In this document: positions 1-64,000 of the stretch, piece by piece
Layout of the letters: every line of letters begins with the position of its first letter
Position numbering within the stretch: the stretch's first letter is position 1
DNA from: an uncultured Eubacteriales bacterium
GTDB taxonomy: Bacteria > Bacillota > Clostridia > Lachnospirales > Lachnospiraceae
Assembly: GCA_900314845.1 (NCBI GenBank)
Contig: OMWV01000021.1
Span: forward strand, 62,001 to 126,000
Reading direction: 5' to 3'
Length of the DNA stretch: 64,000 bases
Notes under the pieces: model-generated
The model's database searches: none
Told to the model about the DNA's origin: nothing
What the model saw: the letters and a program-made list of their open reading frames with translations, nothing else
Made by a program: the position numbers and the translations under genes

Positions 1-1024
1 GCTCAAGGACAAAATCTACGGAATTGTCAAAGTTGTCCGGAATATGAGCCCAGGAGAACATGGTACCCTGGGAAAGAGGAACATTCCAACCAGCCTCGGT
101 AAGGCTTTCGGAAAGAGCGTGATTTCTTCTGTTATACTCCTCGCACTGGGCAGTTACCGCGTCCTGAGGCCCTGTCAGAGCGGCAATGGCTCCGTACTGG
201 ATAGGGAGGAATATACCGTAATCGATCTGAGATCTGACCTTGGCAAATTTCCTGACTATGGCCTCATTTCCCACAACAAAAGACATCCGGGCGCCCGTAT
301 AATTGTAGGACTTTGAGAGAGAATAAAACTCAACGCCCACCTCCCTGGCTCCGTCAAAGGAAAGGAAAGACCTGCCCGGCCTTCCGGTATAGATGATATC
401 GGAGTAGGCATTGTCGTGGATAACGATAATATTGTGCTTCCTGGCAAATGCAATCAGCTCTTCATAGAAACTGTCGGGAGCTGTGACGCAGACCGGATTC
501 ATCGGATAGGAGACGATCATGAACCTGGCCTCATCCGCCAGCTGATCCGGGATAGAATCGAAATCTATGAGAAAGTTATTCTCAGGCAGCAGGTCGTAGG
601 TCCTCACATCTGCCCCGCAGAGGAAGGGGCCGGCTGAAAATACCGGATAGCCCGGATTGGGAACAAGGACGATGTCTCCTCTGTCGCACAGGGCCAGGCT
701 GATATGGGCCATTCCCTCCTGTGACCCGTATATGGAAGTAACCTCGCTGCGCTTTAAGTCAACTCCGTATCTCTGCTTATAATGATAGATAACCGCGTCT
801 AGCAGCTCGGGCAGGTCTGCCAGAGCGTACTTGTAATTCTCCGGGTCGCCTGCTGCCTGGCAGAGGGCGTCTATGATATGCTGACCGGGCTTAAAGTCAG
901 GGGTTCCCACCGACATGTTGTAGACGGTGCGTCCCTGAGCGATCAGCTGGTTCTTTTTTTCATTGAGAGCAGAAAATATGCCCTGCTCAAATGTCTCCAG
1001 TCTCTCGGGAAATTTAATATCCAT
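1..1024 (-). CDS. Class I/II PLP-dependent aminotransferase (3' end outside window)
   Basis: Fold-type I aminotransferase, translated from ATG at 1024 (MDIKFPERLETF), with a purine-rich ribosome site just upstream. The frame is open to the window edge, so the C-terminus is missing; about 341 codons are visible. The PLP-lysine motif SLSKSYNYTGAR, the cofactor-ring Asp in HDNAYSDI and the N-terminal YNMSVGTPDF stretch place it with the LL-diaminopimelate/alanine/aspartate aminotransferases. Substrate specificity cannot be read from the sequence. It starts 33 bases after the Xaa-Pro aminopeptidase stop on the same strand and is probably the last or a late gene of the run that begins at 4897. A cytosolic role in amino acid synthesis or nitrogen transfer is inferred from family and context. 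Confidence 0.85.
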   Translation of the reverse strand, partial: MDIKFPERLETFEQGIFSALNEKKNQLIAQGRTVYNMSVGTPDFKPGQHIIDALCQAAGDPENYKYALADLPELLDAVIYHYKQRYGVDLKRSEVTSIYGSQEGMAHISLALCDRGDIVLVPNPGYPVFSAGPFLCGADVRTYDLLPENNFLIDFDSIPDQLADEARFMIVSYPMNPVCVTAPDSFYEELIAFARKHNIIVIHDNAYSDIIYTGRPGRSFLSFDGAREVGVEFYSLSKSYNYTGARMSFVVGNEAIVRKFAKVRSQIDYGIFLPIQYGAIAALTGPQDAVTAQCEEYNRRNHALSESLTEAGWNVPLSQGTMFSWAHIPDNFDNSVDFVLE

Positions 1025-1057
1025 GTCTCTTCTCCATCCTCTAATATGTATTTTCGA

Positions 1058-2848
1058 TCATATCCTGCGTGTCGCGTTCTTCAGCCATTCTCTCTCATTC
1101 TCAGGGATATGCGGCCCTATTGTCTCATAGATCCTCTGATGATAATCGTTCAGAAGATTTCTTTCCTTCTCAGTCATGAGACCAGGATCCACCCCGTCCA
1201 GATCGAAGGGGCACAGGGTGAGCGTCTCAAACTTCATGAACTGGCCATACTCGTTCTTTATATCCTTCACGCATACGGTGAGATTCTCATGGCGGATGCC
1301 AAAGCGCCCTGCCAGATAAAGGCCGGGTTCGTCCGATGTCACCATGCCCTCCTCGAGGACCGCGTCTGACGCGTCGACATTCCCGGCGTCTATCTTCCAG
1401 CGAAAGGCGTTGGGTTTTTCGTGAACACCCAGGAGATACCCCACCCCGTGGCCTGTTCCGTGCTTATAATCAAGGCCCAGCTGCCAGAGAGGCTCTCTGG
1501 CCAGATGATCCAGATTGCTGCCCCTGCATCCGTAGAGGAACCTGGCGGCGGCAAGATTCAGATTTCCGCGCAGAACCTGGGTAAAATAAAACTTCTCATC
1601 CCGGCTCAAAGGACCCATGACAAATGTTCTCGTCACATCGGTCGTCCCCTCATAGTACTGGCCTCCTGTATCCATGAGAAGCAGGCCCCTGGGCTCTATG
1701 CGGGCATTACTCTCTTCTGTCGCGCTGTAGTGAACGATTGCCCCGTGGGGGCCGTAGGCGCTGATGGGCTCAAAACTCGGCTCTATATAGCCCTCCTGCT
1801 GCCTGCGGAAGGACTCCAGCTTCTGGGCTGTGCTGATCTCCGTCATCGGCGTCTTGCCTGCATTTGTCTTGAGCCAGTACATAAAGCGGGTAAGAGCGAT
1901 CCCGTCCTTCAGATGAGCCTTCTTAAGGTTCTCTATCTCGACCGGATTCTTCCTCGCCTTGCTCAGCATGATGCGGTCCGTCTCATCTATCACATTGACC
2001 CCTTCCGGAAGGGTGCAGACAGCGGCATAATTCAGGGCTCTGCTGTCCAGCATCAGCGTCCAGCCGTCCGGAAGCTTCGAAAGATCCTCATAAAATCTGT
2101 CGTAGGGAGCTATCGTGACCCCGGCCTGGTCAAGGACGGCCCTGTCTGCCTGCAAAAACTTTCTCTCATCCGCGTAAAGGGTCACGCCTCCGTGGCAGAA
2201 TACCATCATATAGGCAAGGACGACCGGATTGTCCAAAACGTCATCTCCCCTGATGTTCAAAAGCCAGCAGATATCATCAAGAGAAGAGACCGCCATGGAA
2301 TCCGCTCCCCTGCTCCTCAGGAAGGCAGCCAGATCGCTGATCCGGCTCTGTCTCGTCTGGCCGGTATATCTTTCAGATAACAGCCAGGCCTTCTTGTTCG
2401 AGAGAAGAGGCCTGTCTTCCCAGATATCGCCGACCAGATCAACATCTGTCCGCAGACAGGGGCAGATCTTTGCGTACTTTCTCCCTAAAGCCGCGCTGAT
2501 GGTCCTCCCATCCATGCCAAGACAGCCGCCCGCCGGCAGCTTATCCCTGACAAACTCCTCCACGGCAGGAACTCCCTCGTTCCCCATACGAAAGAGCTCT
2601 ATGCCTGTACCCTCAAGCTGGCTGGCCGCCTGAAGAAAATACCGTCCATCCGTCCAGAGCCCTGCCTCGTCCATACCCACGACCACTGTTCCGGCCGACC
2701 CGGTAAAACCGGAGATAAACTCCCTGCATCCAAAATATCCGCCCACATATTCCGATCCATGAAAATCCTCGGAAAAGATGATATACATATCGATCCCTTC
2801 CTGCTTCATGCGCTCGCGCAGGGCGGATAAACGCTCATTTATCGTCAT
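1058..2848 (-). CDS. pepP: Xaa-Pro aminopeptidase (M24B)
   Basis: Metallopeptidase that removes the N-terminal residue of peptides with proline in second position. The 596 residues show two creatinase-type N-terminal domains (opening MTINERLSALRERMKQ) and a C-terminal pita-bread domain. Metal ligands are visible: Asp in MDTGGQYYEGTTDVTRTF, His in HGTGHGVGYLLG, and Glu in TSDEPGLYLAGRFGIRHEN. The length fits the long, three-domain form found in Clostridia and eukaryotes rather than the short 350-residue form. The ribosome site is AGGAAG. It lies 16 bases after deoD and before an aminotransferase, so it is probably cotranscribed in a salvage and peptide-recycling cluster. It is cytosolic; no signal peptide is seen. 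Confidence 0.93.
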   Translation of the reverse strand: MTINERLSALRERMKQEGIDMYIIFSEDFHGSEYVGGYFGCREFISGFTGSAGTVVVGMDEAGLWTDGRYFLQAASQLEGTGIELFRMGNEGVPAVEEFVRDKLPAGGCLGMDGRTISAALGRKYAKICPCLRTDVDLVGDIWEDRPLLSNKKAWLLSERYTGQTRQSRISDLAAFLRSRGADSMAVSSLDDICWLLNIRGDDVLDNPVVLAYMMVFCHGGVTLYADERKFLQADRAVLDQAGVTIAPYDRFYEDLSKLPDGWTLMLDSRALNYAAVCTLPEGVNVIDETDRIMLSKARKNPVEIENLKKAHLKDGIALTRFMYWLKTNAGKTPMTEISTAQKLESFRRQQEGYIEPSFEPISAYGPHGAIVHYSATEESNARIEPRGLLLMDTGGQYYEGTTDVTRTFVMGPLSRDEKFYFTQVLRGNLNLAAARFLYGCRGSNLDHLAREPLWQLGLDYKHGTGHGVGYLLGVHEKPNAFRWKIDAGNVDASDAVLEEGMVTSDEPGLYLAGRFGIRHENLTVCVKDIKNEYGQFMKFETLTLCPFDLDGVDPGLMTEKERNLLNDYHQRIYETIGPHIPENEREWLKNATRRI

Positions 2849-2864
2849 TGCCTCAAACTTCCTT

Positions 2865-3584
2865 TCACGCTCTTATCGCTGTCTCAAGAGCAAGTACTGC
2901 CATATCTCCAAAGGCTCTTTCCCTCTCCCCGGCGCTCAGGTGCTCATCCGCGGGAAAAGAATCCGAGATCGTGAGCAGGCAGGCAGCCTGCCTGCCCAGA
3001 ACATCTGCATTGTGGAAAAGGGCAAAACTTTCCATCTCCACGCAGACAAGACCCTTCTCCTGCCTGAGCCGTTCCACCGCTTTCTCTGTCTCCTCCTCGT
3101 GGTAGAAGACGTCGCTGGAGTGGATCGGCCCCCTGGCCAGCTGCAGATCAAGCTCTCCCGCTGTCTGCCCGATCAAGCCATTGAGCTTTTCCGACGGGTA
3201 CTGCCAGCAGGCGGTATCCCCACTCTGGACCCGGGCATAGGTCGACTCGCTATAGGCCGCATCAGCCAGGAGGATGTCTCTCAGCTTAAGATCAGCAGAA
3301 TAGGCGCCCGCGGACCCGATTCGGATAATATTCTTCACATCGTAAAAACAGAAGAGTTCATAGGAGTAGATGCCGATGGAGGGCATTCCCATGCCGGAGG
3401 CCATGACGGATACCCGCCCTCCCCTGTAGGACCCGGTATAGCCGAAAATATTCCTGACATCTGTCACCAGCTTCGGATCCTTAAGGTAGGTCTTCGCGAT
3501 CCACCTTGCCCTGAGCGGATCTCCGGGCATGAGGACAGTGCCTGCAAAATCTCCCTTTTCTGCGCTGATATGCGGGGTAGCCAT
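2865..3584 (-). CDS. deoD: Purine nucleoside phosphorylase, DeoD type
   Basis: Cleaves purine (deoxy)nucleosides with phosphate to the base and (deoxy)ribose-1-phosphate. The 239-residue protein starts at ATG 3584 (MATPHISAEKGDF), preceded by GGAGGTG; a longer open frame upstream overlaps the previous gene and lacks a good ribosome site. Family signatures are the phosphate site MPGDPLRA, the central RIGSAGAYS, and VEMESFALF with the later SDSF that holds the purine-site Asp. The length fits hexameric DeoD enzymes (about 235). The gene begins 2 bases after the stop of the AAA+ ATPase gene, so translation is probably coupled. A uridine-phosphorylase-like preference is the main alternative, but DeoD fits better. 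Confidence 0.9.
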   Translation of the reverse strand: MATPHISAEKGDFAGTVLMPGDPLRARWIAKTYLKDPKLVTDVRNIFGYTGSYRGGRVSVMASGMGMPSIGIYSYELFCFYDVKNIIRIGSAGAYSADLKLRDILLADAAYSESTYARVQSGDTACWQYPSEKLNGLIGQTAGELDLQLARGPIHSSDVFYHEEETEKAVERLRQEKGLVCVEMESFALFHNADVLGRQAACLLTISDSFPADEHLSAGERERAFGDMAVLALETAIRA

Positions 3585-3586
3585 GA

Positions 3587-4897
3587 TCACACCTCCGCTT
3601 TGCCGAGCAGGTAATTGATAAACTGCTGGGCAGTCCTGCCTGACATGCCGCCATGGGAGATCTCCCACTTGTTCGCCTCCAGGCAGAGCTGGTCATCTGT
3701 CATATCTATGCCGCTTCTCCGGGCGAGATTGATCACGATATTGTTGTATTCCTTCTTGGAAGGCTTTATGTAGCCGATCTGGACGCCGAACCTGCTGTAG
3801 AGTGAAAGCTTCTCCTCCATGGTATCTGAGCGGTGAAGGTCATTCTCAAACTCCATGTCGTTCCTGTCATTCCAGTTCTCCTTTATCAGGTGACGCCTGT
3901 TGGACGTAGCGTAAATCAGGATATTCTCCGGCTTTGTCTCAACGCCGCCCTCAATAACGGCCTTGAGAAACTTGTACTCCACCTCGTTCTCCTCAAAGGA
4001 AAGATCATCCATATAGATGATAAAGCGGTAATTCCTGTTCTTTATCTGGGCGATGATATTGGAAAGATCCTTAAACTGATGCTTGTAGATCTCTATCATC
4101 CTCAGGCCTCTGTCATAATATTCGTTCACAATGGCCTTGACGCTCGTAGACTTGCCCGTGCCCGCGTCTCCGTACAGGAGCACGTTATTGGCCCTGCGGC
4201 CGCTCACAAAGGCCTCTGTATTGTCGATCAGCTTCTTCTTCTGGATCTCATAGCCTACCAGATCGTCCAGCTTGACCTCATCCATGTTGTTTATGGGAAG
4301 GAACTTCACATTCTCCCCGCCCGTGTGTTCAATATGGAAGGCCTTGTTGAGGCCGAACATGCCTACGCCAAAGTCCTTGTAAAATCCTGTGACCGCGTCG
4401 AAAAATTCATTCTCGTCCGCCGCCTTCTCCAGCTTTTCGCTCAGCCCGCGCACCTTCTCGCTCACATTCTTGTTGTACATGAGCTCCTTCTTCTGTATGG
4501 ATGTATAATTCTCCAGTCTGGAGAAACAGTCTATATTCAGCTTCTTCTCGGCGGGGCCGAAATCAAAATCGAAAAGCTGCTTGAAAGCCTTGAAATCCGC
4601 CCTGGCAAATGCGTTGACGCTTCCAACGCTGGCGCCGACCTTTTCACAGGTGATGCTGAAGGGGTTCTCATCTGTTATCAGGAGATAGGTCAGATAATTG
4701 TGCCAGAGATTTTTGTCAAAAGCGTAATCCGTGCCCAGGATCAGGATCCTCTTGACCTGGGAATATATTCTGGTCACGAGCTCGTCGTCGGACTGAGTCC
4801 CCCTGTCCATCTGCCGGAAGATATCCGCAAGCTGCATAAGGATGCTGTCTTTCGGCATGCTGCCGTACATCAGTAACTTTGATACGATATGATACAT
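3587..4897 (-). CDS. DUF815-family AAA+ ATPase
   Basis: A 436-residue P-loop ATPase of the DUF815 family. Its cellular role is not established to my knowledge. The N-terminal half is helical and charged. The ATPase domain starts near residue 205, with Walker A GDAGTGKST, Walker B FIIYMDDLSFEENE and a sensor-like YATSNRRHL. The C-terminal part (SGRTAQQFINYLLGKAEV) is the usual lid. The start is ATG 4897 with AGGGAA upstream. It is the first gene of a minus-strand run with deoD and pepP. The association with salvage genes may be incidental. The 190-base gap to the divergent DAHP synthase gene should hold its promoter, but I see no convincing -35/-10 pair there. Confidence 0.85.
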   Translation of the reverse strand: MYHIVSKLLMYGSMPKDSILMQLADIFRQMDRGTQSDDELVTRIYSQVKRILILGTDYAFDKNLWHNYLTYLLITDENPFSITCEKVGASVGSVNAFARADFKAFKQLFDFDFGPAEKKLNIDCFSRLENYTSIQKKELMYNKNVSEKVRGLSEKLEKAADENEFFDAVTGFYKDFGVGMFGLNKAFHIEHTGGENVKFLPINNMDEVKLDDLVGYEIQKKKLIDNTEAFVSGRRANNVLLYGDAGTGKSTSVKAIVNEYYDRGLRMIEIYKHQFKDLSNIIAQIKNRNYRFIIYMDDLSFEENEVEYKFLKAVIEGGVETKPENILIYATSNRRHLIKENWNDRNDMEFENDLHRSDTMEEKLSLYSRFGVQIGYIKPSKKEYNNIVINLARRSGIDMTDDQLCLEANKWEISHGGMSGRTAQQFINYLLGKAEV

Positions 4898-5034
4898 TTT
4901 TCCCTCATTCCTGTCTGAAATAAATGTCCAGTGGATTTATCTTGTATTTTACCATTATATGGCCAAGAAAAAAAGCCTGTTTGCGGGAGAAAAGGGACCG
5001 GCAGAGTTCTCCTATCGGCTTTACGTGGAATTGA

Positions 5035-5064
5035 TTGACAATAACTGCAATTTCAGTTTATACT
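5035..5064 (+). promoter_or_regulatory. Sigma-70-type promoter of the DAHP synthase gene
   Basis: TTGACA at 5035-5040, an 18-base spacer and TATACT at 5059-5064 form a near-consensus vegetative promoter. Transcription would start near 5071, giving a leader of about 20 bases. There is no room for a T-box or attenuator, so control by tryptophan or tyrosine is more likely allosteric. Confidence 0.8.
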
Positions 5065-5089
5065 AATCCTTAAAATGGAGGTGCAAATA

Positions 5090-6133
5090 GTGAATACAGA
5101 GAATATGACCATGAAGTTTATCCGCAAGCTCCCCATACCTGCTGAGATAAAGAGCAGATATCCTGTTGCGGAGCGGCTGGCGGAAGTAAAGAAGCAGCGC
5201 GATTTAGAGGTACAGAAGATATTTACAGGCGAATCAGATAAATTTCTCCTTGTCATCGGACCCTGTTCGGCTGACAGCGAGGAGCCTGTCATGGAATATA
5301 TACACAGACTTGCCAGGGTTCAGGAGAAGGTGGCAGACCGGATATTTATGATCCCCCGCATCTACACGAACAAGCCCAGGACAACGGGCAAGGGCTATAA
5401 GGGAATGCTCCATCAGCCCGATCCGGAGAAGAAGCCGGATCTTCTGGAGGGACTTTTGGCTATCCGCCGCCTGCACACAAGAGTGCTGGAGGAGACCGGC
5501 ATGACGACTGCCGATGAGATGCTCTACCCGGAGAACCACCGGTATCTGTCCGACCTGCTCAGCTATGTAGCTGTCGGCGCCCGTTCCGTCGAGGACCAGA
5601 GCCACAGGCTGACAGCCAGCGGCATCGGGATCCCCTGCGGCATGAAGAATCCGACGAGCGGCGACTTCCACGTCATGCTCAACTCCATAGAGGCAGCTCA
5701 GAGCCCTCAGGCTTTCCTCTACAGGGGCTGGGAGGTCCACACCCAGGGCAACCCCCTCACACATGCCATACTCAGGGGCTCCAACAGCAAACACGGCAAC
5801 AACGTCCCCAACTACCACTACGAAGACCTGAGAAGGCTCTATGAGATGTACTCGGAAAGAGGCCTCGAGAACATGGCCTGCCTTGTCGATACAAACCACT
5901 CAAACTCTGACAAGCAGTACATAGAGCAAATCCGTATCGCCAGCGAGGTTCTGCACAGCCGCAGATATTCGGGCGATATCCGCCGCATGGTCAAGGGCTT
6001 CATGATAGAGAGCTACCTGGTCGACGGCAAACAGAATATAGGCGACGGTGTCTTCGGCCAGTCCATCACAGACCCCTGCCTGGGCTGGGAGAAGACAGAA
6101 AAGCTCATATATGAGATAGCTGATCAGGTTTGA
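5090..6133 (+). CDS. aroF: 3-deoxy-7-phosphoheptulonate synthase (DAHP synthase, type I)
   Basis: First enzyme of the shikimate pathway: it condenses phosphoenolpyruvate and erythrose-4-phosphate. I start it at GTG 5090 (VNTENMTMKF, 347 residues), because an ideal GGAGGTG at 5077-5083 lies six bases upstream; the ATG at 5075 would contain that ribosome site. Family blocks include LLVIGPCSADS, RIYTNKPRTTGKGYKG and IPCGMKNPTSGDF. The HGNN and VDTNHSNSDKQY blocks carry substrate-binding residues. It is the AroF/G/H (type I alpha) class, about 350 residues. Which aromatic amino acid inhibits it cannot be decided by eye. The gene is alone on the plus strand and converges with trmO, leaving only three bases between the stops. 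Confidence 0.94.
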   Translation: MNTENMTMKFIRKLPIPAEIKSRYPVAERLAEVKKQRDLEVQKIFTGESDKFLLVIGPCSADSEEPVMEYIHRLARVQEKVADRIFMIPRIYTNKPRTTGKGYKGMLHQPDPEKKPDLLEGLLAIRRLHTRVLEETGMTTADEMLYPENHRYLSDLLSYVAVGARSVEDQSHRLTASGIGIPCGMKNPTSGDFHVMLNSIEAAQSPQAFLYRGWEVHTQGNPLTHAILRGSNSKHGNNVPNYHYEDLRRLYEMYSERGLENMACLVDTNHSNSDKQYIEQIRIASEVLHSRRYSGDIRRMVKGFMIESYLVDGKQNIGDGVFGQSITDPCLGWEKTEKLIYEIADQV

Positions 6134-6136
6134 TCT

Positions 6137-6814
6137 TCACTTTGTCACTTCAATCACGGTCAGGATATTGCCGTCTACCGTGAATCTTACATTATATCCG
6201 GCGAAACTGATCCCGTAGATCCGGTCCGGGCTGTGCTGATAGCCCGGGCGGGGATCCTGGGCCAGAAGACCGGTCAGAGATTCCCGCATCTGCGCGGGAA
6301 TTTTTTCTGCCGTATCCTCCCTGTATCTTACCTCAAGGCGGTAATCCCTGTAATCGTCCGAGAATCCCCCTCTTGCGCCGGGATGAGCCTCGACGCCGGG
6401 ATGGTAGGGCTTGATATCCAATATGGGCGTCCCGTCCTTCATATCCACGCCGCCCACATAAATGACCGGCCCCTGGGGCGTATTCATCTCTATCTTCTCA
6501 AGCCGGACACAGGAAAGCCCGATCGGATTAGGCCTGAAAGGCGAGCGGGAAGCAAAAACCCCGACTTTTTTGTTGCCTCCCAGTCTGGGCGGCCGGACAA
6601 GCGGCGTAAAAGGCCGGTTCCTGGGAACCTCAGAAAAATGCCAGATCAGCCAGATGTAATCATAGCCCTCCAGCCCCCTCAGGGCATTGGGATCCCTGTA
6701 CCCGGGTTCGAATACGATCCGCCCCTGCAGGGAAGGGACAAGGCCGCTCTGCCTGGGAATACCGAATTTCTCATCAAGATCCGTATCAATATGTGCGATA
6801 ATTTTCAGATCCAT
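6137..6814 (-). CDS. trmO: tRNA (N6-threonylcarbamoyladenosine37-N6)-methyltransferase TrmO
   Basis: SAM-dependent enzyme of the TsaA/YaeB family, which N6-methylates t6A37 in some tRNAs. The 225-residue protein starts at ATG 6814 (MDLKIIAHIDTDL), with GGAGGGAG upstream; a start five residues earlier is poorer. The beta-barrel signature is clear: GLEGYDYIWLIWHF, RPPRLGGNKKVGVFASRSPFRPNPIGLS and GVDMKDGTPILDIKPYHP. The length fits bacterial TrmO. It converges with the DAHP synthase gene with a 3-base gap, so its terminator must lie inside that gene's end; I found no clear one. Confidence 0.9.
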   Translation of the reverse strand: MDLKIIAHIDTDLDEKFGIPRQSGLVPSLQGRIVFEPGYRDPNALRGLEGYDYIWLIWHFSEVPRNRPFTPLVRPPRLGGNKKVGVFASRSPFRPNPIGLSCVRLEKIEMNTPQGPVIYVGGVDMKDGTPILDIKPYHPGVEAHPGARGGFSDDYRDYRLEVRYREDTAEKIPAQMRESLTGLLAQDPRPGYQHSPDRIYGISFAGYNVRFTVDGNILTVIEVTK

Positions 6815-6849
6815 ACTCTCCCTCCTCACCGGCGCGGCCGGAAGAAGAC

Positions 6850-6903
6850 AAAAAGGCTTCTGACCGCCGCCCTCTTTGCCGAGCCCGGATCAAAAGCCTT
6901 CTG
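6850..6903 (-). terminator. Probable terminator of the 6941-8044 gene
   Basis: On the minus strand AAGGCTT (6900-6894) pairs with AAGCCTT (6859-6853) around a GC-rich loop that may fold further. The run TTTTTG follows. It lies about 40 bases downstream of the stop at 6941. The stem is short, so this is moderate support. Confidence 0.45.
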
Positions 6904-6940
6904 CAATTTCAAATATCAATACGTTCTCTGTCTGCGGGCA

Positions 6941-8044
6941 TCAGCCGATATGCCTCAGAGAATCCTCAAGCTGCGTCTGTTCCTGCCTGAGATTTCTTCT
7001 CTCCGTCACAATATCCGCATTCTCCTTAAACTTCTGCATGACAGACTCATCGTCCGACTTGAGAAATCCTCTGGCAAATGCATCCGGATACTGAAACTTC
7101 TTTATGCCTGCCGGGAACTCAACCTCTATCTTGCCCCCGCTGCAGCTCTTCACAATGCCGCTGCCGAATGTCTTATGCTCAACAGAGCTTCCCACAGGAT
7201 CCGGCAGTTCTACATCAGCGCTCAGCTTCCTGAGCCTGTCCTCCACATCAAGAAGCCTGTCCATGAGATTCTCTCTCTCCTCGCGGATGACCGCGCGGCT
7301 GAGTCTCTCCTTGACCGTCATCTTCTCCTTGTTGGCATCCAGATGATAAGTATCCGTGCAGAGCATGATATCATAGACCAGCATATGAAGGTCGTCATCT
7401 ACCGTAATGCCCAGATCATCGACCCTCTTCTGATTCAGCTCCAGGACTCTGGGAAAATCCTTCAGCTCTTGAAGGATCTCATCGCACATCTTGTAATATT
7501 TTCTTAAAGAGAATGTCCTGTTGTGGCCGAAATCCTCGCTGAACTCTATGCTCATGGCCCAGCTGTCGGCAGTGGAAGGTCTGTAATAATAGTTCTCCTT
7601 TGGTCTTACAAGACTGAGGTAGCCGATCGCTGAGCTGAGCGTCTGCTTATAGATATCGATCTTATCCATATACATGCTGAGATGGCGGTTGATATCATCC
7701 ACGAATGAAACGATACGGTCCTGCCTGTCCTCCAGATCGCCGCCGTCATCCTTCAAAAGGTCTTTAAACTCCGACCTTACAAACTCGACCTCCTCATCGT
7801 GCTGCAGGAGGATTGTGATGCCGCCGGAGGGCTGCACACGGCTGCTTTCCATCAATCTGTTCGTATTCTCAGCAAAATTCTCAAACTCAAGGAGCAGTTC
7901 GTCTGAATCCAGGTTCAGAGTCGAGCAGGCCTGCATGACCTCCCACTTATGTCCTGCATCGGACTTATTCTTTCCTTTTTCATTCATCTCGTCAAACCGG
8001 GCAGCATACTGTTCAAGGATAGCTTCTAGTTTTTCTCTGTACAT
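6941..8044 (-). CDS. Unrecognised helical protein with C-terminal tudor-like segment
   Basis: 367 residues, acidic, predicted mostly helical, with coiled-coil-like stretches near both ends (MYREKLEAILEQYAARFDEM and the tail NLRQEQTQLEDSLRHIG). There is no signal peptide or membrane segment, so it is probably cytosolic. Near residues 290-335 a beta-rich block (VGSSVEHKTFGSGIVKSCSG, then EVEFPAG) matches the pattern VxHxxFGxGxV seen at the C-terminus of UvrD/PcrA helicases and in other small tudor/SH3-like modules. That suggests protein-protein docking. I do not recognise the family and assign no function. The gene stands alone, with its own promoter at 8118-8146. Confidence 0.75.
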   Translation of the reverse strand: MYREKLEAILEQYAARFDEMNEKGKNKSDAGHKWEVMQACSTLNLDSDELLLEFENFAENTNRLMESSRVQPSGGITILLQHDEEVEFVRSEFKDLLKDDGGDLEDRQDRIVSFVDDINRHLSMYMDKIDIYKQTLSSAIGYLSLVRPKENYYYRPSTADSWAMSIEFSEDFGHNRTFSLRKYYKMCDEILQELKDFPRVLELNQKRVDDLGITVDDDLHMLVYDIMLCTDTYHLDANKEKMTVKERLSRAVIREERENLMDRLLDVEDRLRKLSADVELPDPVGSSVEHKTFGSGIVKSCSGGKIEVEFPAGIKKFQYPDAFARGFLKSDDESVMQKFKENADIVTERRNLRQEQTQLEDSLRHIG

Positions 8045-8117
8045 GGCTCTACTCTCCTATCCAAACATCGGCAGCAAATACTCAAAATCTACCTATATAT
8101 AATCCCTTTTCATGATA

Positions 8118-8146
8118 ATTATATCACAAAAACCAATGATTTTCAG
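8118..8146 (-). promoter_or_regulatory. Promoter of the 6941-8044 gene
   Basis: On the minus strand CTGAAA (8146-8141), 17 bases, then TATAAT (8123-8118). The -10 is perfect and the -35 matches four of six. It lies about 75 bases upstream of the start at 8044. Confidence 0.6.
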
Positions 8147-8247
8147 CATTTTTCTGCCTGTTCTCTGTCCAGCCGGGAGAAGCATGCACTATTTATAGAA
8201 AATAAACTGCACGATCTGAAGATTTTCTGATAAATTTCCCAGAGGAG

Positions 8248-9888
8248 TTATTCTTCTTCGGGCTTTGAAAGATCGACGCTGCGGATGATCTTGCGCAGGG
8301 GGAGAATACTTCTCGCATTTACGGAAAGTTCATCAACACCCATGCGCAGGAAGGTCTCTGTGAGGGTCGGGTCAGCGCCCAGCTCTCCGCAGATGCCTAC
8401 CCAGCAGCCATGGCGGTGTCCGGCCTCTATCGTCATCTGGATCTCCTTGAGGACAGCCGGGTGATGGGTGTCGGAGAAGGGCTCCAGCTTAGCGTTCTGA
8501 CGGTCGATCGCCAGCGTATACTGGGTAAGATCGTTCGTGCCGAGCGAGAAGAAATCTACATCTTCCGCCAGTGTATCAGCGCAGATAGCAGCGGCGGGCG
8601 TCTCAACCATGATTCCGATCTGGATGTTATCAGCAACAGCCTTGCCTTCGGCAATCAGCTCACTGCGGCACTCTTCCAGGATCTCCCTGCACTCGCGAAG
8701 CTCACGCTGGCTGATGATCATGGGAAACATGATGCCGAGATTGCCGTATGCGGAAGCACGGAGCAGGGCTCTGAGCTGGCGCTTGAAAAAGTCTTTCCTG
8801 GTCAGACAGATGCGGATGGCGCGATAGCCAAGGGCGGGATTGTCTTCCTTGTCCAGATGCATATAGTCGATGGTCTTGTCCGCTCCGATATCACAGGTGC
8901 GGATGATGACGAGCTTGGGAGCCAGAGTCTCCAGTACCCTCTTGTATGCATCAAACTGGGCATCCTCGCTGGGATCGTCGGGGCTGTTAAGGTAGACGAA
9001 CTCAGACCGGAAAAGGCCGACGCCTTCAGCGTCGTTCATCTGTACCGAGCCTACATCCTCGGGGCCGCCGATGTTGGCAAAAAGCCTGACCGTTTTCCCG
9101 TCCAGAGTCGTGCTGGATTTTCCTTTCAGTTCCTGGAGAAGGGCTTTCTGGCTCAGGTCTTCGTTTCTCTTTTTAGTAAGTGAATCGAGCAGGTCTTTTG
9201 TCGGCTCAATATAAGCGCAGGAATTATAACCGTCCAGAATCGCCAGTTTTCCGTCCCAGTCATCGGAAACATCCTTACACTGGATCAGCGTGGGAAGATT
9301 CATGCTGCGGGCGAGAATGGCGGTGTGGCTTGTTGAACTTCCCTCTTTCGTGATCAGACCCAGCAGAAGAGACTTGTCCAGGCGGACAGTCTCAGACGGC
9401 GCCAGATCATCGGCCACCAGAATGCTGGGCTCGGTCCCCTGAAGGGAATCCGCGTCAAGTCCCAGCAGAACAGACACAACAGAGTTGCCGACGTCGATCA
9501 CATCAGCGCTTCTGGCCTTGAAATAAGGGTCATCCATATCTCTGAACATCTGGGCTACATTGTCAAAGCCATGCTGAGCCGCATATTCTGCAGAATGGTG
9601 CTGTTCCTCGATAATGGACTTGACAGCATCCAACAGATCATCGTCATCCAGCATATCCATATGGAACTGGAAGATCCCGGCACTTTCCTCGCCGGCAGAT
9701 TTCACTGCCTTTTCATACAGAACCTGCTGCTGGTTCTGGACCTTCACTCTTGCCTGCTCAAATCTCTCAAGTTCCAGATCAGGGTCGTCTACGATATTCT
9801 CATTGATCTTGAATTCGGGAGCTTTATAGATACGTATCCTTCCAATGGCAATTCCATTCAGGATGCTGATACCCGTAACAACCTGCAT
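8248..9888 (-). CDS. ptsI: PTS enzyme I (phosphoenolpyruvate-protein phosphotransferase)
   Basis: Transfers phosphate from phosphoenolpyruvate to HPr, the first step of all PTS sugar uptake. The 546 residues are slightly short of the usual 570. The swivelling phosphohistidine motif GSSTSHTAILARSMNLP is at about residue 190. The PEP-binding TIM barrel contains GGPEDVGS, LFRSEFVYL, LGYRAIRICL, IGIMVETPAAA, FSLGTNDLTQY and CGELGAD. The start MQVVTGISILNG follows GGAGGG. It lies downstream of ptsH with an intrinsic terminator-like hairpin between (9912-9951), so its level is probably set by read-through. It is cytosolic. It should energise the sucrose-type EII at 10394 as well as other EIIs elsewhere. 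Confidence 0.96.
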   Translation of the reverse strand: MQVVTGISILNGIAIGRIRIYKAPEFKINENIVDDPDLELERFEQARVKVQNQQQVLYEKAVKSAGEESAGIFQFHMDMLDDDDLLDAVKSIIEEQHHSAEYAAQHGFDNVAQMFRDMDDPYFKARSADVIDVGNSVVSVLLGLDADSLQGTEPSILVADDLAPSETVRLDKSLLLGLITKEGSSTSHTAILARSMNLPTLIQCKDVSDDWDGKLAILDGYNSCAYIEPTKDLLDSLTKKRNEDLSQKALLQELKGKSSTTLDGKTVRLFANIGGPEDVGSVQMNDAEGVGLFRSEFVYLNSPDDPSEDAQFDAYKRVLETLAPKLVIIRTCDIGADKTIDYMHLDKEDNPALGYRAIRICLTRKDFFKRQLRALLRASAYGNLGIMFPMIISQRELRECREILEECRSELIAEGKAVADNIQIGIMVETPAAAICADTLAEDVDFFSLGTNDLTQYTLAIDRQNAKLEPFSDTHHPAVLKEIQMTIEAGHRHGCWVGICGELGADPTLTETFLRMGVDELSVNARSILPLRKIIRSVDLSKPEEE

Positions 9889-9911
9889 AATGTAACCCTC
9901 CTGCTGATGAT

Positions 9912-9951
9912 AAAAAAATGCAGACCGCCGCAGACCCCTGCGGCAGCCTGC
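9912..9951 (-). terminator. Terminator or attenuator between ptsH and ptsI
   Basis: Minus strand: GCAG (9951-9948), GCT, GCCGCAG, loop GGGT, CTGCGGC, GGT, CTGC (9923-9920), then A and seven T. The two stacked perfect stems and T-run have the form of an intrinsic terminator. It lies only 24 bases before the ptsI start, so it can only act by limiting transcription into ptsI. Confidence 0.8.
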
Positions 9952-9992
9952 CCGGATAGATTTCTTGAAATGTTATTTATTTACTGTGCGGA

Positions 9993-10253
9993 TTATAAAT
10001 TTTCTTTCAGGAACTTCTCAATTGCTGCAGCTGCATCGGCTTCATCGTCACCCTCGACCGTAACGGTAACTTCATCACCCTGACGGATCCCAAGTCCCAT
10101 AAGGGCAAGAAGCTTCTTGCCGTCTGCTGCCTTGCCGTCCTTTGATACAATCTGAATACGGCTTGCGAACTTCTTTACTTCCTTAACCAGAAGTCCTGCC
10201 GGACGAGCATGGATACCAACCGGATCTGTAATCGTGTACTTAAATTCTTTCAT
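9993..10253 (-). CDS. ptsH: HPr phosphocarrier protein lacking Ser-46
   Basis: Small cytosolic carrier that takes phosphate from enzyme I and passes it to EIIA domains. The 86 residues include the active site GIHARPAG with His-15. The region that normally holds the HPr-kinase site (typically N-A-K-S-L-M) reads DGKKLLALMGLG here, with Lys in place of Ser-46. The catalytic role should be intact, but regulation through HPr(Ser-P) and CcpA should not work with this copy. The C-terminal half (VTVTVEGDDEADAAAAIEKF) is typical of HPr proteins I know from Lachnospiraceae. It sits between scrA and ptsI; the ribosome site is AAGGGAG. Confidence 0.95.
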   Translation of the reverse strand: MKEFKYTITDPVGIHARPAGLLVKEVKKFASRIQIVSKDGKAADGKKLLALMGLGIRQGDEVTVTVEGDDEADAAAAIEKFLKENL

Positions 10254-10393
10254 GTTAATCTCCCTTCTGCGGATATCTTAATATATAGGGTATCTATGTG
10301 ATTCGGCCAGGCGGCAGTTCTTTATCTGTCACAGCCGCCCGGACCGATCAGATACTGATTTGATCTGTCAGGGCCGTATGACCCCGTCTGATG

Positions 10394-12298
10394 CTACTTC
10401 AGTCTTTCCCCGTACTGGAAATCTGTATAATCATCACTGTTGGTCAGAAGGACAACAACAACATCGGGATGTCCTGCCGCCTTGATCTTCTCATCGTCAA
10501 AGACAAGCAGGGGCTGACCGGTCTTGACCTCGTCGCCTTCCTTTACCATAGTTGTGAAGCCGTCGCCGTCCATCATGACGGTATCAACACCGACATGGAT
10601 CAGAAGTTCCTGATCATTGGGGCCGGTGATCCCGACTGCGTGATTGGTCTCAGCTACAGAGGAGATCACGCCGTCAAAAGGAGCGAAGATGGTCTCGCCT
10701 TCGGGAATGATTCCCACGCCCTCACCCAGGGCACCGGAAGCAAATGTCTCATCCGGGATCTCTGTGTAAGAAATGACCTTGCCGTTGATCGGCTTGTTGA
10801 TGTCGCCTGCGGAAGATGTAATGACCACATTTCCTCTTTCATAAGCAGCTTCGTCTGTCTTCTCTTCCTCTTTGGCCTTCTGCGCTGCTTTCTTCATACC
10901 TGTCTCGGGCTCTTTCCAGAGAGTCCAGGTCAGGATGAAGGCAATGCCGCCGGAGATGGCAAGCAGGATCGTATACTGAAGAGGCTGCTTGATGGTCAGA
11001 TAGCCGGGAATACCGGTAACGCCGTATGCGGTAGCGCCGATCTTTGTCAGGGCGCCGTAGAAGGAACCGGCAATGCCGCCGACCATAGCGCAGATAAAGG
11101 GCTTGAAGAAACGAAGGTTAACACCGAAGATGGCGGGCTCTGTGATGCCAAGGGCTGCTGACAGAGCGGAAGGAACGGCAACGACCTTTGTCTTGTTGTT
11201 CTTTGCCTTCAGACCAACTGCCAGGCAGGCGCCGAACTGCGCGAAGTTTGCAGCTGACGCGATAGGCATCCAGGTATTGAGACCGACAGATCCCAGCATA
11301 CCTGCCTCGATAACGTTATACATATGATGCAGACCCATGATGACGGTCCATGGATACAAGGCACCCATGGCCGCGGCTCCGAAAACATTTCCTACAAGAA
11401 TCTCTGCTCCGCTCAGAACCCAGGTCTCCAGCGTAGAGAAAATAGGGCCGATGATCGTAAAGGTAAGCAGGGTAGTCGACAGCACCGTAACGAGAGGAAC
11501 AACGAATAGATCGAGCATCTCGGGCACATGCTTATGCAGCCACTTCTCGATCTTGCACATCAGGAATACGGCAATGATGACCGGAATAACGTGGCCCTGG
11601 TAACCGGTCAGCCGGATGGGCAGGATCGGTCCGAACAAATGCCATTGAGGGATCACGCCGTCCGTGACGTGGAAGAACGCGTTGATCGCCTCTTTATTGC
11701 CGACATTCCATCCATTGAGCAGGTTGGTGTGAACCATAGCCAGACCGATAACAGCGCCCAGGAAAATATTTCCTCCGAATACACGTGCCGCTGAAATAGC
11801 AACGATAACAGGCAGGAAAGCAAATGCGGTGTTGGAGATCATATCCAGGAAAGCATACCAGTCGGTTCCTGAGAAACTGGAAACGGCTTTGCCCAGAGCC
11901 TCGACAAGACCCATCATCAGACCGGAAGCTACGATCGCCGGCAGGATGGGAACGAAAACGTCGCCGATGGGCTTTAACAGCCTTCTCCACAAGGGCTGTT
12001 TTGCCGCGGCTGCCGCCTTGACGTCATCTTTGGTAGCCTCTGTCATTCCTGTGATCGCCAGGAACTCATCATAGACTTTATTGACAGTGCCGGTGCCGAT
12101 GATGAGCTGGAGCTGTCCGTTCGATTCGAACATACCCTTGACGCCATCAACATTCTCCAGGTAATCCTTCTGGACTTTGCTGTTATCCTTGATAACAAGA
12201 CGAAGTCTCGTCGCGCAGTGCGCCGCCTGCGCGATATTCTCGCGCCCACCGATATGGTCGACGATTTCCTGCGCGCATTTACGATAATCCAATGCCAT
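10394..12298 (-). CDS. scrA: PTS EIIBCA transporter, sucrose/beta-glucoside type
   Basis: Membrane permease that imports and phosphorylates a disaccharide. The 634 residues run EIIB (1-90; phosphocysteine in QAAHCATRLRLV), EIIC (about 105-460, roughly ten membrane segments beginning at PIGDVFVPILPAIVASGLM) and an EIIA-Glc domain (about 495-634; GEGVGIIPEG, phosphohistidine in ELLIHVGVDTV). The order B-C-A with a fused EIIA is typical of ScrA, BglF and TreP relatives. Sucrose is the favoured substrate because fructokinase, an amylosucrase-family enzyme and a LacI regulator are adjacent. A trehalose or beta-glucoside substrate is not excluded, since no GH1, GH4 or GH32 gene is present. An operator follows the -10. 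Confidence 0.88.
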   Translation of the reverse strand: MALDYRKCAQEIVDHIGGRENIAQAAHCATRLRLVIKDNSKVQKDYLENVDGVKGMFESNGQLQLIIGTGTVNKVYDEFLAITGMTEATKDDVKAAAAAKQPLWRRLLKPIGDVFVPILPAIVASGLMMGLVEALGKAVSSFSGTDWYAFLDMISNTAFAFLPVIVAISAARVFGGNIFLGAVIGLAMVHTNLLNGWNVGNKEAINAFFHVTDGVIPQWHLFGPILPIRLTGYQGHVIPVIIAVFLMCKIEKWLHKHVPEMLDLFVVPLVTVLSTTLLTFTIIGPIFSTLETWVLSGAEILVGNVFGAAAMGALYPWTVIMGLHHMYNVIEAGMLGSVGLNTWMPIASAANFAQFGACLAVGLKAKNNKTKVVAVPSALSAALGITEPAIFGVNLRFFKPFICAMVGGIAGSFYGALTKIGATAYGVTGIPGYLTIKQPLQYTILLAISGGIAFILTWTLWKEPETGMKKAAQKAKEEEKTDEAAYERGNVVITSSAGDINKPINGKVISYTEIPDETFASGALGEGVGIIPEGETIFAPFDGVISSVAETNHAVGITGPNDQELLIHVGVDTVMMDGDGFTTMVKEGDEVKTGQPLLVFDDEKIKAAGHPDVVVVLLTNSDDYTDFQYGERLK

Positions 12299-12314
12299 AA
12301 CTACCTCCCTGAAC

Positions 12315-12346
12315 TGGAATCGTTTTCACTCTAATATCAAATTATA
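12315..12346 (-). promoter_or_regulatory. scrA -10 box and LacI/cre-type operator
   Basis: TATAAT on the minus strand at 12346-12341 has no convincing -35. TGGAATCGTTTTCA (12315-12328 on plus) matches the LacI/CcpA pattern TGWAANCGNTNWCA at all but one fixed position. It would cover the transcription start. The same motif, at nearly the same distance from the -10, precedes the amylosucrase gene. Confidence 0.6.
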
Positions 12347-12455
12347 TTTTATGGGAATTTTCTCCATCTGTAAATGAAACTATTTTACGATTTCATATCT
12401 AATATTTTGTACAAATTTACATAAAACAGGAAGCTGTTCTGCCTTTATAAAATAC

Positions 12456-13274
12456 TCAGCGCAGATGAAGCCTGTCAAAAGCCCAGGCAAGGCCGTCCGA
12501 AGTCACCGCGGGGCAGACCAGATCGCAGATCTCCTTCAGGCTTTGCGCCCCGTTTCCCATACAGACGCTGGTCCCGACCACCCGGATCATGGCTTCATCG
12601 TTCATGCTGTCGCCGAAGCCGACCGTGTCGCTGACCGGAACGCCCAGATGCCGGCAGATCCGCAGAACCCCTTTCCCCTTATCAAACTTCCGGTTGATCA
12701 GTTCCCCGTTCACGCAGCCGTGCTCAGGGATCTCCTGGATGCAGAAATCAAACTGGTCTTCCAGAAGGCTCCTTGCCTCATCCAGCTGGTCCATCTTCAG
12801 GCACATGATCACTACCTTGTAGATCGGAGACCCATCGTACTCCTCTATAGGCCGGATCCCCAAATTGGAAGCCAGCGCCTTGCGCCAGCGCTCGATCTCG
12901 CTGTTTCCCTCCGACTGCCCCTTAAGAAAATCCTTCAGATCACTGTCTCCCCAGGAGCTGTCCCGGGCCTCGATCGTGCAGAAGACCCCGTGCCGATGCA
13001 GGCTGTCCAGGGCCGTCTTCCTCTGCACAGGCGTCATGGGACAGTCATAGAGCACCTGGCCGCCGCAGACCACATATCCGCCCGCGCTTCCCACGACTCC
13101 GTCAAAGCCGTACCTGAGAAGAGGACTGAGCATATCATAATTGCGGCCGGTACATAAAAACACCTTGTTCCCTGCCTTCCGGGCGTCATGGATCGCCTGG
13201 ACCGCGCTGGCGGGAGGAATATTCTCCCCCGGCGGCGTAAGCGTTCCATCGATATCAATAAATATCAGTTTCAT
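12456..13274 (-). CDS. Cof-type HAD-superfamily phosphatase
   Basis: 272-residue haloacid-dehalogenase-type hydrolase. Motif I is FIDIDGTLTP with the nucleophile and acid Asp pair, and motif IV is VGFGDSMNDEAMI. The large cap between them is of the Cof/YidA (C2b) type. These enzymes dephosphorylate small metabolites, often sugar phosphates. It is translated 11 bases after the LacI-type gene and lies in the amylosucrase-lacI-HAD unit. I infer a possible role on a sugar phosphate made by the PTS, such as sucrose-6-phosphate, but Cof phosphatases are promiscuous and often sit in operons as housecleaning enzymes. The ribosome site is AAGGGAG. Confidence 0.88.
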   Translation of the reverse strand: MKLIFIDIDGTLTPPGENIPPASAVQAIHDARKAGNKVFLCTGRNYDMLSPLLRYGFDGVVGSAGGYVVCGGQVLYDCPMTPVQRKTALDSLHRHGVFCTIEARDSSWGDSDLKDFLKGQSEGNSEIERWRKALASNLGIRPIEEYDGSPIYKVVIMCLKMDQLDEARSLLEDQFDFCIQEIPEHGCVNGELINRKFDKGKGVLRICRHLGVPVSDTVGFGDSMNDEAMIRVVGTSVCMGNGAQSLKEICDLVCPAVTSDGLAWAFDRLHLR

Positions 13275-13285
13275 AATAATCTCCC

Positions 13286-14272
13286 TTACAAGCTGCCCCG
13301 CTCTGTAATCGAATAATCAAGCATTACCTGCCGGGCGGATATTTCCCCTCTCTTGCTGCCAAGCCTCGAGAGCAGCATATCCGCGGCGATCATGCCGCAT
13401 TTTTTATAATTCAGATGGACTGAGGTAAGAGGCGGGATCGCTGCCTGGGATGCCCAGCTGTCGCCAATACTTCCTACCACAACATCCTCCGGTATCCTTC
13501 TGCCGTTTTCCCGCAGAGCTTTCATAGCGCCCAGAGCGATGGTATCTGTTGCGCAGATGACCGCATCGATTTCCGGACTGCGCTCCAGCATCTGTTTCAT
13601 GACAAGTTCTCCGCTTTCAAAAGAAAATTCCACGGTTCCCCAGTCGCACCGGTTCGGATCGAATCCTGCTTCAATGATCGCGTCATACGCCCCCATCTGC
13701 CTCTGCTCTCCGGCCGCCAGATCCTCCCGGCGGACCCCCAGATAGGCCAGATGCCGCCTTCCCCCGGCCAGAGCCCTTCCGGTCAGATCCTTTACTGCGT
13801 GATAATCATCGTGATAGACACAGGGGATCCCGGAAAAATTCTGTCCGGTGACGACAACAGGCCTGTCAGCAGCCAGGATACAGTTCCTCAGCTCCTTTGT
13901 CATGCCTGTTCCCATCAGGATAATCCCATCCACCATACTGCTCTGCAGGTTCTTCAGATACTGGGCTTCCTTGTCATGGTCTCCCCCGGTAAGACCCAGG
14001 ATCAGCATGTAATCACTCTGGATCAGCCGCTCACTCACGCCGTTCAGGATCTGTGACGCGGACATGGAGTCCAGACGGGGGATAATGACCAGGATCTGCC
14101 GGCTCCTGCCGGACCGCATGGTCTGCGCGTACTGATTCGGCTGAAAGCCGGTCTCCTCTATCACCCGCCTGATCTTAAAACGCATGGAATCGCTGACGGG
14201 ACCGTCGTTCAGATACCTGCTGACCGAGGCAGGAGAAACACCGGCAAGTTTTGCTACTTCTTTGATCGTCAT
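13286..14272 (-). CDS. LacI-family transcriptional repressor (probable sucrose regulator)
   Basis: 328 residues. The N-terminal helix-turn-helix TIKEVAKLAGVSPASVSRYL is followed by the hinge and a periplasmic-binding-protein-like sensor domain (ILVIIPRLDSMSASQILNGV onward, ending with DMLLSRLGSKRGEISARQVM). It starts three bases after the amylosucrase stop, so it is translated with it. The matched operators at 12315 and 16266 have the central CG and dyad that LacI-family proteins bind. I infer that this protein represses its own operon and scrA, with a sugar or sugar phosphate as inducer. CcpA could bind the same sites and is the main alternative. Confidence 0.9.
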   Translation of the reverse strand: MTIKEVAKLAGVSPASVSRYLNDGPVSDSMRFKIRRVIEETGFQPNQYAQTMRSGRSRQILVIIPRLDSMSASQILNGVSERLIQSDYMLILGLTGGDHDKEAQYLKNLQSSMVDGIILMGTGMTKELRNCILAADRPVVVTGQNFSGIPCVYHDDYHAVKDLTGRALAGGRRHLAYLGVRREDLAAGEQRQMGAYDAIIEAGFDPNRCDWGTVEFSFESGELVMKQMLERSPEIDAVICATDTIALGAMKALRENGRRIPEDVVVGSIGDSWASQAAIPPLTSVHLNYKKCGMIAADMLLSRLGSKRGEISARQVMLDYSITERGSL

Positions 14273-14275
14273 AAA

Positions 14276-16222
14276 TTATTTTCCTGCTTTTCCTGTCTGT
14301 CTGTACTTCTCAGCTAAAGGTCTGTGCGCGGCCTCGATCCGCTCATGCACGGTCAGGACAGGGTTGGAGCTCTCACTGAAGGAAGTCAAAAGCCATGCAA
14401 AATCACGTCCGGGAATGCCGACAGCCTTGGCCGGACGGATCTGACCGGTAAAGCAGTCATAATAGATCTCCTCTTCATTGACCCAGGCCGTCTGGTCTTC
14501 ATCACTGAAATTAAAGAGTCCGATCAGCTTGCAGCCTCTATAATAGCGGCCGATACCAAGAACGTGGTCATTCCAGGTCTCAACGATCCAGGTATCCGCG
14601 CCCGGCTCAAAGACCTCACAGTTAGCGCGGAATTCTTCCAGTCTCCTGAGTCCGGCGAAGATCCTGCCCTGACGGCTGTTCTCATCCTCCCGCATAGCAA
14701 CCTCGTCCCAATGCAGTTTTCCGCGATGCAGATAACGGGAATCATCCCATTTCAAAGGATCCTCATGGTAACTGTAATCATTGAGCTGGCCGATCTCATC
14801 ACCCGAATAGAGGACCGGAATACCGCTCAAAGTGAAAAGGAAGGCGTGAAGCATGATATCCAGGCGGATCGCGCGGTCAAGCTTAGCCGGATCCTTCTCA
14901 AACTCAGCTGCCTCGATCCCGCACAGGGAAGCCGTCGTTCCGCAGAGCCGCGCGTCCCCCAGCCTGGGATCGTCGTTGTAAAGCTCGCCGCGGGAATCGA
15001 CTCCGTAGATGGCTCCCTTCAGATAATCATTGAGAAACTTCTTATGAGCCACTTCCGTAATGCCAAACTGGCTCAGAAACTGATAGTCAAGCCCCCAGCC
15101 GATATCATCGTGGCAGCGCAGGTAATTCAGAAATGTATATTGTTTCGGCAGAGCAAATACCTGCTCCAGCTGATGTCTGAGCAGGCGGACATCCTTGGTC
15201 GCAACCGTGTTCCAGGTGGAAGCCATTGTCGTTACATTGTAAAGCATATGGCATTCCGGCTTCTCGACGGTTCCAAAATAGGGAGCGACCTTGGAGGGTT
15301 CCATAACCACCTCGCCCAAAAGCAGCGTACCCGGGCAGACGATCTCGCATGCCATCCGCATCAGTCTGACCAGGGTATGAACCTGGGGAAGATTCCGGCA
15401 GTCCGTTCCCAGAGTCTTCCAGATATAGGGGACAGCGTCCAGCCTCACGATGTCGACCCCGTGATTGCACAGGTTCAGCATATTCGCCGTCATATCATTA
15501 AATACTGTAGGATTTCTGTAGTTCAGATCCCACTGGTAGGGATAAAATGTCGTCATGACGACCTTGTGTGTCTCCTCATTCCAGGAAAAATTGCCAGGAG
15601 CCGTCTGGGGAAATACCTGAGGAACCGTCTTCTCAAATTCATTAGGGATCTGCCAGTTGTCAAAAAAGAAATACCTGTCCTGATACTCCTTTTCACCTGC
15701 CTTGGCCCTTACAGCCCACTCATGATCCTCGCTGGTATGATTCATGACAAAATCAAGGCAGACGCTCATGCCCCTGGCATGGCACTCATCGCTCAGCTTC
15801 GCCAGATCTTCCATGGTTCCCAGCTCAGGCTGGACCTTCCGGAAATCCGAAACTGCGTATCCACCGTCGCTCCTGCCCTCCGGGCTCTGCAGAAGTGGCA
15901 TCAGATGCAGATAATTAACCCCGCAGTCCTGGATATAATCCAGATGCTCCCTCAGCCCCTCCAGGCTTCCCGCAAAACACTGCGTATACATCAGCATGCC
16001 CAGCATAGCATTGTTGGCATACCAGTCGATATCCTCCTCTCTGGCCTGATCCCACTCTTTCAGCTCCTGCTTTCTGGAAGAATAATAATCATACAGCATG
16101 CTGCAGAAATACTCAAAAGCATGCTCATCATTATAAAGTTCATTGTAGAGCCATTTCATCTCGTCATAATGGCGCTCTAATCTCCGGACAAATTCCGGTT
16201 CCAGATCCTGATCTTCGAACAT
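14276..16222 (-). CDS. GH13 subfamily 4 amylosucrase-like glucosyltransferase/hydrolase
   Basis: Alpha-retaining enzyme of the amylosucrase family, which cleaves sucrose to fructose and transfers or releases glucose. The 648 residues start at ATG 16222 (MFEDQDLEPEF) after GAGGG. The helical N-domain (1-100) precedes the barrel. Catalytic residues: nucleophile Asp in GVDIVRLDAVPYIWK near residue 261, acid/base Glu in LLLGEVVME near 303, and Asp in LRCHDDIGW near 371. VLYSGDEIGQLNDYSY is the amylosucrase-type segment. Length matches amylosucrases (about 640), not sucrose phosphorylases (about 490). Cytosolic, no signal peptide. It shares the locus with a PTS that should deliver sucrose-6-phosphate, so the true substrate may be phosphorylated. 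It is the first gene of a unit with the LacI-type and HAD genes. Confidence 0.9.
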   Translation of the reverse strand: MFEDQDLEPEFVRRLERHYDEMKWLYNELYNDEHAFEYFCSMLYDYYSSRKQELKEWDQAREEDIDWYANNAMLGMLMYTQCFAGSLEGLREHLDYIQDCGVNYLHLMPLLQSPEGRSDGGYAVSDFRKVQPELGTMEDLAKLSDECHARGMSVCLDFVMNHTSEDHEWAVRAKAGEKEYQDRYFFFDNWQIPNEFEKTVPQVFPQTAPGNFSWNEETHKVVMTTFYPYQWDLNYRNPTVFNDMTANMLNLCNHGVDIVRLDAVPYIWKTLGTDCRNLPQVHTLVRLMRMACEIVCPGTLLLGEVVMEPSKVAPYFGTVEKPECHMLYNVTTMASTWNTVATKDVRLLRHQLEQVFALPKQYTFLNYLRCHDDIGWGLDYQFLSQFGITEVAHKKFLNDYLKGAIYGVDSRGELYNDDPRLGDARLCGTTASLCGIEAAEFEKDPAKLDRAIRLDIMLHAFLFTLSGIPVLYSGDEIGQLNDYSYHEDPLKWDDSRYLHRGKLHWDEVAMREDENSRQGRIFAGLRRLEEFRANCEVFEPGADTWIVETWNDHVLGIGRYYRGCKLIGLFNFSDEDQTAWVNEEEIYYDCFTGQIRPAKAVGIPGRDFAWLLTSFSESSNPVLTVHERIEAAHRPLAEKYRQTGKAGK

Positions 16223-16265
16223 AAATTTACCCTCGCATTGTACAAAAGTATCAATAAAAATCAAA

Positions 16266-16318
16266 TGTAATCGTTATCATCTACATAAAATTATAAAAAT
16301 TTTACATATTTTTAGCAA
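16266..16318 (-). promoter_or_regulatory. Amylosucrase promoter with cre/LacI operator
   Basis: On the minus strand: TTGCTA (16318-16313), 17 bases, TATAAT (16295-16290). TGTAATCGTTATCA at 16266-16279 (plus) is a complete match to TGWAANCGNTNWCA and overlaps the expected start of transcription. It fits repression by the LacI-type protein encoded downstream, or by CcpA. Confidence 0.75.
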
Positions 16319-16415
16319 CAATAATACAAGCATATATATTTACAAACTTTCAACACGTATTTTGGTCAGAATCACTAAATCCTCCATCCGTCAGGGAAAC
16401 AGGCGCGGCATCGAC

Positions 16416-16465
16416 AAAAAAACCGGGGGCTGCCGCACTAATTCACTTAGTACGACAACCCCCGG
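16416..16465 (-). terminator. Intrinsic terminator of the fructokinase gene
   Basis: The minus strand folds into a 19-pair stem (16465-16447 with 16441-16423, including a few G-T pairs) with loop GTGAA. Seven T follow (16422-16416). It separates the fructokinase transcript from the amylosucrase promoter. Confidence 0.92.
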
Positions 16466-16511
16466 AATTTCTTTCAGAACGCAGCATCCCCACAGGGAAT
16501 GATTGGAAAAA

Positions 16512-17462
16512 CTATGCCATTAAAGCCTTCCTGACTTCTTCTGCCGTGGGCATGGCAGGAATGGCGCCGCGCTTTCCGACGCACAGGCCGGCGACCGTGT
16601 TGGCGTAATGCAGGAACTGCTCTGCCTGGTCCCGGGTGATCTGGGCCGGTTTGACCTTCTCTGCCGCAATCCGGGACAGGAAGCCGCCCCAGAAAGAATC
16701 GCCCGCCCCTGTCGTATCCACGACGTCTACCGGTCTGGAAGCAGCTGTCACGGAAAATTTCGGAGTGGCCAGCATGGCGCCCCGGCTGCCCAGAGTGATC
16801 ACAAGGATCTTTACGCCCTTCTCCAGCAGAACGCCCGCCGCGCCTGCAGGGTCATCCTTCCCCGTCAGCAGCCCGGTCTCCTCATCCGACACCTTCATAA
16901 TATCGATATCATGGATCACAGAGCGCATCTTCTCCACGGCTTCTTCACGGCTCTTCCACAGGGGCGCGCGGTAATTGGGATCGTAGGAAATGATGGCGCC
17001 CGCATCCCTGGCACAGGAAACAGCATAATGAGTCGCACTCCTTGCGGGTTCATCCGTCAGAGACAGGGAGCCAAAATGGAAAATATAGCTGTCACGAATC
17101 AGATCCGCATCGACTTCATCTTCCCTGATCATCGTATCCGCGCCCGGCTTCCTGGCAAAGGAAAATGATCTCTCCGCTCCCCTCAGCTGTACAAAAGCCA
17201 GGGTCGTGAAAACATCCGGATCCATCAGAAGCCCGTCCGTGCTGATCCCGTTTTCTTCCAGGGTCTCCCGCAAAAGCTGACCCTGCATATCATACCCGAC
17301 CTTGCCGATGAAAGCAGTCTTAAGCCCAAGCTTTGACGCAGCCGCCAGGACATTTGCCGGCGCTCCGCCCGGATTCTCTTCATAGAGCTGCCGTCCGGCC
17401 TCGCTCCTTCCATACGGCGTAAAATCGATCAGCAGTTCTCCCATTGCCGTGATATCATACAT
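16512..17462 (-). CDS. scrK: PfkB-family carbohydrate kinase, probable fructokinase
   Basis: 316 residues from ATG 17462 (MYDITAMGELLIDFTPYG) with GGGGAATC upstream. PfkB signatures: EENPGGAPANVLAAASKLG near the N-terminus and DTTGAGDSFWGGFLSRIA with the catalytic Asp near residue 250. It phosphorylates a sugar, most likely fructose, with ATP; the sequence MGELLIDF is usual for fructokinases. Its position next to the amylosucrase-family gene fits phosphorylation of the fructose released from sucrose. It has its own transcript, ending at a strong terminator. No cre-like site is seen before it, unlike the other two promoters of the locus. Tagatose-6-phosphate or KDG kinase would be the alternatives. 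Confidence 0.88.
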   Translation of the reverse strand: MYDITAMGELLIDFTPYGRSEAGRQLYEENPGGAPANVLAAASKLGLKTAFIGKVGYDMQGQLLRETLEENGISTDGLLMDPDVFTTLAFVQLRGAERSFSFARKPGADTMIREDEVDADLIRDSYIFHFGSLSLTDEPARSATHYAVSCARDAGAIISYDPNYRAPLWKSREEAVEKMRSVIHDIDIMKVSDEETGLLTGKDDPAGAAGVLLEKGVKILVITLGSRGAMLATPKFSVTAASRPVDVVDTTGAGDSFWGGFLSRIAAEKVKPAQITRDQAEQFLHYANTVAGLCVGKRGAIPAMPTAEEVRKALMA

Positions 17463-17626
17463 TCTGATTCCCCTTCTCAATACCCTCTGCGCCGCCGGAC
17501 AGATACCATCCTGCAGCGTTCAGTAATCACTCATTATCCTTTTTCTAGATTAATGTCATCCTGCCTTTGCTGTCAAGTGTTTTGTGCATGTTAGGCAGTG
17601 TAAAGGGGTTGGACAGAACACGGTTC

Positions 17627-18526
17627 CTAAAGCAGCTCCTGCAGGATCGTGAGTCTGGCCGGATCCACAGCCTGACCGAAGCTGTCAAGCTGCCCCATGA
17701 CGATCGTCTTGTTTTTGCCGTGGTAATCGCTGCCCCCGCTGACCAGAAGGCCGTGTCTTTCTGCCTCCTCAAGCAGAAAATGGATCTCCTCCTCAGAATA
17801 TCGGGAGTAATAGCACTCCAGGCTCTGCAGGCCATAGGACATAAGAACCTTGAGCTGGGCTTTAAATTCTTCCGGGCTGATATGTCTCTCGCCCTCGCCC
17901 CCCAGGGGATGGGCCCAGCTGGATATGCCGCCGGCACTTTGTATGGCCTCAAGAGACTGACGGGCCTCTATCCGGGAGATCCCTGCCGGCACCGGCGAAT
18001 GCCTGCTGTTCAGATACCGCTTAAAGGCATCCGTCACGGAATCCGCCAGTCCTCTCTTCATCAGGATCAGAGCGATATGCGGCCTGCCGGGGCTTTCATG
18101 AGAATAGATCCAGTCCTTTTCCTCCCGGGTCAGGACGATCCCGTCGTTTTTTTTGAGATTTTCTATCCTTATCTCCATCTTTGCGCTGCGCTTTGAGACA
18201 AGATCCCGGACGGCAGCCGAGAGCTGCCTCTCGTCAGGATCACAGCAGTAGCCGAGAATATGGCAGAGGCCGGCATCCGTCCGGGAGGAAAATTCCACGC
18301 CGGGAAGAAAGGAAAGCTGTCTGCCGCCTGCATGGATACGGACAGCCCGGCCTCTGGCAAAGCCAGTCCCCGGCAGGAGCTGCCTGGCTCCCTCCATAGT
18401 GTCGTGGTCTGTGACCGCGAAGATATCCATGCCGCAGGCGGCCGCTTTCTCTGCCGCCATGAACGGGCTGTCGCTGCCGTCCGAGGCAGTCGTATGCATA
18501 TGAAGATCAACTTTTGAATTTATCAT
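17627..18526 (-). CDS. PHP-domain phosphoesterase (nucleoside bisphosphate phosphatase-like)
   Basis: 299 residues of the PHP superfamily, a metal-dependent TIM-like barrel. Metal-binding motifs: DLHMHTTASDGS at residue 7, VTDHDTMEG, LPGVEFSS, SWAHPLGG, and SGGSDYHGKNK near the end. Length and motif order match the YciV/TrpH type, characterised as 3',5'-nucleoside bisphosphate phosphatase or 5'-3' exonuclease on short RNA. Cytosolic. Its start overlaps the end of the Na/Pi cotransporter gene by 20 bases, so the two are cotranscribed. A link to phosphate recovery is plausible from the pairing but not shown. Confidence 0.87.
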   Translation of the reverse strand: MINSKVDLHMHTTASDGSDSPFMAAEKAAACGMDIFAVTDHDTMEGARQLLPGTGFARGRAVRIHAGGRQLSFLPGVEFSSRTDAGLCHILGYCCDPDERQLSAAVRDLVSKRSAKMEIRIENLKKNDGIVLTREEKDWIYSHESPGRPHIALILMKRGLADSVTDAFKRYLNSRHSPVPAGISRIEARQSLEAIQSAGGISSWAHPLGGEGERHISPEEFKAQLKVLMSYGLQSLECYYSRYSEEEIHFLLEEAERHGLLVSGGSDYHGKNKTIVMGQLDSFGQAVDPARLTILQELL

Positions 18527-20384
18527 TTTCTTCTTCTTTCATCTTATAGGGATCCATGCTCTCCAGGGCAGGATCGGGTACGGACCCGTCGAATATCTTC
18601 TGAGGTCCTTCCACAGCTTCCTCCTGAAGACTGAGCAGATGATAGATATCCTTATATTCATCAAAAAGCTCTGTGAAGGAAGCCTCTCCTCCATATTTTA
18701 CCTCATGAAGATAGCCATGTGTATCATAAGATGAATTTCCGGTCTGGATAATGCAGACCCCGACATTGGAACAGTGGTCGGATACCCTCTCACAGTTTGT
18801 CAGGAAGTCATTGATCAGGATGCCCAGATCACCGCTGCAGATCCCGTCCCGGATCCTCTGGATATGCCTTGATTTTATCTCCTTTACCAGATCGTCTATT
18901 ACCTCCTCCAGAGGCTCTATATAGCTGGCCGTCTTGCTGTCGTCATTTTCAAAGGCCTTTAGAGTGATCGCCAGGATCCGGGAGACAGCCTTTGAGAGAA
19001 TGCCCAGCTCGCCTCTGGCTATATTGGAAAACTGATTTTCATTCTCCCTCAGCTCGCCGGCCGTCTTTGTCATGTTTATCGCGTGGTCGCCGATCCTCTC
19101 GAAATCATTGATGCAGTGGAGCATCTCCGAGACAGCGTTGTTGTCCTTCTGGGTGAGCGGTTTTATGGCGATCCTGGAGAGGAAATCATTGAGCTTATCC
19201 TCCAGCTCATCCAGGCGCTGCTCCATGGCTATAACCTCATCTATGGCTTTTTCATTATAATCATCAAATATGCTCAGGGAACGGATGAAGGAATTCCTCG
19301 CCAGATTCGCCATCTCCACCGTTCTCTCACGGCACTGGGCTACGGCAAGGCCGGGGGAGACCAAAAGGCGCTCATCAAGCAGGACCGTATGATTTTCATA
19401 TTCGTCCTCAGGCACGGGAAGGATCTTCTCGGCAAGCTTTACGATCTTCTTTGAGAAGGGAAGGAGCACAACGATCGTTCCGATATTAAAGACTGTGTGG
19501 AATACAGCGATCTGAAATGCGCTTACCGTATGGGAAAACAGATCAAGAGACAGAAGATATCTGGCGGCAAGATAGACAGCCATCCAGATGATGGTGCCAA
19601 GGATCTTTATGCTGACGTGGATCACCGGCACTCTTTTTGCCTTGCGGCTTACACCGATACCGGAGATCACGGCCGTAACGCAGGTGCCGATATTAGCTCC
19701 CATGATAAGAGGCACGGCCATGCCCAGGCTGATGGAGCCTGTCAGGGAAAGAGCCTGAAGAACGCCGATCGAGGCGGCAGATGACTGGATGACCCCTGTA
19801 AAGGCCACTCCCATCAGAAGTCCCAGGAAGGGATTGTCAAAGGCAATGAGAAGGTTCTGAAACTGGGGCATGTCAGCCAGAGGAGCTACAGAGGCAGACA
19901 TCATAGACATGCCGTACATGAGGACGCCGAATCCGCAGAATATGGTTCCGATATCCTTCTTCTTCTCGCTCCTGCAGGCCATGGTCATGACAACGCCGAT
20001 CAGGGCAACAATAAGGGAAAAATTCTCGGGTTTCAGGAAGGAGACGATGACATTGTTCGTCTCTATGCCGTTCAGACTGAGGATCCAGGCGGTAAGCGTC
20101 GTACCGATATCGGAGCCCATGATGGTGACTACGGTCTGGGAAAGCTCCATGATGTTAGAGTTTACAAGTCCTACCAGCATGACCGTAAATGCTGAGGATG
20201 ACTGGATCGCTATGGTGATGACCGCACCCAGCATCAGGCTCTTAAAAGGGTTTGATGTCATTTTCCTGAGAACGCCCTCAAGCTTTCCTCCCGCCATCTT
20301 CTCCAGATTCGCCGACATGACATTCATGCCGAACAGGAAAAAAGCAAGTCCTCCGAACAGCGCAATAAAATTATAGATTGTCAT
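18507..20384 (-). CDS. Na/Pi cotransporter family protein with C-terminal PhoU domain
   Basis: 625 residues. The N-terminal 330 carry about eight membrane segments in two inverted repeats, each with a QSS motif (VITIAIQSSSAFTVMLVG and GVIQSSAASIGVLQAL), the hallmark of NptA/SLC34-type sodium-phosphate cotransporters. Residues about 345-560 are two helical PhoU-like repeats (SEMLHCINDFERIGDHAINM and FLTNCERVSDHCSNVGV). Bacterial members of this group may act in phosphate uptake or efflux; YjbB of Escherichia coli exports phosphate. The start follows GGAGGAAAAG. It is the first gene of a two-gene unit with the PHP phosphatase. The promoter region holds four hexamers at 11-base spacing that look like PhoP boxes. 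Confidence 0.92.
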   Translation of the reverse strand: MTIYNFIALFGGLAFFLFGMNVMSANLEKMAGGKLEGVLRKMTSNPFKSLMLGAVITIAIQSSSAFTVMLVGLVNSNIMELSQTVVTIMGSDIGTTLTAWILSLNGIETNNVIVSFLKPENFSLIVALIGVVMTMACRSEKKKDIGTIFCGFGVLMYGMSMMSASVAPLADMPQFQNLLIAFDNPFLGLLMGVAFTGVIQSSAASIGVLQALSLTGSISLGMAVPLIMGANIGTCVTAVISGIGVSRKAKRVPVIHVSIKILGTIIWMAVYLAARYLLSLDLFSHTVSAFQIAVFHTVFNIGTIVVLLPFSKKIVKLAEKILPVPEDEYENHTVLLDERLLVSPGLAVAQCRERTVEMANLARNSFIRSLSIFDDYNEKAIDEVIAMEQRLDELEDKLNDFLSRIAIKPLTQKDNNAVSEMLHCINDFERIGDHAINMTKTAGELRENENQFSNIARGELGILSKAVSRILAITLKAFENDDSKTASYIEPLEEVIDDLVKEIKSRHIQRIRDGICSGDLGILINDFLTNCERVSDHCSNVGVCIIQTGNSSYDTHGYLHEVKYGGEASFTELFDEYKDIYHLLSLQEEAVEGPQKIFDGSVPDPALESMDPYKMKEEENDKFKS

Positions 20385-20413
20385 TCTTTTCCTCCAGTAT
20401 ATGACGCCTCTTC

Positions 20414-20462
20414 TTTACATGGCGCATACACTGATTTTACACATATTTTACATATCTGTAAA
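20414..20462 (-). promoter_or_regulatory. Promoter with PhoP-box-like repeat array before the Na/Pi cotransporter
   Basis: Minus strand promoter: TTTACA (20462-20457), 17 bases, TAAAAT (20439-20434). On the plus strand the hexamers TTTACA (20414), CATACA (20425), TTTACA (20436) and TTTACA (20447) recur exactly every 11 bases. This is the spacing and sequence of PhoP boxes known in Bacillus. Overlap with the -10 suggests repression, or use of the array as the promoter itself. Confidence 0.55.
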
Positions 20463-20489
20463 GAAGCGAAAAAAATGACACATTTTCCC

Positions 20490-21248
20490 CTATTTTGAGA
20501 AAAATTCTATAACGGTATGGATGGCCGCGTCCATCATCTTCGGATTGCGGAAGGGATGGTCCGCCCCCTCAACGGGGACAAATTCTATCACATTGCTTTC
20601 GCAGAATTCCTTAGAATCCTCTATGGGGACCCGCTCGTCCTTTGTCCCGTGGATGACGAGCATGCTGTCAGCCCAGTCAAAATACTCGTACCCGCGCACG
20701 TCGCTCTTTGCCAGGTCTTCAAAAAGAGACTTGTCAACTTTCATCTTCCGCTCATAGCCGATCTCAACCTCACGGCCTTTCTCCAGCTTGTCCAGGTCGG
20801 ACTCCTTCACATTTTTCAGCATCAGGTCATGCATGCGAAGGCCGGGGGCCCGCAGGGCGATCTTTGCAAAGGGATTCCCGTTTTCCGCTATATATTTTAA
20901 GGTCAGATAGCCGCCGAAGCTTACGGAATAATTAAAGATAGTTTTTGCCCCCAGGGTCTCCCGGGCATATTTTACGATCAGGGACAGATACTCCATGCAC
21001 TCAGAAAGTTCCAGCTTCTTGCGGCAGTCCTTGCCGTGACAGGGCCAGTCAAAGGCGATGACGGCGTCATTGCCGTGCTTTGCCAGATACTTGTCGGCAA
21101 AACGGCTGATATTGGCTACGTCCTTGCTGGAGCCATAGCCATGGGTGCAGATAACCACCCGGTCAAAGCTGCGGCTTTTTCCGTCGCTCATGATCTTGCA
21201 GCGGATAGAAGTTCCTTCCTCGTTTATGTCAAAATTTTTTTCTTTCAT
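20490..21248 (-). CDS. Alpha/beta hydrolase (serine esterase/lipase-like)
   Basis: About 252 residues. The nucleophile elbow is NYSVSFGGYLTLKY (residues near 125), the Asp is in VIHGTKDERVPIEDS and the His in VEGADHPFRNPK, giving a full triad. RVVICTHGYGSSKD is the oxyanion strand. No signal peptide, so cytosolic; the substrate is unknown, perhaps an acyl ester or peptide. I prefer ATG 21248, six bases after AGAGG; an ATG six bases earlier overlaps the stop of the ABC exporter gene. It is the last gene of the run that begins with the TrmH-type gene at 25537. Confidence 0.87.
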   Translation of the reverse strand: MKEKNFDINEEGTSIRCKIMSDGKSRSFDRVVICTHGYGSSKDVANISRFADKYLAKHGNDAVIAFDWPCHGKDCRKKLELSECMEYLSLIVKYARETLGAKTIFNYSVSFGGYLTLKYIAENGNPFAKIALRAPGLRMHDLMLKNVKESDLDKLEKGREVEIGYERKMKVDKSLFEDLAKSDVRGYEYFDWADSMLVIHGTKDERVPIEDSKEFCESNVIEFVPVEGADHPFRNPKMMDAAIHTVIEFFSK

Positions 21249-21250
21249 GT

Positions 21251-22984
21251 TCATCCTCTCATCCTGTCATCCGCCAGTTCCTGAGTCCTGAGAAGCTTAG
21301 CGTACTCCCCGCCCCGGGCAGCCAGCTCCCTGCCGGAGCCTTCCTCCACGATCCTGCCGTCCTCTATGACGACAATGCGGTCCGCGTTCTGCACGGTGGC
21401 CAGCCTGTGGGCGATCACAAAGGAAGTCCTTCCCTTCATCAGTTCCTCAAAACTCTTCTGGATCCTCTTCTCCGTGATCGTATCCAGGGCGGATGTCGCC
21501 TCATCCAGGATGAGGATCTTCGGATCCTTGAGGAAGATCCTGGCAATGGATACTCTCTGTCTCTGGCCCCCGGACAGGCGGGTCCCCCGCTCGCCCACAT
21601 AGGTATCAAAGCCGTCCGGCATATCCATGATATCATCATAAAGCTCTGCCCGGCGGGCTGCCGCCATGACATCTTCGTCACTGGCATCCGGACGCCCGTA
21701 GCGGATATTTTCCATGATCGTATCCGGGAAAATGAAGACGTCCTGCTGAACGATCCCCACAGCGCCGCGCAGGGAGGCCTTTGTCACATCCCGGATATCC
21801 GTCCCGTCTATGCTGATGGACCCGTCCGTCACATCGTAAAAACGGGGGATCAGCTGGCAGAGTGTCGATTTTCCTCCGCCGGAGGCGCCGACAACGGCTA
21901 TCATCTGACCGCCGTCTACATGAAGGCTGATATCTGTCAGGACTTCCCGGGCATCTTCGTACTGAAAGCTTACATGATCGATATCAATGACGCCCTCCTT
22001 TACCTGCAGCTGACCTGCCCCTTCCTTCTCCCTGACTGTGGGCTCAAGCCTCATGATGCTGTCAAAGCGCTGCAGCCCCGCGTACCCGCTGGCAAATACC
22101 TCGGCGAACTGGGCCAACTTGCGGATGGGAGTGATAAATGTCGTGACAAAAAGGGTGAATGTGATCAGGTCTATGTAGTTGAGCTCACCCTCCATGATAA
22201 GAAGGCCGCCCGCGGCGATGACAAGGGCCGGCATGAGGCCCATGAAAAATTCCTGATAGGCATTGAAAAGGCCCATGGCATGGTAAAAATCCTTCTTTGC
22301 CCCCTTGAACTGTCCATTTGCGTGGTCAAAACGGGCTTTTTCCACCTTCTCGTTTGCAAAGGCTTTTGCTGTCTTTATGCCTGATATGCTGGACTCTATA
22401 TCCGAGTTAATGGAAGCCATCCTGACCTTTACGTTTTTGGAAGCATTTGACATTCTCCTCCTCTGGCGCATGATGATGGCAAGGAAGATCGGCAGAAGGA
22501 TGAGAACGACAAGGGCCAGCCTCCACTCGATGGAGAACATGACGATAAGTGCCCCCGTTATGGTGAGCAGGGAGATCAGAAGGTCTTCCGGCCCGTGGTG
22601 GGACAGCTCCGTGATGTCAAAAAGATCTCCTGTCAGCCTGCTCAGCAGGGCTCCCGTCCTGTTGTGGTCATAAAATTCAAAATCCAGGGTCTGCAAATGC
22701 CTGAAAAGGTCTTCCCTGATATCGGCCTCCACCCGGACGCCGAATGTGTGGCCCCAGTAGGTCATGACATAGTAGCAGACAGCCCTGAGCAGATAGGAGA
22801 TCCCCACAAGGCCCATGACGATGAAAAATGCATGGAAAGCCCGGTCCGGCAGCATCTGGTACATGGCGCGTCTGGATATGATGGGAAAGGCAAGGTCTAT
22901 GAGGGAGGCTATGACCGCGCAGACCATATCCAGGATAAAGAGCTTTCTGTGCGGCTTAAAATAGGTCAGTAATGTTTTTATCAT
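21251..22984 (-). CDS. ABC transporter, fused permease and ATP-binding protein
   Basis: 577-residue type IV ABC half-exporter. Six membrane helices lie in residues 1-315. The nucleotide-binding domain has Walker A GASGGGKSTLCQ, Q-loop GIVQQDVFIFPD, signature TRLSGGQRQRVS, Walker B KILILDEATSALD and H-loop FVIAHRL. Such proteins export lipids, peptides or drugs. As a single half-transporter gene it should act as a homodimer, because no partner half-transporter is adjacent. It starts one base after the exodeoxyribonuclease stop. Substrate unknown. Confidence 0.93.
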   Translation of the reverse strand: MIKTLLTYFKPHRKLFILDMVCAVIASLIDLAFPIISRRAMYQMLPDRAFHAFFIVMGLVGISYLLRAVCYYVMTYWGHTFGVRVEADIREDLFRHLQTLDFEFYDHNRTGALLSRLTGDLFDITELSHHGPEDLLISLLTITGALIVMFSIEWRLALVVLILLPIFLAIIMRQRRRMSNASKNVKVRMASINSDIESSISGIKTAKAFANEKVEKARFDHANGQFKGAKKDFYHAMGLFNAYQEFFMGLMPALVIAAGGLLIMEGELNYIDLITFTLFVTTFITPIRKLAQFAEVFASGYAGLQRFDSIMRLEPTVREKEGAGQLQVKEGVIDIDHVSFQYEDAREVLTDISLHVDGGQMIAVVGASGGGKSTLCQLIPRFYDVTDGSISIDGTDIRDVTKASLRGAVGIVQQDVFIFPDTIMENIRYGRPDASDEDVMAAARRAELYDDIMDMPDGFDTYVGERGTRLSGGQRQRVSIARIFLKDPKILILDEATSALDTITEKRIQKSFEELMKGRTSFVIAHRLATVQNADRIVVIEDGRIVEEGSGRELAARGGEYAKLLRTQELADDRMRG

Positions 22985-22985
22985 C

Positions 22986-23819
22986 TCACTGCCCCTGCCC
23001 TAATTCGAGCAGGATGGGGGCGTGATCCTGCCTTGCCCCGGAATCCATGACTTCAGAGCGGACAATGGCGTCCTTGAGCCTGCTGCTGACAAGGAAATAA
23101 TCGATCCTCCAGCCGGAATTGTTTATCTTGCTGGTCTTTACCCTCTGGGCCCACCAGGAGTAGACCCCCTTTACATCCCCGTGAAGGCTGCGGAAGCTGT
23201 CAACAAATCCCCGGCCCAGCAGCTGGGTAAACCCTTCCCTCTCCTCATCCGTAAAGCCGGCTGACTGGTGGTTGCCGGCAGGATTGGCCAGGTCGATCTC
23301 TTCGTGGGCTACATTATAGTCTCCGCAGGCTATGACAGGCTTTTTCCCATCCAGCCCAGCCAGGTAGTCCGCATATTTCCGGTCCCAGACCTGACGCTCT
23401 GCAAGCCTTTTGAGGCCGTCGCCAGCGTTTGGCGTATAGACAAGGCTGAAATAGTATTCCGGCAGATCCAGGGTGATGATCCGCCCCTCCTGATCCATGG
23501 GAGCCGGGGCTCCGATGACCGGAAAGTCCGCGCTGACATCAAGACCCTTCCTGTAGAGAGCCATGGTCCCGGCATAGCCTTTCCTGGCCGGCTCCCGGGA
23601 GCTGACCCAGACATAGTCGTATTCGGGGAAATATTCCTGCAGGGCGGCAGCCTGCTTCTTGTTCATACCGGCGGCAGGCAGCTTTGTTTCCTGAATGGCG
23701 ATGATATCGGCCCCCTCCCCGGCGACAGTCAAAAGAGTCTGGCGGGTCAGCTCTGCCCTGGCACTTGTCCCTGTCAGGGCAGCGTTGAGTGAGTCTATAT
23801 TCCAGGAGATAAATTTCAT
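22986..23819 (-). CDS. exoA: Exodeoxyribonuclease III / AP endonuclease (ExoA type)
   Basis: 277 residues from ATG 23819 (MKFISWNIDSLNAAL). EEP-fold nuclease that cuts DNA at abasic sites and trims 3' ends in base-excision repair. Motifs: ISWNIDSL with the metal Asn, IIAIQETKLP with the metal Glu, YTPNAGDGLKRL, IACGDYNVAHEEIDL with the catalytic Asp/Asn pair, and RQDHAPILLEL with the final His. A longer open frame upstream lacks a ribosome site. It lies in a run of unrelated genes and its product is cytosolic. Confidence 0.92.
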   Translation of the reverse strand: MKFISWNIDSLNAALTGTSARAELTRQTLLTVAGEGADIIAIQETKLPAAGMNKKQAAALQEYFPEYDYVWVSSREPARKGYAGTMALYRKGLDVSADFPVIGAPAPMDQEGRIITLDLPEYYFSLVYTPNAGDGLKRLAERQVWDRKYADYLAGLDGKKPVIACGDYNVAHEEIDLANPAGNHQSAGFTDEEREGFTQLLGRGFVDSFRSLHGDVKGVYSWWAQRVKTSKINNSGWRIDYFLVSSRLKDAIVRSEVMDSGARQDHAPILLELGQGQ

Positions 23820-23873
23820 AATAAAATGTCCTCTTCTTTCTTTTTGGATTCCATGAAAGTATACCATGAAATA

Positions 23874-24635
23874 TCAATTTGCGGCAAAATCTTCCACGGC
23901 GTCTGCCGTCTGTCTGAGCTGGCTGATATTGGAGATCTCGGGAACGCCGTCCTTTTTCTGGATCCCATAGGAACCAAAATAAGAGTGGATCCCTCCTTCT
24001 ATCACGAGCTCTTTGCTGTCCTTTGGCCAGTTCTTTTTGTACTTTTCGTAGGAATCCCGGTTCAGGACGCCGTCATTTGACCCGTAAACAGACAAGAGCT
24101 TCAGATCCGAGCCGGAGAGATCCCTGGTAACATAGGAGGCAAGAAGGATGACGCCTTTATAGCGGTCTTCCTTTCCCGGCAGGTAAAAGCCGGCAGCAGC
24201 CCCGCCCAGAGAATGGCCGCCGACATACCAGTCTTTTATCTGAGGATAAAGATCTCTCACCTCGTCGGCCTGGTCTGTCCTCAAAAATGCCAGATTCCCG
24301 GGGCTTTTTAAAAGGATGCAGCACAGGCCCCTGTCGGCCAGCTCGTACATGAGGCTTTCATAGGCCTGCGGATCCACCCAGCCGCCGGGGTAAAATATGA
24401 CCGCCGCCTTTGCCTTTTCTATTTCTTTGGGCCGAATCACCTCGTAATCCTTGCCCGACGTATCTTTCTCAATATCCTTTACCTGCTTTATGACCTGACT
24501 GGTCACACCCGTATCCTGCTGATAGGATGTCAGCACTTTTATCTGGAAAAATGCCAGAAAGGCGATGAGGATCAGGAATGGGATCAGACCCGCGATCCGT
24601 TTGCTTTTCCCTGCGCCCGATGATTCTTTCTTCAT
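23874..24635 (-). CDS. Membrane-anchored alpha/beta hydrolase
   Basis: About 253 residues. A single N-terminal membrane helix (IAGLIPFLILIAFLAFF) after a lysine-rich start should anchor it with the catalytic domain outside. The hydrolase core shows AAVIFYPGGWVDPQAYE (oxyanion strand), YVGGHSLGGAAAGFY (nucleophile), VYGSNDGVLN (acid) and EGGIHSYFGSYG (His). It belongs to the group of alpha/beta hydrolases related to dienelactone hydrolase. Substrate unknown. I prefer ATG 24635 with GGAGG eight bases upstream; ATG 24641 overlaps the stop of the TrmH-type gene and is too close to that site. Confidence 0.85.
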   Translation of the reverse strand: MKKESSGAGKSKRIAGLIPFLILIAFLAFFQIKVLTSYQQDTGVTSQVIKQVKDIEKDTSGKDYEVIRPKEIEKAKAAVIFYPGGWVDPQAYESLMYELADRGLCCILLKSPGNLAFLRTDQADEVRDLYPQIKDWYVGGHSLGGAAAGFYLPGKEDRYKGVILLASYVTRDLSGSDLKLLSVYGSNDGVLNRDSYEKYKKNWPKDSKELVIEGGIHSYFGSYGIQKKDGVPEISNISQLRQTADAVEDFAAN

Positions 24636-24637
24636 GA

Positions 24638-25537
24638 TCATTTCCTCCCCAGTTCCCAGAAGGCGAGTGCGCTTGCCGCCGCTACATTAAGAGAATCTAC
24701 CCCTGCTGCCATGGGGATCATGACGGTATAGTCACTTGCCTCCACCATCCGGTCCGGCAGTCCGCTCCCCTCATTTCCCAGAACGATCGCCAGCCTCTCT
24801 TCCGCCTTCAGGGCGGGATCGTCTATGGGCACGGTATCATTTTTAAGAGCCATGGAGACGGTTCGAAAGCCATACGCCTTCAGCTTCTCCAGTCCCGCGT
24901 TCTTTCCGTCCTCCCAGGAGAAATCCGGATCAAACGCCCAGGGGATCTGAAAGACTGTCCCCATGCTGACCCGTATGGCCCGGCGGTAGAGAGGGTCGCA
25001 GCAATCAGGGGAAAGAAGGATCCCCTCTATGCCAAGGGCTGCTGCCGAGCGGAAGATGGCTCCTGTGTTTGTCGGATTCACCACCTCGCACAGGACTGCT
25101 ATCCGGTGCCTTTTGTCCGTCCCTCCAAGTATCTTCTGATAAAAACTGTCCGCGCCGGCCGCCTCTTTTCTTCTCATGGCTGCCAGGGCGCCGCGGCTGT
25201 AAATGAAACCCGATAGCCGGCTAAGCTCTGCCCGGGGAGCCGCATATACATTTACCCCCTCCGGGATCATCTGCCCTATTTTATCTTCCGCCCCGGATCC
25301 CAGCAGGCGCCTTAACAGTCTGCCGTCCGAAGAGTCGGCGGCAAGATCCTCCCGGGCGGCCAGCACCGCCAGGACTTCATACTGCCCCAGCGCCCGCTCT
25401 ATCACCTTGGGACTCTCCGCTATGAAGATGCCCGGGGCCGGCTCAAAGGCATGAAAAAGATCCGACTCTCTCCTGCTCATAAACCAGGCAAGCTCCGGAT
25501 ACCGCTCCACATCGATCTTAGAGATCTCAACTATCAT
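24638..25537 (-). CDS. SPOUT-family RNA 2'-O-methyltransferase (TrmH/RlmB group)
   Basis: 299 residues. The C-terminal SPOUT knot shows the three SpoU motifs: NPTNTGAIFRSAAALGIEG, IVLGNEGSGLPDRMV and IPMAAGVDSLNVAAASALAFWE. These enzymes methylate a ribose 2'-OH in tRNA or 23S rRNA using SAM. The N-terminal 110 residues are a variable RNA-binding part (HAFEPAPGIFIAESPKVIER is like the RRM-type SpoU N-domain). The exact RNA target is not readable. It is first in the operon, behind a near-consensus promoter at 25613-25641. Confidence 0.9.
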   Translation of the reverse strand: MIVEISKIDVERYPELAWFMSRRESDLFHAFEPAPGIFIAESPKVIERALGQYEVLAVLAAREDLAADSSDGRLLRRLLGSGAEDKIGQMIPEGVNVYAAPRAELSRLSGFIYSRGALAAMRRKEAAGADSFYQKILGGTDKRHRIAVLCEVVNPTNTGAIFRSAAALGIEGILLSPDCCDPLYRRAIRVSMGTVFQIPWAFDPDFSWEDGKNAGLEKLKAYGFRTVSMALKNDTVPIDDPALKAEERLAIVLGNEGSGLPDRMVEASDYTVMIPMAAGVDSLNVAAASALAFWELGRK

Positions 25538-25612
25538 ATTTATTGCTGCCTTTCCCTGAATCTTATATTCTTGTTCCCATTTTCACTGTCTGTGATCCGT
25601 CAGCTAATAGAA

Positions 25613-25641
25613 ACTATAGCAAGCTTCCGGGAAATAGTCAA
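25613..25641 (-). promoter_or_regulatory. Promoter of the TrmH-ABC-exporter operon
   Basis: On the minus strand TTGACT (25641-25636), 17-base spacer, TATAGT (25618-25613): five of six matches at each element. Confidence 0.78.
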
Positions 25642-25676
25642 TTCACTGGTTCCCCGGCTCTGTATCTTTCCATATG

Positions 25677-25707
25677 AAAAGGGCCGCCGCACAAGTGCGG
25701 CAGCCCC
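25677..25707 (-). terminator. Terminator of the feo operon
   Basis: Minus strand: GGGCTGCCGCAC, loop TT, GTGCGGCGGCCC, then TTTT (25680-25677). The 12-pair stem is nearly perfect. It lies 70 bases after the stop of the HMA-domain gene. Confidence 0.88.
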
Positions 25708-25776
25708 TATGGATACTTTTTATCCGGCTCCTGCTCATATACAGGTGCCGATATCTGCATCTCCCTAAATATAAAT

Positions 25777-26001
25777 CTACTTCATTTCTCTGCTGATCTC
25801 TCCGGGCGTATATCCCGTGTCAGCGATCGCCTCTATGATCGCCTCATCCGGAATATCATTCTCCGTAAGGATCACAGTCTGCTTCTTTCTTTTGGAAGAC
25901 TTTACCTTCTTCACAGAGAAGCTTTTCCTGATGGCATCGTTTATGTGGGCTTCACACATGCCGCACTGCATGCCATCTACTGCTACTGTTATCTTAATCA
26001 T
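25777..26001 (-). CDS. Small heavy-metal-associated (HMA) domain protein
   Basis: 74 residues with an HMA ferredoxin-like fold pattern. The metal site is GMQCGMCEAHIND (CxxC, residues 12-15), and the C-terminal IADTGYTPGEI is the usual end of CopZ-like domains. The middle (SVKKVKSSKRKKQTVILTEN) is more basic than in copper chaperones. Such proteins bind Cu(I) or other soft metals, or act as partners of a transporter. It is the last gene of the feo operon, 18 bases after the Cys-rich protein gene, which suggests metal handling linked to FeoB rather than to a copper ATPase. The start follows GGAGATG. Confidence 0.85.
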   Translation of the reverse strand: MIKITVAVDGMQCGMCEAHINDAIRKSFSVKKVKSSKRKKQTVILTENDIPDEAIIEAIADTGYTPGEISREMK

Positions 26002-26019
26002 ATGGTCATCTCCACAGAT

Positions 26020-26244
26020 TCAATTGCGGGCATGCTGATGACGCCGTGCCCTGGCATTCCTTTTCTCCAGTTCCTTCATCAGCTTCCTGTCCTCTTTCGA
26101 TACAGGGCCGCAGCTGCTGCATCCGCTGCAGCTGCCGGAGCAGGAACCAGTGCATCCTCCTCCCTTGCGGAGTACATGGATGCAAAGGGCTGCCAGAAGC
26201 ACGATACCCGCTATTGCTATGATATTTCCTAATATCGGCGGCAT
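26020..26244 (-). CDS. FeoB-associated Cys-rich membrane protein
   Basis: 74 residues with one N-terminal membrane helix (IIAIAGIVLLAALCIHVL), then a glycine/cysteine patch (six Cys in GGGCTGSCSGSCSGCSSCG) and a basic tail. It matches the small Cys-rich proteins encoded beside feoB in many Clostridia, sometimes compared with FeoC. The cysteines could bind iron or an Fe-S cluster at the cytoplasmic face of FeoB; this is inferred from position. Its AGGAGG ribosome site lies 50 bases downstream of the feoB stop. Confidence 0.88.
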   Translation of the reverse strand: MPPILGNIIAIAGIVLLAALCIHVLRKGGGCTGSCSGSCSGCSSCGPVSKEDRKLMKELEKRNARARRHQHARN

Positions 26245-26294
26245 CCCGGCTGCCTCCTTTCAAAATCTGAAATCTTCAGGGCCTGGCGTTAGAT

Positions 26295-28610
26295 TTATTT
26301 TCCGGCTGAAAGAGCTTCCACGGACGTGAGATTCTTGATCTCGCCCTCCGGCTGATATCCCTTTCTTGCTAAACCGTAAATGATAAGCGCAATAAAGGCG
26401 ATGGCAACTACCGTGCCGACTCCGAAAGGAACCTCACCCGTAACCAGTCCGCCTATCCTGTAGGCGATGGTCGAGATCACATATGCCCAGCCGCACATCC
26501 AGCCGATGGCTGCCCATGTCCACTTCTGGTTGTTCATCTCTCTCTTTATAGCGCCGATCGCCGCAAAGCAGGGAGCGCACAGAAGGTTGAAGCACATGAA
26601 TGCGAAGGCTGACGCGTTTGTATAATCTCTTCTGACATTAGCCCATATCTGATCACCGTTCTCAGCCAGATCCTCATCACCGGAATAATTATACAATACA
26701 CCGAATGTTCCTACAACATTCTCTTTTGCGATAAGGCCTGTTACAGTGGCAACGGTAGGTCTCCACTGATTGAAGCCCTGAGGAGCGAAGATAAAGGATA
26801 CCTTCTGGGATATGCCTGCCAGCAGGGAAGCATCCATGGAGGAAACCTCCGCCTCATCGACATGCATCTTCTCTGAAAGCTCTGTAACGATAGCAGGATT
26901 CTCCTCAACAGAAGCATCCCACCTGTCGTTGAGGAAGCCGAACTTTCCGTTTATCGTTCCAAAACTTGACAGGAACCAGATAACGATCGTCGAAAGGACG
27001 ATGACGGAACCGGCTCTCTTTATGAAGGAAGAACCTCTCTCCCATGTAGCCCTCAGTACGTTTACCGCGGAAGGAACATGGTAAGCGGGAAGCTCCATAA
27101 CGAAAGGAGCAGGCTCTCCGGCAAATGCCTTGAACTTCTTCAGGATGATACCGGAAAGGATGATGGATGCAAGTCCGATCACGTATGCGGATACAGCGAT
27201 CAGGGAATTGCCTCCGAATACAGCACCTGCGATCAGGCCTATGATAGGCATCTTGGCGCCGCAGGGGATAAATGTCGTAACCATAACAGTCAGACGGCGG
27301 TCTCTGTTATTCTCGATCGTTCTTGTTGCCATAACTCCGGGCACGCCGCAGCCTACGCCTACGAGGACGGGGATGAATGACTTGCCGGACAGACCGAACT
27401 GACGGAAGAGACGGTCCATGACAAAGGCAACTCGGGACATATAACCGATATCCTCAAGGGTAGCCAGGCAGAAGAACATAACCAGGATCTGAGGTACAAA
27501 TCCCAGAACAGCGCCTACGCCGGCTACGATACCATCCTGAATAACGCCGTATACAACGCCGCCTTCCGCTACGTGCAGGACATTGAGCAGCAGAGCGTCT
27601 ACCCAGCCGGGTACCAGCTCGCCGAAGAGAACGTCATTCACCCAGCCCGTGGCTATTGTACCGATACCGATCTTAGAACCGAAATCTCCGTTGGCACCGC
27701 CCATGGAAAGAGCGTAGATCAGAGCCATGACACCGATGAAGATGGGAAGGCCGAGAATACGGTTTGTGACGATCCTGTCGACCTTATCGGATATTGTCAG
27801 CTCATGCTTCTGGCCCTTCTTCTTTACCGCACCGGCAACGATCCCTGTGATATACTCGTATCTTGCGTTCGTGATGATACTCTCGGAATCATCGTCGCAG
27901 GCATTCTCTGCTGCTTCGATGTACTTCTCCATATCAGCCAGGTCGGCAGAAGTAAATGCGCCTGCGCTGTGCTCTACGATCTTGGAATCTCTCTCGAATA
28001 TCTTTATTCCGTACCAGAGAAGGAGCTTATCGTCTACCTTGCCCTCTATATCCCTCATGATAGCTTCGACTGCTGTCTTAGCCTCGCCTGAAAGGATCTT
28101 GGGCGCCGGAGAAGCCTTGCCGCTCTTTGCCGCCTCAACGGCCATGTCGGCAGCCTTGTCAAGGTTCATGCCCTTTAAGGCAGATATCTCAAGGACCGGG
28201 ATGCCAAGTTCTTTAGAAAGCTTGTTTATATCAATAGAATCTCCGTTGCTCCTGACAAGATCCATCATATTGACTGCCATGACAACAGGGATCCCCAGCT
28301 CCATGAGCTGAGTTGTCAGGTAAAGATTTCTCTCTATATTCGTACCGTCGACGATATTCATGATCGCGTCCGGTCTCTCATTCACAAGATAGGTTCTGGA
28401 TACGACTTCCTCCAGTGTATAGGGAGACAGGGAGTAGATACCGGGAAGATCCTGGATCGTTACATCCGTGTGATTCTTCAGTTTACCTTCCTTCTTCTCT
28501 ACTGTAACTCCGGGCCAGTTTCCAACATACTGTCTGGATCCTGTCCACGCGTTAAAGAGGGTCGTCTTACCGCTGTTCGGATTTCCGGCCAGTGCAATCT
28601 TAATACTCAT
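26295..28610 (-). CDS. feoB: Ferrous iron transport protein B
   Basis: Membrane Fe(II) transporter with an N-terminal GTPase. The 771 residues start at ATG 28610 (MSIKIALAG). G-protein motifs: GNPNSGKTTLFNAW (G1), DLPGIYSL (G3) and NMMDL (G4) within residues 1-165, then a helical GDI domain. The membrane part has two gate repeats, with the conserved cysteine in GVGCGVPGVMATRTIENN and later LCAPCFAAIGAIKREM. The C-terminus has about ten helices in total. It is preceded by two feoA genes and followed by the Cys-rich and HMA genes. The expected role is anaerobic iron uptake. Iron control is suggested by the candidate Fur-type and repeat sites upstream of the operon. Confidence 0.97.
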   Translation of the reverse strand: MSIKIALAGNPNSGKTTLFNAWTGSRQYVGNWPGVTVEKKEGKLKNHTDVTIQDLPGIYSLSPYTLEEVVSRTYLVNERPDAIMNIVDGTNIERNLYLTTQLMELGIPVVMAVNMMDLVRSNGDSIDINKLSKELGIPVLEISALKGMNLDKAADMAVEAAKSGKASPAPKILSGEAKTAVEAIMRDIEGKVDDKLLLWYGIKIFERDSKIVEHSAGAFTSADLADMEKYIEAAENACDDDSESIITNARYEYITGIVAGAVKKKGQKHELTISDKVDRIVTNRILGLPIFIGVMALIYALSMGGANGDFGSKIGIGTIATGWVNDVLFGELVPGWVDALLLNVLHVAEGGVVYGVIQDGIVAGVGAVLGFVPQILVMFFCLATLEDIGYMSRVAFVMDRLFRQFGLSGKSFIPVLVGVGCGVPGVMATRTIENNRDRRLTVMVTTFIPCGAKMPIIGLIAGAVFGGNSLIAVSAYVIGLASIILSGIILKKFKAFAGEPAPFVMELPAYHVPSAVNVLRATWERGSSFIKRAGSVIVLSTIVIWFLSSFGTINGKFGFLNDRWDASVEENPAIVTELSEKMHVDEAEVSSMDASLLAGISQKVSFIFAPQGFNQWRPTVATVTGLIAKENVVGTFGVLYNYSGDEDLAENGDQIWANVRRDYTNASAFAFMCFNLLCAPCFAAIGAIKREMNNQKWTWAAIGWMCGWAYVISTIAYRIGGLVTGEVPFGVGTVVAIAFIALIIYGLARKGYQPEGEIKNLTSVEALSAGK

Positions 28611-28628
28611 CAATCCTTCTCCTTTCGA

Positions 28629-28850
28629 TTACTGGACTTCAATTTTTTCTGCGTCAGCTTTGCGGATGGAAAGCTCATATCCTCTCACATTGAGCTCCAT
28701 GGGATCGCCAAGCGGCGCAACCTTTCTCACAAGGATCTCGACACCCTTCGTGATGCCCATATCCATGATCCTGCGCTTTGTGGGGCCTTCTCCGTGAAGC
28801 TTCACGACCGTGCAGGTACCTCCTACGGAGATATCTTTCAAGGTTTTCAT
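28629..28850 (-). CDS. feoA: FeoA-domain protein (second copy)
   Basis: 73-residue SH3-like FeoA protein (MKTLKDISVGGTCTVVKLHG). The pattern RRIMDMGITKGVEI, then VAPLGDPMELNVRGYELSIR is the FeoA core. FeoA binds FeoB and is needed for iron uptake, probably by stimulating GTPase or assembly. It lies 18 bases before feoB, with a GGAGG site. It is clearly a separate copy from the 28889 gene, with little identity beyond the core. Confidence 0.93.
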   Translation of the reverse strand: MKTLKDISVGGTCTVVKLHGEGPTKRRIMDMGITKGVEILVRKVAPLGDPMELNVRGYELSIRKADAEKIEVQ

Positions 28851-28888
28851 AACAATAACCTCCTCTGAAAATTATCCTGTCTCTGCAA

Positions 28889-29101
28889 TCACACCATGAT
28901 CCTGTTAGCCATAGATTTGTCTATCGCAACACGGCCGCCCTTTATCTGAACGATCATATTGCCCCCGTTGTCTGAAACGACCTTTATATCGGCATCCGGG
29001 ACAAATCCAAGCTCTGCAAGATGCTGACGCACATTGTCACGCCCGTTGATTTTCACGATCTTCAGGACTTTACCTGTATCAGCCATTGTAATCGGCATCA
29101 T
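28889..29101 (-). CDS. feoA: FeoA-domain protein (first copy)
   Basis: 70 residues (MMPITMADTGKVLKIVKING) with the FeoA signature VRQHLAELGFVPDADIKVV and a C-terminal VQIKGGRVAIDKSMANRIMV. It is first in the feo operon, translated from GGAG. Paired FeoA proteins before one FeoB are common in Clostridia and may form a heteromer on FeoB; that is inference. Its leader is about 70 bases from the promoter at 29177-29205. Confidence 0.93.
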   Translation of the reverse strand: MMPITMADTGKVLKIVKINGRDNVRQHLAELGFVPDADIKVVSDNGGNMIVQIKGGRVAIDKSMANRIMV

Positions 29102-29153
29102 ATTTTCTCCAATCCGACACTGACTAATTCGGCCATAGTGTCATCAAACAGTA

Positions 29154-29205
29154 GTTAGTTTTGGCTTACGCATGTTAGTCTATACTACCCTCCTGCTCTT
29201 GTCAA
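29154..29205 (-). promoter_or_regulatory. feo promoter with two GTTAGT repeats
   Basis: Minus strand: TTGACA (29205-29200), 17 bases, TAGACT (29182-29177). On the plus strand GTTAGT occurs at 29154 and 29174, exactly 20 bases (two helical turns) apart, covering the -10 and the start region. An inverted copy, GACTAA, is at 29122. They could be the operator of an iron regulator such as a DtxR-type protein. Confidence 0.7.
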
Positions 29206-29211
29206 GAGTAA

Positions 29212-29241
29212 AGGAGGCCGAATCGACCGATTCCGCCTCCT
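29212..29241. other. Inverted repeat just upstream of the feo promoter
   Basis: AGGAGGC, C, GAATCG, loop AC, CGATTC, C, GCCTCCT: a 13-pair arm broken by one C-C mismatch. It follows the permease stop by over 100 bases and has only TTT after it on the minus strand. It may be a backup terminator that insulates feo, or a factor-binding site. Confidence 0.6.
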
Positions 29242-29247
29242 GGCAAA

Positions 29248-29262
29248 TGAGAAATATTATCA
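29248..29262. promoter_or_regulatory. Candidate Fur-type box
   Basis: TGAGAAATATTATCA agrees with the 7-1-7 pattern TGATAATNATTATCA at 12 of 14 fixed positions. A 12-base part, AATGAGAAATAT, is repeated at 29276-29287. It is 43 bases upstream of the feo -35, so direct repression would need an unseen upstream promoter or looping. Confidence 0.4.
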
Positions 29263-29300
29263 TTTAACGAACCTTAATGAGAAATATACCGAATATAGTC

Positions 29301-29330
29301 GATCAGGGGGGACTTCATTCCCCCCTGATC
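29301..29330 (-). terminator. Hairpin after the amino-acid permease gene
   Basis: GATCAGGGGGG and CCCCCCTGATC form a perfect 11-pair stem with an 8-base loop, 20 bases after the permease stop. No T-run follows, so it is a weaker terminator or an RNA-stabilising end of the oxidase operon. Confidence 0.6.
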
Positions 29331-29349
29331 AGTACAGCGTCTCCGCTGG

Positions 29350-30750
29350 TCATTTCCAGATCCCTTTTGCTTTTCTTATCCTGTAATACATGGAATTCTC
29401 CATGGCCAGAACCTTTTCCATGGGGACCGGCTTGAAGATGGGGATCTTCATCTTTACCCGGATCCATATGACGGAATAGACAAAGAGTATGGCAAATATG
29501 ATGCCGGCAACTCCCAGGATCTGCGCCCGCTCGACCGGATCCGTGCTGATATTTATGACCATGTAAGCCGTGCCGGCTATGCCGATCAGAGGAAGGACAG
29601 GCCCGAAGGGTACCTTGAATGTCCGGGGTGCGTGAGGCAGGCGGCGGCGGAAGACCAGAAGATCTATGTGAGCTGTGATGTAGGAAAGCATCCAGAAAAC
29701 AGAACCGACCAGGATCAGGAACTCTATCTTATCGGAAGAGTTGTTGCTGATATAGGCACAGAAGAGGATGGTAACCGTTACAAACCAGATGCCGATAAAG
29801 GGCACCTTGTTCTTATTTGTCTTTGTAAAGAAATGCGGCATCATGTTCATCTTGGCCATCCCGGAGAATATGCTGGAAAGGCCCTGGACCGTTGAGTTCT
29901 GGGTTGAAATGACCGCCAGAGCCGCCACAAGAGCCATCCAGACCTGGCCGGGCTTGCCCAGAAGAGCCTGCCCGTAGAGCAGGTGAGGAGCCGGTGAAGC
30001 CTCAAGATCAGCCCAGGCTGTATAATTGTGAAAGCCCAGGACCATGATGGACTGAACAAGGCAGATCAGGCCCAGGCCAATAAACATGCCAAGAGGCACA
30101 TTTCTCCTTGCATTTTTCACATCCTTGGATATGGGGATCGCGTACTCGGCCCCTATAAAGAGCCAGAAGGCTACGGCAGTCATGGACACGATGGTCTTTG
30201 GATCCGTGTTCAGGGCAGCCGGCTGGACAACAGGGATCCCCGTCCCCAGACGGAGCATGCCCAGGATGCCCATGATCAGCATGGAGCCCAGCAGAAGGTA
30301 AGCGACAAGATCCTGGACCTTCGCGAACATATCAACTCCGTGGAGATTCGCGATCAGGATAATCACGCTGATCAGCAGAGTCCAGAAAAAGTTGGGAATG
30401 GGCAGCCCCAGAACCTCGCCCATGGCGTAGGCAAATATAGATGCCTCGACTCCGGAACTTAAGATATTGGATACCATGTATCCGCCTACCATCAGTACGA
30501 GGGTCGGAACCGGGCCCACCCCGGCAAGAGTATACTGGGCCAGCCCGCCCGTACAGTTGGGCATGAGCGCATTGAGCTCTGACATGGTCGCCATGGATAT
30601 CATATTGAACAGGCAGGCTATGATCATAGCCGGTATGAACATGACTCCGACTGTGCCCGCCCCCTGTCCGAGAGATACCAGGCAGCTTGTCGCGATAACA
30701 AGACCCACGGAAACAGAAACCACATTTCTAAGACCCAGCTTCTTATCCAT
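29350..30750 (-). CDS. APC-superfamily amino acid/amine permease
   Basis: 466 residues with about 12 membrane segments, opening KKLGLRNVVSVSVGLVIATSCLVSLGQG, the APC pattern in which the first helix is broken near the substrate site. It ends with a short cytoplasmic tail (MENSMYYRIRKAKGIWK). It belongs to the amino acid/polyamine/organocation group; the substrate cannot be told from sequence. It is the last gene of the seven-gene flavoenzyme operon, 33 bases after the PII gene, so it probably brings in the compound that the operon oxidises. The AAGGAGG site is strong. Confidence 0.88.
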   Translation of the reverse strand: MDKKLGLRNVVSVSVGLVIATSCLVSLGQGAGTVGVMFIPAMIIACLFNMISMATMSELNALMPNCTGGLAQYTLAGVGPVPTLVLMVGGYMVSNILSSGVEASIFAYAMGEVLGLPIPNFFWTLLISVIILIANLHGVDMFAKVQDLVAYLLLGSMLIMGILGMLRLGTGIPVVQPAALNTDPKTIVSMTAVAFWLFIGAEYAIPISKDVKNARRNVPLGMFIGLGLICLVQSIMVLGFHNYTAWADLEASPAPHLLYGQALLGKPGQVWMALVAALAVISTQNSTVQGLSSIFSGMAKMNMMPHFFTKTNKNKVPFIGIWFVTVTILFCAYISNNSSDKIEFLILVGSVFWMLSYITAHIDLLVFRRRLPHAPRTFKVPFGPVLPLIGIAGTAYMVINISTDPVERAQILGVAGIIFAILFVYSVIWIRVKMKIPIFKPVPMEKVLAMENSMYYRIRKAKGIWK

Positions 30751-30783
30751 CCCTTTTTGCCTCCTTCTGCTGATAAATACTCC

Positions 30784-31131
30784 TTACAGAGCCTTCTCCC
30801 CTTCGTCCCCCGTGCGGACCCGGATCACATTGTCCAGAGCGTAGACGAAGATCTTTCCATCCCCGATATGGCCTGTGTAGAGAGCCTTCTCTACATTCTC
30901 TGTTATCTCCTTCACCTTAGCCGAAGGGACAGCCACAGATACCTGGATCTTGGGAAGGAGCTCCATCTCATAGTTCTCCTCCACCTCATATTCCTTTGTG
31001 CCCTTCTCCACGCCGCAGCCGAGAACCTGGGAAAATGTCATGCCGCCAACGCCAAGCTGGCTGAGAGTCTTCTTAAGCTCCGTGAATTTGCTCATATCAC
31101 ATATAACTTCTATCCTGGACAGTCCGCTCAT
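30784..31131 (-). CDS. PII-family nitrogen signal protein
   Basis: 115 residues (MSGLSRIEVICDMSKFTELK). The fold is shown by the B-loop TGHIGDGKIFVYAL and C-loop VIRVRTGDEG, which bind ATP/ADP and 2-oxoglutarate. The T-loop GVEKGTKEYEVEENYEMELLP aligns with the GlnB/GlnK loop so that Glu replaces Tyr-51, and no RGAEY is present. Uridylylation at the usual site is therefore not expected. PII genes normally sit with amtB, glnA or nif genes; here it is between the ornithine-cyclodeaminase-like gene and an APC permease. I infer it regulates that permease or an enzyme of the operon according to energy and 2-oxoglutarate. Confidence 0.9.
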   Translation of the reverse strand: MSGLSRIEVICDMSKFTELKKTLSQLGVGGMTFSQVLGCGVEKGTKEYEVEENYEMELLPKIQVSVAVPSAKVKEITENVEKALYTGHIGDGKIFVYALDNVIRVRTGDEGEKAL

Positions 31132-31153
31132 ATTTTTTTCCTCCTGTAAAATC

Positions 31154-32293
31154 CTACGCCATCTCCGGCTTCTTCCAGAGGTTCAGCCTTGTTCCGATCC
31201 CCATCTTCAGGGCATTGCGGTAAACGGTTACGCCCCATGCCACATCCTCGACGGGCATGCCGCCGACAGAATATATGATGATCTCATCATCCGATTTCCT
31301 GCCCTGGGCCTTGCCGGTGATGATATCCGCCATGTCGGTAATATCGTCCCAGGAGCATTTGCCCTCATGGATCAGATCGGTAAACTTCGTTCCGATGATG
31401 CCCATGATGGGATAGGTCGGGTAAGCGTACTCCTCTGCCCAGGCCTCGTAAAGCTTGGAATTGTCCACAACGAAGCGGCACTGATTGACCAGAAAATCGT
31501 CATCTATAAAATTGGCGGCTGAGGGCATGGATATGAAGGCACCCTTCTTGATCCAGCTGCCGTCTATGACAGGGAAGGAGCTCAGCTCTGTCTTTACCGT
31601 CGTCGTAAAGCTGATGATATCCGCGTCCCTTACGGCTCCCTCTACGGAATCATATTCCTCTATCTGATCGAACTGGGGGAACTCATTTCTGACAAATTCT
31701 ATAAAATCAGCCGTGGACTTTGAGCCTTTTGTATGTCCCTTTATCTTCAGCCTGTGGAGTCCAGGGCATGTGACGGCAAAAGCGGCAAGAGATGTCTTGC
31801 CCATGACGCCGGGCCCTATGATGGCAAGGGTCTCGGAATCCTTTCTGGCCAGGTATTTGGCGCCGACTCCGGGTATGCCGCCTGTCCTGTAGGCAGACAG
31901 AAGATTTGCGCTCATAAATGCCAGGGGAGCTCCCGTGTCCTTGTCTGATAAGGTCATCATCAGGATGGACCGGGGCAGGCCTTTTGCCTTATTCTCTATG
32001 TTTGACCCGTACCACTTCATGCCTGCCATCTGGTACCTGCCGCCCAGATAAGCCGGCATAGCCATAAAACGGCGGTCTACCGCATTTTTCGGCATGCCCG
32101 GGAACTTGGGGTCATCCGGGAAGAGGATCATGCAGCCGTGGGAATTGTGATTCTCACCGCCCATGACATAATCGCCCTTTTTCAGGAGGACAAGCATATC
32201 CTCCATGGTCTCAACACAGGACTTCATATCCTTCACGCCGGCCTTTATCATATCCGGCTCGCTTAAATAAAGAAAATCTATTCTTGAATCCAT
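31154..32293 (-). CDS. Ornithine cyclodeaminase/mu-crystallin family protein
   Basis: 379 residues from ATG 32293 (MDSRIDFLYLSEPDM), with AAGGAGG upstream. NAD(P)-binding Rossmann motif GPGVMGKTSLAAFA near residue 170; the substrate-side lysine is probably in AGMKWYGSN. The family includes ornithine cyclodeaminase, alanine dehydrogenase (archaeal), ketimine reductase and opine-type enzymes. The catalytic Asp of ornithine cyclodeaminase (GGDCPGK in Pseudomonas, from memory) aligns with Asn in SAANFIDDDFL, so ornithine cyclisation is unlikely. From memory, and not checked, some annotations call relatives tyramine oxidase subunit B. In this operon it might reduce, release or deaminate the imine formed by the flavoenzymes. 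Confidence 0.85.
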   Translation of the reverse strand: MDSRIDFLYLSEPDMIKAGVKDMKSCVETMEDMLVLLKKGDYVMGGENHNSHGCMILFPDDPKFPGMPKNAVDRRFMAMPAYLGGRYQMAGMKWYGSNIENKAKGLPRSILMMTLSDKDTGAPLAFMSANLLSAYRTGGIPGVGAKYLARKDSETLAIIGPGVMGKTSLAAFAVTCPGLHRLKIKGHTKGSKSTADFIEFVRNEFPQFDQIEEYDSVEGAVRDADIISFTTTVKTELSSFPVIDGSWIKKGAFISMPSAANFIDDDFLVNQCRFVVDNSKLYEAWAEEYAYPTYPIMGIIGTKFTDLIHEGKCSWDDITDMADIITGKAQGRKSDDEIIIYSVGGMPVEDVAWGVTVYRNALKMGIGTRLNLWKKPEMA

Positions 32294-32322
32294 TTTATCC
32301 TCCTTAATCCGCGCCAAAAGCT

Positions 32323-33447
32323 TTAGACGCAGGCCTTAAAACGGTCATATCGGAACTCGCTGATATCAAGCATGGGCTTTTCATCGCATGCGAGCTGGGA
32401 CAGGATCTGTCCGACTACCGGGCTGATCCCGAAGCCATGGCCGGTAAAGCCGCAGGCTGCGATCAGACCGGGCACCTCGTCTATGGGGCCTATGACCGGA
32501 ACTCTGTCCGCGCTGGCGTCCTCGTAACCGGACCAGGTCCGGACGATCTTGGCATTTCCCAGCCTGGGGATCCACTTCATGATGCCCCGGCAGATAGCGG
32601 GTGCCGTGATGCTGTGAGTCGTCATGCAGTTAAAATCAAGATTCTGGTTCTCGTAGCCGCTCTCTCCTCCGAAAACGAAGGATCCGTGGTTTGTCTGATG
32701 GCCGTAGAAGTCAGCGTCTGCCGTTCCCAGCATCTGGGGGAACATCTTAGGCTCCATCTCCGTGACAAGACACTCGATCAGGTCCTTTGTCATAGGGACA
32801 TCTATGCTGACCGTCTGCAGGATCTGCCTGCTTTCATAGCCGCAGGCTACGATTACTTTTTCCGCGCTGTATGTATCATGGTCCGTGACAACATAGCGGA
32901 GGACTCCCCGCTCCTTCTTAAGGCCCAGGACCTTCTCACCGGAGTAAAATACAGCGCCAAGCCGCCTTGCCGCCATGAAAAATGCCATGGTCGCCTTGAG
33001 GGGATTGGCATGTCCGTCAGTCGGGCACCAGCTGGCACAGGTCACATCCTCCGCCAGATAGGGATTGATCGCCCGTACCTGATCCCCGTCTATCATTTTC
33101 ACGTCAAGTCCTGCTCCGGCAGCTTTCTGTGTCAGCCCCTCCAGGATCTCTTTGTGGCGGTCGTTCCTGCCCAGACGAAGATTCCCGTCCTGGTGGTATT
33201 CCACATCGACTCCCAGCTCCTGGGAGAGGGTCGGCCACATATTCTGCACCCCGTACATAGCCAGGGGGAGCTCCCTCACGTCACGCCCCGACTGGCGCAC
33301 GCCGCCGCCGTTGCGGGAGGAACCGCCGTTTCCGATGATCTCATCGGCGTCTATGACGATAACAGATCTGCCTGCCTTGGCTGTATAGTAAGCCGCGGCG
33401 CATCCGATGATGCCCGCTCCGCATATGATCACATCCGCGCTCTTCAT
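32323..33447 (-). CDS. DAO-type FAD-dependent oxidoreductase (opine oxidase/HcnC-like)
   Basis: 374-residue flavoprotein of the D-amino-acid-oxidase/glycine-oxidase fold. FAD motif at the N-terminus: VIICGAGIIGCAAAYYTAKAG, followed by GGSSRNGGGVRQSGRD. The C-terminal GFTGHGFGISPVVGQIL closes the FAD site. Members oxidise the C-N bond of N-methyl, N-carboxyalkyl or D-amino acids. In multi-subunit enzymes (HcnC, opine oxidase B, D-hydroxyproline dehydrogenase beta) this subunit holds the substrate. It overlaps the BFD-type gene by 4 bases. In an anaerobe, electrons should go to the partner Fe-S and FAD subunits rather than to oxygen. Confidence 0.9.
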   Translation of the reverse strand: MKSADVIICGAGIIGCAAAYYTAKAGRSVIVIDADEIIGNGGSSRNGGGVRQSGRDVRELPLAMYGVQNMWPTLSQELGVDVEYHQDGNLRLGRNDRHKEILEGLTQKAAGAGLDVKMIDGDQVRAINPYLAEDVTCASWCPTDGHANPLKATMAFFMAARRLGAVFYSGEKVLGLKKERGVLRYVVTDHDTYSAEKVIVACGYESRQILQTVSIDVPMTKDLIECLVTEMEPKMFPQMLGTADADFYGHQTNHGSFVFGGESGYENQNLDFNCMTTHSITAPAICRGIMKWIPRLGNAKIVRTWSGYEDASADRVPVIGPIDEVPGLIAACGFTGHGFGISPVVGQILSQLACDEKPMLDISEFRYDRFKACV

Positions 33448-33773
33448 TCCGGTCTTCCTCCTTCCTTCTCATCTGCCCATACCTGCATGGCAATGGGCCT
33501 CATAGGGCTTCTGGATGAAGCCGGCGCTATCTGGGAGACCGGGACCTTCATCTCGCCGGCCATGATCCGGGCGACGAGCTTGCCGCATGTCTGCCCCTGG
33601 CACAGGCCCATGCCGCAGCGCAGATACCTGCGCACCTCGGCAAGGGTAAACATTCCCGCATGAACCGCCTGTCTGATCTCTCCCTGGGTCACTTCCTCGC
33701 AGCGGCAGATGATCTGATCATCGCCTTCCTTGGGAAGGCAGGGCCCGAGGTCTATACTTCTGTCAAGTCTCAT
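33444..33773 (-). CDS. BFD-like (2Fe-2S)-binding protein
   Basis: 109 residues. Four cysteines in the BFD order: CRCEEVTQGEIRQAVHAG, then LRCGMGLCQGQTCGKL, giving a C-x-C...C-x4-C core that binds a [2Fe-2S] cluster. In HcnB- and OoxA-type subunits this domain is often fused at the C-terminus of the FAD protein; here it is a separate polypeptide. It overlaps its neighbours on both sides by 4 bases, so the three subunits are likely made in fixed ratio. Expected role: pass electrons between the two flavoproteins. Confidence 0.9.
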   Translation of the reverse strand: MRLDRSIDLGPCLPKEGDDQIICRCEEVTQGEIRQAVHAGMFTLAEVRRYLRCGMGLCQGQTCGKLVARIMAGEMKVPVSQIAPASSRSPMRPIAMQVWADEKEGGRPE

Positions 33774-35365
33774 CGTGCATCCTCCTCTCCGTCTGCGCGG
33801 AAAAATCTTGCTTTCATTGCCATATCCGCAGGCACCTCTATGGTTACAAGCGCCGTGTGGTCAAATGCTTTGCCTGTCCTGACTCTGACGACCTTAGCGT
33901 CGCATATGGGCCGGCCGCTTCTGGAGAGGCCCTTTCCCATGTCTCCCTTCTTGGGAAGAGGGAGAAATTCATAGGGAAGAGTTACCTGGGCATGGCCGCC
34001 GCCTGTATCCTCGTCCACCAGAAATACAGCCTGTCCGGAGCAGCTGGCAACGCACATGCCGCAGTCTATGCATTTTTTCCCTTCCACTACAAAGGGAAGA
34101 TTTGTGATATTTTTCCCTATGGAAATGCAGCCGTTTTTGCAGGCATCCTGGCAGGGATTGCAGGGAATATTCTGCGTACATTCCATGACCGGATGGACAC
34201 CTGCCCTGTGGGTGACTCCGGGGAAGCGCCCGATCTCATCATCCGCCACAAAGCCATGTGTCAGCAGATTCTCGGATACGGGGATCCCTTCCTCTGTAAG
34301 CTCTATCTTCTTCCCCCTGTTCTGGGGAGCAAACATGCCCTGACGCAGACCGTCAAGGGCCTGAACATTTTTCTCAAATTCAGCGTCTCCGCTTTCCTGA
34401 GCCTCAAAGCCCAGATACTCAGCCGCCTTTATGCCGGCCATCCGGCCTTCTATCATTGCTGAGGAAGCTTCTTCTATCCCGGCCACGTCTCCAACAGCGT
34501 ATATGCCGGGTACAGATGTGGCTCCGCTCTCATCGACCACGGGAATCTGACCGCCGCCCTTGCCGCTGTTGTCCATCTGGCAGCCGGCCATCTTGAGCAG
34601 CTGGGACATGGGAGAAAGTCCGACAGCCAGGCAGATCGTGTCAACGTCAAAATGCTTCTCCGTCCCGGGGATAAACTGAAAATGAGAATCCACCTGGGCG
34701 ATCGTGGCGCCGGTCACGTGATCTGTCCCCTCAGCCTTCTTTATGGTATGGGACAGATAAAAGGGAACTCCTGTCCTGGCCACCTTGGAAGCATGGACCC
34801 CATAACCGCCTACCCTGGGAGCCGCGTCGACAAGGGCTTCCACCTGGCAGCCGGCCTGCATCAGCTGAAAGGCAACGACAAGGCCTACATTTCCGCTTCC
34901 CAGCATGAGAATACGCTTTCCGGGGCGGATGCCGTGCAGGTTCATCATAGTCTGTGCCGCGCCGGCTCCTATCACGCCCGGCAGGGTCCAGCCGTCAAAT
35001 GTTACCATATTTTCCGCGGCGCCTGTCGCCACGATGATGGCATCTCCTTTAAAATGCTCTACCCCCTGGCCGATCTTTACGACGACCTCGTGCTGAGGAT
35101 ACATGCCGATAACGGTTGCCGAGAGCCTGACCTCTACACCGGCCTTTGCCGCTTCATCGAGCAGCTGCTGGCCGATCACGAAACCGCGGATCTTTGCCTT
35201 GTGCTCTTTTGAGCCGAAGAATTTGTGGATCTGCTTGAAAAGCTGGCCGCCCGGTCTCTCATTTTCATCGAAAACGATGACGGACATGCCTCTTTTTCCT
35301 GCCTCTATTGCCGCTGACAGACCGGAAGGGCCTGCCCCGATTATTATCAGATCATATCTTTTCAT
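33770..35365 (-). CDS. FAD/NAD(P)-dependent oxidoreductase with ferredoxin domain
   Basis: 531 residues. N-terminal FAD site IIIGAGPSGLSAAIEAGKRG, second nucleotide site LMLGSGNVGLVVAFQLMQAG near residue 155, and FAD-closing GIYAVGDVAGIEEASSAMIEG near 300. After about residue 400 come cysteines for two clusters: CNPCQDACKNGC and the [4Fe-4S] motif CIDCGMCVASC. The first part is like HcnB, OoxA and the alpha subunit of hydroxyproline dehydrogenase. The added ferredoxin-type segment suggests electron delivery to low-potential carriers or NAD in an anaerobe. It overlaps the genes on both sides by 4 bases. Confidence 0.92.
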   Translation of the reverse strand: MKRYDLIIIGAGPSGLSAAIEAGKRGMSVIVFDENERPGGQLFKQIHKFFGSKEHKAKIRGFVIGQQLLDEAAKAGVEVRLSATVIGMYPQHEVVVKIGQGVEHFKGDAIIVATGAAENMVTFDGWTLPGVIGAGAAQTMMNLHGIRPGKRILMLGSGNVGLVVAFQLMQAGCQVEALVDAAPRVGGYGVHASKVARTGVPFYLSHTIKKAEGTDHVTGATIAQVDSHFQFIPGTEKHFDVDTICLAVGLSPMSQLLKMAGCQMDNSGKGGGQIPVVDESGATSVPGIYAVGDVAGIEEASSAMIEGRMAGIKAAEYLGFEAQESGDAEFEKNVQALDGLRQGMFAPQNRGKKIELTEEGIPVSENLLTHGFVADDEIGRFPGVTHRAGVHPVMECTQNIPCNPCQDACKNGCISIGKNITNLPFVVEGKKCIDCGMCVASCSGQAVFLVDEDTGGGHAQVTLPYEFLPLPKKGDMGKGLSRSGRPICDAKVVRVRTGKAFDHTALVTIEVPADMAMKARFFRADGEEDAR

Positions 35366-35694
35366 GCCTGCATCTCCTCACCCGAGGTACTGACCCCGAT
35401 CTGTGTCTGAACATTCATCCCTTCCCTGAGCGGTTCCATGCATGTCCGGACATTGGGCACCCCGTCTACGACCATAACGCAGTCCGTGCATCTGCCGATC
35501 GCGCAGAATATGCCTCTGGGCGTATGCTTTTTCGCTGTATATCTGTGCACCATCACTCCGGCCGCGTGGAGGGCCATGGCGATCGGCTCTCCCTCACAGC
35601 CCTGCATGGGCTTTCCATCGAAAGTAAATGATACGATCTTTCCTTTTGTATATTGTCCGAGGATCGGATGCTCCTGTATTCTTCCGTCATCCAT
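35362..35694 (-). CDS. (2Fe-2S) ferredoxin-like subunit (HcnA/OoxA-N type)
   Basis: 110 residues, first gene of the operon. The plant-ferredoxin-like fold is indicated by IVSFTFDGKPMQGCEGEPIA and cysteines in GIFCAIGRCTDCVMVVDGVPNVRTC, the pattern of the gamma subunits of HcnABC, sarcosine oxidase alpha N-domains and hydroxyproline dehydrogenase. It carries a [2Fe-2S] cluster for electron transfer in the flavoenzyme complex. Start ATG 35694 (MDDGRIQEHPILG) with a GA-rich leader. Only about 40 bases separate the start from the upstream hairpin, so there is little room for a separate promoter. Confidence 0.9.
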   Translation of the reverse strand: MDDGRIQEHPILGQYTKGKIVSFTFDGKPMQGCEGEPIAMALHAAGVMVHRYTAKKHTPRGIFCAIGRCTDCVMVVDGVPNVRTCMEPLREGMNVQTQIGVSTSGEEMQA

Positions 35695-35734
35695 CCCTAT
35701 TCAGCTCCCTTCCCCTTAAAATAGCTTCTAACGC

Positions 35735-35771
35735 AAAAAGGAGCCGCTGACCCTTTGGTCTATACGGCTCC
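35735..35771 (-). terminator. Hairpin between LuxR-type gene and flavoenzyme operon
   Basis: Minus strand: GGAGCCG (35771-35765), TATA, GACC, loop AAAG, GGTC, AG, CGGCTCC (35746-35740), then TTTTT. The form is that of an intrinsic terminator. It is 88 bases after the regulator stop and 40 before the operon start, so it may be an attenuator as much as a terminator. Confidence 0.8.
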
Positions 35772-35858
35772 CTTGCCTTACGTTATCTAGATGATACATC
35801 AGAGCTTATCATCCCGCAAGACTACTATTGAAGCATTTATATGGTCCTTCAGTACCAT

Positions 35859-36695
35859 TCACTCTTCCTCGCGCACGGCCTTGAAAAGGCCGATCCGGTT
35901 TTTTACCCCTATCTTCCGGTAGACAGACAGGATATGTTTTTTGAGCGTACTCACAGTGATAGAAAGTTCCCGGGCGATCTGGGCATTCTCCTTCCCGTCC
36001 ATCATACAGCGCAAAACGGTCTGCTCACGGCCTGTCAGATGGTAGCGGGCGGCCGCCGCCGCCACGGTCGGCTTTTTCAGGGTCTCCTCCCTGCGCCTTT
36101 CCTTCTCCTTCTCCTGCAGATAATCCCGGTAGAGTCTGAGCGAGACATGGTCTTTTATGGAATCCAGCAGAAAGACGTCGTCATAGGAGAAATCCTTCTT
36201 TCCCTTGAGCCGGTAGAGGGTGGCTGCCCCCAGGGGCCTGCCCTCATAGGCAAATATCATCTGCATGGAATAGTGCCAGTGATTGGGCAGATAGATCCTG
36301 CGGAAATACTCCGTGCGCACCCGCTCCTGGTCGCTGAGCACGTCCGTATCCCTGTAGACAACGGACTTGCCGCTGTAGAGAATGCCCCTGCTGTAATCTA
36401 TGACGTCGTACTGCTCGGACAGGTCGTTATCCTCGGCGCACCTGTAGAACACAGGCCGGTAAAGACCCCCGTGCTCCGCCTTCTGCCCCTGATCCATGGG
36501 TCGGTTCCAGTCCTGCAGCTCTTCTGTATTCCTGACCTGATCCCTGCAAAGGAAAAAATCCGCGCTGTCATAGCTCACCAGCCCGGTCAGCTTCTCCAGA
36601 AAATCCCTGCGCATCTTCTCCTCGTCCGGTTCCGACTCGATCCCGTAGATCAGACTGCTTAAAAATATCCACTCATTTGCTTCAAGAGATCTCAT
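35859..36695 (-). CDS. LuxR-type helix-turn-helix regulator
   Basis: 278 residues. The C-terminal DNA-binding domain is LTGREQTVLRCMMDGKENAQ, then IARELSITVSTLKKHILSVY and RKIGVKNRIGLFKAV (about residues 205-272), typical of LuxR/NarL. The N-terminal 200 residues are predicted mixed alpha/beta and may be a GAF-like ligand sensor; no phosphoacceptor receiver is present. A probable activator of the flavoenzyme operon that follows, by position. It starts 46 bases after the XRE gene, with GAGGG; no separate promoter is seen in that gap. Confidence 0.85.
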   Translation of the reverse strand: MRSLEANEWIFLSSLIYGIESEPDEEKMRRDFLEKLTGLVSYDSADFFLCRDQVRNTEELQDWNRPMDQGQKAEHGGLYRPVFYRCAEDNDLSEQYDVIDYSRGILYSGKSVVYRDTDVLSDQERVRTEYFRRIYLPNHWHYSMQMIFAYEGRPLGAATLYRLKGKKDFSYDDVFLLDSIKDHVSLRLYRDYLQEKEKERRREETLKKPTVAAAAARYHLTGREQTVLRCMMDGKENAQIARELSITVSTLKKHILSVYRKIGVKNRIGLFKAVREEE

Positions 36696-36741
36696 GATAT
36701 ACCCTCATCCTCATGTTTCCTTTACCGGCATCTTCGCCATA

Positions 36742-36948
36742 TCACTTTTTCCCCTCCGCCAATTTTTCCATCCGGATATAGTACTCCAACAATCTCAGGA
36801 AATAATCAGGTGCCGTACGTCTGCCGTTCTCCCAGCAAATTTCTGTATCATAGGGAATTCCAAAATACTCACAGAACTCCTTGCGGTTCATTCCGGTACT
36901 CTTCCTGAGTGCAGTTATCTTTTCTCTGAATTCTTCTCTTCTATCCAT
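36742..36948 (-). CDS. Small XRE-family DNA-binding protein
   Basis: 68 residues from ATG 36948 (MDRREEFREKITALR), seven bases after AAGGA; the longer open frame to 36984 would begin inside the -10 box. Helix-turn-helix: KITALRKSTGMNRKEFCEYF, then GIPYDTEICWENGRRTAP, a Cro/cI-like domain in which the recognition helix is preceded by the usual 'EFxxxxGI'. A C-terminal helix (DYFLRLLEYYIRMEKL) may dimerise. It is first in a possible XRE-LuxR transcript. A 13-base perfect inverted repeat covers its promoter, so autoregulation is likely. Confidence 0.8.
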   Translation of the reverse strand: MDRREEFREKITALRKSTGMNRKEFCEYFGIPYDTEICWENGRRTAPDYFLRLLEYYIRMEKLAEGKK

Positions 36949-36969
36949 CATTTTTCCTTGCCTCTGTGA

Positions 36970-37020
36970 CTGTGCATTGCCCATATTATACTATAAGTAT
37001 TGTGCCAGGGCAATGCACAG
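36970..37020 (-). promoter_or_regulatory. XRE promoter flanked by a 13-base perfect inverted repeat
   Basis: Arms CTGTGCATTGCCC (36970-36982) and GGGCAATGCACAG (37008-37020). The minus-strand promoter is TTGCCC (37013-37008, inside the right arm), 17 bases, TATAAT (36990-36985). The left arm covers the start of transcription. This is the layout of a self-repressed regulator gene. Confidence 0.75.
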
Positions 37021-37130
37021 TTTAGCTCATTCTCAGCTGTGGCCCATAATATTCTGTAGTGATCCGGTCCAACGTTTCCTGACGCTTTTGTTATGTTCCC
37101 TGATCTTTGTAGCAAAATACAGCCGCCAGG

Positions 37131-37139
37131 TGGTATAAT
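37131..37139 (+). promoter_or_regulatory. Extended -10 promoter of the CDF gene
   Basis: TGGTATAAT includes a perfect TATAAT (37134-37139) and the TGn extension. No good -35 is visible. It lies about 70 bases before the CDF start codon. Confidence 0.6.
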
Positions 37140-37211
37140 GAAACTCTATTGAATTTCAGGGCAGCTGCCCATTCCGGGACCGGCTGCTGACCAATACAAG
37201 GAGTGAATGTT

Positions 37212-38387
37212 ATGTCAATGATTTCAGCCCAGGAGGCACAGCGCGCTGCCCTCGATGAGGAGAGCAGCAGAAAAAACAATTCCCGTGATAAACAGATCGT
37301 GAAGACAAGTATCATCGGAATAGCGGCCAATGTATTTCTCGCCGCCTTCAAGGCCTTCATCGGCCTTGCCTCCGGCTCCATCGCCATCACCATGGACGCG
37401 GTCAACAACATAAGCGACGCCGCCTCCTCCCTTATCACCATCGTGGGGACAAAGCTGGCGGCCAGACCGGCGGATAAAAAGCATCCCTTTGGCTACGGGA
37501 GGATAGAATACCTGAGTGCCATGATCATCTCCATCCTGGTCCTCTACGCAGGCCTGACCTCCCTGAAAGAATCAATTGCCAAGATCATCCACCCGGAGAC
37601 TCCTTCCTACACGGCTGTCGCCCTGGTCATCATCGCCGTCGGCGTCGTCGTTAAGATCATTCTGGGCATCTATGTGAAAAAGGCGGGCGAGAGGCTGAAT
37701 TCCTCCTCCCTGGTCAACTCAGGCGAGGACGCAAGGCTTGATTCCATCATATCGGCCTCCACCCTGGCAGCTGCGGTCATTTTCCTGCTGACAGATCTTT
37801 CCCTGGAGGCCTGGCTGGGCGCTGTCATCTCCGTCGTCATCATAAAATCGGGCATAGATATGCTCAGAGAGACTCTGTCCCAGATCCTGGGCGAGCAGGC
37901 AGAGATAGAGCTGGCAGTCAAGATAAAAAGTGTCGCGGCATCCTTCCCCCAGGTAAGAGGAGTATTTGACCTCATCCTCAACAATTACGGGCCGGACAGC
38001 TACAACGGTTCCCTCCACGTGGAGGTGGCGGATACCATGACCGCCGATGCGATCGATCAGCTGATCCGGGCAATTTCCATGAAGGTCTACAAAGAGACCG
38101 GAGTATTTCTCACCGCCGTCAGCATTTACTCCTGCAACACAAAGGATCCTGCTGTAGTCCGGATGCGGGAGAAGATAGAAAAAACTCTTCTCGCCCACGA
38201 AAATATATCCCAGGTCCACGGCTTTTATGCCGACCTTGCCAGGAAGACCATCCGCTTCGATATCGTGGTCAGCTTTAATGAAAAGGACAGGTTCAGCCTT
38301 TACAGAAAGAGCCTGAAGGAGATCCAGGACATGTATCCGGATTATTCGGTAACTTCTATCCTGGATACCGATTTTTCTGAGCAATAG
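37212..38387 (+). CDS. Cation diffusion facilitator (CDF) metal efflux protein
   Basis: 391 residues. I choose ATG 37212, eight bases after AAGGAG, over GTG 37203. Six membrane helices lie in residues 30-225. Metal-site motifs: ITMDAVNNISDAASSLITI (Asp pair on helix 2) and ADKKHPFGYGRIEYLSAM, then the second Asp pair region ASTLAAAVIFLLTDLSLE. The C-terminal cytoplasmic ferredoxin-like domain repeats (FDLILNNYGPDSYNGSLHVE, then HGFYADLARKTIRFDIVV); two such domains are longer than the usual one. It exports Zn, Mn, Fe or Co in exchange for protons; the metal is not decided here. Confidence 0.92.
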   Translation: MSMISAQEAQRAALDEESSRKNNSRDKQIVKTSIIGIAANVFLAAFKAFIGLASGSIAITMDAVNNISDAASSLITIVGTKLAARPADKKHPFGYGRIEYLSAMIISILVLYAGLTSLKESIAKIIHPETPSYTAVALVIIAVGVVVKIILGIYVKKAGERLNSSSLVNSGEDARLDSIISASTLAAAVIFLLTDLSLEAWLGAVISVVIIKSGIDMLRETLSQILGEQAEIELAVKIKSVAASFPQVRGVFDLILNNYGPDSYNGSLHVEVADTMTADAIDQLIRAISMKVYKETGVFLTAVSIYSCNTKDPAVVRMREKIEKTLLAHENISQVHGFYADLARKTIRFDIVVSFNEKDRFSLYRKSLKEIQDMYPDYSVTSILDTDFSEQ

Positions 38388-38391
38388 GATA

Positions 38392-38419
38392 TTGCCCTAT
38401 TTGGAAAATCCTTTATAAT
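38392..38419 (+). promoter_or_regulatory. thrS promoter
   Basis: TTGCCC (38392-38397), 16 bases, TATAAT (38414-38419). The short leader holds only a small hairpin (TCTGG 38442, CCAGA 38453) before the AAAGGAG site. No T-box is present. Confidence 0.65.
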
Positions 38420-38474
38420 ATATAGTGTATGATTATGTGATTCTGGTTTACTCCAGACTGAAAGGAGTTTTATT

Positions 38475-40352
38475 ATGGATAAGGAACAGTATCTGGAAGT
38501 GTACAGGCACTCCCTCTCTCACATTCTGGCAAAGGCCGTGATCGAAATATACGGGAAAGATGTCCAGTATGCCATCGGACCGCAGATAGATGACGGCGCT
38601 TACTACGATTTCGTGCTCCCTGAGGGCAAGTCTATCGGGGAGGGAGATTTCACTGCCATAGAGAATAAGATGCATGAGATCCTCAAGAGGAAGGAAGACT
38701 GGACCCGCAAGGAAGTTACCCGCGCTGAGGCTCTTGAGATCTTTAAGGATCAGAAATTTAAGACAGAGCTGATCTTAGATCTCCCGGAGGATGAGAAGAT
38801 CACCGTCTACTACACGGGCGATGACTATGTAGACCTGTGCCGCGGCCCTCATGTTGAGAATTCTCAGGAACTTCTCGGTGCTGCTTTCAAGATCCATGCC
38901 TCTTCCATGGCTTACTGGAGAGGTGATGAGAAGCGTGACAGAATGCAGAGAGTTTACTTCTATGCATATCCCAACAAAGCAGATCTCAAGGCTCACATAA
39001 AGATGATAGAGGAGGCCAAGGAGCGCGACCACAGAAAGATCGGCGCCCAGATGGAACTTTTTATGTTCCACGAGACCGCTCCCGGCATGCCCTACTGGCT
39101 TCCCAGAGGCCAGAAGATGTATCAGGCCCTCATGAAGTACAGCCGCGAGATCCAGAGAAGGCACAATTATCATGAGATAGCCGCTCCTCTGATCAACAAT
39201 AAGCGTCTCTGGCTTATCAGCGGCCACTGGGCTCACTATCTCAACAACATGTTTATCGTTCCCGGCGTGGACGGCTATACAAAGGCAGACGTCAACATCG
39301 ATCAGCTTGTCGACAGCATGGAGGATACCGATGTTAAGAACAGCAAGATAGAGGCAGGCTCCCTCATCTACAACAGGGAGAACCTTGATACCATGGCGGC
39401 AAAGCCTATGAACTGCCCCAACGCCATGATGGTATTCAAGCGCAAGACCCGCTCCTACAAAGAGCTGCCCATCCGCTACAGTGAGTACGACGTCCTTCAC
39501 CGCAAGGAGAAGTCCGGCCAGCTCAACGGTCTGCTCCGTGTCCAGGAATTCCGTCAGGACGACGACCATACATTTGTCATGGAATCCCAGATAAAGGATG
39601 AGATCGCCGATATCATATCCATAGCGGACGAGATCTACAATACATTCGGCGTTTCCTACCGGGCAGAATTTTCCACCAGGCCGGACGATTTCATGGGCGA
39701 TATAGAGGTCTGGGACCGGGCAGAGGCAGCTCTCAAGGAGATCCTGGATGAGAAATATGGTCCGGACGGCTACGAGGTAAATGAAGGCGACGGTGCTTTC
39801 TACGGTCCCAAGATCGATCTTCAGATAAAAGACGCTATCGGCAGAGAATGGCAGTGCGGCACCATCCAGCTTGACTTCCAGCTGCCCCACAACTTCGGCC
39901 TGACCTACACGGCTGAGGACGGCTCCAAGCAGATGCCTGTCGTTATCCACCGCGCCATCTACGGCTCCCTGGAGCGTTTCATCGGCATCATCATAGAGAA
40001 CTTTAAAGGAAGCTTCCCCTTCTGGCTCTCTCCCATGCAGGTCGGCATCGTTCCCATCCGCCCCGAGCACAACGAGTACGCGAAGAAGATAGAAGACCTT
40101 CTGATAGACAACGGCATCCGTGTCGAGGCAGACTACAACGATACGAACATGAAGAGCAAGATAAAGACATTCCACAATTACAGGGATCCTTACATCCTTG
40201 TGCTGGGAGACAGGGAAGCTGCTGAAAACACAGTCTCCATAAACATCCGCGGCAACAAGAAGCTCAACAATGTTCCCGTCGACAAGTTCCTGGAGATCTG
40301 CCAGAAAATGAACAAGACCCGCTGTCTGGATCTGATAGACAGTCTGGACTGA
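38475..40352 (+). CDS. thrS: Threonyl-tRNA synthetase, TGS-less form
   Basis: Charges tRNA-Thr. 625 residues. It begins directly with the editing domain (HSLSHILAKAV, then YYTGDDYVDLCRGPHV), without the usual 60-residue TGS domain. The class II core has zinc ligands Cys in KPMNCP, His in DDDHTF and His in VVIHRAIYGSLERF. The usual PMNCPGH reads PMNCPNA, and an insert of about 37 residues lies before it (after GHWAHYLNNMF). The anticodon-binding domain starts near MQVGIVPIRPEHNEYAKK. Motif-2 LHRKEKSGQLNGLLRVQEF is slightly changed. It is probably functional but divergent; it could be the sole ThrRS or a second, specialised copy. Ribosome site AAAGGAG. Confidence 0.92.
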   Translation: MDKEQYLEVYRHSLSHILAKAVIEIYGKDVQYAIGPQIDDGAYYDFVLPEGKSIGEGDFTAIENKMHEILKRKEDWTRKEVTRAEALEIFKDQKFKTELILDLPEDEKITVYYTGDDYVDLCRGPHVENSQELLGAAFKIHASSMAYWRGDEKRDRMQRVYFYAYPNKADLKAHIKMIEEAKERDHRKIGAQMELFMFHETAPGMPYWLPRGQKMYQALMKYSREIQRRHNYHEIAAPLINNKRLWLISGHWAHYLNNMFIVPGVDGYTKADVNIDQLVDSMEDTDVKNSKIEAGSLIYNRENLDTMAAKPMNCPNAMMVFKRKTRSYKELPIRYSEYDVLHRKEKSGQLNGLLRVQEFRQDDDHTFVMESQIKDEIADIISIADEIYNTFGVSYRAEFSTRPDDFMGDIEVWDRAEAALKEILDEKYGPDGYEVNEGDGAFYGPKIDLQIKDAIGREWQCGTIQLDFQLPHNFGLTYTAEDGSKQMPVVIHRAIYGSLERFIGIIIENFKGSFPFWLSPMQVGIVPIRPEHNEYAKKIEDLLIDNGIRVEADYNDTNMKSKIKTFHNYRDPYILVLGDREAAENTVSINIRGNKKLNNVPVDKFLEICQKMNKTRCLDLIDSLD

Positions 40353-40387
40353 TAGATCCTGCAAGCGGTGCACTGCCAGATTGAAAT

Positions 40388-40429
40388 CGGCCGCCGAGAG
40401 CAAGTAAAGTTCTCAGGCGGCCGTTCTTT
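40388..40429 (+). terminator. thrS terminator
   Basis: CGGCCGCC plus GAGA pair with TCTC, A, GGCGGCCG (40388-40423); TTCTTT follows. It lies 36 bases after the thrS stop. Confidence 0.8.
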
Positions 40430-40465
40430 CCCGGGGATCGGTTTAAATTTTGTTGCTGCATGAGA

Positions 40466-40504
40466 TTACGTCCATTTCGAGGAAAAAGCCAAAAATGGAC
40501 GTAA
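40466..40504. repeat. 12-base perfect inverted repeat
   Basis: TTACGTCCATTT (40466-40477) and AAATGGACGTAA (40493-40504) with a 15-base spacer. It lies between the thrS terminator and the convergent aminopeptidase gene. No T-run follows on either strand, so it is not a standard terminator; it may be a dispersed repeat or an mRNA end structure for the aminopeptidase. Confidence 0.6.
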
Positions 40505-40587
40505 CCCCGCCAGAAGAAATCATGTTTGCTGCCTCAGCCAGGAAATGGCTGCGTCAACCCTTTTCCTTCTCCTTCATAGATACATTT

Positions 40588-41907
40588 TCAGGACCGCAGA
40601 ATGTAGACCCCGGGGGCCTTCTCCTCCAGCTGCGATCTGAAGAATACCTCCATGGCCCGGATCAGGTATTCTGTGTCCCTGACCCCGGCCGTCTCGTAAG
40701 GTGAGTGCATGGCAAGCTGGGGAAGGCCGATATCTACCGTGTTCACAGAGACGTGGGCTGCCGAGATATTTCCCAGAGTCGAGCCGCCCGCCATATCTGA
40801 CCGGTTTGTAAAGTTCTGCCAGGGCACGTCTGCCCTCCTGAGGATCTCCTTAAATAAAGCCTGGGAGAGGGCGTCCGTCGTATATTTCTGGTTGGCGTTG
40901 AATTTTATCACGATGCCCTTGTTCATGAGGGGACGGTTGACAGGGTCTGCCTTGTCCGCCGCATTGGGGTGGACGGCGTGGGCATTGTCCGCCGAGACCA
41001 TGAAGCTGGAAGCAATCTTCTCCCGGATCCCCTCCGAAGACAGGCCAAGAGCCTGGCCGATGCGGACAAGAACATCTGAAAGAAATGTCGAGTCCGCTCC
41101 CTGTTTTGTCCCGCTGCCGACCTCTTCGTTGTCAAAGACCGCCAGCAGGGGGATGGAAGCGGATGAGCCCTCCTCCCTGCCGGAGGCGATGAATCCCTCC
41201 AGATCGGCAAATGTGCACTGCAGATCATCCAGCCTGCCGGATGAGATATATTCCCGGCCGGCACCCCAGATGCAGCCCTTGCTCCTGGAATAGAGGAAGA
41301 GGTCGCTGCCCGCGATCTGGTCCTTATCCACCCCGGCTTCCCGGGCAATCAGATCCAGAAAGCTGCCCTTTGCCGTCTCATCGCCCAGGACGGGGATCAG
41401 GTCCTTCTGGGGGTTCAGCTTGACCCCCTCATTGGCACACCTGTTCATGTGAATGGCCAGGGAAGGGATCATGAGAAGATCCCTGTCGGCATTGACAGGC
41501 TTCGTTGAAAAGGAAGAGCCATCTCGGATGATCAGGCGGCCTGCCACGGACAGGGGCCGGTCAAACCAGGGATTCATGAGCATGCCCCCGTATTTCTCCA
41601 CATTCAGGCAGGTATAGGCCCCGGCCATGACCATCTCCGGATCCTCCTTTATCTTAAAGGCCGGCGAATCGGAGTGAGAGGCAGCGATCATAAAGCCTGA
41701 CGCCTCCGCCTGAGGAAGACGGAAGGCAATAAGAGAAGACTCATTGCGAACCGTAAAATATGAGCCGCCCGGAGCGATCTTCCAGGCCCGGCCTTCTGCC
41801 AGCTCCTCATAGCCCTCAGCCAGCAGGCGGGCTCTTATCTGAGCGATCGCATGAAATGCCGTGGGGCATTTTTCTATAAATTCAAGTAATTTTTCCGCTG
41901 GTTCCAT
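40588..41907 (-). CDS. M18-family aminopeptidase
   Basis: 439-residue metallo-aminopeptidase of the aspartyl aminopeptidase type, removing acidic or other N-terminal residues. Zinc ligands: His/Asp in AASHSDSPAFKIK near residue 80, Glu pair in VFDNEEVGSGTKQGA, Asp in VSADNAHAVHPN, and His late in AMHSPYETAGVRD. Length fits M18 (about 430). Its start codon lies inside the end of mutY (26-base overlap), so the two are translated from one transcript. It is cytosolic and serves peptide turnover, like pepP at the left end of the window. Confidence 0.92.
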   Translation of the reverse strand: MEPAEKLLEFIEKCPTAFHAIAQIRARLLAEGYEELAEGRAWKIAPGGSYFTVRNESSLIAFRLPQAEASGFMIAASHSDSPAFKIKEDPEMVMAGAYTCLNVEKYGGMLMNPWFDRPLSVAGRLIIRDGSSFSTKPVNADRDLLMIPSLAIHMNRCANEGVKLNPQKDLIPVLGDETAKGSFLDLIAREAGVDKDQIAGSDLFLYSRSKGCIWGAGREYISSGRLDDLQCTFADLEGFIASGREEGSSASIPLLAVFDNEEVGSGTKQGADSTFLSDVLVRIGQALGLSSEGIREKIASSFMVSADNAHAVHPNAADKADPVNRPLMNKGIVIKFNANQKYTTDALSQALFKEILRRADVPWQNFTNRSDMAGGSTLGNISAAHVSVNTVDIGLPQLAMHSPYETAGVRDTEYLIRAMEVFFRSQLEEKAPGVYILRS

Positions 41908-43027
41908 GATCCGCTATTCTCCTCTCATCCACCTTGTCCGCGCATAGCTGCTCCCGGTAATAGGCCAGATACCTTTTGTATGCGCCCGGCAGAGGATACC
42001 TTTCCTCTGCCTCCCCCCTGTCAGCTATGACAAAGGAAAGATCCTCCCGGGAAACAGCCCCCGCGTCTTCCACCTGTACGTCAAAGCCTGTCATATGCCA
42101 TTCTATATGGGAAAAAATGTGCTTTGCCGGCGGGAGGGGCTCCATATGAAGAACCCGCAGGCCGGCATCCTTAAGCCACTGCATGGTTTCCTCCCTAGAA
42201 AGCTTCCCCTTCAGGTTGACAAACTCATAAAGGCCGGCCAGAAGCCCCTTATCTGGTCTTTTGCAGAGCACAAGGCGGCCCTCGTCTGTGATAAGGAGTA
42301 TCGTTCTCTCCTCGCTCTTTCTTTCCTTTGCTTTGCTTTTGACCGGGAAATCGGACTCCCGCTGCGCAGTATGGGCCAGGCAAAGCCCCTTAAAGGGACA
42401 GATCCCGCACCTGGGGGCTCCATTTGGCAGGCAGATGACCTCTCCCAGTTCCATCAGAGCCTGGTTAAAATCCCCGCACAGGGCAGGGTCATCGGGCAGG
42501 AGGGGGAGAACCCCGCTAAGGAGTTCCTTCCTGACCGCATTCCTGGTCTTTTGCAGGGAAATGTCGCGCTCATCCCCGTACATGCGGCTCAGCACGCGCA
42601 GGACATTGCCGTCCACAGCCGGCTGTCTCTTGCCAAAGGCAATGGAGGAGATAGCGCCCGCCGTATAGGAGCCGATACCGGGGAGAGCCAGCAGACTTTC
42701 ATAGTCAGCCGGCATCCGGCCGCCGTAATCCTTCATGATAAGGACGGCAGCTTTCTTCAGATTCCGGGCCCGGCTGTAATAGCCAAGGCCTTCCCATAAT
42801 TTCATAAGGCGCTCATCGTCGATAGACGAGAGCGCCGCTATGTCCGGTACTTCCTGCAAAAAACGCCTGTAATAGTCCAGGACGGCCTCTATCCTTGTCT
42901 GCTGCAGCATGATCTCAGACAGCCAGACATGGTAGGGAGAAGGATCCTCCCTCCAGGGAAGAGGCCTCTTATTTTCCCTGTACCATGCAAGGAGCAGGTC
43001 CGTGCCGGTCTTTTCACTTTTCAACAT
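41882..43027 (-). CDS. mutY: A/G-specific adenine glycosylase
   Basis: DNA repair glycosylase that removes adenine opposite 8-oxoguanine. 381 residues. Catalytic Glu in MLQQTRIEAVLDYYRRF, helix-hairpin-helix LLALPGIGSYTAGAISSIAFG with the later catalytic Asp in PAVDGNVLRV, and the [4Fe-4S] motif C-x6-C-x2-C-x5-C in CLPNGAPRCGICPFKGLC. The C-terminal NUDIX-like domain (ILLITDEGRLVLCKRPDKG) recognises 8-oxoguanine. The upstream ribosome site is weak. It overlaps the M18 gene at its end and follows the transglutaminase-like gene by 22 bases. Confidence 0.95.
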   Translation of the reverse strand: MLKSEKTGTDLLLAWYRENKRPLPWREDPSPYHVWLSEIMLQQTRIEAVLDYYRRFLQEVPDIAALSSIDDERLMKLWEGLGYYSRARNLKKAAVLIMKDYGGRMPADYESLLALPGIGSYTAGAISSIAFGKRQPAVDGNVLRVLSRMYGDERDISLQKTRNAVRKELLSGVLPLLPDDPALCGDFNQALMELGEVICLPNGAPRCGICPFKGLCLAHTAQRESDFPVKSKAKERKSEERTILLITDEGRLVLCKRPDKGLLAGLYEFVNLKGKLSREETMQWLKDAGLRVLHMEPLPPAKHIFSHIEWHMTGFDVQVEDAGAVSREDLSFVIADRGEAEERYPLPGAYKRYLAYYREQLCADKVDERRIADHGTSGKIT

Positions 43028-43049
43028 AAATATCTTACTTCAGAAAGCC

Positions 43050-44108
43050 TTAGTTCTGGAAAACGCTGTGCGGGCCATATCTCCATGTACCGCTCTTGCC
43101 ATACCAGATCTTCCAGCCGTTTCTTCCGGTCTCATTCGTAAAGTTGGGATCGTAGATCCACCACTTGCCGCCCTGCTTGATCTGAGTCCAGCAATGAGGA
43201 TGCGTTCCGATCCTACCGTGTACGACTCTGACATTGTAGCCCAGCAGCTTTGCCTGGATATAGAAGGTACATGCCATAACATAGCAGTTGCCGCGTCCCT
43301 GTTTAAAACCGCGCAGAGAATACTTTTCCGCGCTGCTCGTTCTCCACCATCTGTCATAATAGGTCAGTCTGTAGGAGTTCCTGTAAGCCTGGCGCAGGGT
43401 CCACTTTGTTTTGTTCAGCTTCTTTATTCCCAGGGCATATGCTTCTCCCAGATATCCCTTCTTGGGGATCTTCAGGTATCCAACCTTTTTGTCCACGACC
43501 TGAGCGCCTATCCTGCTGCCCTTCTTCTCAAAGAAATAGGCTCTCTTGCCGATCTGTGTCCAGCCCCTGGCGATCTCTCCGCTGTTGGACTTGACATAAT
43601 ATCTCTTGCTGTACTGCTTTGCAAAGCCCTTTTTCTTCTTTAAGCCGGTATGAGCATCAAAAAGATAATACTTCTTGCTGATCTTCTTGACGGAGGAAGC
43701 GATGGTTCCGTCTCCGTTCGCGTAGAGAGTCTTCTTCTTGAACCAGCCCTTCTTTGTATAAGCCTTGCCGCTGGCGCTGAAATAATAAAGCTTTGTGTCG
43801 ACCTTAACGACTCCGGTCTGGCGCTCGCCCTTTGAATTGAAATAATACTTGCTGCCTGAGATCTCTTTGAGACCGGTAACCGGCTTGTTGTCTACATAAT
43901 AGTAAACCTTGCCGCCTTCCTTAACCCAGCCGCTCTTTGCTTCTGTCTCCGGCTCTGTTTCAGTTTCAGTTTCCGTTTCAGCCTTTGTCTGGGGCTGCTC
44001 CGTCTCGGCCGTCTGGTTCCCTGTCTCTGCCGCGAAGGCTGAACCCGGAACTACGCTGATACACAGAGCTGCCAGCAGAGATGCCAGCATCAATTTTCTC
44101 TTTTTCAT
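43050..44108 (-). CDS. Secreted transglutaminase-like protein with cell-wall-binding repeats
   Basis: 352 residues. Signal peptide MKKRKLMLASLLAALCISVV with cleavage after AFA. Residues 30-60 are a Glu/Thr-rich linker (ETETETEPETEAKS). Residues about 60-215 hold aromatic repeats of the choline/glucan-binding type (GWVKEGGKVYYYVDNKPVTG, YYFNSKGERQTG). Residues about 215-352 are a transglutaminase-like Cys-His-Asp domain: GRGNCYVMACTFY, GTHPHCWTQI and WWIYDPNF. It should bind the cell surface and act as a peptidase or crosslinking enzyme; the direction of the reaction is unknown. This architecture is frequent in Lachnospiraceae. Confidence 0.88.
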   Translation of the reverse strand: MKKRKLMLASLLAALCISVVPGSAFAAETGNQTAETEQPQTKAETETETETEPETEAKSGWVKEGGKVYYYVDNKPVTGLKEISGSKYYFNSKGERQTGVVKVDTKLYYFSASGKAYTKKGWFKKKTLYANGDGTIASSVKKISKKYYLFDAHTGLKKKKGFAKQYSKRYYVKSNSGEIARGWTQIGKRAYFFEKKGSRIGAQVVDKKVGYLKIPKKGYLGEAYALGIKKLNKTKWTLRQAYRNSYRLTYYDRWWRTSSAEKYSLRGFKQGRGNCYVMACTFYIQAKLLGYNVRVVHGRIGTHPHCWTQIKQGGKWWIYDPNFTNETGRNGWKIWYGKSGTWRYGPHSVFQN

Positions 44109-44145
44109 GAATAGATTCCTCCTCTTAATAATATATTCTGAACCC

Positions 44146-45171
44146 TTACAGCAGATGAAGTTTTGGGATCTTCCTCAGTGCAAGTGTAACAAAATACGAT
44201 ATAAAGAACAAAATAATGGCAAGTGCAATAAAGAAAAACGGCCCATACTCATAGGGATTGACATTCTGCCACTTCATGACAGCCCTTATCCCTATCATGT
44301 GGATCAGGTAGATACCGAATGTACACTTGTCTATACTATTAACAATAGCATCCTCTCTCCATCTGATATTGAGGAAAATGCTGTAGACCCCGACTGCCTG
44401 CAGGACAACGAGGATGGACCAGTATTCCGCGCTGTGCTCTGCTATCTCCTTCCCGGCATCCCAGGAGATCAGACCGCCGGCCGACAGCCAGGCAAGATAG
44501 ATGATCGCTGCCGAGGCTGCCGCTGTAAGGATCAGGGCAAAAGGCATCTTCATCCTGTGCCGGTAAGCGTAATATCCGATGAAAAGGTAGACCGGATAGA
44601 TGGTCGATACCGGGATGGAAAATGCGTCGATCCCGTATCCCAGGGTATTTAAAACCGGTCCGATAGACAAAAATACCAGGCAAAGGATGATCAGATAGAG
44701 TATGACCTTATCTGACACATTCCTGGTGATCGCTTTATAGGCGGGCATCATAAGATAGATGCTGATCATCAGGTAGAGATACCACATATGAGGCCAGCCC
44801 TGACCTGTCAGCAGGCTCTTCAGCCAGCCGGATATGAGATCCTTCTCCCCCTCCTTCCAGACCATGAGAGCCTGGAAGATAAATGTAAAACAGACAAGGG
44901 CAAGAGCGATCCGCCTGAAATATTTTCCAAAAAGCTTGCCAAATGAAACTTCCCTGTCCGGATCCAGCAGCAGCGCTCCCGTGATCATGAGGAAAACCGG
45001 GACAGCCCACATAAGCATGTGTTCCGCTATCTTCTCAGCCATGACATCGGATGCGCTCATCCAGTCGCCGAAATATACGGTCGAGGCAAAGAGAGAATGA
45101 AGGACAATGATGGCAAAGCAGGCTGCTATCCGCAGACGTCCGAAGGCATTAATAGAAATTCTTTGCGTCAT
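44146..45171 (-). CDS. Membrane acyltransferase (acyltransferase-3 family)
   Basis: 341 residues with about ten membrane helices (ACFAIIVLHSLFASTVYFGD at the N-terminus; the family His is in IVLHS). It belongs to the OafA/YiaH-type acyltransferases that O-acetylate surface polysaccharides or other extracellular sugars; R-x10-H is represented by RLRIAACFAIIVLH. The start ATG 45171 overlaps the end of the coiled-coil gene by 23 bases. The acceptor is unknown. A second member is at 56432-57517. Confidence 0.88.
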   Translation of the reverse strand: MTQRISINAFGRLRIAACFAIIVLHSLFASTVYFGDWMSASDVMAEKIAEHMLMWAVPVFLMITGALLLDPDREVSFGKLFGKYFRRIALALVCFTFIFQALMVWKEGEKDLISGWLKSLLTGQGWPHMWYLYLMISIYLMMPAYKAITRNVSDKVILYLIILCLVFLSIGPVLNTLGYGIDAFSIPVSTIYPVYLFIGYYAYRHRMKMPFALILTAAASAAIIYLAWLSAGGLISWDAGKEIAEHSAEYWSILVVLQAVGVYSIFLNIRWREDAIVNSIDKCTFGIYLIHMIGIRAVMKWQNVNPYEYGPFFFIALAIILFFISYFVTLALRKIPKLHLL

Positions 45172-45859
45172 CGCCTATACAGCCTCCTGAACTGCTTCCG
45201 CTTTTGCCTGATGATTTTCTGGAAGAGGATCCTGAACTCTTCTTGGAATAGGATCTTCTGGCGGCCGCGGCCCTGGCAGCCGCTTTCCGGCGGGCCGCAG
45301 CAAGAGCAGCCTGTCTGGCCTCTTCCGCTTTCCTTTCCTCTTCCTCTTTCTTGGTCAGCTGAGCATCCGTCTGGATCTTGTCGATCTCCTTTTTCGTCTT
45401 CTTGACGATGGGTCTGATCTTAACCCTTGTCTCATGCTTCCTGATCTTCTTCTTGGCAGAGGCAATCAGATCATTGATCTCCTTCTTCTGCTCATCCCTG
45501 TAATTATCAAGGTTTACATAGCTCCTGAGTTTTTTCACATAGCGGTTCTGCATAGCCCGGATCTGCTTCCTGGTCTGTACCTTGCTGATCTGGACCTTGG
45601 CGGCGCCTGTGATCTTCTCGGCTTCTTCCCGCTTCACCGCTTTCTGAAGCTTGACCTTGGCCTCATTCTCTATCTTAGAGACTTTCTGATAGCCTGCCTT
45701 TGTGTAGGCATCCTCATCTACCTGCTCCTGCAGGTTCTTTACCGCGCTCTGACGCATGGAATCTATCCATCTTGTGTGATAGTCATTCATCCTCCAGCCG
45801 CACAGGACCAGGACCGCAGCCATGACCGCGATCAAAATGGGAATCTCCCTCTTTCTCAT
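45149..45859 (-). CDS. Membrane-anchored basic coiled-coil protein with conserved-looking tail
   Basis: 236 residues. One N-terminal membrane helix (IPILIAVMAAVLVLCGW), then a long lysine/glutamate-rich helical region (residues about 35-165), an Ala/Arg helix (KAAARAAAARRSYSKK), a Ser/Gly linker and the tail GGCIGDDAKNFY. The tail, a single Cys followed by acidic and aromatic residues, reminds me of ends I have seen on other clostridial secreted proteins, from memory only. No function can be assigned. The helical body should lie outside the membrane. It overlaps the acyltransferase start, so the two are likely linked in expression. Its promoter is at 45930-45959. Confidence 0.75.
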   Translation of the reverse strand: MRKREIPILIAVMAAVLVLCGWRMNDYHTRWIDSMRQSAVKNLQEQVDEDAYTKAGYQKVSKIENEAKVKLQKAVKREEAEKITGAAKVQISKVQTRKQIRAMQNRYVKKLRSYVNLDNYRDEQKKEINDLIASAKKKIRKHETRVKIRPIVKKTKKEIDKIQTDAQLTKKEEEERKAEEARQAALAAARRKAAARAAAARRSYSKKSSGSSSRKSSGKSGSSSGGCIGDDAKNFY

Positions 45860-45929
45860 AACTCTCCCTCTGCTTATCCGCAGACCCGGCTGCCCGGATC
45901 TGAATATTTCTCTTTGCTCATATTATCAT

Positions 45930-45981
45930 ATTATAAAACAAAGTCTGCAGTCTTGACAAGATATTATATCAATACTATACT
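45930..45981. promoter_or_regulatory. Back-to-back promoters sharing a -35 region
   Basis: Plus: TTGACA (45953-45958), 17 bases, TATACT (45976-45981). Minus: TTGTCA (45959-45954), 18 bases, TATAAT (45935-45930). The minus promoter serves the coiled-coil protein gene. The plus promoter points into the 3' end of the NCS1 permease gene, antisense to it. Confidence 0.7.
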
Positions 45982-46007
45982 GCGGAGCGAAAAAATTATG
46001 ACTTTTT

Positions 46008-47219
46008 TTATCTACGAGATGTGATCTTCCGGACAAGAATGGTCAGCAGCATGGTGATCACCATATCCGGCAGCGTATTTCCGACGGGGGTATCCACCCT
46101 CATCAAAAGCCGGTATATGACAAATCCTGCCGCCCAGACGGCAAAGGCGGCTATGTCGAACCTTCCTTTATAAAGGACTGACTTATAGCGCCGGCGCAAG
46201 ATGAAGAAGTCCGCAGCCTGCACGGCGATCATGGGGGCAAAGACAGATCCGATCAGATAAAGGAAGCCTGAAATATTGTCTATAGGGAATATAACGGCAA
46301 GAGCTGTGCCCACGACTGTGTCCATGATGCCGGCAGCCTTTCTGATCTTATCGCTGTCAGACCCCTCCCCTGTCAGGGCGAGAGTCGACTCCCCGCAGGA
46401 AAAGGCGTCTATAAAATTTGTCGTCACGCAGGAGAGCACGATGATCATGAGACCAGCTGTCCCAAGACCTGCCGCCAGCACGACGGCATCTATACTTGTC
46501 TCATGGGTCATGCAGGCAGCCCCCAGACCCGTAATGTACATCCAGCTCCCGGCCAGACAGTAGACGATGGAAGAGACGACCGCCGTCTTGACAGGGCGGG
46601 CGGCCTTATAGGTGTAGTCGCTGATCATGGGCAGCCAGGAAAGGGGCATGGCGATGGAAAGCTCAAAGCCCATGCCAAATGACATGACCTGCCCGCTCTC
46701 CGGCCCTGCCGCTGCCCCGCCGCCCGCAAATATGACCCGGCAAAGGACGGCGATGAGCATAAAAAGGATCAGGGCGGACGCGGCATTAAAAAGTCTGAGC
46801 GTTCTCCTGCCCAGCAGGATCCAGACACAGGTCAGCACACCTATGATCAGGGCCCAGGCCCATCCTCCCATCTGAAAGATACCGTTTGCTGACCTGGCAC
46901 TTGTATAGATGAGAACAGCCTGCCAGCCGACAAGCTGAAAGACATTGAGGGCGGCAAATATCCTGCTGCCCCCGCTGCCGAAGGACAGACCCACGGACTG
47001 CATGGAATTTTTGCCGGCGTATGCCCCGATAAGGCCGGCCGTTATCAGGAGCAGGCAGCCGGCAGCGTGGCCGGCCAGCACGGCAAGAAGGCCCATCTTC
47101 ATCCCCAGGGGCTCCAGCTCCGTACCGGTCAGCAGCTCAGCCACAGACACGGCGCAGCTGAACCAGATCAAAGCATTTGAAAATACGGATGTACCGCTTT
47201 GTTCACGTTTTTCTTCCAT
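46008..47219 (-). CDS. NCS1-family permease (cytosine/hydroxymethylpyrimidine-type, CytX-like)
   Basis: 403 residues from ATG 47219 (MEEKREQSGTSVFSNALIWF), with GGAG upstream. About 11-12 membrane helices of the nucleobase-cation-symport type; helix 1 contains FSCAVSVAELLTGTELEPLG and later FGMGFELSIAMPLSWLPMIS and TNFIDAFSCGES. It resembles CytX, the putative hydroxymethylpyrimidine transporter, and cytosine permeases. No TPP riboswitch is seen in its 150-base leader, which weakens a thiamine role. Stand-alone gene. Confidence 0.82.
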   Translation of the reverse strand: MEEKREQSGTSVFSNALIWFSCAVSVAELLTGTELEPLGMKMGLLAVLAGHAAGCLLLITAGLIGAYAGKNSMQSVGLSFGSGGSRIFAALNVFQLVGWQAVLIYTSARSANGIFQMGGWAWALIIGVLTCVWILLGRRTLRLFNAASALILFMLIAVLCRVIFAGGGAAAGPESGQVMSFGMGFELSIAMPLSWLPMISDYTYKAARPVKTAVVSSIVYCLAGSWMYITGLGAACMTHETSIDAVVLAAGLGTAGLMIIVLSCVTTNFIDAFSCGESTLALTGEGSDSDKIRKAAGIMDTVVGTALAVIFPIDNISGFLYLIGSVFAPMIAVQAADFFILRRRYKSVLYKGRFDIAAFAVWAAGFVIYRLLMRVDTPVGNTLPDMVITMLLTILVRKITSRR

Positions 47220-47337
47220 ATGAATCTCCATTCCGCCCATAAGGGCAATAAGATATTTCATATTATTCCTATCTATAATACCAGATAATTCTTCTCCTGC
47301 ATGCATCAAATTAAGTGCAGGCAGCAAGAGTAAAATC

Positions 47338-47366
47338 TTGACAGAATAGTATAATTTTAGTATGTT
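47338..47366 (+). promoter_or_regulatory. Promoter of the galactoside operon
   Basis: TTGACA (47338-47343), 17 bases, TATGTT (47361-47366). The start codon at 47416 is about 45 bases further on. No cre site is visible. Confidence 0.75.
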
Positions 47367-47415
47367 TTTTTGTGGATACACAAAGAATTTCTATATGGAA
47401 TACCGGGAGGAAGAG

Positions 47416-48909
47416 ATGACAGACAGATCAAAAATGATCTTCGGCAACAAGATCAGCCGAACAGATTATAAAAAAGCCCTGCGCTCAAAGGCCGGCTATG
47501 CCCGCCGGTTCGGGGACGATAAACATGCCTCGTATCATACCGTCTTAAAGAAGAATCCCTATCTGGGGCCTGCTCTTGGGGTGAGCGATATCAGGCTTTA
47601 TCAGGATAGAAGGGAAAAAGGAGACGAAGCATTTGACAGGGAAAAAGGGATCATCGTGGGAAATATCCGCATGGGCTACGGCCATTACCGCATATCCATG
47701 GCTATGGCTTCCTGTGCCCATGCTCTTGGATACAAGCCCTACTGGTTTGACCTCAACTCTTTCCCCCAGACAGCCTGCACAAAGATCATAAGCGCGCAGA
47801 ACGACCTCTATTCCCTGGGGTCGCGCATCTCTCAGAAAAGCGCCCTCTTCAACAGGCTCGTATGGGAGCCCGTGAATTACGAGGGTTTCCGCAGGCTCTC
47901 CTACAACGCGTCTGACCAGAAGAATGCGGAGATCATGTCTGCCGTCTACCGGAATATCCCCAAGGATATCCCCGTGATCGGCACACATGCCTGGCCTTCC
48001 CAGGCGGCAGTCCACGCGGGCATGAAGTATGTGGTAAACGCGATCCCCGACAACTGGCCCATGGCCCTGCACCTGGCCCAGGGGAGCGTTCACACGGTCC
48101 AGACCCACCAGTCTTACCAGGGATACAGGATCTTAAACGGCATGCAGGGCAGTAAAGTGCTGCGTCCCATGCCCGGCGGCAGCCTCATCTACACCGGCCA
48201 CTATGTGGATGACGAGCTCGTGCGCAATATTGAGAAGGACTGCGCTGCCCGGATCGCCCGAAAAGAGGCACGCAGGCCCATGCGTTTTCTGCTCACCATA
48301 GGAGGGGCGGGGGCTCAGAGGGAAATATTCGCTGCCATCATAAGATATCTGATGCCGGCCATCCGCAGGAAGAAGGCCGTCCTCTATGTGAACGCAGGCG
48401 ATTACAAGAATGTGTGGATGGAATTGAGGGAAAGCATTCCCGGACTGGCAGCCCTCTCAAAAGAGCATTTTAATAATTGGGAGGAAACAGAGAGCTTCTG
48501 CACCCATGCCCTGACCGGGGATGTGACCGGCGTGCATGCCTTCTGGCACGAAAATATCTTCGAGGCGGTCTATGCCACGAACCTGCTCATGCGCAGCGCA
48601 GACGTACTTGTGACAAAGCCCAGCGAGCTCAGCTTCTACCCCGTTCCCAAGCTCTTTATCCACAGGATCGGGGGACATGAGAAGTGGGGAGCCATCCACT
48701 CGGCCGAGATTGGGGACGGAACGCTGGAGTGCGGCGATATCCCCCATACCCTGCAGATGGTCCGCCTTTTCATGAAAGATGAAAACTTTCTGGGAAGGAT
48801 GTGCCAAAATATCGTCACAAACAAGTCCATCGGCATTTACGATGGAGCTTACAAGTGCGTAAAGATTGCTATGGAACTGAAGAAAGAGAACAGGATCAGG
48901 AGAAAATAA
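47416..48909 (+). CDS. GT-B-fold glycosyltransferase-like protein of unknown role
   Basis: 497 residues from ATG 47416, five bases after GGGAGG; upstream in-frame ATGs lie within the promoter. Near residue 82 GIIVGNIRMGYGHYRISMAM resembles the MurG/MGDG-synthase acceptor loop GxGHxxA. The second half has LLTIGGAGAQREIFAAIIRY and SADVLVTKPSELSFYPVPKL, like the nucleotide-sugar domain of family 28 glycosyltransferases. No signal peptide or membrane helix. I do not know a characterised relative. It is first in an operon with a galactoside transporter, alpha-galactosidase, galK and galT, and its stop overlaps the transporter start by one base. It could use a UDP-sugar or sense one; function unknown. 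Confidence 0.8.
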   Translation: MTDRSKMIFGNKISRTDYKKALRSKAGYARRFGDDKHASYHTVLKKNPYLGPALGVSDIRLYQDRREKGDEAFDREKGIIVGNIRMGYGHYRISMAMASCAHALGYKPYWFDLNSFPQTACTKIISAQNDLYSLGSRISQKSALFNRLVWEPVNYEGFRRLSYNASDQKNAEIMSAVYRNIPKDIPVIGTHAWPSQAAVHAGMKYVVNAIPDNWPMALHLAQGSVHTVQTHQSYQGYRILNGMQGSKVLRPMPGGSLIYTGHYVDDELVRNIEKDCAARIARKEARRPMRFLLTIGGAGAQREIFAAIIRYLMPAIRRKKAVLYVNAGDYKNVWMELRESIPGLAALSKEHFNNWEETESFCTHALTGDVTGVHAFWHENIFEAVYATNLLMRSADVLVTKPSELSFYPVPKLFIHRIGGHEKWGAIHSAEIGDGTLECGDIPHTLQMVRLFMKDENFLGRMCQNIVTNKSIGIYDGAYKCVKIAMELKKENRIRRK

Positions 48910-50282
48910 TGAATCTAAGTGTAAGAAATAAACTGGCCTTCTGTCTGGGCGCCTTCGGCAAGGATATCGTCTACATGCTGGTCAACAACTATCTTCTCTA
49001 CTATTATAATGTCGTTCTGGGCATGAATGCCGCCTTTATCGGGGCAGTCCTCATGGGCGCCCGCATATTCGATGCCTTCAACGACCCTCTCATGGGCATT
49101 GTCGTTGCCAGGACAAAGACCCGCTTTGGCCGCTTCCGCCCCTGGATCATGTCCGGCACCGTATTAAACGCCCTGACCATCTACGCCCTTTTCGCCGTGC
49201 CCAGAAGCATGGGGGACAGCCCCATGCGGATCTGGATGGCAGTATTTTATATCGCATGGGGCGTGACCTATACTCTCATGGATATCCCCTTCTGGTCCAT
49301 GATCCCTGCGATCACAAGCCCGGGCAAGGACAGGGAGCAGCTTTCCAGCTTCGCCAGGTCCGCAGCCGGCATAGGAGATGCAGTTCCCACTGTCCTCACC
49401 ATGATCGTCGTCCCCCTTCTCTCGGGGACCAGCGCCCTGGCCGGCTACTGGCTGGGCTTTAAGTACTGGGCTCTCATCATAGCCATCGTATTTGTGGTCA
49501 GCGAGCTGGTATTCGTCCTCAACGTACCGGAGAAGAGGCCGGAGGAAATGGAATCCGTCGGCATCCGCCAGATGTTCGTCTCCCTTTTCCGCAACGATCA
49601 GGCCATGACGGTCGCTTCTGCCGTCATCCTGGTCTACATGGCTCTGGGCATCGTGGGCAATCTGATCCTCTACTTCTTCCAGTTCGACCTGGGAGATACG
49701 GACGTCTACAGCATATTCACCGCCGGCTGCTTCCTCAGCCAGGTCATATTCATGCTCCTTGTCCCGGCTCTTAGAAAAAAGATAGAAAAACTCCGCCTTT
49801 TCTCCCTGGGCGTTGCCGTCCAGGTGATTGGCTTCATCATCCTGCTGGCGATGGCATTTTCCGGAGCCTACAAGGGGGCCTGGGCCGTCCTTCTCATCCC
49901 GGGCATGCTGGTATATGCGGGCTACGGAGTCCTCAACGTCATGCTGACCATCTTCTTGTCCGACTCTGTTGATTACGGAGAAGTCAAAAATGGCACCCGC
50001 GAGGAATCTGTCATATTTTCCATGCAGACATTTACGGTAAAACTGGCCTCCGGCCTGGCAGCATTTCTCTCAGGCCTTGCCCTGGACTGGATCAGCCTGG
50101 ATCCGGAGGCCGCCGTCCAGAGTGCCGGCGCTCTCTCCGGCCTGCGCGTGTGGATGACCATCCCGCCCGCCATTCTGCTTGTGGCTGCCTTCATCATTTT
50201 TAAGCGCTTTTACAAGCTGGATGACGGGAAAATGGCCCAGATTGAAGCAAAGCTTGACAAGGAAGGCGGGCAAGACCTATGA
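48909..50282 (+). CDS. GPH-family sugar symporter
   Basis: 457 residues, 12 membrane helices. Opening NLSVRNKLAFCLGAFGKDIVYML, then ARIFDAFNDPLMGIVVARTK (helix 2-3 Asp residues that bind the cation in MelB) and RFGRFRPWIMSGTVL are the signatures of the glycoside-pentoside-hexuronide:cation symporters. Expected to import an alpha-galactoside such as melibiose or raffinose with Na+ or H+. Start ATG overlaps the previous stop (TAATG), and its own stop overlaps the alpha-galactosidase start by four bases. Confidence 0.92.
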   Translation: MNLSVRNKLAFCLGAFGKDIVYMLVNNYLLYYYNVVLGMNAAFIGAVLMGARIFDAFNDPLMGIVVARTKTRFGRFRPWIMSGTVLNALTIYALFAVPRSMGDSPMRIWMAVFYIAWGVTYTLMDIPFWSMIPAITSPGKDREQLSSFARSAAGIGDAVPTVLTMIVVPLLSGTSALAGYWLGFKYWALIIAIVFVVSELVFVLNVPEKRPEEMESVGIRQMFVSLFRNDQAMTVASAVILVYMALGIVGNLILYFFQFDLGDTDVYSIFTAGCFLSQVIFMLLVPALRKKIEKLRLFSLGVAVQVIGFIILLAMAFSGAYKGAWAVLLIPGMLVYAGYGVLNVMLTIFLSDSVDYGEVKNGTREESVIFSMQTFTVKLASGLAAFLSGLALDWISLDPEAAVQSAGALSGLRVWMTIPPAILLVAAFIIFKRFYKLDDGKMAQIEAKLDKEGGQDL

Positions 50283-52660
50283 TCCGGATCGCGGGGAACG
50301 TTTATCTGCTTTCAACACCGGGCAGCTCTTACCTGTTTCAGGTCCTTGAGACCGGACACCTGGAGCACCTTGTCTACGGCCCGGCTATCTGCCGGGAGGA
50401 CCAAACAGATGCCCAGATCCTTCAGGATGCCCGGGCCCTGAGCCAGAAGAGAGTCTTTCCCTTCGGCAACTCCATCTCCTACGACCCGGACCACCCGGAG
50501 CTGACCCTGGAAGACAGCAGTCTGGAGATGTCCTCCTATGGAAAGGGCGATATCAGGGAACCCTTCGTGGACCTGATCCACGCAGACGGAGGCAGGACCT
50601 GCGATTTCCTTTTCGAGGAGGCCCGGCTTTGCCGGGATGAGGAAAAGGGGGATTATAAGACCCTGCCGGGATCGGCCGGCAGCTGCGATCACCTGACCCT
50701 GACCCTAAAGGATAAAAATTACGATCTTACCCTGGAACTGCATTATTTTGTCTTCGAGGACTGCGATGTGATCTGCCGGTCCAGCCGCCTGATCAATACA
50801 TCAAAAAGCCCGGTCCGGCTGGAAAGACTGATGAGTACCCAGCTGGATCTTCCCGGAAGAGACTATATATTCTCAAACTTTACCGGGGCCTGGGCCAGGG
50901 AGATGGACCGCTGCGACACACCGGTCCATGCCGGTAAAATGGTAAATGCTTCTTTTACCGGCTCTTCTTCCAGCCGCTGCAATCCTTTCGTCATGCTTTC
51001 GAAAGAAGAAACGACAGAGGAGGCGGGACCCTGTTGGGGCCTGAACCTGATATACAGCGGCAATCACTATGAGGCCCTTGAGGCTGGCTCCATGGGCAGG
51101 ACCCGTTTTGTCAGCGGCATAAACCCCCAGGGCATGAGTTTTCTTCTGGCCCCCGGGGAGGATTTTGAGGCGCCGGAAGCCGTCATGACCTACTCTGGCC
51201 ATGGCTTTTCCGGCATGAGCCTGTCCATGCACCGCTTTGTCAGAGAACATATTGTCCGCGGAGAATGGAAAAAGAAGCTGCGCCCGGTCCTTATCAACAG
51301 CTGGGAGGCCGCCTATTTTAAATTCGATGAGAAAAAGCTCCTCAAACTGGCAAGGACGGCTAAGGATGTGGGCATAGAACTCTTCGTGCTGGATGACGGC
51401 TGGTTCGGAAAGAGAGATTCAGACAACTGCTCCCTGGGGGACTGGACGGCAAACAAGAAGAAGCTGCCCGGCGGCCTGAAGGGGCTGTCGGACAAGATCC
51501 ACGCTTTGGGCCTGGATTTTGGCATCTGGCTGGAGCCGGAGATGGTAAATGTCGACAGCGATCTTTACCGGGCCCACCCGGAATGGACCATGGATATCCC
51601 CGGCATGCCTCACTCAGAGGGCCGTAACCAGAGGATCCTGGACCTGGCAGACCCTACAGTTGTCGATCATATGACGGATGTCATGCGCTCTGTCCTCTCC
51701 GGGGCGGACATAGACTATGTAAAATGGGATATGAACCGGATCTTCTCCGACGTTTACTCCCGCTATCTGCCTGCCCAGAGACAGGGAGAGACTGCCCACC
51801 GCTACATCCTGGGACTTTACCGCATGCTGAAAACTCTGACACAAGAATATCCCCATATTCTCTTCGAGGGCTGCGCGTCGGGAGGGAACCGCTTTGACCT
51901 GGGCATGCTCTGCTATTTTCCCCAGATCTGGGCCAGCGATGACACAGACCCCATGCAGAGGGCGCACATCCAGGAGGGTTACAGCTTCGGCTACCCCATG
52001 TCCGTTTTGACAAGCCATATCAGCGCAAGTCCCAATCATCAGACCCTGAGAAAAAGTCCCCTGGACACTCGCTTTGCCGTCGCCGCCTTCGGGATCCTGG
52101 GCTATGAGCTCAACCTGTGCGACCCGGGGAAAAAGGAGCTGGGGGAGATAAAAAGGCAGATCTGTCTCTACAAAAAATGGAGAAGCCTCCTGCAGACAGG
52201 CATATTCTACCGGGGCAGGACAGGCAATATCCACGAGTGGACCTGTGTCAGCCCGGACAAAAAGCGGGCTGTTGGTATGATCCTGCAGGAGCTGGCCGGT
52301 CCCAACCAGCCCTATGAGCGCTTTCACGCCAGAGGCCTGGACAGGAAAAAGCGCTATCACCTTTACAATATAGAGATAAAAAGGGATATCAGAGAATTCG
52401 GCGGTCTTGTAAACACGGCATCCCCCGTCCACGTCAGGCCGGGCGGAGCCCTGCACACGGCCCTGGCGCATTTTGTGTCCATGCCAGGGGAAGTGGAAGA
52501 CGTAAGAGCAGGGGGAGCCCTCCTCATGGACGCGGGCATAAGCCTCCTTCCTGCCTACGCAGGCACCGGCTACAACGAAAAGACCAGATATTTCGCTGAC
52601 TTCAGCGCCCGGATCTATTTTATGGAAGAGGAAAATTCTTCCTCAGAGGAAACATCATGA
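50279..52660 (+). CDS. Alpha-galactosidase, GH36
   Basis: 793 residues. Hydrolyses terminal alpha-1,6-galactose from melibiose and raffinose-type sugars with retention. N-terminal beta-sandwich (to about 330), then the TIM barrel: ELFVLDDGWFGKRDSDNCSL, FGIWLEPEMVNVDSDLY, the nucleophile Asp in DYVKWDMNRIFSD near residue 483, the acid/base Asp in IWASDDTDPMQR near 552, and SHISASPNHQTLR. The length (about 730-800) is that of the tetrameric GH36 subgroup I. No signal peptide: it works in the cytosol on imported sugar. Released galactose goes to GalK/GalT in the same operon. Confidence 0.95.
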   Translation: MIRIAGNVYLLSTPGSSYLFQVLETGHLEHLVYGPAICREDQTDAQILQDARALSQKRVFPFGNSISYDPDHPELTLEDSSLEMSSYGKGDIREPFVDLIHADGGRTCDFLFEEARLCRDEEKGDYKTLPGSAGSCDHLTLTLKDKNYDLTLELHYFVFEDCDVICRSSRLINTSKSPVRLERLMSTQLDLPGRDYIFSNFTGAWAREMDRCDTPVHAGKMVNASFTGSSSSRCNPFVMLSKEETTEEAGPCWGLNLIYSGNHYEALEAGSMGRTRFVSGINPQGMSFLLAPGEDFEAPEAVMTYSGHGFSGMSLSMHRFVREHIVRGEWKKKLRPVLINSWEAAYFKFDEKKLLKLARTAKDVGIELFVLDDGWFGKRDSDNCSLGDWTANKKKLPGGLKGLSDKIHALGLDFGIWLEPEMVNVDSDLYRAHPEWTMDIPGMPHSEGRNQRILDLADPTVVDHMTDVMRSVLSGADIDYVKWDMNRIFSDVYSRYLPAQRQGETAHRYILGLYRMLKTLTQEYPHILFEGCASGGNRFDLGMLCYFPQIWASDDTDPMQRAHIQEGYSFGYPMSVLTSHISASPNHQTLRKSPLDTRFAVAAFGILGYELNLCDPGKKELGEIKRQICLYKKWRSLLQTGIFYRGRTGNIHEWTCVSPDKKRAVGMILQELAGPNQPYERFHARGLDRKKRYHLYNIEIKRDIREFGGLVNTASPVHVRPGGALHTALAHFVSMPGEVEDVRAGGALLMDAGISLLPAYAGTGYNEKTRYFADFSARIYFMEEENSSSEETS

Positions 52661-53838
52661 CGGAAAATGAAAGGACAGACGTTCTGCTTGAAGCATTTGC
52701 CGGGAAATTCGGCCCGGGCAAAAGGGCCCGGGTCTTTTTTGCCCCCGGCCGGGTCAACCTGATCGGCGAGCATACAGATTACAACGGAGGACACGTCTTT
52801 CCCTGCGCCCTGACGATCGGCACATACGGGGCCGCCCGGAGGCGGAAAGACCGCAGGCTGCGCCTTTACTCCCTCAATTTCCCGGACAGCTGGGTCTACG
52901 AGACCTCCCTGGACAGGCTGGGGCCGGGCCTTCCCAAAGGCTGGGCCAGCTACCCGGCGGGCGTCATCCATACCTTGCGCGAAAAAGGATTTGCCATAGA
53001 CCAGGGGCTGGACATGGCCGTCTGGGGAGACATACCCTCAGGCTCCGGTCTCTCCTCCTCCGCTTCCCTGGAGGTTCTGACCGGCGCCCTTGTCCGCAGT
53101 CTCTTCGGGCTTTCCCTGACAAACCGGGCCATGGCCCTGATCTGCCAGGAATCCGAGAATAGATATAACGGGGTTGCCTGCGGCATCATGGACCAGTTTG
53201 CCTGTGCCAATGGCCGGGAAGGCAAAGCCCTCTTTCTGGATACAGGAAGCCTTTCCTGCACCTATGTCCCCCTCCACCTGGACGGGGCAAGTCTTGTCAT
53301 CGCAAATACGAACAAAAAACATTCCCTGGCGCAAAGCGCCTATAATGACAGGAGGCAGGAGTGCCAACAGGCCCTTGCCGCTTTTCAGAGGGTGAAAAAT
53401 ATCCATCATCTGTGCGACATGAGCCCGGCTGAATTTGAACAGTGCAAAGAGGCGGTGGCAGATCCCATCCTCTTGAGGCGGGCCAGGCACGCGGTATATG
53501 AAAACGCCCGCACGATTGATGCCCTGCAGGCCCTGCGAGCGGGAGATTTGAAACGTTTCGGTCAGCTGATGAAGGAATCCCACATCTCACTGAGCCGGGA
53601 TTACCAGGTGACAGGCCCGGAGCTTGACACCCTGGCCAGCCAGGCCTGGAAGATACCCGGCTGCATCGGCTCCAGGATGACAGGCGGGGGCTTTGGCGGC
53701 TGCACGGTCTCTATCGTTGAGAACAAGGCCGTCTCGGAATTCATAGACCGGGTGGGACGCGCCTATGAGAAAGAAATCGGGAAAAAGGCAGATTTTTACG
53801 TCATGCAGGCCGGAGGCGGCCCGCGGCAGATAAAGTGA
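52657..53838 (+). CDS. galK: Galactokinase
   Basis: 393 residues of the GHMP kinase family; phosphorylates galactose at C1. Signatures: substrate motif GRVNLIGEHTDYNGGHVFPC at the N-terminus, ATP loop PSGSGLSSSASLEVLTGAL near residue 125, CGIMDQFACANGREG, and the C-terminal MTGGGFGGCTVS. It overlaps the alpha-galactosidase stop by four bases, so it is translationally coupled. Length fits bacterial GalK. Confidence 0.96.
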   Translation: MTENERTDVLLEAFAGKFGPGKRARVFFAPGRVNLIGEHTDYNGGHVFPCALTIGTYGAARRRKDRRLRLYSLNFPDSWVYETSLDRLGPGLPKGWASYPAGVIHTLREKGFAIDQGLDMAVWGDIPSGSGLSSSASLEVLTGALVRSLFGLSLTNRAMALICQESENRYNGVACGIMDQFACANGREGKALFLDTGSLSCTYVPLHLDGASLVIANTNKKHSLAQSAYNDRRQECQQALAAFQRVKNIHHLCDMSPAEFEQCKEAVADPILLRRARHAVYENARTIDALQALRAGDLKRFGQLMKESHISLSRDYQVTGPELDTLASQAWKIPGCIGSRMTGGGFGGCTVSIVENKAVSEFIDRVGRAYEKEIGKKADFYVMQAGGGPRQIK

Positions 53839-53855
53839 AAGGCAGGAGACGAAAA

Positions 53856-55394
53856 ATGGATCGTACGGACAGAGCTCTTGAAGAACTTGCAGCTTACGGA
53901 CTGGCAGCCGGCCTGATCCGGCAGGAAGATCTTGTCTATACCATCAATCAGCTTCTGATGGTCATGGGCAGGGATGATTTCGCGGGAAGCGCAGAGGGCG
54001 CCCTTGCCCTGGCTGACACATTTACGGAAGAAGACATAAAAAAGGGCAGGCGGCTGGAAGCTGTCCTGACTGCTCTGACAGACGATGCCTGCAAAAGGGG
54101 CGCCGTGCAGGGGGATTCTCCCGCAGGCCGCGACCTTTTTGACACCCGCCTGATGGGGGTCTTAACCCCCCGCCCTTCCGCTGTGATAGACAGATTCCGC
54201 TCCCTGTACCACAAGGACCCGAAAGAGGCGGCGAGCTGGTACTACACCTTCTCCCAGAACACGGATTATATCCGCAGATACCGGATCTGCCGGGACCTGA
54301 AATGGAAATGTCCCACCCCCTACGGAGATCTTGACATCAGCATAAACCTTTCCAAGCCGGAGAAAGATCCCCGGGCAATTGCCGCGGCAAAAAATACCCC
54401 GGCATCTGCCTATCCAAAGTGCCAGCTCTGCCGGGAGAATGAAGGCTACGCCGGCCGGATGAACCACCCCGCCCGGGAGAATCACAGGGTCATCCCCCTG
54501 ACTCTTGGCGGAGAAGACTGGTACTTCCAGTATTCCCCCTATGTCTACTATAATGAGCACTGCATCGTCCTGGCTTCCTGCCACAGGCCTATGAAGATCA
54601 GCCGCGAGACATTTGTCCGCCTCTTTGATTTTGTAAAGGCCTTCCCCCACTATTTCATCGGCTCGAACGCCGACCTGCCAATCGTCGGCGGCTCCATCCT
54701 CTCCCACGATCATTTTCAGGGGGGCCGTTACCATTTCGCCATGGAAAATGCTCCCATAGAAAGACATTTTACGGTCCCCGGCTTTGAAGACCTCGCGGCC
54801 GGCATCGTCAGGTGGCCCATGAGCTGCATCCGCCTTGCCGGGCCCGATACCGGCCGGATCATCCAGCTGGCAGAGAGGATCCTTTCCTCCTGGAGGGACT
54901 ACTCCGACCCGGATGCCTTTATCTATGCCCGGACTCAGGGGCAGATGCACAACACGGTCACTCCCATCGCCCGGAAAAGGGGCAGCTCCTATGAGCTTGA
55001 CCTGGTCCTGAGGAATAATCTGACGACAAAAGACCGCCCCCTGGGCCTTTTTCATCCCCGCCAGGAGCTTCACCATATAAAAAAGGAAAATATAGGCCTT
55101 ATCGAAGTCATGGGGCTTGCCGTTCTGCCCGCCAGGCTGAAGAAAGAGATGGCTGCCCTTAAGAAAACTGTCCTGGCAGGCAGAAATCCCAGTATTGACG
55201 CTCTGGCTGCACCCCACGCCGTCTGGTTTGAGAGTCTGAAGGAAAAGTATTCTCTGATAAATGAGGAAAATATAGACCAGATCCTCCGCAAAGAGATCGG
55301 TATGGCCTTTTTGCAGGTTCTGGAAGACGCCGGCGTATATAAAAGAAATGCTGCCGGACAGGCAGCATTTGACAGATTTATTCGTACAATATAA
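53856..55394 (+). CDS. galT: UDP-glucose-hexose-1-phosphate uridylyltransferase, Firmicute type
   Basis: 512 residues from ATG 53856 (MDRTDRALEELAAYG), with AGGAG upstream. Exchanges galactose-1-phosphate with UDP-glucose in the Leloir pathway. This is the long type-2 GalT of Firmicutes, not the 350-residue type. Recognisable blocks: KCQLCRENEGYAGRMNHPAR, the histidine-rich ILSHDHFQGGRYHFAM active site region and NTVTPIARKRGSSYELDLVL. galE is not in this window. The 3' end contains a perfect hairpin (55346-55370) that probably ends the opposing P1-peptidase transcript. Confidence 0.95.
   Translation: MDRTDRALEELAAYGLAAGLIRQEDLVYTINQLLMVMGRDDFAGSAEGALALADTFTEEDIKKGRRLEAVLTALTDDACKRGAVQGDSPAGRDLFDTRLMGVLTPRPSAVIDRFRSLYHKDPKEAASWYYTFSQNTDYIRRYRICRDLKWKCPTPYGDLDISINLSKPEKDPRAIAAAKNTPASAYPKCQLCRENEGYAGRMNHPARENHRVIPLTLGGEDWYFQYSPYVYYNEHCIVLASCHRPMKISRETFVRLFDFVKAFPHYFIGSNADLPIVGGSILSHDHFQGGRYHFAMENAPIERHFTVPGFEDLAAGIVRWPMSCIRLAGPDTGRIIQLAERILSSWRDYSDPDAFIYARTQGQMHNTVTPIARKRGSSYELDLVLRNNLTTKDRPLGLFHPRQELHHIKKENIGLIEVMGLAVLPARLKKEMAALKKTVLAGRNPSIDALAAPHAVWFESLKEKYSLINEENIDQILRKEIGMAFLQVLEDAGVYKRNAAGQAAFDRFIRTI
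55338..55370 (-). terminator. Terminator of the P1-peptidase gene, inside galT
   Basis: Minus strand: AAATGCTGCC (55370-55361), loop TGTCC, GGCAGCATTT (55355-55346), then CTTTTAT. A perfect ten-pair stem with a T-rich tail, 30 bases after the peptidase stop and within galT codons. Confidence 0.65.
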
Positions 55395-55399
55395 GGAAT

Positions 55400-56404
55400 C
55401 TAAGGCATAAAATCGCAGGCCGCCTTCAGGCCGAAGGCGGGCTTTGCGGATGCCGCCGCGCGGCAGATGGCTCTTGCCATGACCTCAGATGCCAGTTCCC
55501 CCAGGGCGTCCTGGGATACCGAAACCTGGCCCGTTGCCAGGACAAATATCATATCCCCGTCTATGCTGGTGTGTACCGGGATAATGGCCCTGGCATAGCC
55601 GTCCTGAGCTATCCTTGCCAGCCTGCCGCACTGAGCCTTCGTCAGCTTCGCGTTGGTGACGATGACGCCCAGAGTCGTATTCTGGACAGCCAGAAAATCA
55701 TTGTCCGCAGCGCTTTCTCCGGCTGCCAGCCCCTTTAGCATCTCCCGGTGCGTGCTGCCAATCCCGCTCTTATCCGGGCGCAGCAGACCGGCAAGAGGCC
55801 TGTGCGTATCATAATCTATTACATCTCCGAAGGCATTAACCGCCGCGATCGCCGCGCACTGAACCCTGCCCAGCTGCAGACCGTATATGCCAAGGCCCGA
55901 TTTCATCATGTAGTCCGGCCCGCGAAGCTTGCCGACGGTGGCTCCTGTCCCGGCACCGACCGATCCCATGGCAGGCTCTGAGCCGCTTTCCGCGTTTTTG
56001 CAGGCTTCATAGCCCATGGCCTTATCCGGCCGCACCCGGGGATCGCCCACCCCCAGGTCAAAAAGGGAGGCACCGCAGACGATGGGGACGAGACCGCCCC
56101 GGGTGGGAAGGCCGACACCCCTCTCTTCCAGATACTGCATGGCTCCGGACCCCGCTTCCAGGCCATAGGCGCTGCCCCCGGACAGCATGATGCAGTGGAC
56201 AGCCTGCACAAGATTTCCCGGCCTCAAAAGATCCGTCTCCCGGGAGGCAGGGCCTCCGCCGCCCACATCGACACCCGCGCAGGCTCCCTCCTCGCAGATA
56301 ATGGCTGTACAGCCCGTTCCCGCCTGAAAGTCCTGCGCATGGCCGGCTTTTATGCCCTTAATATCCGTTATTCCTATCTCCTGATAACTGCCCGCATGCT
56401 CCAA
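55400..56404 (-). CDS. P1-family (DmpA-type) aminopeptidase
   Basis: 334 residues. Ntn-hydrolase-like enzyme of MEROPS S58. N-terminal: GITDIKGIKAGHAQDFQAGT and CAGVDVGGGGPASRETDLL; central CIMLSGGSAYGLEAGSGAMQ and AAIAAVNAFGDVIDYDT; autoprocessing region NTTLGVIVTNAKLTKAQCGR, where the nucleophile Thr/Ser would be freed. It cleaves N-terminal residues of small peptides, amides or esters, sometimes D- or beta-residues. Cytosolic. It is the last gene of the minus-strand run 59739-55400 and converges with galT with a 5-base gap. Confidence 0.88.
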   Translation of the reverse strand: MEHAGSYQEIGITDIKGIKAGHAQDFQAGTGCTAIICEEGACAGVDVGGGGPASRETDLLRPGNLVQAVHCIMLSGGSAYGLEAGSGAMQYLEERGVGLPTRGGLVPIVCGASLFDLGVGDPRVRPDKAMGYEACKNAESGSEPAMGSVGAGTGATVGKLRGPDYMMKSGLGIYGLQLGRVQCAAIAAVNAFGDVIDYDTHRPLAGLLRPDKSGIGSTHREMLKGLAAGESAADNDFLAVQNTTLGVIVTNAKLTKAQCGRLARIAQDGYARAIIPVHTSIDGDMIFVLATGQVSVSQDALGELASEVMARAICRAAASAKPAFGLKAACDFMP

Positions 56405-56431
56405 AGTCCTGTCTTTCCTCCTGTACCCGCT

Positions 56432-57517
56432 TTACGCGCTAAGCCGGCGGTTTAATGCCGACCTGTCTATAGCCTTCATGAGCCTGTCTCCCAGAAGCAG
56501 ACAGACAAGAGAGAGGCCGAATGTAAGAGCGATCACCGCTGAAAACTGCAGAAAATAGCTGCTGCCCTCCATGACTTCCCTCACAAGATAGATAGAGAAG
56601 AGCTGCATCAGATACATGGGAAAGCTGAGCCTGCCAAGGAAGAATACCGCTTTTTTGTCAAAGAGATCCCCGCCCGGCGTGATACCGGAGAAAGAGATGC
56701 TGATAAAAATGATCACAGCGATGATGGGAAAGATGTCATAGGTCCCGTCCATGTCATACATACCATAAAGGATAACAAGCGCGGCGCTCAAAAACTCGAG
56801 AACAGCCAAAAATCTTCTCTCCCCCCGCGTGGGCCTGTCCTTCTTCAGGAACTGCGCGATGTGATAGGCAAAGAAACCGGCATTTATCTCGGCAAAAGCC
56901 CTCCACACACACCGATAGCCAAAGACATCCCAGCTGGAGGCACCGGTCACCGTCCCGTAGTCATGAAGCAGCCAGCCGATGATGATAAAGGCCAGGAGGG
57001 GAGCAATGCATTTGGAATAAAAATCAAAATTGAGATAGCTGATCACAAATATGACCGCCATGGCAATCAGCATGGCCGAAATATACCATTCAACAGAATT
57101 CAGGTTATGGAACTCAAAGCCCAGCTTCTGAATGAGGAAAAATCCCGGTATCAGGTCTATGGTCTCCTTGATCAGCTGCAGGGCGCTGTACCTGTTCAGC
57201 CAGATATCCTCAATGTAAAGAGGGATGAAGGCCAGAAGATGATAGGGAAATATCCTCTTTATCTTGCCCCACATAAAACGGCGGAAGGCCGGGCCGGCAT
57301 TTTTCATATGATCTTCCGGCTGCGCCCTCTTTGCCATAGAACTCGCCATGAGAAATCCGGAAAGGACAAAGAAATATTCAACCCCGATATAGCCTCCGGC
57401 AAAGGATCCGAAGCCGATCAGCTCCTTATTCGCTATCAGCCGGCCGCAGTGATAGAGTATAATGATAATGCTGAAAATAAATCTTAAAAATTCCGCCTTG
57501 CCGTTCTTTTTTGTCAT
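56432..57517 (-). CDS. Membrane acyltransferase (acyltransferase-3 family)
   Basis: 361 residues, about ten membrane helices. N-terminal AEFLRFIFSIIIILYHCGRL has the R-x-F...YHC pattern of the family active His, then GGYIGVEYFFVLSGFLMASS. Related to OafA-type enzymes that O-acetylate surface glycans. It is encoded right after the lipoprotein esterase (8 bases), so an acetylation/deacetylation pair acting on a surface polymer is plausible but inferred. Confidence 0.9.
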   Translation of the reverse strand: MTKKNGKAEFLRFIFSIIIILYHCGRLIANKELIGFGSFAGGYIGVEYFFVLSGFLMASSMAKRAQPEDHMKNAGPAFRRFMWGKIKRIFPYHLLAFIPLYIEDIWLNRYSALQLIKETIDLIPGFFLIQKLGFEFHNLNSVEWYISAMLIAMAVIFVISYLNFDFYSKCIAPLLAFIIIGWLLHDYGTVTGASSWDVFGYRCVWRAFAEINAGFFAYHIAQFLKKDRPTRGERRFLAVLEFLSAALVILYGMYDMDGTYDIFPIIAVIIFISISFSGITPGGDLFDKKAVFFLGRLSFPMYLMQLFSIYLVREVMEGSSYFLQFSAVIALTFGLSLVCLLLGDRLMKAIDRSALNRRLSA

Positions 57518-57525
57518 AATACTCC

Positions 57526-58695
57526 TTACTGGTCCTGCCCTCCCATGATAGCCGAAAATATGGGCAGAGCATTGTAAAGATACCGGTTCGTGCCGTGGCT
57601 TCCGTGATGCTCTTCCCCGTCAGCGATGAGAAAGGCGGTGTTGGCAGTCTCTCCATCCTCCCCGTAGGAGAAAAATTCGGGGTGATCCTTCTGACCGGCG
57701 ATCTGCCGCTCCATGATATCCCGGGCAAAGTCTTTAGACCCGGTGCAGGTGTAGAGGAAGAAATCATCCTTCGTATAGCCCTGGTCTGCCGCGGCCTCCA
57801 TGATATATCTGGCGCCAAAGTCCTGACCGGCGCCGCTTTCCATGGCATCCGGCCCCCAGTAAAGGCTCCCGCTCATAGCCAGGAAGGAGTGGAAATAGTC
57901 CAGGCAGTCCGTCAGCCGGTAAAAGGCCGTAACGCCTCCCATAGAAAATCCTCCGAATGTCCGATGCCATCTGGAGTCCTTCAGGCCTTGTTCGTCTACG
58001 CTCTCTGCATATGTGCTGTAATGGGACTCGACCTGGGGAAGCACGTCATTTCTCAGTTCCTGATAATAGTACTTCGTATACTGAGCGTCCCAGTCCTCCT
58101 CATGATCCATCCCCCGTTCCGGATAGTAGGTCAGGCTCACAAATATGGCCGGCTGGATGCTGCCCCGGTCTATCATATTGTCGACGATATACTTAAAATC
58201 TCTGGGCTTATCCGCAGACCCGAAGAAGCGCTCCGGCGTGCCGCCCGCCCCGTGCATCAGATAGATGACATTGTACTTCTCGGACTCATCATACCCGTAA
58301 GGCAGGTATACCTCGGCATATTTTTTTATCTTCTCCTCTTCTCTCCCGTAAAGGCCGTAGGTATTCGTCTCATAATAAAACTTCTCCAGTCTGCCATGGC
58401 GAGAGGGCTGCCTCATGTACTCCTCAGGAACCGGATCCATAGAAAGGCCCACTGAGACAGTCTTATTATCCTGACAGCGGACATTTATGTGGGAGAGATA
58501 GTGATAACTGTCTCCTCTGCCCACCCCAGTCTCAGACTCCGTCTGCGCCGCTTTTGTCTGCTCTGCCTTTGTCTGCTCTGCTTTTGTCTGCTCCGCCTCT
58601 GTCTGCGCGGGCACTCCTGCCCTCTTCTGACAGGCCGCAAGGGGCAGGGAGGCAAGAAGCAGCACGGTCACTGCCGCTTTTTTTATCTTATTCAT
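57526..58695 (-). CDS. Lipoprotein carbohydrate esterase-like (esterase D/CE1 group)
   Basis: 389 residues. Lipoprotein signal peptide with lipobox LPLAAC (Cys-22), then a linker containing tandem AEQTK repeats (residues about 33-50), then an alpha/beta hydrolase: YNVIYLMHGAGGTPERFF, nucleophile in TFGGFSMGGVTAFYR, and a late His in ADGEEHHGSH. The fold group includes feruloyl and acetyl xylan esterases (CE1) and Esterase D. It is anchored outside the membrane and probably removes acyl groups from plant or bacterial polysaccharide. It follows the secreted propeller protein gene by three bases. The repeats are 15-base units at 58547-58609. Confidence 0.88.
   Translation of the reverse strand: MNKIKKAAVTVLLLASLPLAACQKRAGVPAQTEAEQTKAEQTKAEQTKAAQTESETGVGRGDSYHYLSHINVRCQDNKTVSVGLSMDPVPEEYMRQPSRHGRLEKFYYETNTYGLYGREEEKIKKYAEVYLPYGYDESEKYNVIYLMHGAGGTPERFFGSADKPRDFKYIVDNMIDRGSIQPAIFVSLTYYPERGMDHEEDWDAQYTKYYYQELRNDVLPQVESHYSTYAESVDEQGLKDSRWHRTFGGFSMGGVTAFYRLTDCLDYFHSFLAMSGSLYWGPDAMESGAGQDFGARYIMEAAADQGYTKDDFFLYTCTGSKDFARDIMERQIAGQKDHPEFFSYGEDGETANTAFLIADGEEHHGSHGTNRYLYNALPIFSAIMGGQDQ
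58547..58609 (-). repeat. Tandem 15-base repeats coding AEQTK
   Basis: Four near-identical 15-base units encode EAEQTKAEQTKAEQTKAAQT in the linker of the lipoprotein esterase. Being a multiple of three, changes in copy number would only alter linker length. Confidence 0.85.
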
Positions 58696-58698
58696 TCC

Positions 58699-59739
58699 CT
58701 ACCACTGAAAATATTTCGATACGACCCGATAGCCTTTTCCGTTTGTCTTCATAACGGAAATAGCAGCATTCTTGTTGCCGCCGCCGTTATAGGTCTGAGC
58801 CAGAACGATCGAGCCCTTGTTGACAGCCAGCACGTCCATGGGGAAACCGTTTTTCAGGTATTTTACCTTCTTTCCTTTGGCATTTTCCCCTGTCTTAAAC
58901 ATATAAAGGGTTCCTGTGACACGACCGCTGGAGAGAGTGGTGGAACGGTAAAAACCGCAGCCGTTCATAAATCCCAGGCTCCTGTATCCTCTTGACAGAT
59001 ACCCGTTATCATTTATTTTCGCAACCAGAGACTTGCCGCTCTCACTAAGACCCTGCTGATAGGTAGAGGAGGGGTATTCCAGAAGAAGCTTATCTGTTGA
59101 TGAGTGTATGATCGGTGAATTGCCGTCCCAGTTTATATTCAGTGTCGACGCGCTTCCATCCGTATTCAGAGCGCTCACCTTGTATATATTATCTGATGTT
59201 TTATAGCGGATCCTGCCGGATGCACAGGCAAGATCTGTCACATTTGTACCGGTCAGCAGTCTCTTCTTCCCGCTGCCGTTTAAGGACATCTTGTTGATGC
59301 CGCGCACAGTCGTATAGGCGTCGCCGCCGCTGCCATGCCTTAGGCCAGCCAGATAATAGATCTTCCCGCCCATGATGGCCGGCTGACTGCCCACGGCCAG
59401 CTTCTTGAGGCTCTTTCCGTTTGTCTTCATCCGGTAAATATAATCGCATGCCATGTCACTGCCCTTATATTTATTCAGTACAAAGTAAAGATAACCCTTC
59501 CTGTAACTGATGTAGTGAATATTCGTGACCCCTTTAAATGTCTTTATCTTCTTAAAACTGCGTTTCTTCATATCGACCCGGTAGATCACGTTCAACTTTG
59601 ACACATAGGAATATTTCCCGTAATTGTTGTCCTCCACCGTCTCATAAGAAGTGGACGCCGCCGCAGGAACCGTCAAGGCGGCCGCTGCCGCTATAGATAC
59701 TGCAAATGCTATCACGTGTCTGAAGATTTTCTTTCTCAT
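58699..59739 (-). CDS. Secreted DUF5050-like beta-propeller protein
   Basis: 346 residues. Signal peptide (FRHVIAFAVSIAAAAALTVP, cleaved after the AAA-S region). The rest is beta-rich with repeats of the form YFVLNKYKGSDMACDYIYRM / KTNGKSLKKLAVGSQPAIMG / KIYYLAG, the pattern of DUF5050 propellers. No catalytic motif. Probably a surface binding protein. It is first in the unit with the esterase and acyltransferase, so it may bind the same polymer. Confidence 0.82.
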   Translation of the reverse strand: MRKKIFRHVIAFAVSIAAAAALTVPAAASTSYETVEDNNYGKYSYVSKLNVIYRVDMKKRSFKKIKTFKGVTNIHYISYRKGYLYFVLNKYKGSDMACDYIYRMKTNGKSLKKLAVGSQPAIMGGKIYYLAGLRHGSGGDAYTTVRGINKMSLNGSGKKRLLTGTNVTDLACASGRIRYKTSDNIYKVSALNTDGSASTLNINWDGNSPIIHSSTDKLLLEYPSSTYQQGLSESGKSLVAKINDNGYLSRGYRSLGFMNGCGFYRSTTLSSGRVTGTLYMFKTGENAKGKKVKYLKNGFPMDVLAVNKGSIVLAQTYNGGGNKNAAISVMKTNGKGYRVVSKYFQW

Positions 59740-59851
59740 ACTATCCGTCCTCCCTAAGTTTCAGATCACTATAGATGCTGTCTACATAAAATATTACTAT
59801 AAATACAGGCGTATATCCATGATTTCTCAAAAAAAATTCCCCGCTGGCCCG

Positions 59852-59889
59852 AAAGGGGCTGTTCCCTTTTGACAGGAACAGCCCCCTTT
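59852..59889 (-). terminator. Terminator of the large surface-protein gene
   Basis: GGGGCTGTTCC (59855-59865) pairs with GGAACAGCCCC (59875-59885), loop of nine. AAAG and CTTT extend the stem on both sides. The T-run on the minus strand is only three long, but the stem is strong and bidirectional. Confidence 0.7.
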
Positions 59890-59940
59890 ATGAATCGATA
59901 TTTATCTGTAAGATGCAGCTGCCTCCCAATGCTTCAAAAA

Positions 59941-62079
59941 TTAGTGCTGCTTCTTAAATGCATAGATGCCAAGTCCTGCTGCGCTCGCGCTTGCCAGGAA
60001 AAGAACGACCCAGAGAACAAGATTGGAATTATCGCCAGTCTCGACAGCCGTGCTTGCGGACTCAGTCTCCTTCTCCACGGGCTTCAGCACAACGACTTCC
60101 TTCTTCACGACCTTATTATTGATGATCTTCGTCTCCGGTTCAGTCTCCGGCTGATCCGGTTTCGTCTCCGGCTGATCCGGCTTTGTTTCCGGCTGCTCGG
60201 GCTTTGTCTCCGGCTGATCTGTCTCCGTTTCCGTCTCCGGCTGATCTGTCTCCGTTTCCGTCTCCGGCTGATCAGGAGTTTTCACCTTATTTGTAAATGT
60301 TACGGCAATCTTATCGTTCTCCTTTATAGTTCCCGTCTCATTTTCCGAGCTTACCGTAAACTCTTCCGGCGCATCGACCTCTTCGACCGTATATTTTACA
60401 TCTACAGGAAGACCGGTTACCTTCTTGCTCTCCCCATTTTTCAGGGTAAACTGTGCCTGACCGTTCTCAAAAACGATATCTCCGTATGTCTGAGTCACCT
60501 GGGCCAGATCCTTGCCATCCACAGTCTGTCCGGACAAGGTAATCTTGAAACTGAAAGCCTGGTCTGTATCAGAACCCTCGACTTTCTTGCTGATCTCAAG
60601 ATTCCCATGAGGATATGTCTCCCAGTAAACGGCATTTTTAAACCAGGTAAATGTATGGATCAGATTATTCTCGTCTATTCCCGTGATACTCAGCTTATTG
60701 CTCTGCTCTGCATTCGCCTTGTCAAGAGCATCCTGGACCACTTTCTTCTGCTCATCCGTCCAGTCCGTCTGATCCAGACCGGTAAGCTTCCAGTGCCCTA
60801 CACTGCCTTGAGGAGCGATATAGGTCGAGTAATAATCTATGGATCCGGGCTCGTGCGCCTTAACGTAATAGCTGTTCTCACCAAATGTATTGCTTCCAAG
60901 AGGATCTGAAGACAGGTCAGCCTGTCCGTCATTATCATCATCCAGGTTGACCGTGCCGATCAGGGCATTGTCAAGCGTATTGCCTGAAATATCTACCACT
61001 GTCGATCCGCGGTCTGATGAATCCTGAATGATCACCTTGTTCCGCAGATCCTTCGTCCCGGTGACCGTATTCCCTGTAAATGTAAGCTTTCCGCCGAGGA
61101 CACCCTTATCAACATTATTATCGAAGGAGCCATGGTAGGCAAAATTGCAGCCGCTGTAGCTGTTGCCGGTTACAGTGACATTCATCGGAGCCTTCTGATA
61201 ATCCTCCATATAGGTACCCTGGTCCAGATTATTAAATGTATTCCCTTCCAGCGTATAGGTGGTCAGGCCGTTATCCGCGAAAACACCGTTCCCTGTTCCT
61301 GAACCGTTGAAGGTACAGTTCTTCACTGTCAGCCCGTTGGCACGTTCCATAGAAGTATCACCGTTCGTAGCTTCTACCGCCGATGCCTGCCAGCTCTTTT
61401 TGGTCGTGCCCATAGCAAATGTCAGTCCGTCCAGGGTAAGATTGGAAGCATTTACAACAAGGCCGCTGTTGATACGGGTCGTCTGGTTGGCAGATACTGT
61501 TGCGGTTTTTCCATCAGACTTTGTATATGTAATAGCAGTATCGGGAATAGATGATCCGTCCAGTACCGAAATTTCGGCCCCGGCGCTGCTCTGAATGGTC
61601 AGGCCGTCGACACCGTTTATCACATTAAATCTGTTGTAAGTGCCGGCTGCGACATTGATGGTCCAGCCGTCTTCCTTGCCATCTGTAGTCGAACCCGCAT
61701 TTTCATCGCCCAGAGAGCGGAGATAATTGATGGCACTCTGGATATCGGTATATGTTTTTCCCTCTTCTACAGCAGCTGAAGCGTCGACCGTAAGAGTTTT
61801 TGTCCCATCCGCAGCTGGAGCTCTTCGGACTGCCTTTTTCAGAGGCTGCTCTTTGACCGTCTCCTCTTCTGTCTCTCCTGTCATGTCCACAGAAATCTGC
61901 TCGCTGCTCTCTTCTGTCACATCCGATGAAAACTGTTCACCCATCTGGGTAGTCTCAACTGCATTCTTTGTTTCAACTGTCTCAGCTGTCTTGGCCTGCT
62001 CTGCCGCCGAGGGGAACGAGAGGCTGGCAGTCACAACTGCGATCAGCGTCAGTACCCCTATGTTTTTCTTCAAGTACAT
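59941..62079 (-). CDS. Large anchored surface protein: beta-helix, Cna-B-like domain and C-terminal membrane anchor
   Basis: 712 residues from ATG 62079 (MYLKKNIGVLTLIAVVTA) with AGGGGGA upstream. Signal peptide cleaved near AAEQ. Residues about 100-430 look like a right-handed beta-helix (TYTDIQSAINYLRSL, GADGLTIQ-type turns, ASNLTLDGLTFAMGTTKKSW, LTVKNCTFNGSG). Residues about 500-610 are a Cna-B-like domain (NLEISKKVEGSDTDQAFSFK, YTVEEVDAPEEF). A proline/glutamate repeat (PETETETDQ, then PETKPDQ) leads to TAVETGDNSN and a terminal helix (LVLWVVLFLASASAAGLGIY) with KKQH. This resembles a sortase signal but lacks a clear LPxTG. Probably an adhesin or glycan-binding protein. Confidence 0.87.
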   Translation of the reverse strand: MYLKKNIGVLTLIAVVTASLSFPSAAEQAKTAETVETKNAVETTQMGEQFSSDVTEESSEQISVDMTGETEEETVKEQPLKKAVRRAPAADGTKTLTVDASAAVEEGKTYTDIQSAINYLRSLGDENAGSTTDGKEDGWTINVAAGTYNRFNVINGVDGLTIQSSAGAEISVLDGSSIPDTAITYTKSDGKTATVSANQTTRINSGLVVNASNLTLDGLTFAMGTTKKSWQASAVEATNGDTSMERANGLTVKNCTFNGSGTGNGVFADNGLTTYTLEGNTFNNLDQGTYMEDYQKAPMNVTVTGNSYSGCNFAYHGSFDNNVDKGVLGGKLTFTGNTVTGTKDLRNKVIIQDSSDRGSTVVDISGNTLDNALIGTVNLDDDNDGQADLSSDPLGSNTFGENSYYVKAHEPGSIDYYSTYIAPQGSVGHWKLTGLDQTDWTDEQKKVVQDALDKANAEQSNKLSITGIDENNLIHTFTWFKNAVYWETYPHGNLEISKKVEGSDTDQAFSFKITLSGQTVDGKDLAQVTQTYGDIVFENGQAQFTLKNGESKKVTGLPVDVKYTVEEVDAPEEFTVSSENETGTIKENDKIAVTFTNKVKTPDQPETETETDQPETETETDQPETKPEQPETKPDQPETKPDQPETEPETKIINNKVVKKEVVVLKPVEKETESASTAVETGDNSNLVLWVVLFLASASAAGLGIYAFKKQH
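60130..60275 (-). repeat. Proline/glutamate tandem repeats of the surface protein
   Basis: Units PETETETDQ (twice) and PETKPDQ/PETKPEQ (several) form a wall-spanning stalk before the anchor. The 18-27 base units are near-identical at DNA level, so the length may vary between strains. Confidence 0.85.
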
Positions 62080-62104
62080 AACGAATCCCCCTGTATAACA
62101 AAAA

Positions 62105-62171
62105 TACCCATACGGGTAATTTGTATAAATAACTATACAGGTATTATAAATTTGAAGAAAATGTAAGTCAA
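62105..62171 (-). promoter_or_regulatory. Promoter of the surface-protein gene with two palindromes
   Basis: Minus strand: TTGACT (62171-62166), 17 bases, TATAAT (62148-62143). Downstream, in the leader, are TGTATA-6-TATACA (inverted repeat, about 62122-62139) and TACCCATACGGGTA (62105-62118). They may be operators or leader hairpins. Confidence 0.72.
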
Positions 62172-62196
62172 GAAAATTTCTCACTAGACAATCAGA

Positions 62197-62222
62197 CCGG
62201 AGTCCTTTTCGAAAGGCTCCGG
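62197..62222 (-). terminator. Hairpin after the FN3-type secreted protein gene
   Basis: CCGGAG (62197) and CTCCGG (62217) with an inner CCTTT/AAAGG stem, ten bases after the stop. T-run poor; probable terminator or stabilising end. Confidence 0.55.
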
Positions 62223-62232
62223 CCATTCTGTT

Positions 62233-63327
62233 TTATTTTGTTGTAACTGATTTTGCCCTGCTCCAGGAAGAATAGTATTTGGCTTTGCCTGCCTTCTTGT
62301 ATGTCCGAACCCTCACATAATATTTCTTTTTTGCTTTGAGCTTCGTGATTTTTCTTGAGACAGTCTTATTGTTTTTTACCATGACTGTCTTGGTGCCTGA
62401 TCTGAAATTTTTATTCTTACTGTACTGGATCTGATATCCGTCTGTCTGTGCAGCCTGTTTCTTCCACTTTACTGTGAAAGCCTTCTTTGCCCTGGTCACT
62501 TTTGTAACCGTTGTGGCTTTCGGATATATTTTAAATGTTACAGTCTTCCTCCCGGTATAATTTCCTATCCCTGAGACTGTCACCTTTGCTCTGCCAACAT
62601 TTCTATTATTCGAATAAGACACGGTATAATTTGATGCATTGACATTTTTGCCATCAACATCCTTAACAGTGATAAGAGGCCTGATCACGCTCCCCGTATA
62701 AACCGCCGACGTTCTTGACAAAACCACTTTATTCATCATAGGATAAAATTCCATCTTACGCTGATTACATGACTCGCATTCCCAATCAGCGCTCCCGGAA
62801 TATTCAAACGACCCTTTTTCATAATCTGTTCTCGTCCATGAATGGCTGTGTCTCTTGTACATGAACCTGTATGTATTATAGGAACTGTTGGAAGAGCAGC
62901 ACCCAACTCTGACATAGTAGGTCCTTCCTTTTTTCAGACTGACTAACTTCCATTTCGCAGTTTGATCAATGAGATAGGTGTTGTTTATCCACTCCTCATC
63001 ATTTTGCTGAAGATAGGCGTCATCCACAGACGGATATATGTCGTACCAGACATCATCTACATTGGGGATTCCATAAGGATTGTATAAGAAAAGTTCATAG
63101 TATCCATCAGCAGCTGGAGTGAATTTCACATACTGTGCATCGAAATAGTCGTCATCCCAGGGCAAAGTTAAAGTTATCGTCTTATTCTCGCTGGCATATG
63201 CTGCATTTACGGCTCTGTCATAGTCCACATCAGCATAAGCCTTTTTCGATCCGACAAAGCCAATAAAAATCAAACCAATGAAAACGGATATCATAGTTAC
63301 AAATACTCTTCGTGCTGAATTACACAT
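62233..63327 (-). CDS. Secreted protein with C-terminal fibronectin-III-like domain
   Basis: 364 residues from ATG 63327 (MCNSARRVFVTMISVFIGLI), AGGAGGTG upstream. Signal peptide cleaved near KKAYA. N-terminal domain (about 30-150) is a PPC/beta-sandwich-like region (ENKTITLTLPWDDDYFDAQY, RTYYVRVGCCSS). A short WECESCNQR segment may bind metal or form a disulfide. Then an Ig-like YTGSVIRPLITVKDVDGKNV segment and a basic FN3 domain (KAFTVKWKKQAAQTDGYQIQ, KYYVRVRTYKKAGKAKYYSS). Such proteins bind surface glycans in Lachnospiraceae. No catalytic residues seen. Confidence 0.82.
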   Translation of the reverse strand: MCNSARRVFVTMISVFIGLIFIGFVGSKKAYADVDYDRAVNAAYASENKTITLTLPWDDDYFDAQYVKFTPAADGYYELFLYNPYGIPNVDDVWYDIYPSVDDAYLQQNDEEWINNTYLIDQTAKWKLVSLKKGRTYYVRVGCCSSNSSYNTYRFMYKRHSHSWTRTDYEKGSFEYSGSADWECESCNQRKMEFYPMMNKVVLSRTSAVYTGSVIRPLITVKDVDGKNVNASNYTVSYSNNRNVGRAKVTVSGIGNYTGRKTVTFKIYPKATTVTKVTRAKKAFTVKWKKQAAQTDGYQIQYSKNKNFRSGTKTVMVKNNKTVSRKITKLKAKKKYYVRVRTYKKAGKAKYYSSWSRAKSVTTK

Positions 63328-63341
63328 GAAAACACCTCCTG

Positions 63342-63866
63342 TCAATCAACCCGATATTCATACATCCCAAACGTTCTTTCTCCGGTTACCGCATAGTACA
63401 TCTTTATGTTCTCGATGAATTCAAAGCCTTCCTCAAGGTACAGGCGGGCAGCAGATTCATTTCCTTCGATCACGTCCAGCCGGATGGCCTTTTTTTGCCT
63501 TTGCCTGGCTGTATCCACAGCAAAACGGACCATCTGCCTGGCATAGCCTTTCCCGAATTCTTCCGGAGCCACTCCCAGGGCATGGATCACGAGAAAGTCA
63601 TCTCTGCCGCAGGATATCTTCCAGTGAACGGTATCGTACTCCATTCCTCCTCTACTGTTGAGGATCATAACGCAGACAAGAACCCCGTTATTCTCGCCCA
63701 CATACAGCTCACCGCGCTCCAGAGCCTGCCGCAGGAGTTCCTCGGAAGGATACTGATCGACTTTCCAGCCAATATCGTGGATCGTCCCGGCATTTTTTAT
63801 GATCAGATGGTTATAAAAATCCCGGATAGGTCTTTTCTCCTCCCACCTGGCTCTTCTGATATTCAT
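63342..63866 (-). CDS. GNAT-family N-acetyltransferase
   Basis: 174 residues from ATG 63866 (MNIRRARWEEKRPIRDFYNH). Acetyl-CoA-binding motif VAPEEFGKGYARQMVRFAVD near residue 105 (Q/R-x-x-G-x-G/A), then AIRLDVIEGNESAARLYLEEGFEF, the classical GNAT C-terminal half. The substrate is unknown. It starts 17 bases after the stop of the DUF1801-like gene, and its stop is 14 bases before the FN3-type gene. Ribosome site AGGAT is weak. Confidence 0.88.
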   Translation of the reverse strand: MNIRRARWEEKRPIRDFYNHLIIKNAGTIHDIGWKVDQYPSEELLRQALERGELYVGENNGVLVCVMILNSRGGMEYDTVHWKISCGRDDFLVIHALGVAPEEFGKGYARQMVRFAVDTARQRQKKAIRLDVIEGNESAARLYLEEGFEFIENIKMYYAVTGERTFGMYEYRVD

Positions 63867-63883
63867 ATCCTGAGATTCACCCC

Positions 63884-64000
63884 TTAAACGTGATGCCCTG
63901 TCTCGCCGCACCACTTAGCGATCTGAAAGACAAGTTCTCTATCTATCTTCCCATAAGGGATGCGAATCGTTCCTTTTGATGTTTTATATTCCGCAAGCTG
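63884..64000 (-). CDS. C-terminal fragment of a DUF1801-like protein (5' end outside window)
   Basis: The frame is open at the right edge and ends at TAA 63884. The 38 visible residues (AEYKTSKGTIRIPYGKIDRE, then LVFQIAKWCGETGHHV) fit the end of DUF1801/YdhG-type frataxin-like proteins, where KGTIxFP is typical. Short, so tentative. Confidence 0.55.
   Translation of the reverse strand, partial: QLAEYKTSKGTIRIPYGKIDRELVFQIAKWCGETGHHV

Follow-up and report, generated by a model that had tools for sequence, protein, structure and literature searches.

An inverted array of Pho-type boxes over the predicted promoter of a PhoU-domain Na/Pi cotransporter gene in an uncultured Lachnospiraceae bacterium

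Introduction

Does a short array of repeated hexamers in front of a Na/Pi cotransporter gene place this gene under phosphate control, and if so, with which sign? The array lies in a stretch of 64,000 nucleotides from an uncultured Lachnospiraceae bacterium, here called the window. It consists of four forward-strand hexamers, TTTACA, CATACA, TTTACA and TTTACA, which follow one another at steps of exactly 11 bases, as the initial annotation had described them. In Bacillus subtilis, the boxes of PhoP-activated promoters are situated upstream of the -10 element. The boxes themselves are given as TT(A/T/C)ACA-N4-6-TT(A/T/C)ACA in PMC12404567. The array resembles them in its hexamer, its 11-base step and its number of four boxes, in a genome that has phoPR, and it differs from them in being inverted and placed over a predicted -10; PhoP binding is putative here. 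Repression of promoters by PhoP~P at low phosphate has a precedent in B. subtilis tagAB/tagD, since PhoP~P is described as repressing tagA and tagD (PMC13403408, PMC6232261). The targets there serve teichoic-acid synthesis, whereas the gene considered here encodes a PhoU-domain phosphate transporter. In a small literature search, conducted mostly outside the subscription journals, no description was found of the present arrangement or of a Lachnospiraceae Pho motif.

Results and Discussion

The array and its locus

The array is contained in the 105 bases that separate an alpha/beta-hydrolase gene from the Na/Pi cotransporter gene (Table 1), and no forward-strand gene that it could serve in its own orientation was found at the locus. 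Three of the four hexamers are exact and box 2, CATACA, is off-consensus, with all four in register, so that the array presents the TT(A/T/C)ACA box of PhoP/PhoB sites about every 11 bases. The downstream gene had been annotated as coding for a PhoU-containing phosphate transporter, and the domain search agrees: the matches to PF02690 and PF01895 are both above cut-off, a Na_Pi_cotrans domain being combined with C-terminal PhoU as in proteins of the NptA type, and the match to NF037997 (172.5 bits) is likewise above its cut-off. Because the Na/Pi gene and the PHP-domain phosphoesterase-like gene overlap by 20 bases, the two are probably co-transcribed. A search of the window against Rfam gave no matches at gathering thresholds, and a riboswitch reading was therefore dropped. 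A conserved neighbourhood was considered and rejected as well; neither the hydrolase nor the PHP gene lies beside the Na/Pi gene in 80 GTDB loci, with the exception of a weak PHP match in one of them (L067).

Table 1. Features of the array, the genes around it and the predicted promoter elements, in window coordinates
Feature	Position	Strand	Basis and remarks
Pho-type box 1, TTTACA, nearest to the gene	20414..20419	+	Sequence
Pho-type box 2, CATACA, degenerate	20425..20430	+	Sequence
Pho-type box 3, TTTACA, overlapping the minus-strand -10	20436..20441	+	Sequence; boxes 3 and 4 score 27.0 bits on the motif of relatives
Pho-type box 4, TTTACA, within the spacer of the minus-strand promoter	20447..20452	+	Sequence; exact TTTACA-N5-TTTACA with box 3
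Na/Pi cotransporter with C-terminal PhoU domains, 625 aa, putatively regulated gene	18507..20384	-	PF02690 190.7 bits, PF01895 88.8 bits; ATG at 20384
PHP-domain phosphoesterase-like gene, overlapping the end of the Na/Pi gene	17627..18526	-	Reading frames, domain search
Alpha/beta-hydrolase gene upstream of the array	20490..21254	-	Reading frame, domain search
Putative -35, TTTACA	20457..20462	-	Consensus scan, statistically weak
Putative -10, TAAAAT, 17 bases past the -35	20434..20439	-	Consensus scan
Shine-Dalgarno-like GGAGG, 6 bases ahead of the ATG	20391..20395	-	Sequence
Alternative -10-like TATACT	20396..20401	-	Sequence; transcript would begin inside or after GGAGG

The four-box pattern with at most three mismatches occurred once in the window and was absent from all 100 dinucleotide shuffles; since it had been derived from the array, the test flatters the array. 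The exact pair TTTACA-N5-TTTACA was found twice in the 2,297,972 bases of the genome, where base composition predicts about 0.24. The genome has three Na/Pi-cotransporter genes, and both pairs precede genes of this kind; the second pair stands before an operon of a pstS-like and a Na/Pi gene on contig C57. The two-box pattern with one mismatch was not enriched genome-wide (32 matches versus 30 for the reversed control). Only a near-perfect match together with its neighbouring genes is therefore informative, and the list of one-mismatch matches was used as evidence only for matches ahead of a phosphate gene. All genome-wide statements here come from pattern searches, while the motif scan presented below covered chosen stretches only.

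Regulator, kinase and related sites in the genome

The initial annotation had proposed a search for phoPR, and a candidate pair was located directly after pstSCAB-phoU; the refuting condition named there, a genome lacking any PhoP homologue, therefore does not apply. On contig C52 the genes pstS, pstC, pstA, pstB and phoU are followed by those for an OmpR-family regulator (L033:14085-14759) and a histidine kinase. The best NCBIfam model for the regulator is PhoB, with 241 bits under a cut-off of 296, and the best models for the kinase are PnpS (315 bits) and PhoR (275 bits), both under their cut-offs; with scores all below cut-off, we take the pst-linked pair as a PhoP/PhoB-type regulator and a PhoR-type kinase. 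Arrays similar to the one in the window, which the initial annotation had also proposed to look for at pst genes, were present: Pho-type repeats stand ahead of pstS, and in addition ahead of ppx-ppk and of all three Na/Pi genes. The third Na/Pi gene, on contig C10, is preceded by TTTACT-N5-TTTACA and TTAACA-N5-ATTACA. One further match, 140 bases ahead of typA on contig C18, was examined and not counted as a Pho site.

A Pho motif in related bacteria

Upstream regions of Na/Pi-PhoU genes from relatives were searched for an exact pair, defined as TT[TAC]A[CT]A-N5-TT[TAC]A[CT]A within 250 bases upstream. The GTDB set comprised 79 of 80 loci, L080 being left out for its too short upstream sequence. 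Here a coding-strand pair was found in 16 of the 79 loci, versus 0.40 in shuffles, and a noncoding-strand pair in 1 of 79, versus 0.42. The Lachnospiraceae set consisted of 29 loci and 80 fetched stretches from among the matches listed; its members were chosen by rank and by a match start near residue 1, and the gene of the window was excluded. In this set, 57 of 109 genes among the matches listed had a coding-strand pair, versus 0.45 expected, and 5 of the 109, again among the matches listed, had a noncoding-strand pair, versus 1.05 in shuffles. The two sets are not independent, since L174 and L175 repeat L048 and L094, and L246 seems to repeat L116.

The 57 motif sites were taken as one per promoter, using the first exact pair, and the 53 of them with full flanks were aligned. 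The alignment reads AT-TTTACATAGATTTTACATA; another box is found at +33, and a TAT..T resembling a -10 occupies +48..53 as counted from box 1, an arrangement to be expected of an activator site. The motif scored at least 17 bits ahead of 7 of 14 pstS-like genes, in all cases on the coding strand; this scoring covered 14 (L284-L297) of the 29 pstS loci from other genomes. As a control, no site of at least 20 bits was found in 53,732 positions within Na/Pi coding sequence. Among 340 other ORFs there were seven coding-strand and four noncoding-strand carriers of the motif, and three of the seven coding-strand carriers are, by matching positions, phoP genes (L052, L059 and L111). On account of the pstS and phoP carriers, the controls and the enrichment at Na/Pi genes, we consider it very probable that the motif serves these bacteria as their Pho box and that the Na/Pi-PhoU genes belong to their Pho regulon. 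The family motif TTTACATAGATTTTACA, together with the further box and the -10, offers a ready tool for mapping Pho regulons in Lachnospiraceae.

Two observations can be added on phoP itself. The motif at the three phoP genes suggests autoregulation of phoP. In many Clostridia the Na/Pi-PhoU genes adjoin phoPR: a PhoP homologue of at least 190 bits was found in 16 of the 80 GTDB loci, in 15 cases on the strand of the Na/Pi gene.

The closest relatives of the gene in the window behave otherwise. The 57 motif carriers among the 109 listed homologues have the same motif at the same gene, yet it was seen in none of the nine closest orthologues (at least 60% identity), which, among the matches listed, had no site of at least 20 bits on either strand. 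Coding-strand sites were counted in 64 of 107 genes outside this close orthologue group versus 0 of 9 inside it (Fisher p = 4.8e-4, relatedness ignored). The protein group of the close orthologues thus does not seem to belong to the PhoP-activated set.

A weight matrix was built from the 57 sites, all from other genomes and none from the genome studied here, and was run over 221 kb of that genome. The scanned sequence comprised 205 kb of distinct sequence, a 16-kb stretch being held twice, and was partly preselected, as stretches outside the window were picked for regulators, for Na/Pi or pst genes, or for pattern matches. Within it the window array ranked first, with 27.0 bits, above the maxima of all six Markov runs (10.8-20.9). 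It was followed by the sites at ppx-ppk (23.1 bits), in an intergenic region of contig C63 (20.9), at pstS (20.4) and at the C57 operon (19.1). The C10 Na/Pi gene has a site of 16.8 bits; the scores at pstS, C57 and C10 fall inside the range of the null maxima. A weaker Pho-like site in the window itself (16286-16321; 18.4 bits, inside the null range) is likewise on the noncoding strand, a short way ahead of the minus-strand gene 14276-16264. The likeness to the repeat and spacing of Bacillus PhoP boxes, from which the initial annotation had started, is supported by the phoPR pair, by the sibling sites and by the family motif, and the array is in all likelihood a Pho-type operator.

Orientation of the array and the promoter beneath it

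Relative to the Na/Pi gene, the array is on the noncoding strand, opposite to the other Pho sites of the genome. Among the 109 family promoters from the matches listed, sites of at least 20 bits were present on the coding strand only in 61, on both strands in three and on the noncoding strand only in four, and the window array is of this last kind. In the array's own orientation there is no -10 in the canonical slot. The array thus does not have the arrangement of a PhoP-activated promoter, in which a coding-strand site is joined by a -10 near +48, counted from box 1.

Between the two genes, the strongest sigma-70-like match is TTTACA-17-TAAAAT (20462-20434, minus strand), and boxes 3 and 4 cover the -10 and the spacer of this predicted promoter. 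By usual spacing from TAAAAT, transcription would start near 20427, within box 2. Boxes over the core promoter or start are what would be expected of a PhoP-repressed promoter, and the array shows this placement with respect to a promoter that is predicted. An overlap with the -10 of a minus-strand promoter had been claimed before, and it holds in so far as the boxes do cover the best promoter match; the promoter call taken alone is weak, because three such matches occur in 2 kb versus 1.3 expected.

We also considered whether orientation alone could serve as proof of repression, and dropped this argument. In two of the flipped-only relatives (L279 and L202), partly read by eye, the boxes are located over or downstream of promoter candidates, and in the two others (L189 and L224), read in the same way, they are located upstream of them. 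In addition, S. aureus pstS is reported to have a PhoP consensus in its upstream region in the form of the reverse complement (PMC12404567). One of these relatives belongs to a genome, G049, with two Na/Pi genes: L257, on contig C12, has coding-strand boxes, while L279, on contig C13, has flipped boxes only, over a promoter candidate.

Proposed control and alternative readings

We lean somewhat towards the reading that PhoP~P represses the Na/Pi-PhoU gene at low phosphate by means of the inverted array on its promoter. Provided that the site is of the Pho type, repression would probably be the outcome. When phosphate is scarce, the PhoR-type kinase would phosphorylate PhoP, and PhoP~P would occupy the boxes, where four 11-bp repeats give room for two regulator dimers arranged head to tail. 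At the other Pho promoters, in this genome and in the family, coding-strand boxes upstream of the -10 would be expected to lead to activation. Here the inverted array spans the spacer, the -10 and the transcript start, and bound PhoP~P should for this reason block RNA polymerase. The Na/Pi gene and the overlapping PHP phosphoesterase gene would then be on at high and off at low phosphate, and at low phosphate pst and the two paralogous Na/Pi genes would take over. These two paralogues (C57 and C10) carry what look like activator-type sites, in the layout expected of S. aureus nptA. The sign of control at the array is an inference, and orientation alone is not decisive for it. Repression under phosphate scarcity, which had been proposed from the outset, is thus plausible on sequence grounds. 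The accompanying idea of a phosphate exporter is unsupported; the direction of transport is not readable from the sequence of the Na/Pi protein, and its best-studied PhoU relative, NptA of S. aureus, is described as a phosphate importer, with PhoPR inducing it when phosphate is low (PMC13170248). NptA has the same order of domains, Na_Pi_cotrans and then PhoU, and differs in that nptA goes up as phosphate falls, while the layout here predicts the reverse.

It is on NptA that an opposite reading can be built, according to which PhoP binds the array and activates an NptA-like importer, either from the weak -10 TATACT (20401-20396), which would have the boxes some 12 to 50 bases on its upstream side, or by acting in either orientation. 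The distance of 12 bases from the last box to TATACT is near the roughly 9 of canonical sites. The induction of nptA through PhoPR, the 64 of 107 family genes outside the close orthologue group with activator-type sites, and the two flipped-only relatives with sites upstream of promoter candidates all point the same way. A transcript starting from TATACT would, however, have a leader of about 5 bases and would lose the GGAGG; moreover, the array is opposite to the other Pho sites of the genome and covers a better promoter match. We regard activation as unlikely. Another OmpR-family regulator could read the array instead, for example the WalR-like one on contig C46, whose best model is YycF/WalR (266 bits, under the cut-off of 340). 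On the minus strand the array reads TGTAAA-N5-TGTAAA, a perfect match to the WalR box TGTWAH-N5-TGTWAH, and a sodium:phosphate symporter of C. difficile appears in the Wal-OFF table of the same source (PMC9210968). The pattern is nevertheless not enriched in the genome (11 matches versus 16 for the reversed control). The annotated part of its 11 matches includes all three Na/Pi promoters, and the motif is otherwise carried here by phosphate genes; the one derived from foreign Na/Pi genes is found also ahead of pstS and phoP genes. The flanks beyond the hexamers, AT before and TA after, fit the family Pho motif. Control by such a regulator is improbable.

We give a similarly low standing to an array that is inert or a relic, whether PhoP binds it without effect or it is a chance match in an AT-rich gap. 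The array is not conserved in close orthologues, and many E. coli PhoB sites have been reported as transcriptionally inert, those being intragenic (PMC10294691). The array, by comparison, is intergenic and on the promoter of a phosphate gene, represents one of the two exact pairs in the genome, and scores above all six null runs. The sequence also includes an inverted repeat, TTTACA-GATA-TGTAAA (minus strand, 20462-20447), symmetric at 14 of 16 positions and extending from the -35 into the spacer. This symmetry could be taken for the operator of a dimeric repressor, to which the direct repeats would be incidental; the direct repeat, though, runs for four units past the symmetry and fits the family motif, and we find such an operator very hard to credit.

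Repression by PhoP~P, the reading towards which we lean, would resemble in its logic the case of the S. meliloti low-affinity transporter Pit, described as being regulated reciprocally to Pst (PMC8829014), with the second transporter off while Pst is on; Pit differs in belonging to another transporter family and a distant bacterium. The parts involved are known ones. What differs is their combination: a Pho array stands inverted on the promoter of a PhoU-domain transporter gene, in a genome where the paralogues have activator-type arrays. A wider and rather doubtful proposal is that one of the three Na/Pi-PhoU paralogues has had its control reversed in sign by a Pho operator flipped onto its promoter, with G049 as a second instance. 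In S. aureus, Na/Pi-PhoU proteins have recently been shown to contribute to the silencing of PhoPR (PMC13170248). Were the sign reversed, the cell would swap PhoU-bearing transporters as phosphate changes, thereby altering its transport route as well as its set of PhoR-restraining PhoU domains. If Lachnospiraceae activate most of these genes through PhoP and repress one, the phosphate circuit of these Clostridia would include a sign-reversed PhoU-domain transporter.

Other phosphate genes of the genome

The C57 operon contains a lipoprotein-like PstS homologue (L034:7615-8460, minus strand) that overlaps the Na/Pi gene at 5910-7622. It looks circularly permuted, with residues 171-276 corresponding to PstS 73-182 and residues 43-163 to PstS 192-318. 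Colinear relatives with 33-38% identity were found in 11 loci (L299, L301-L306, L308-L311) in a search of 40 genomes. The 1.5-kb flanks of these loci showed no Na/Pi gene.

On contig C63, Pho-like boxes at 173790-173832 (L040:5790-5832; 20.9 bits, possibly by chance) are placed between the 3' side of a glpQ-like gene and the start of an AAA-type ATPase gene. The pattern match between these two genes, C63:173805, was examined and not counted as a Pho site. Finally, three Pho-type boxes (L039:6589-6616) precede the operon of ppx (6750-7718) and ppk (7706-9892), encoding exopolyphosphatase and polyphosphate kinase, and these boxes would place polyphosphate turnover under phosphate control.
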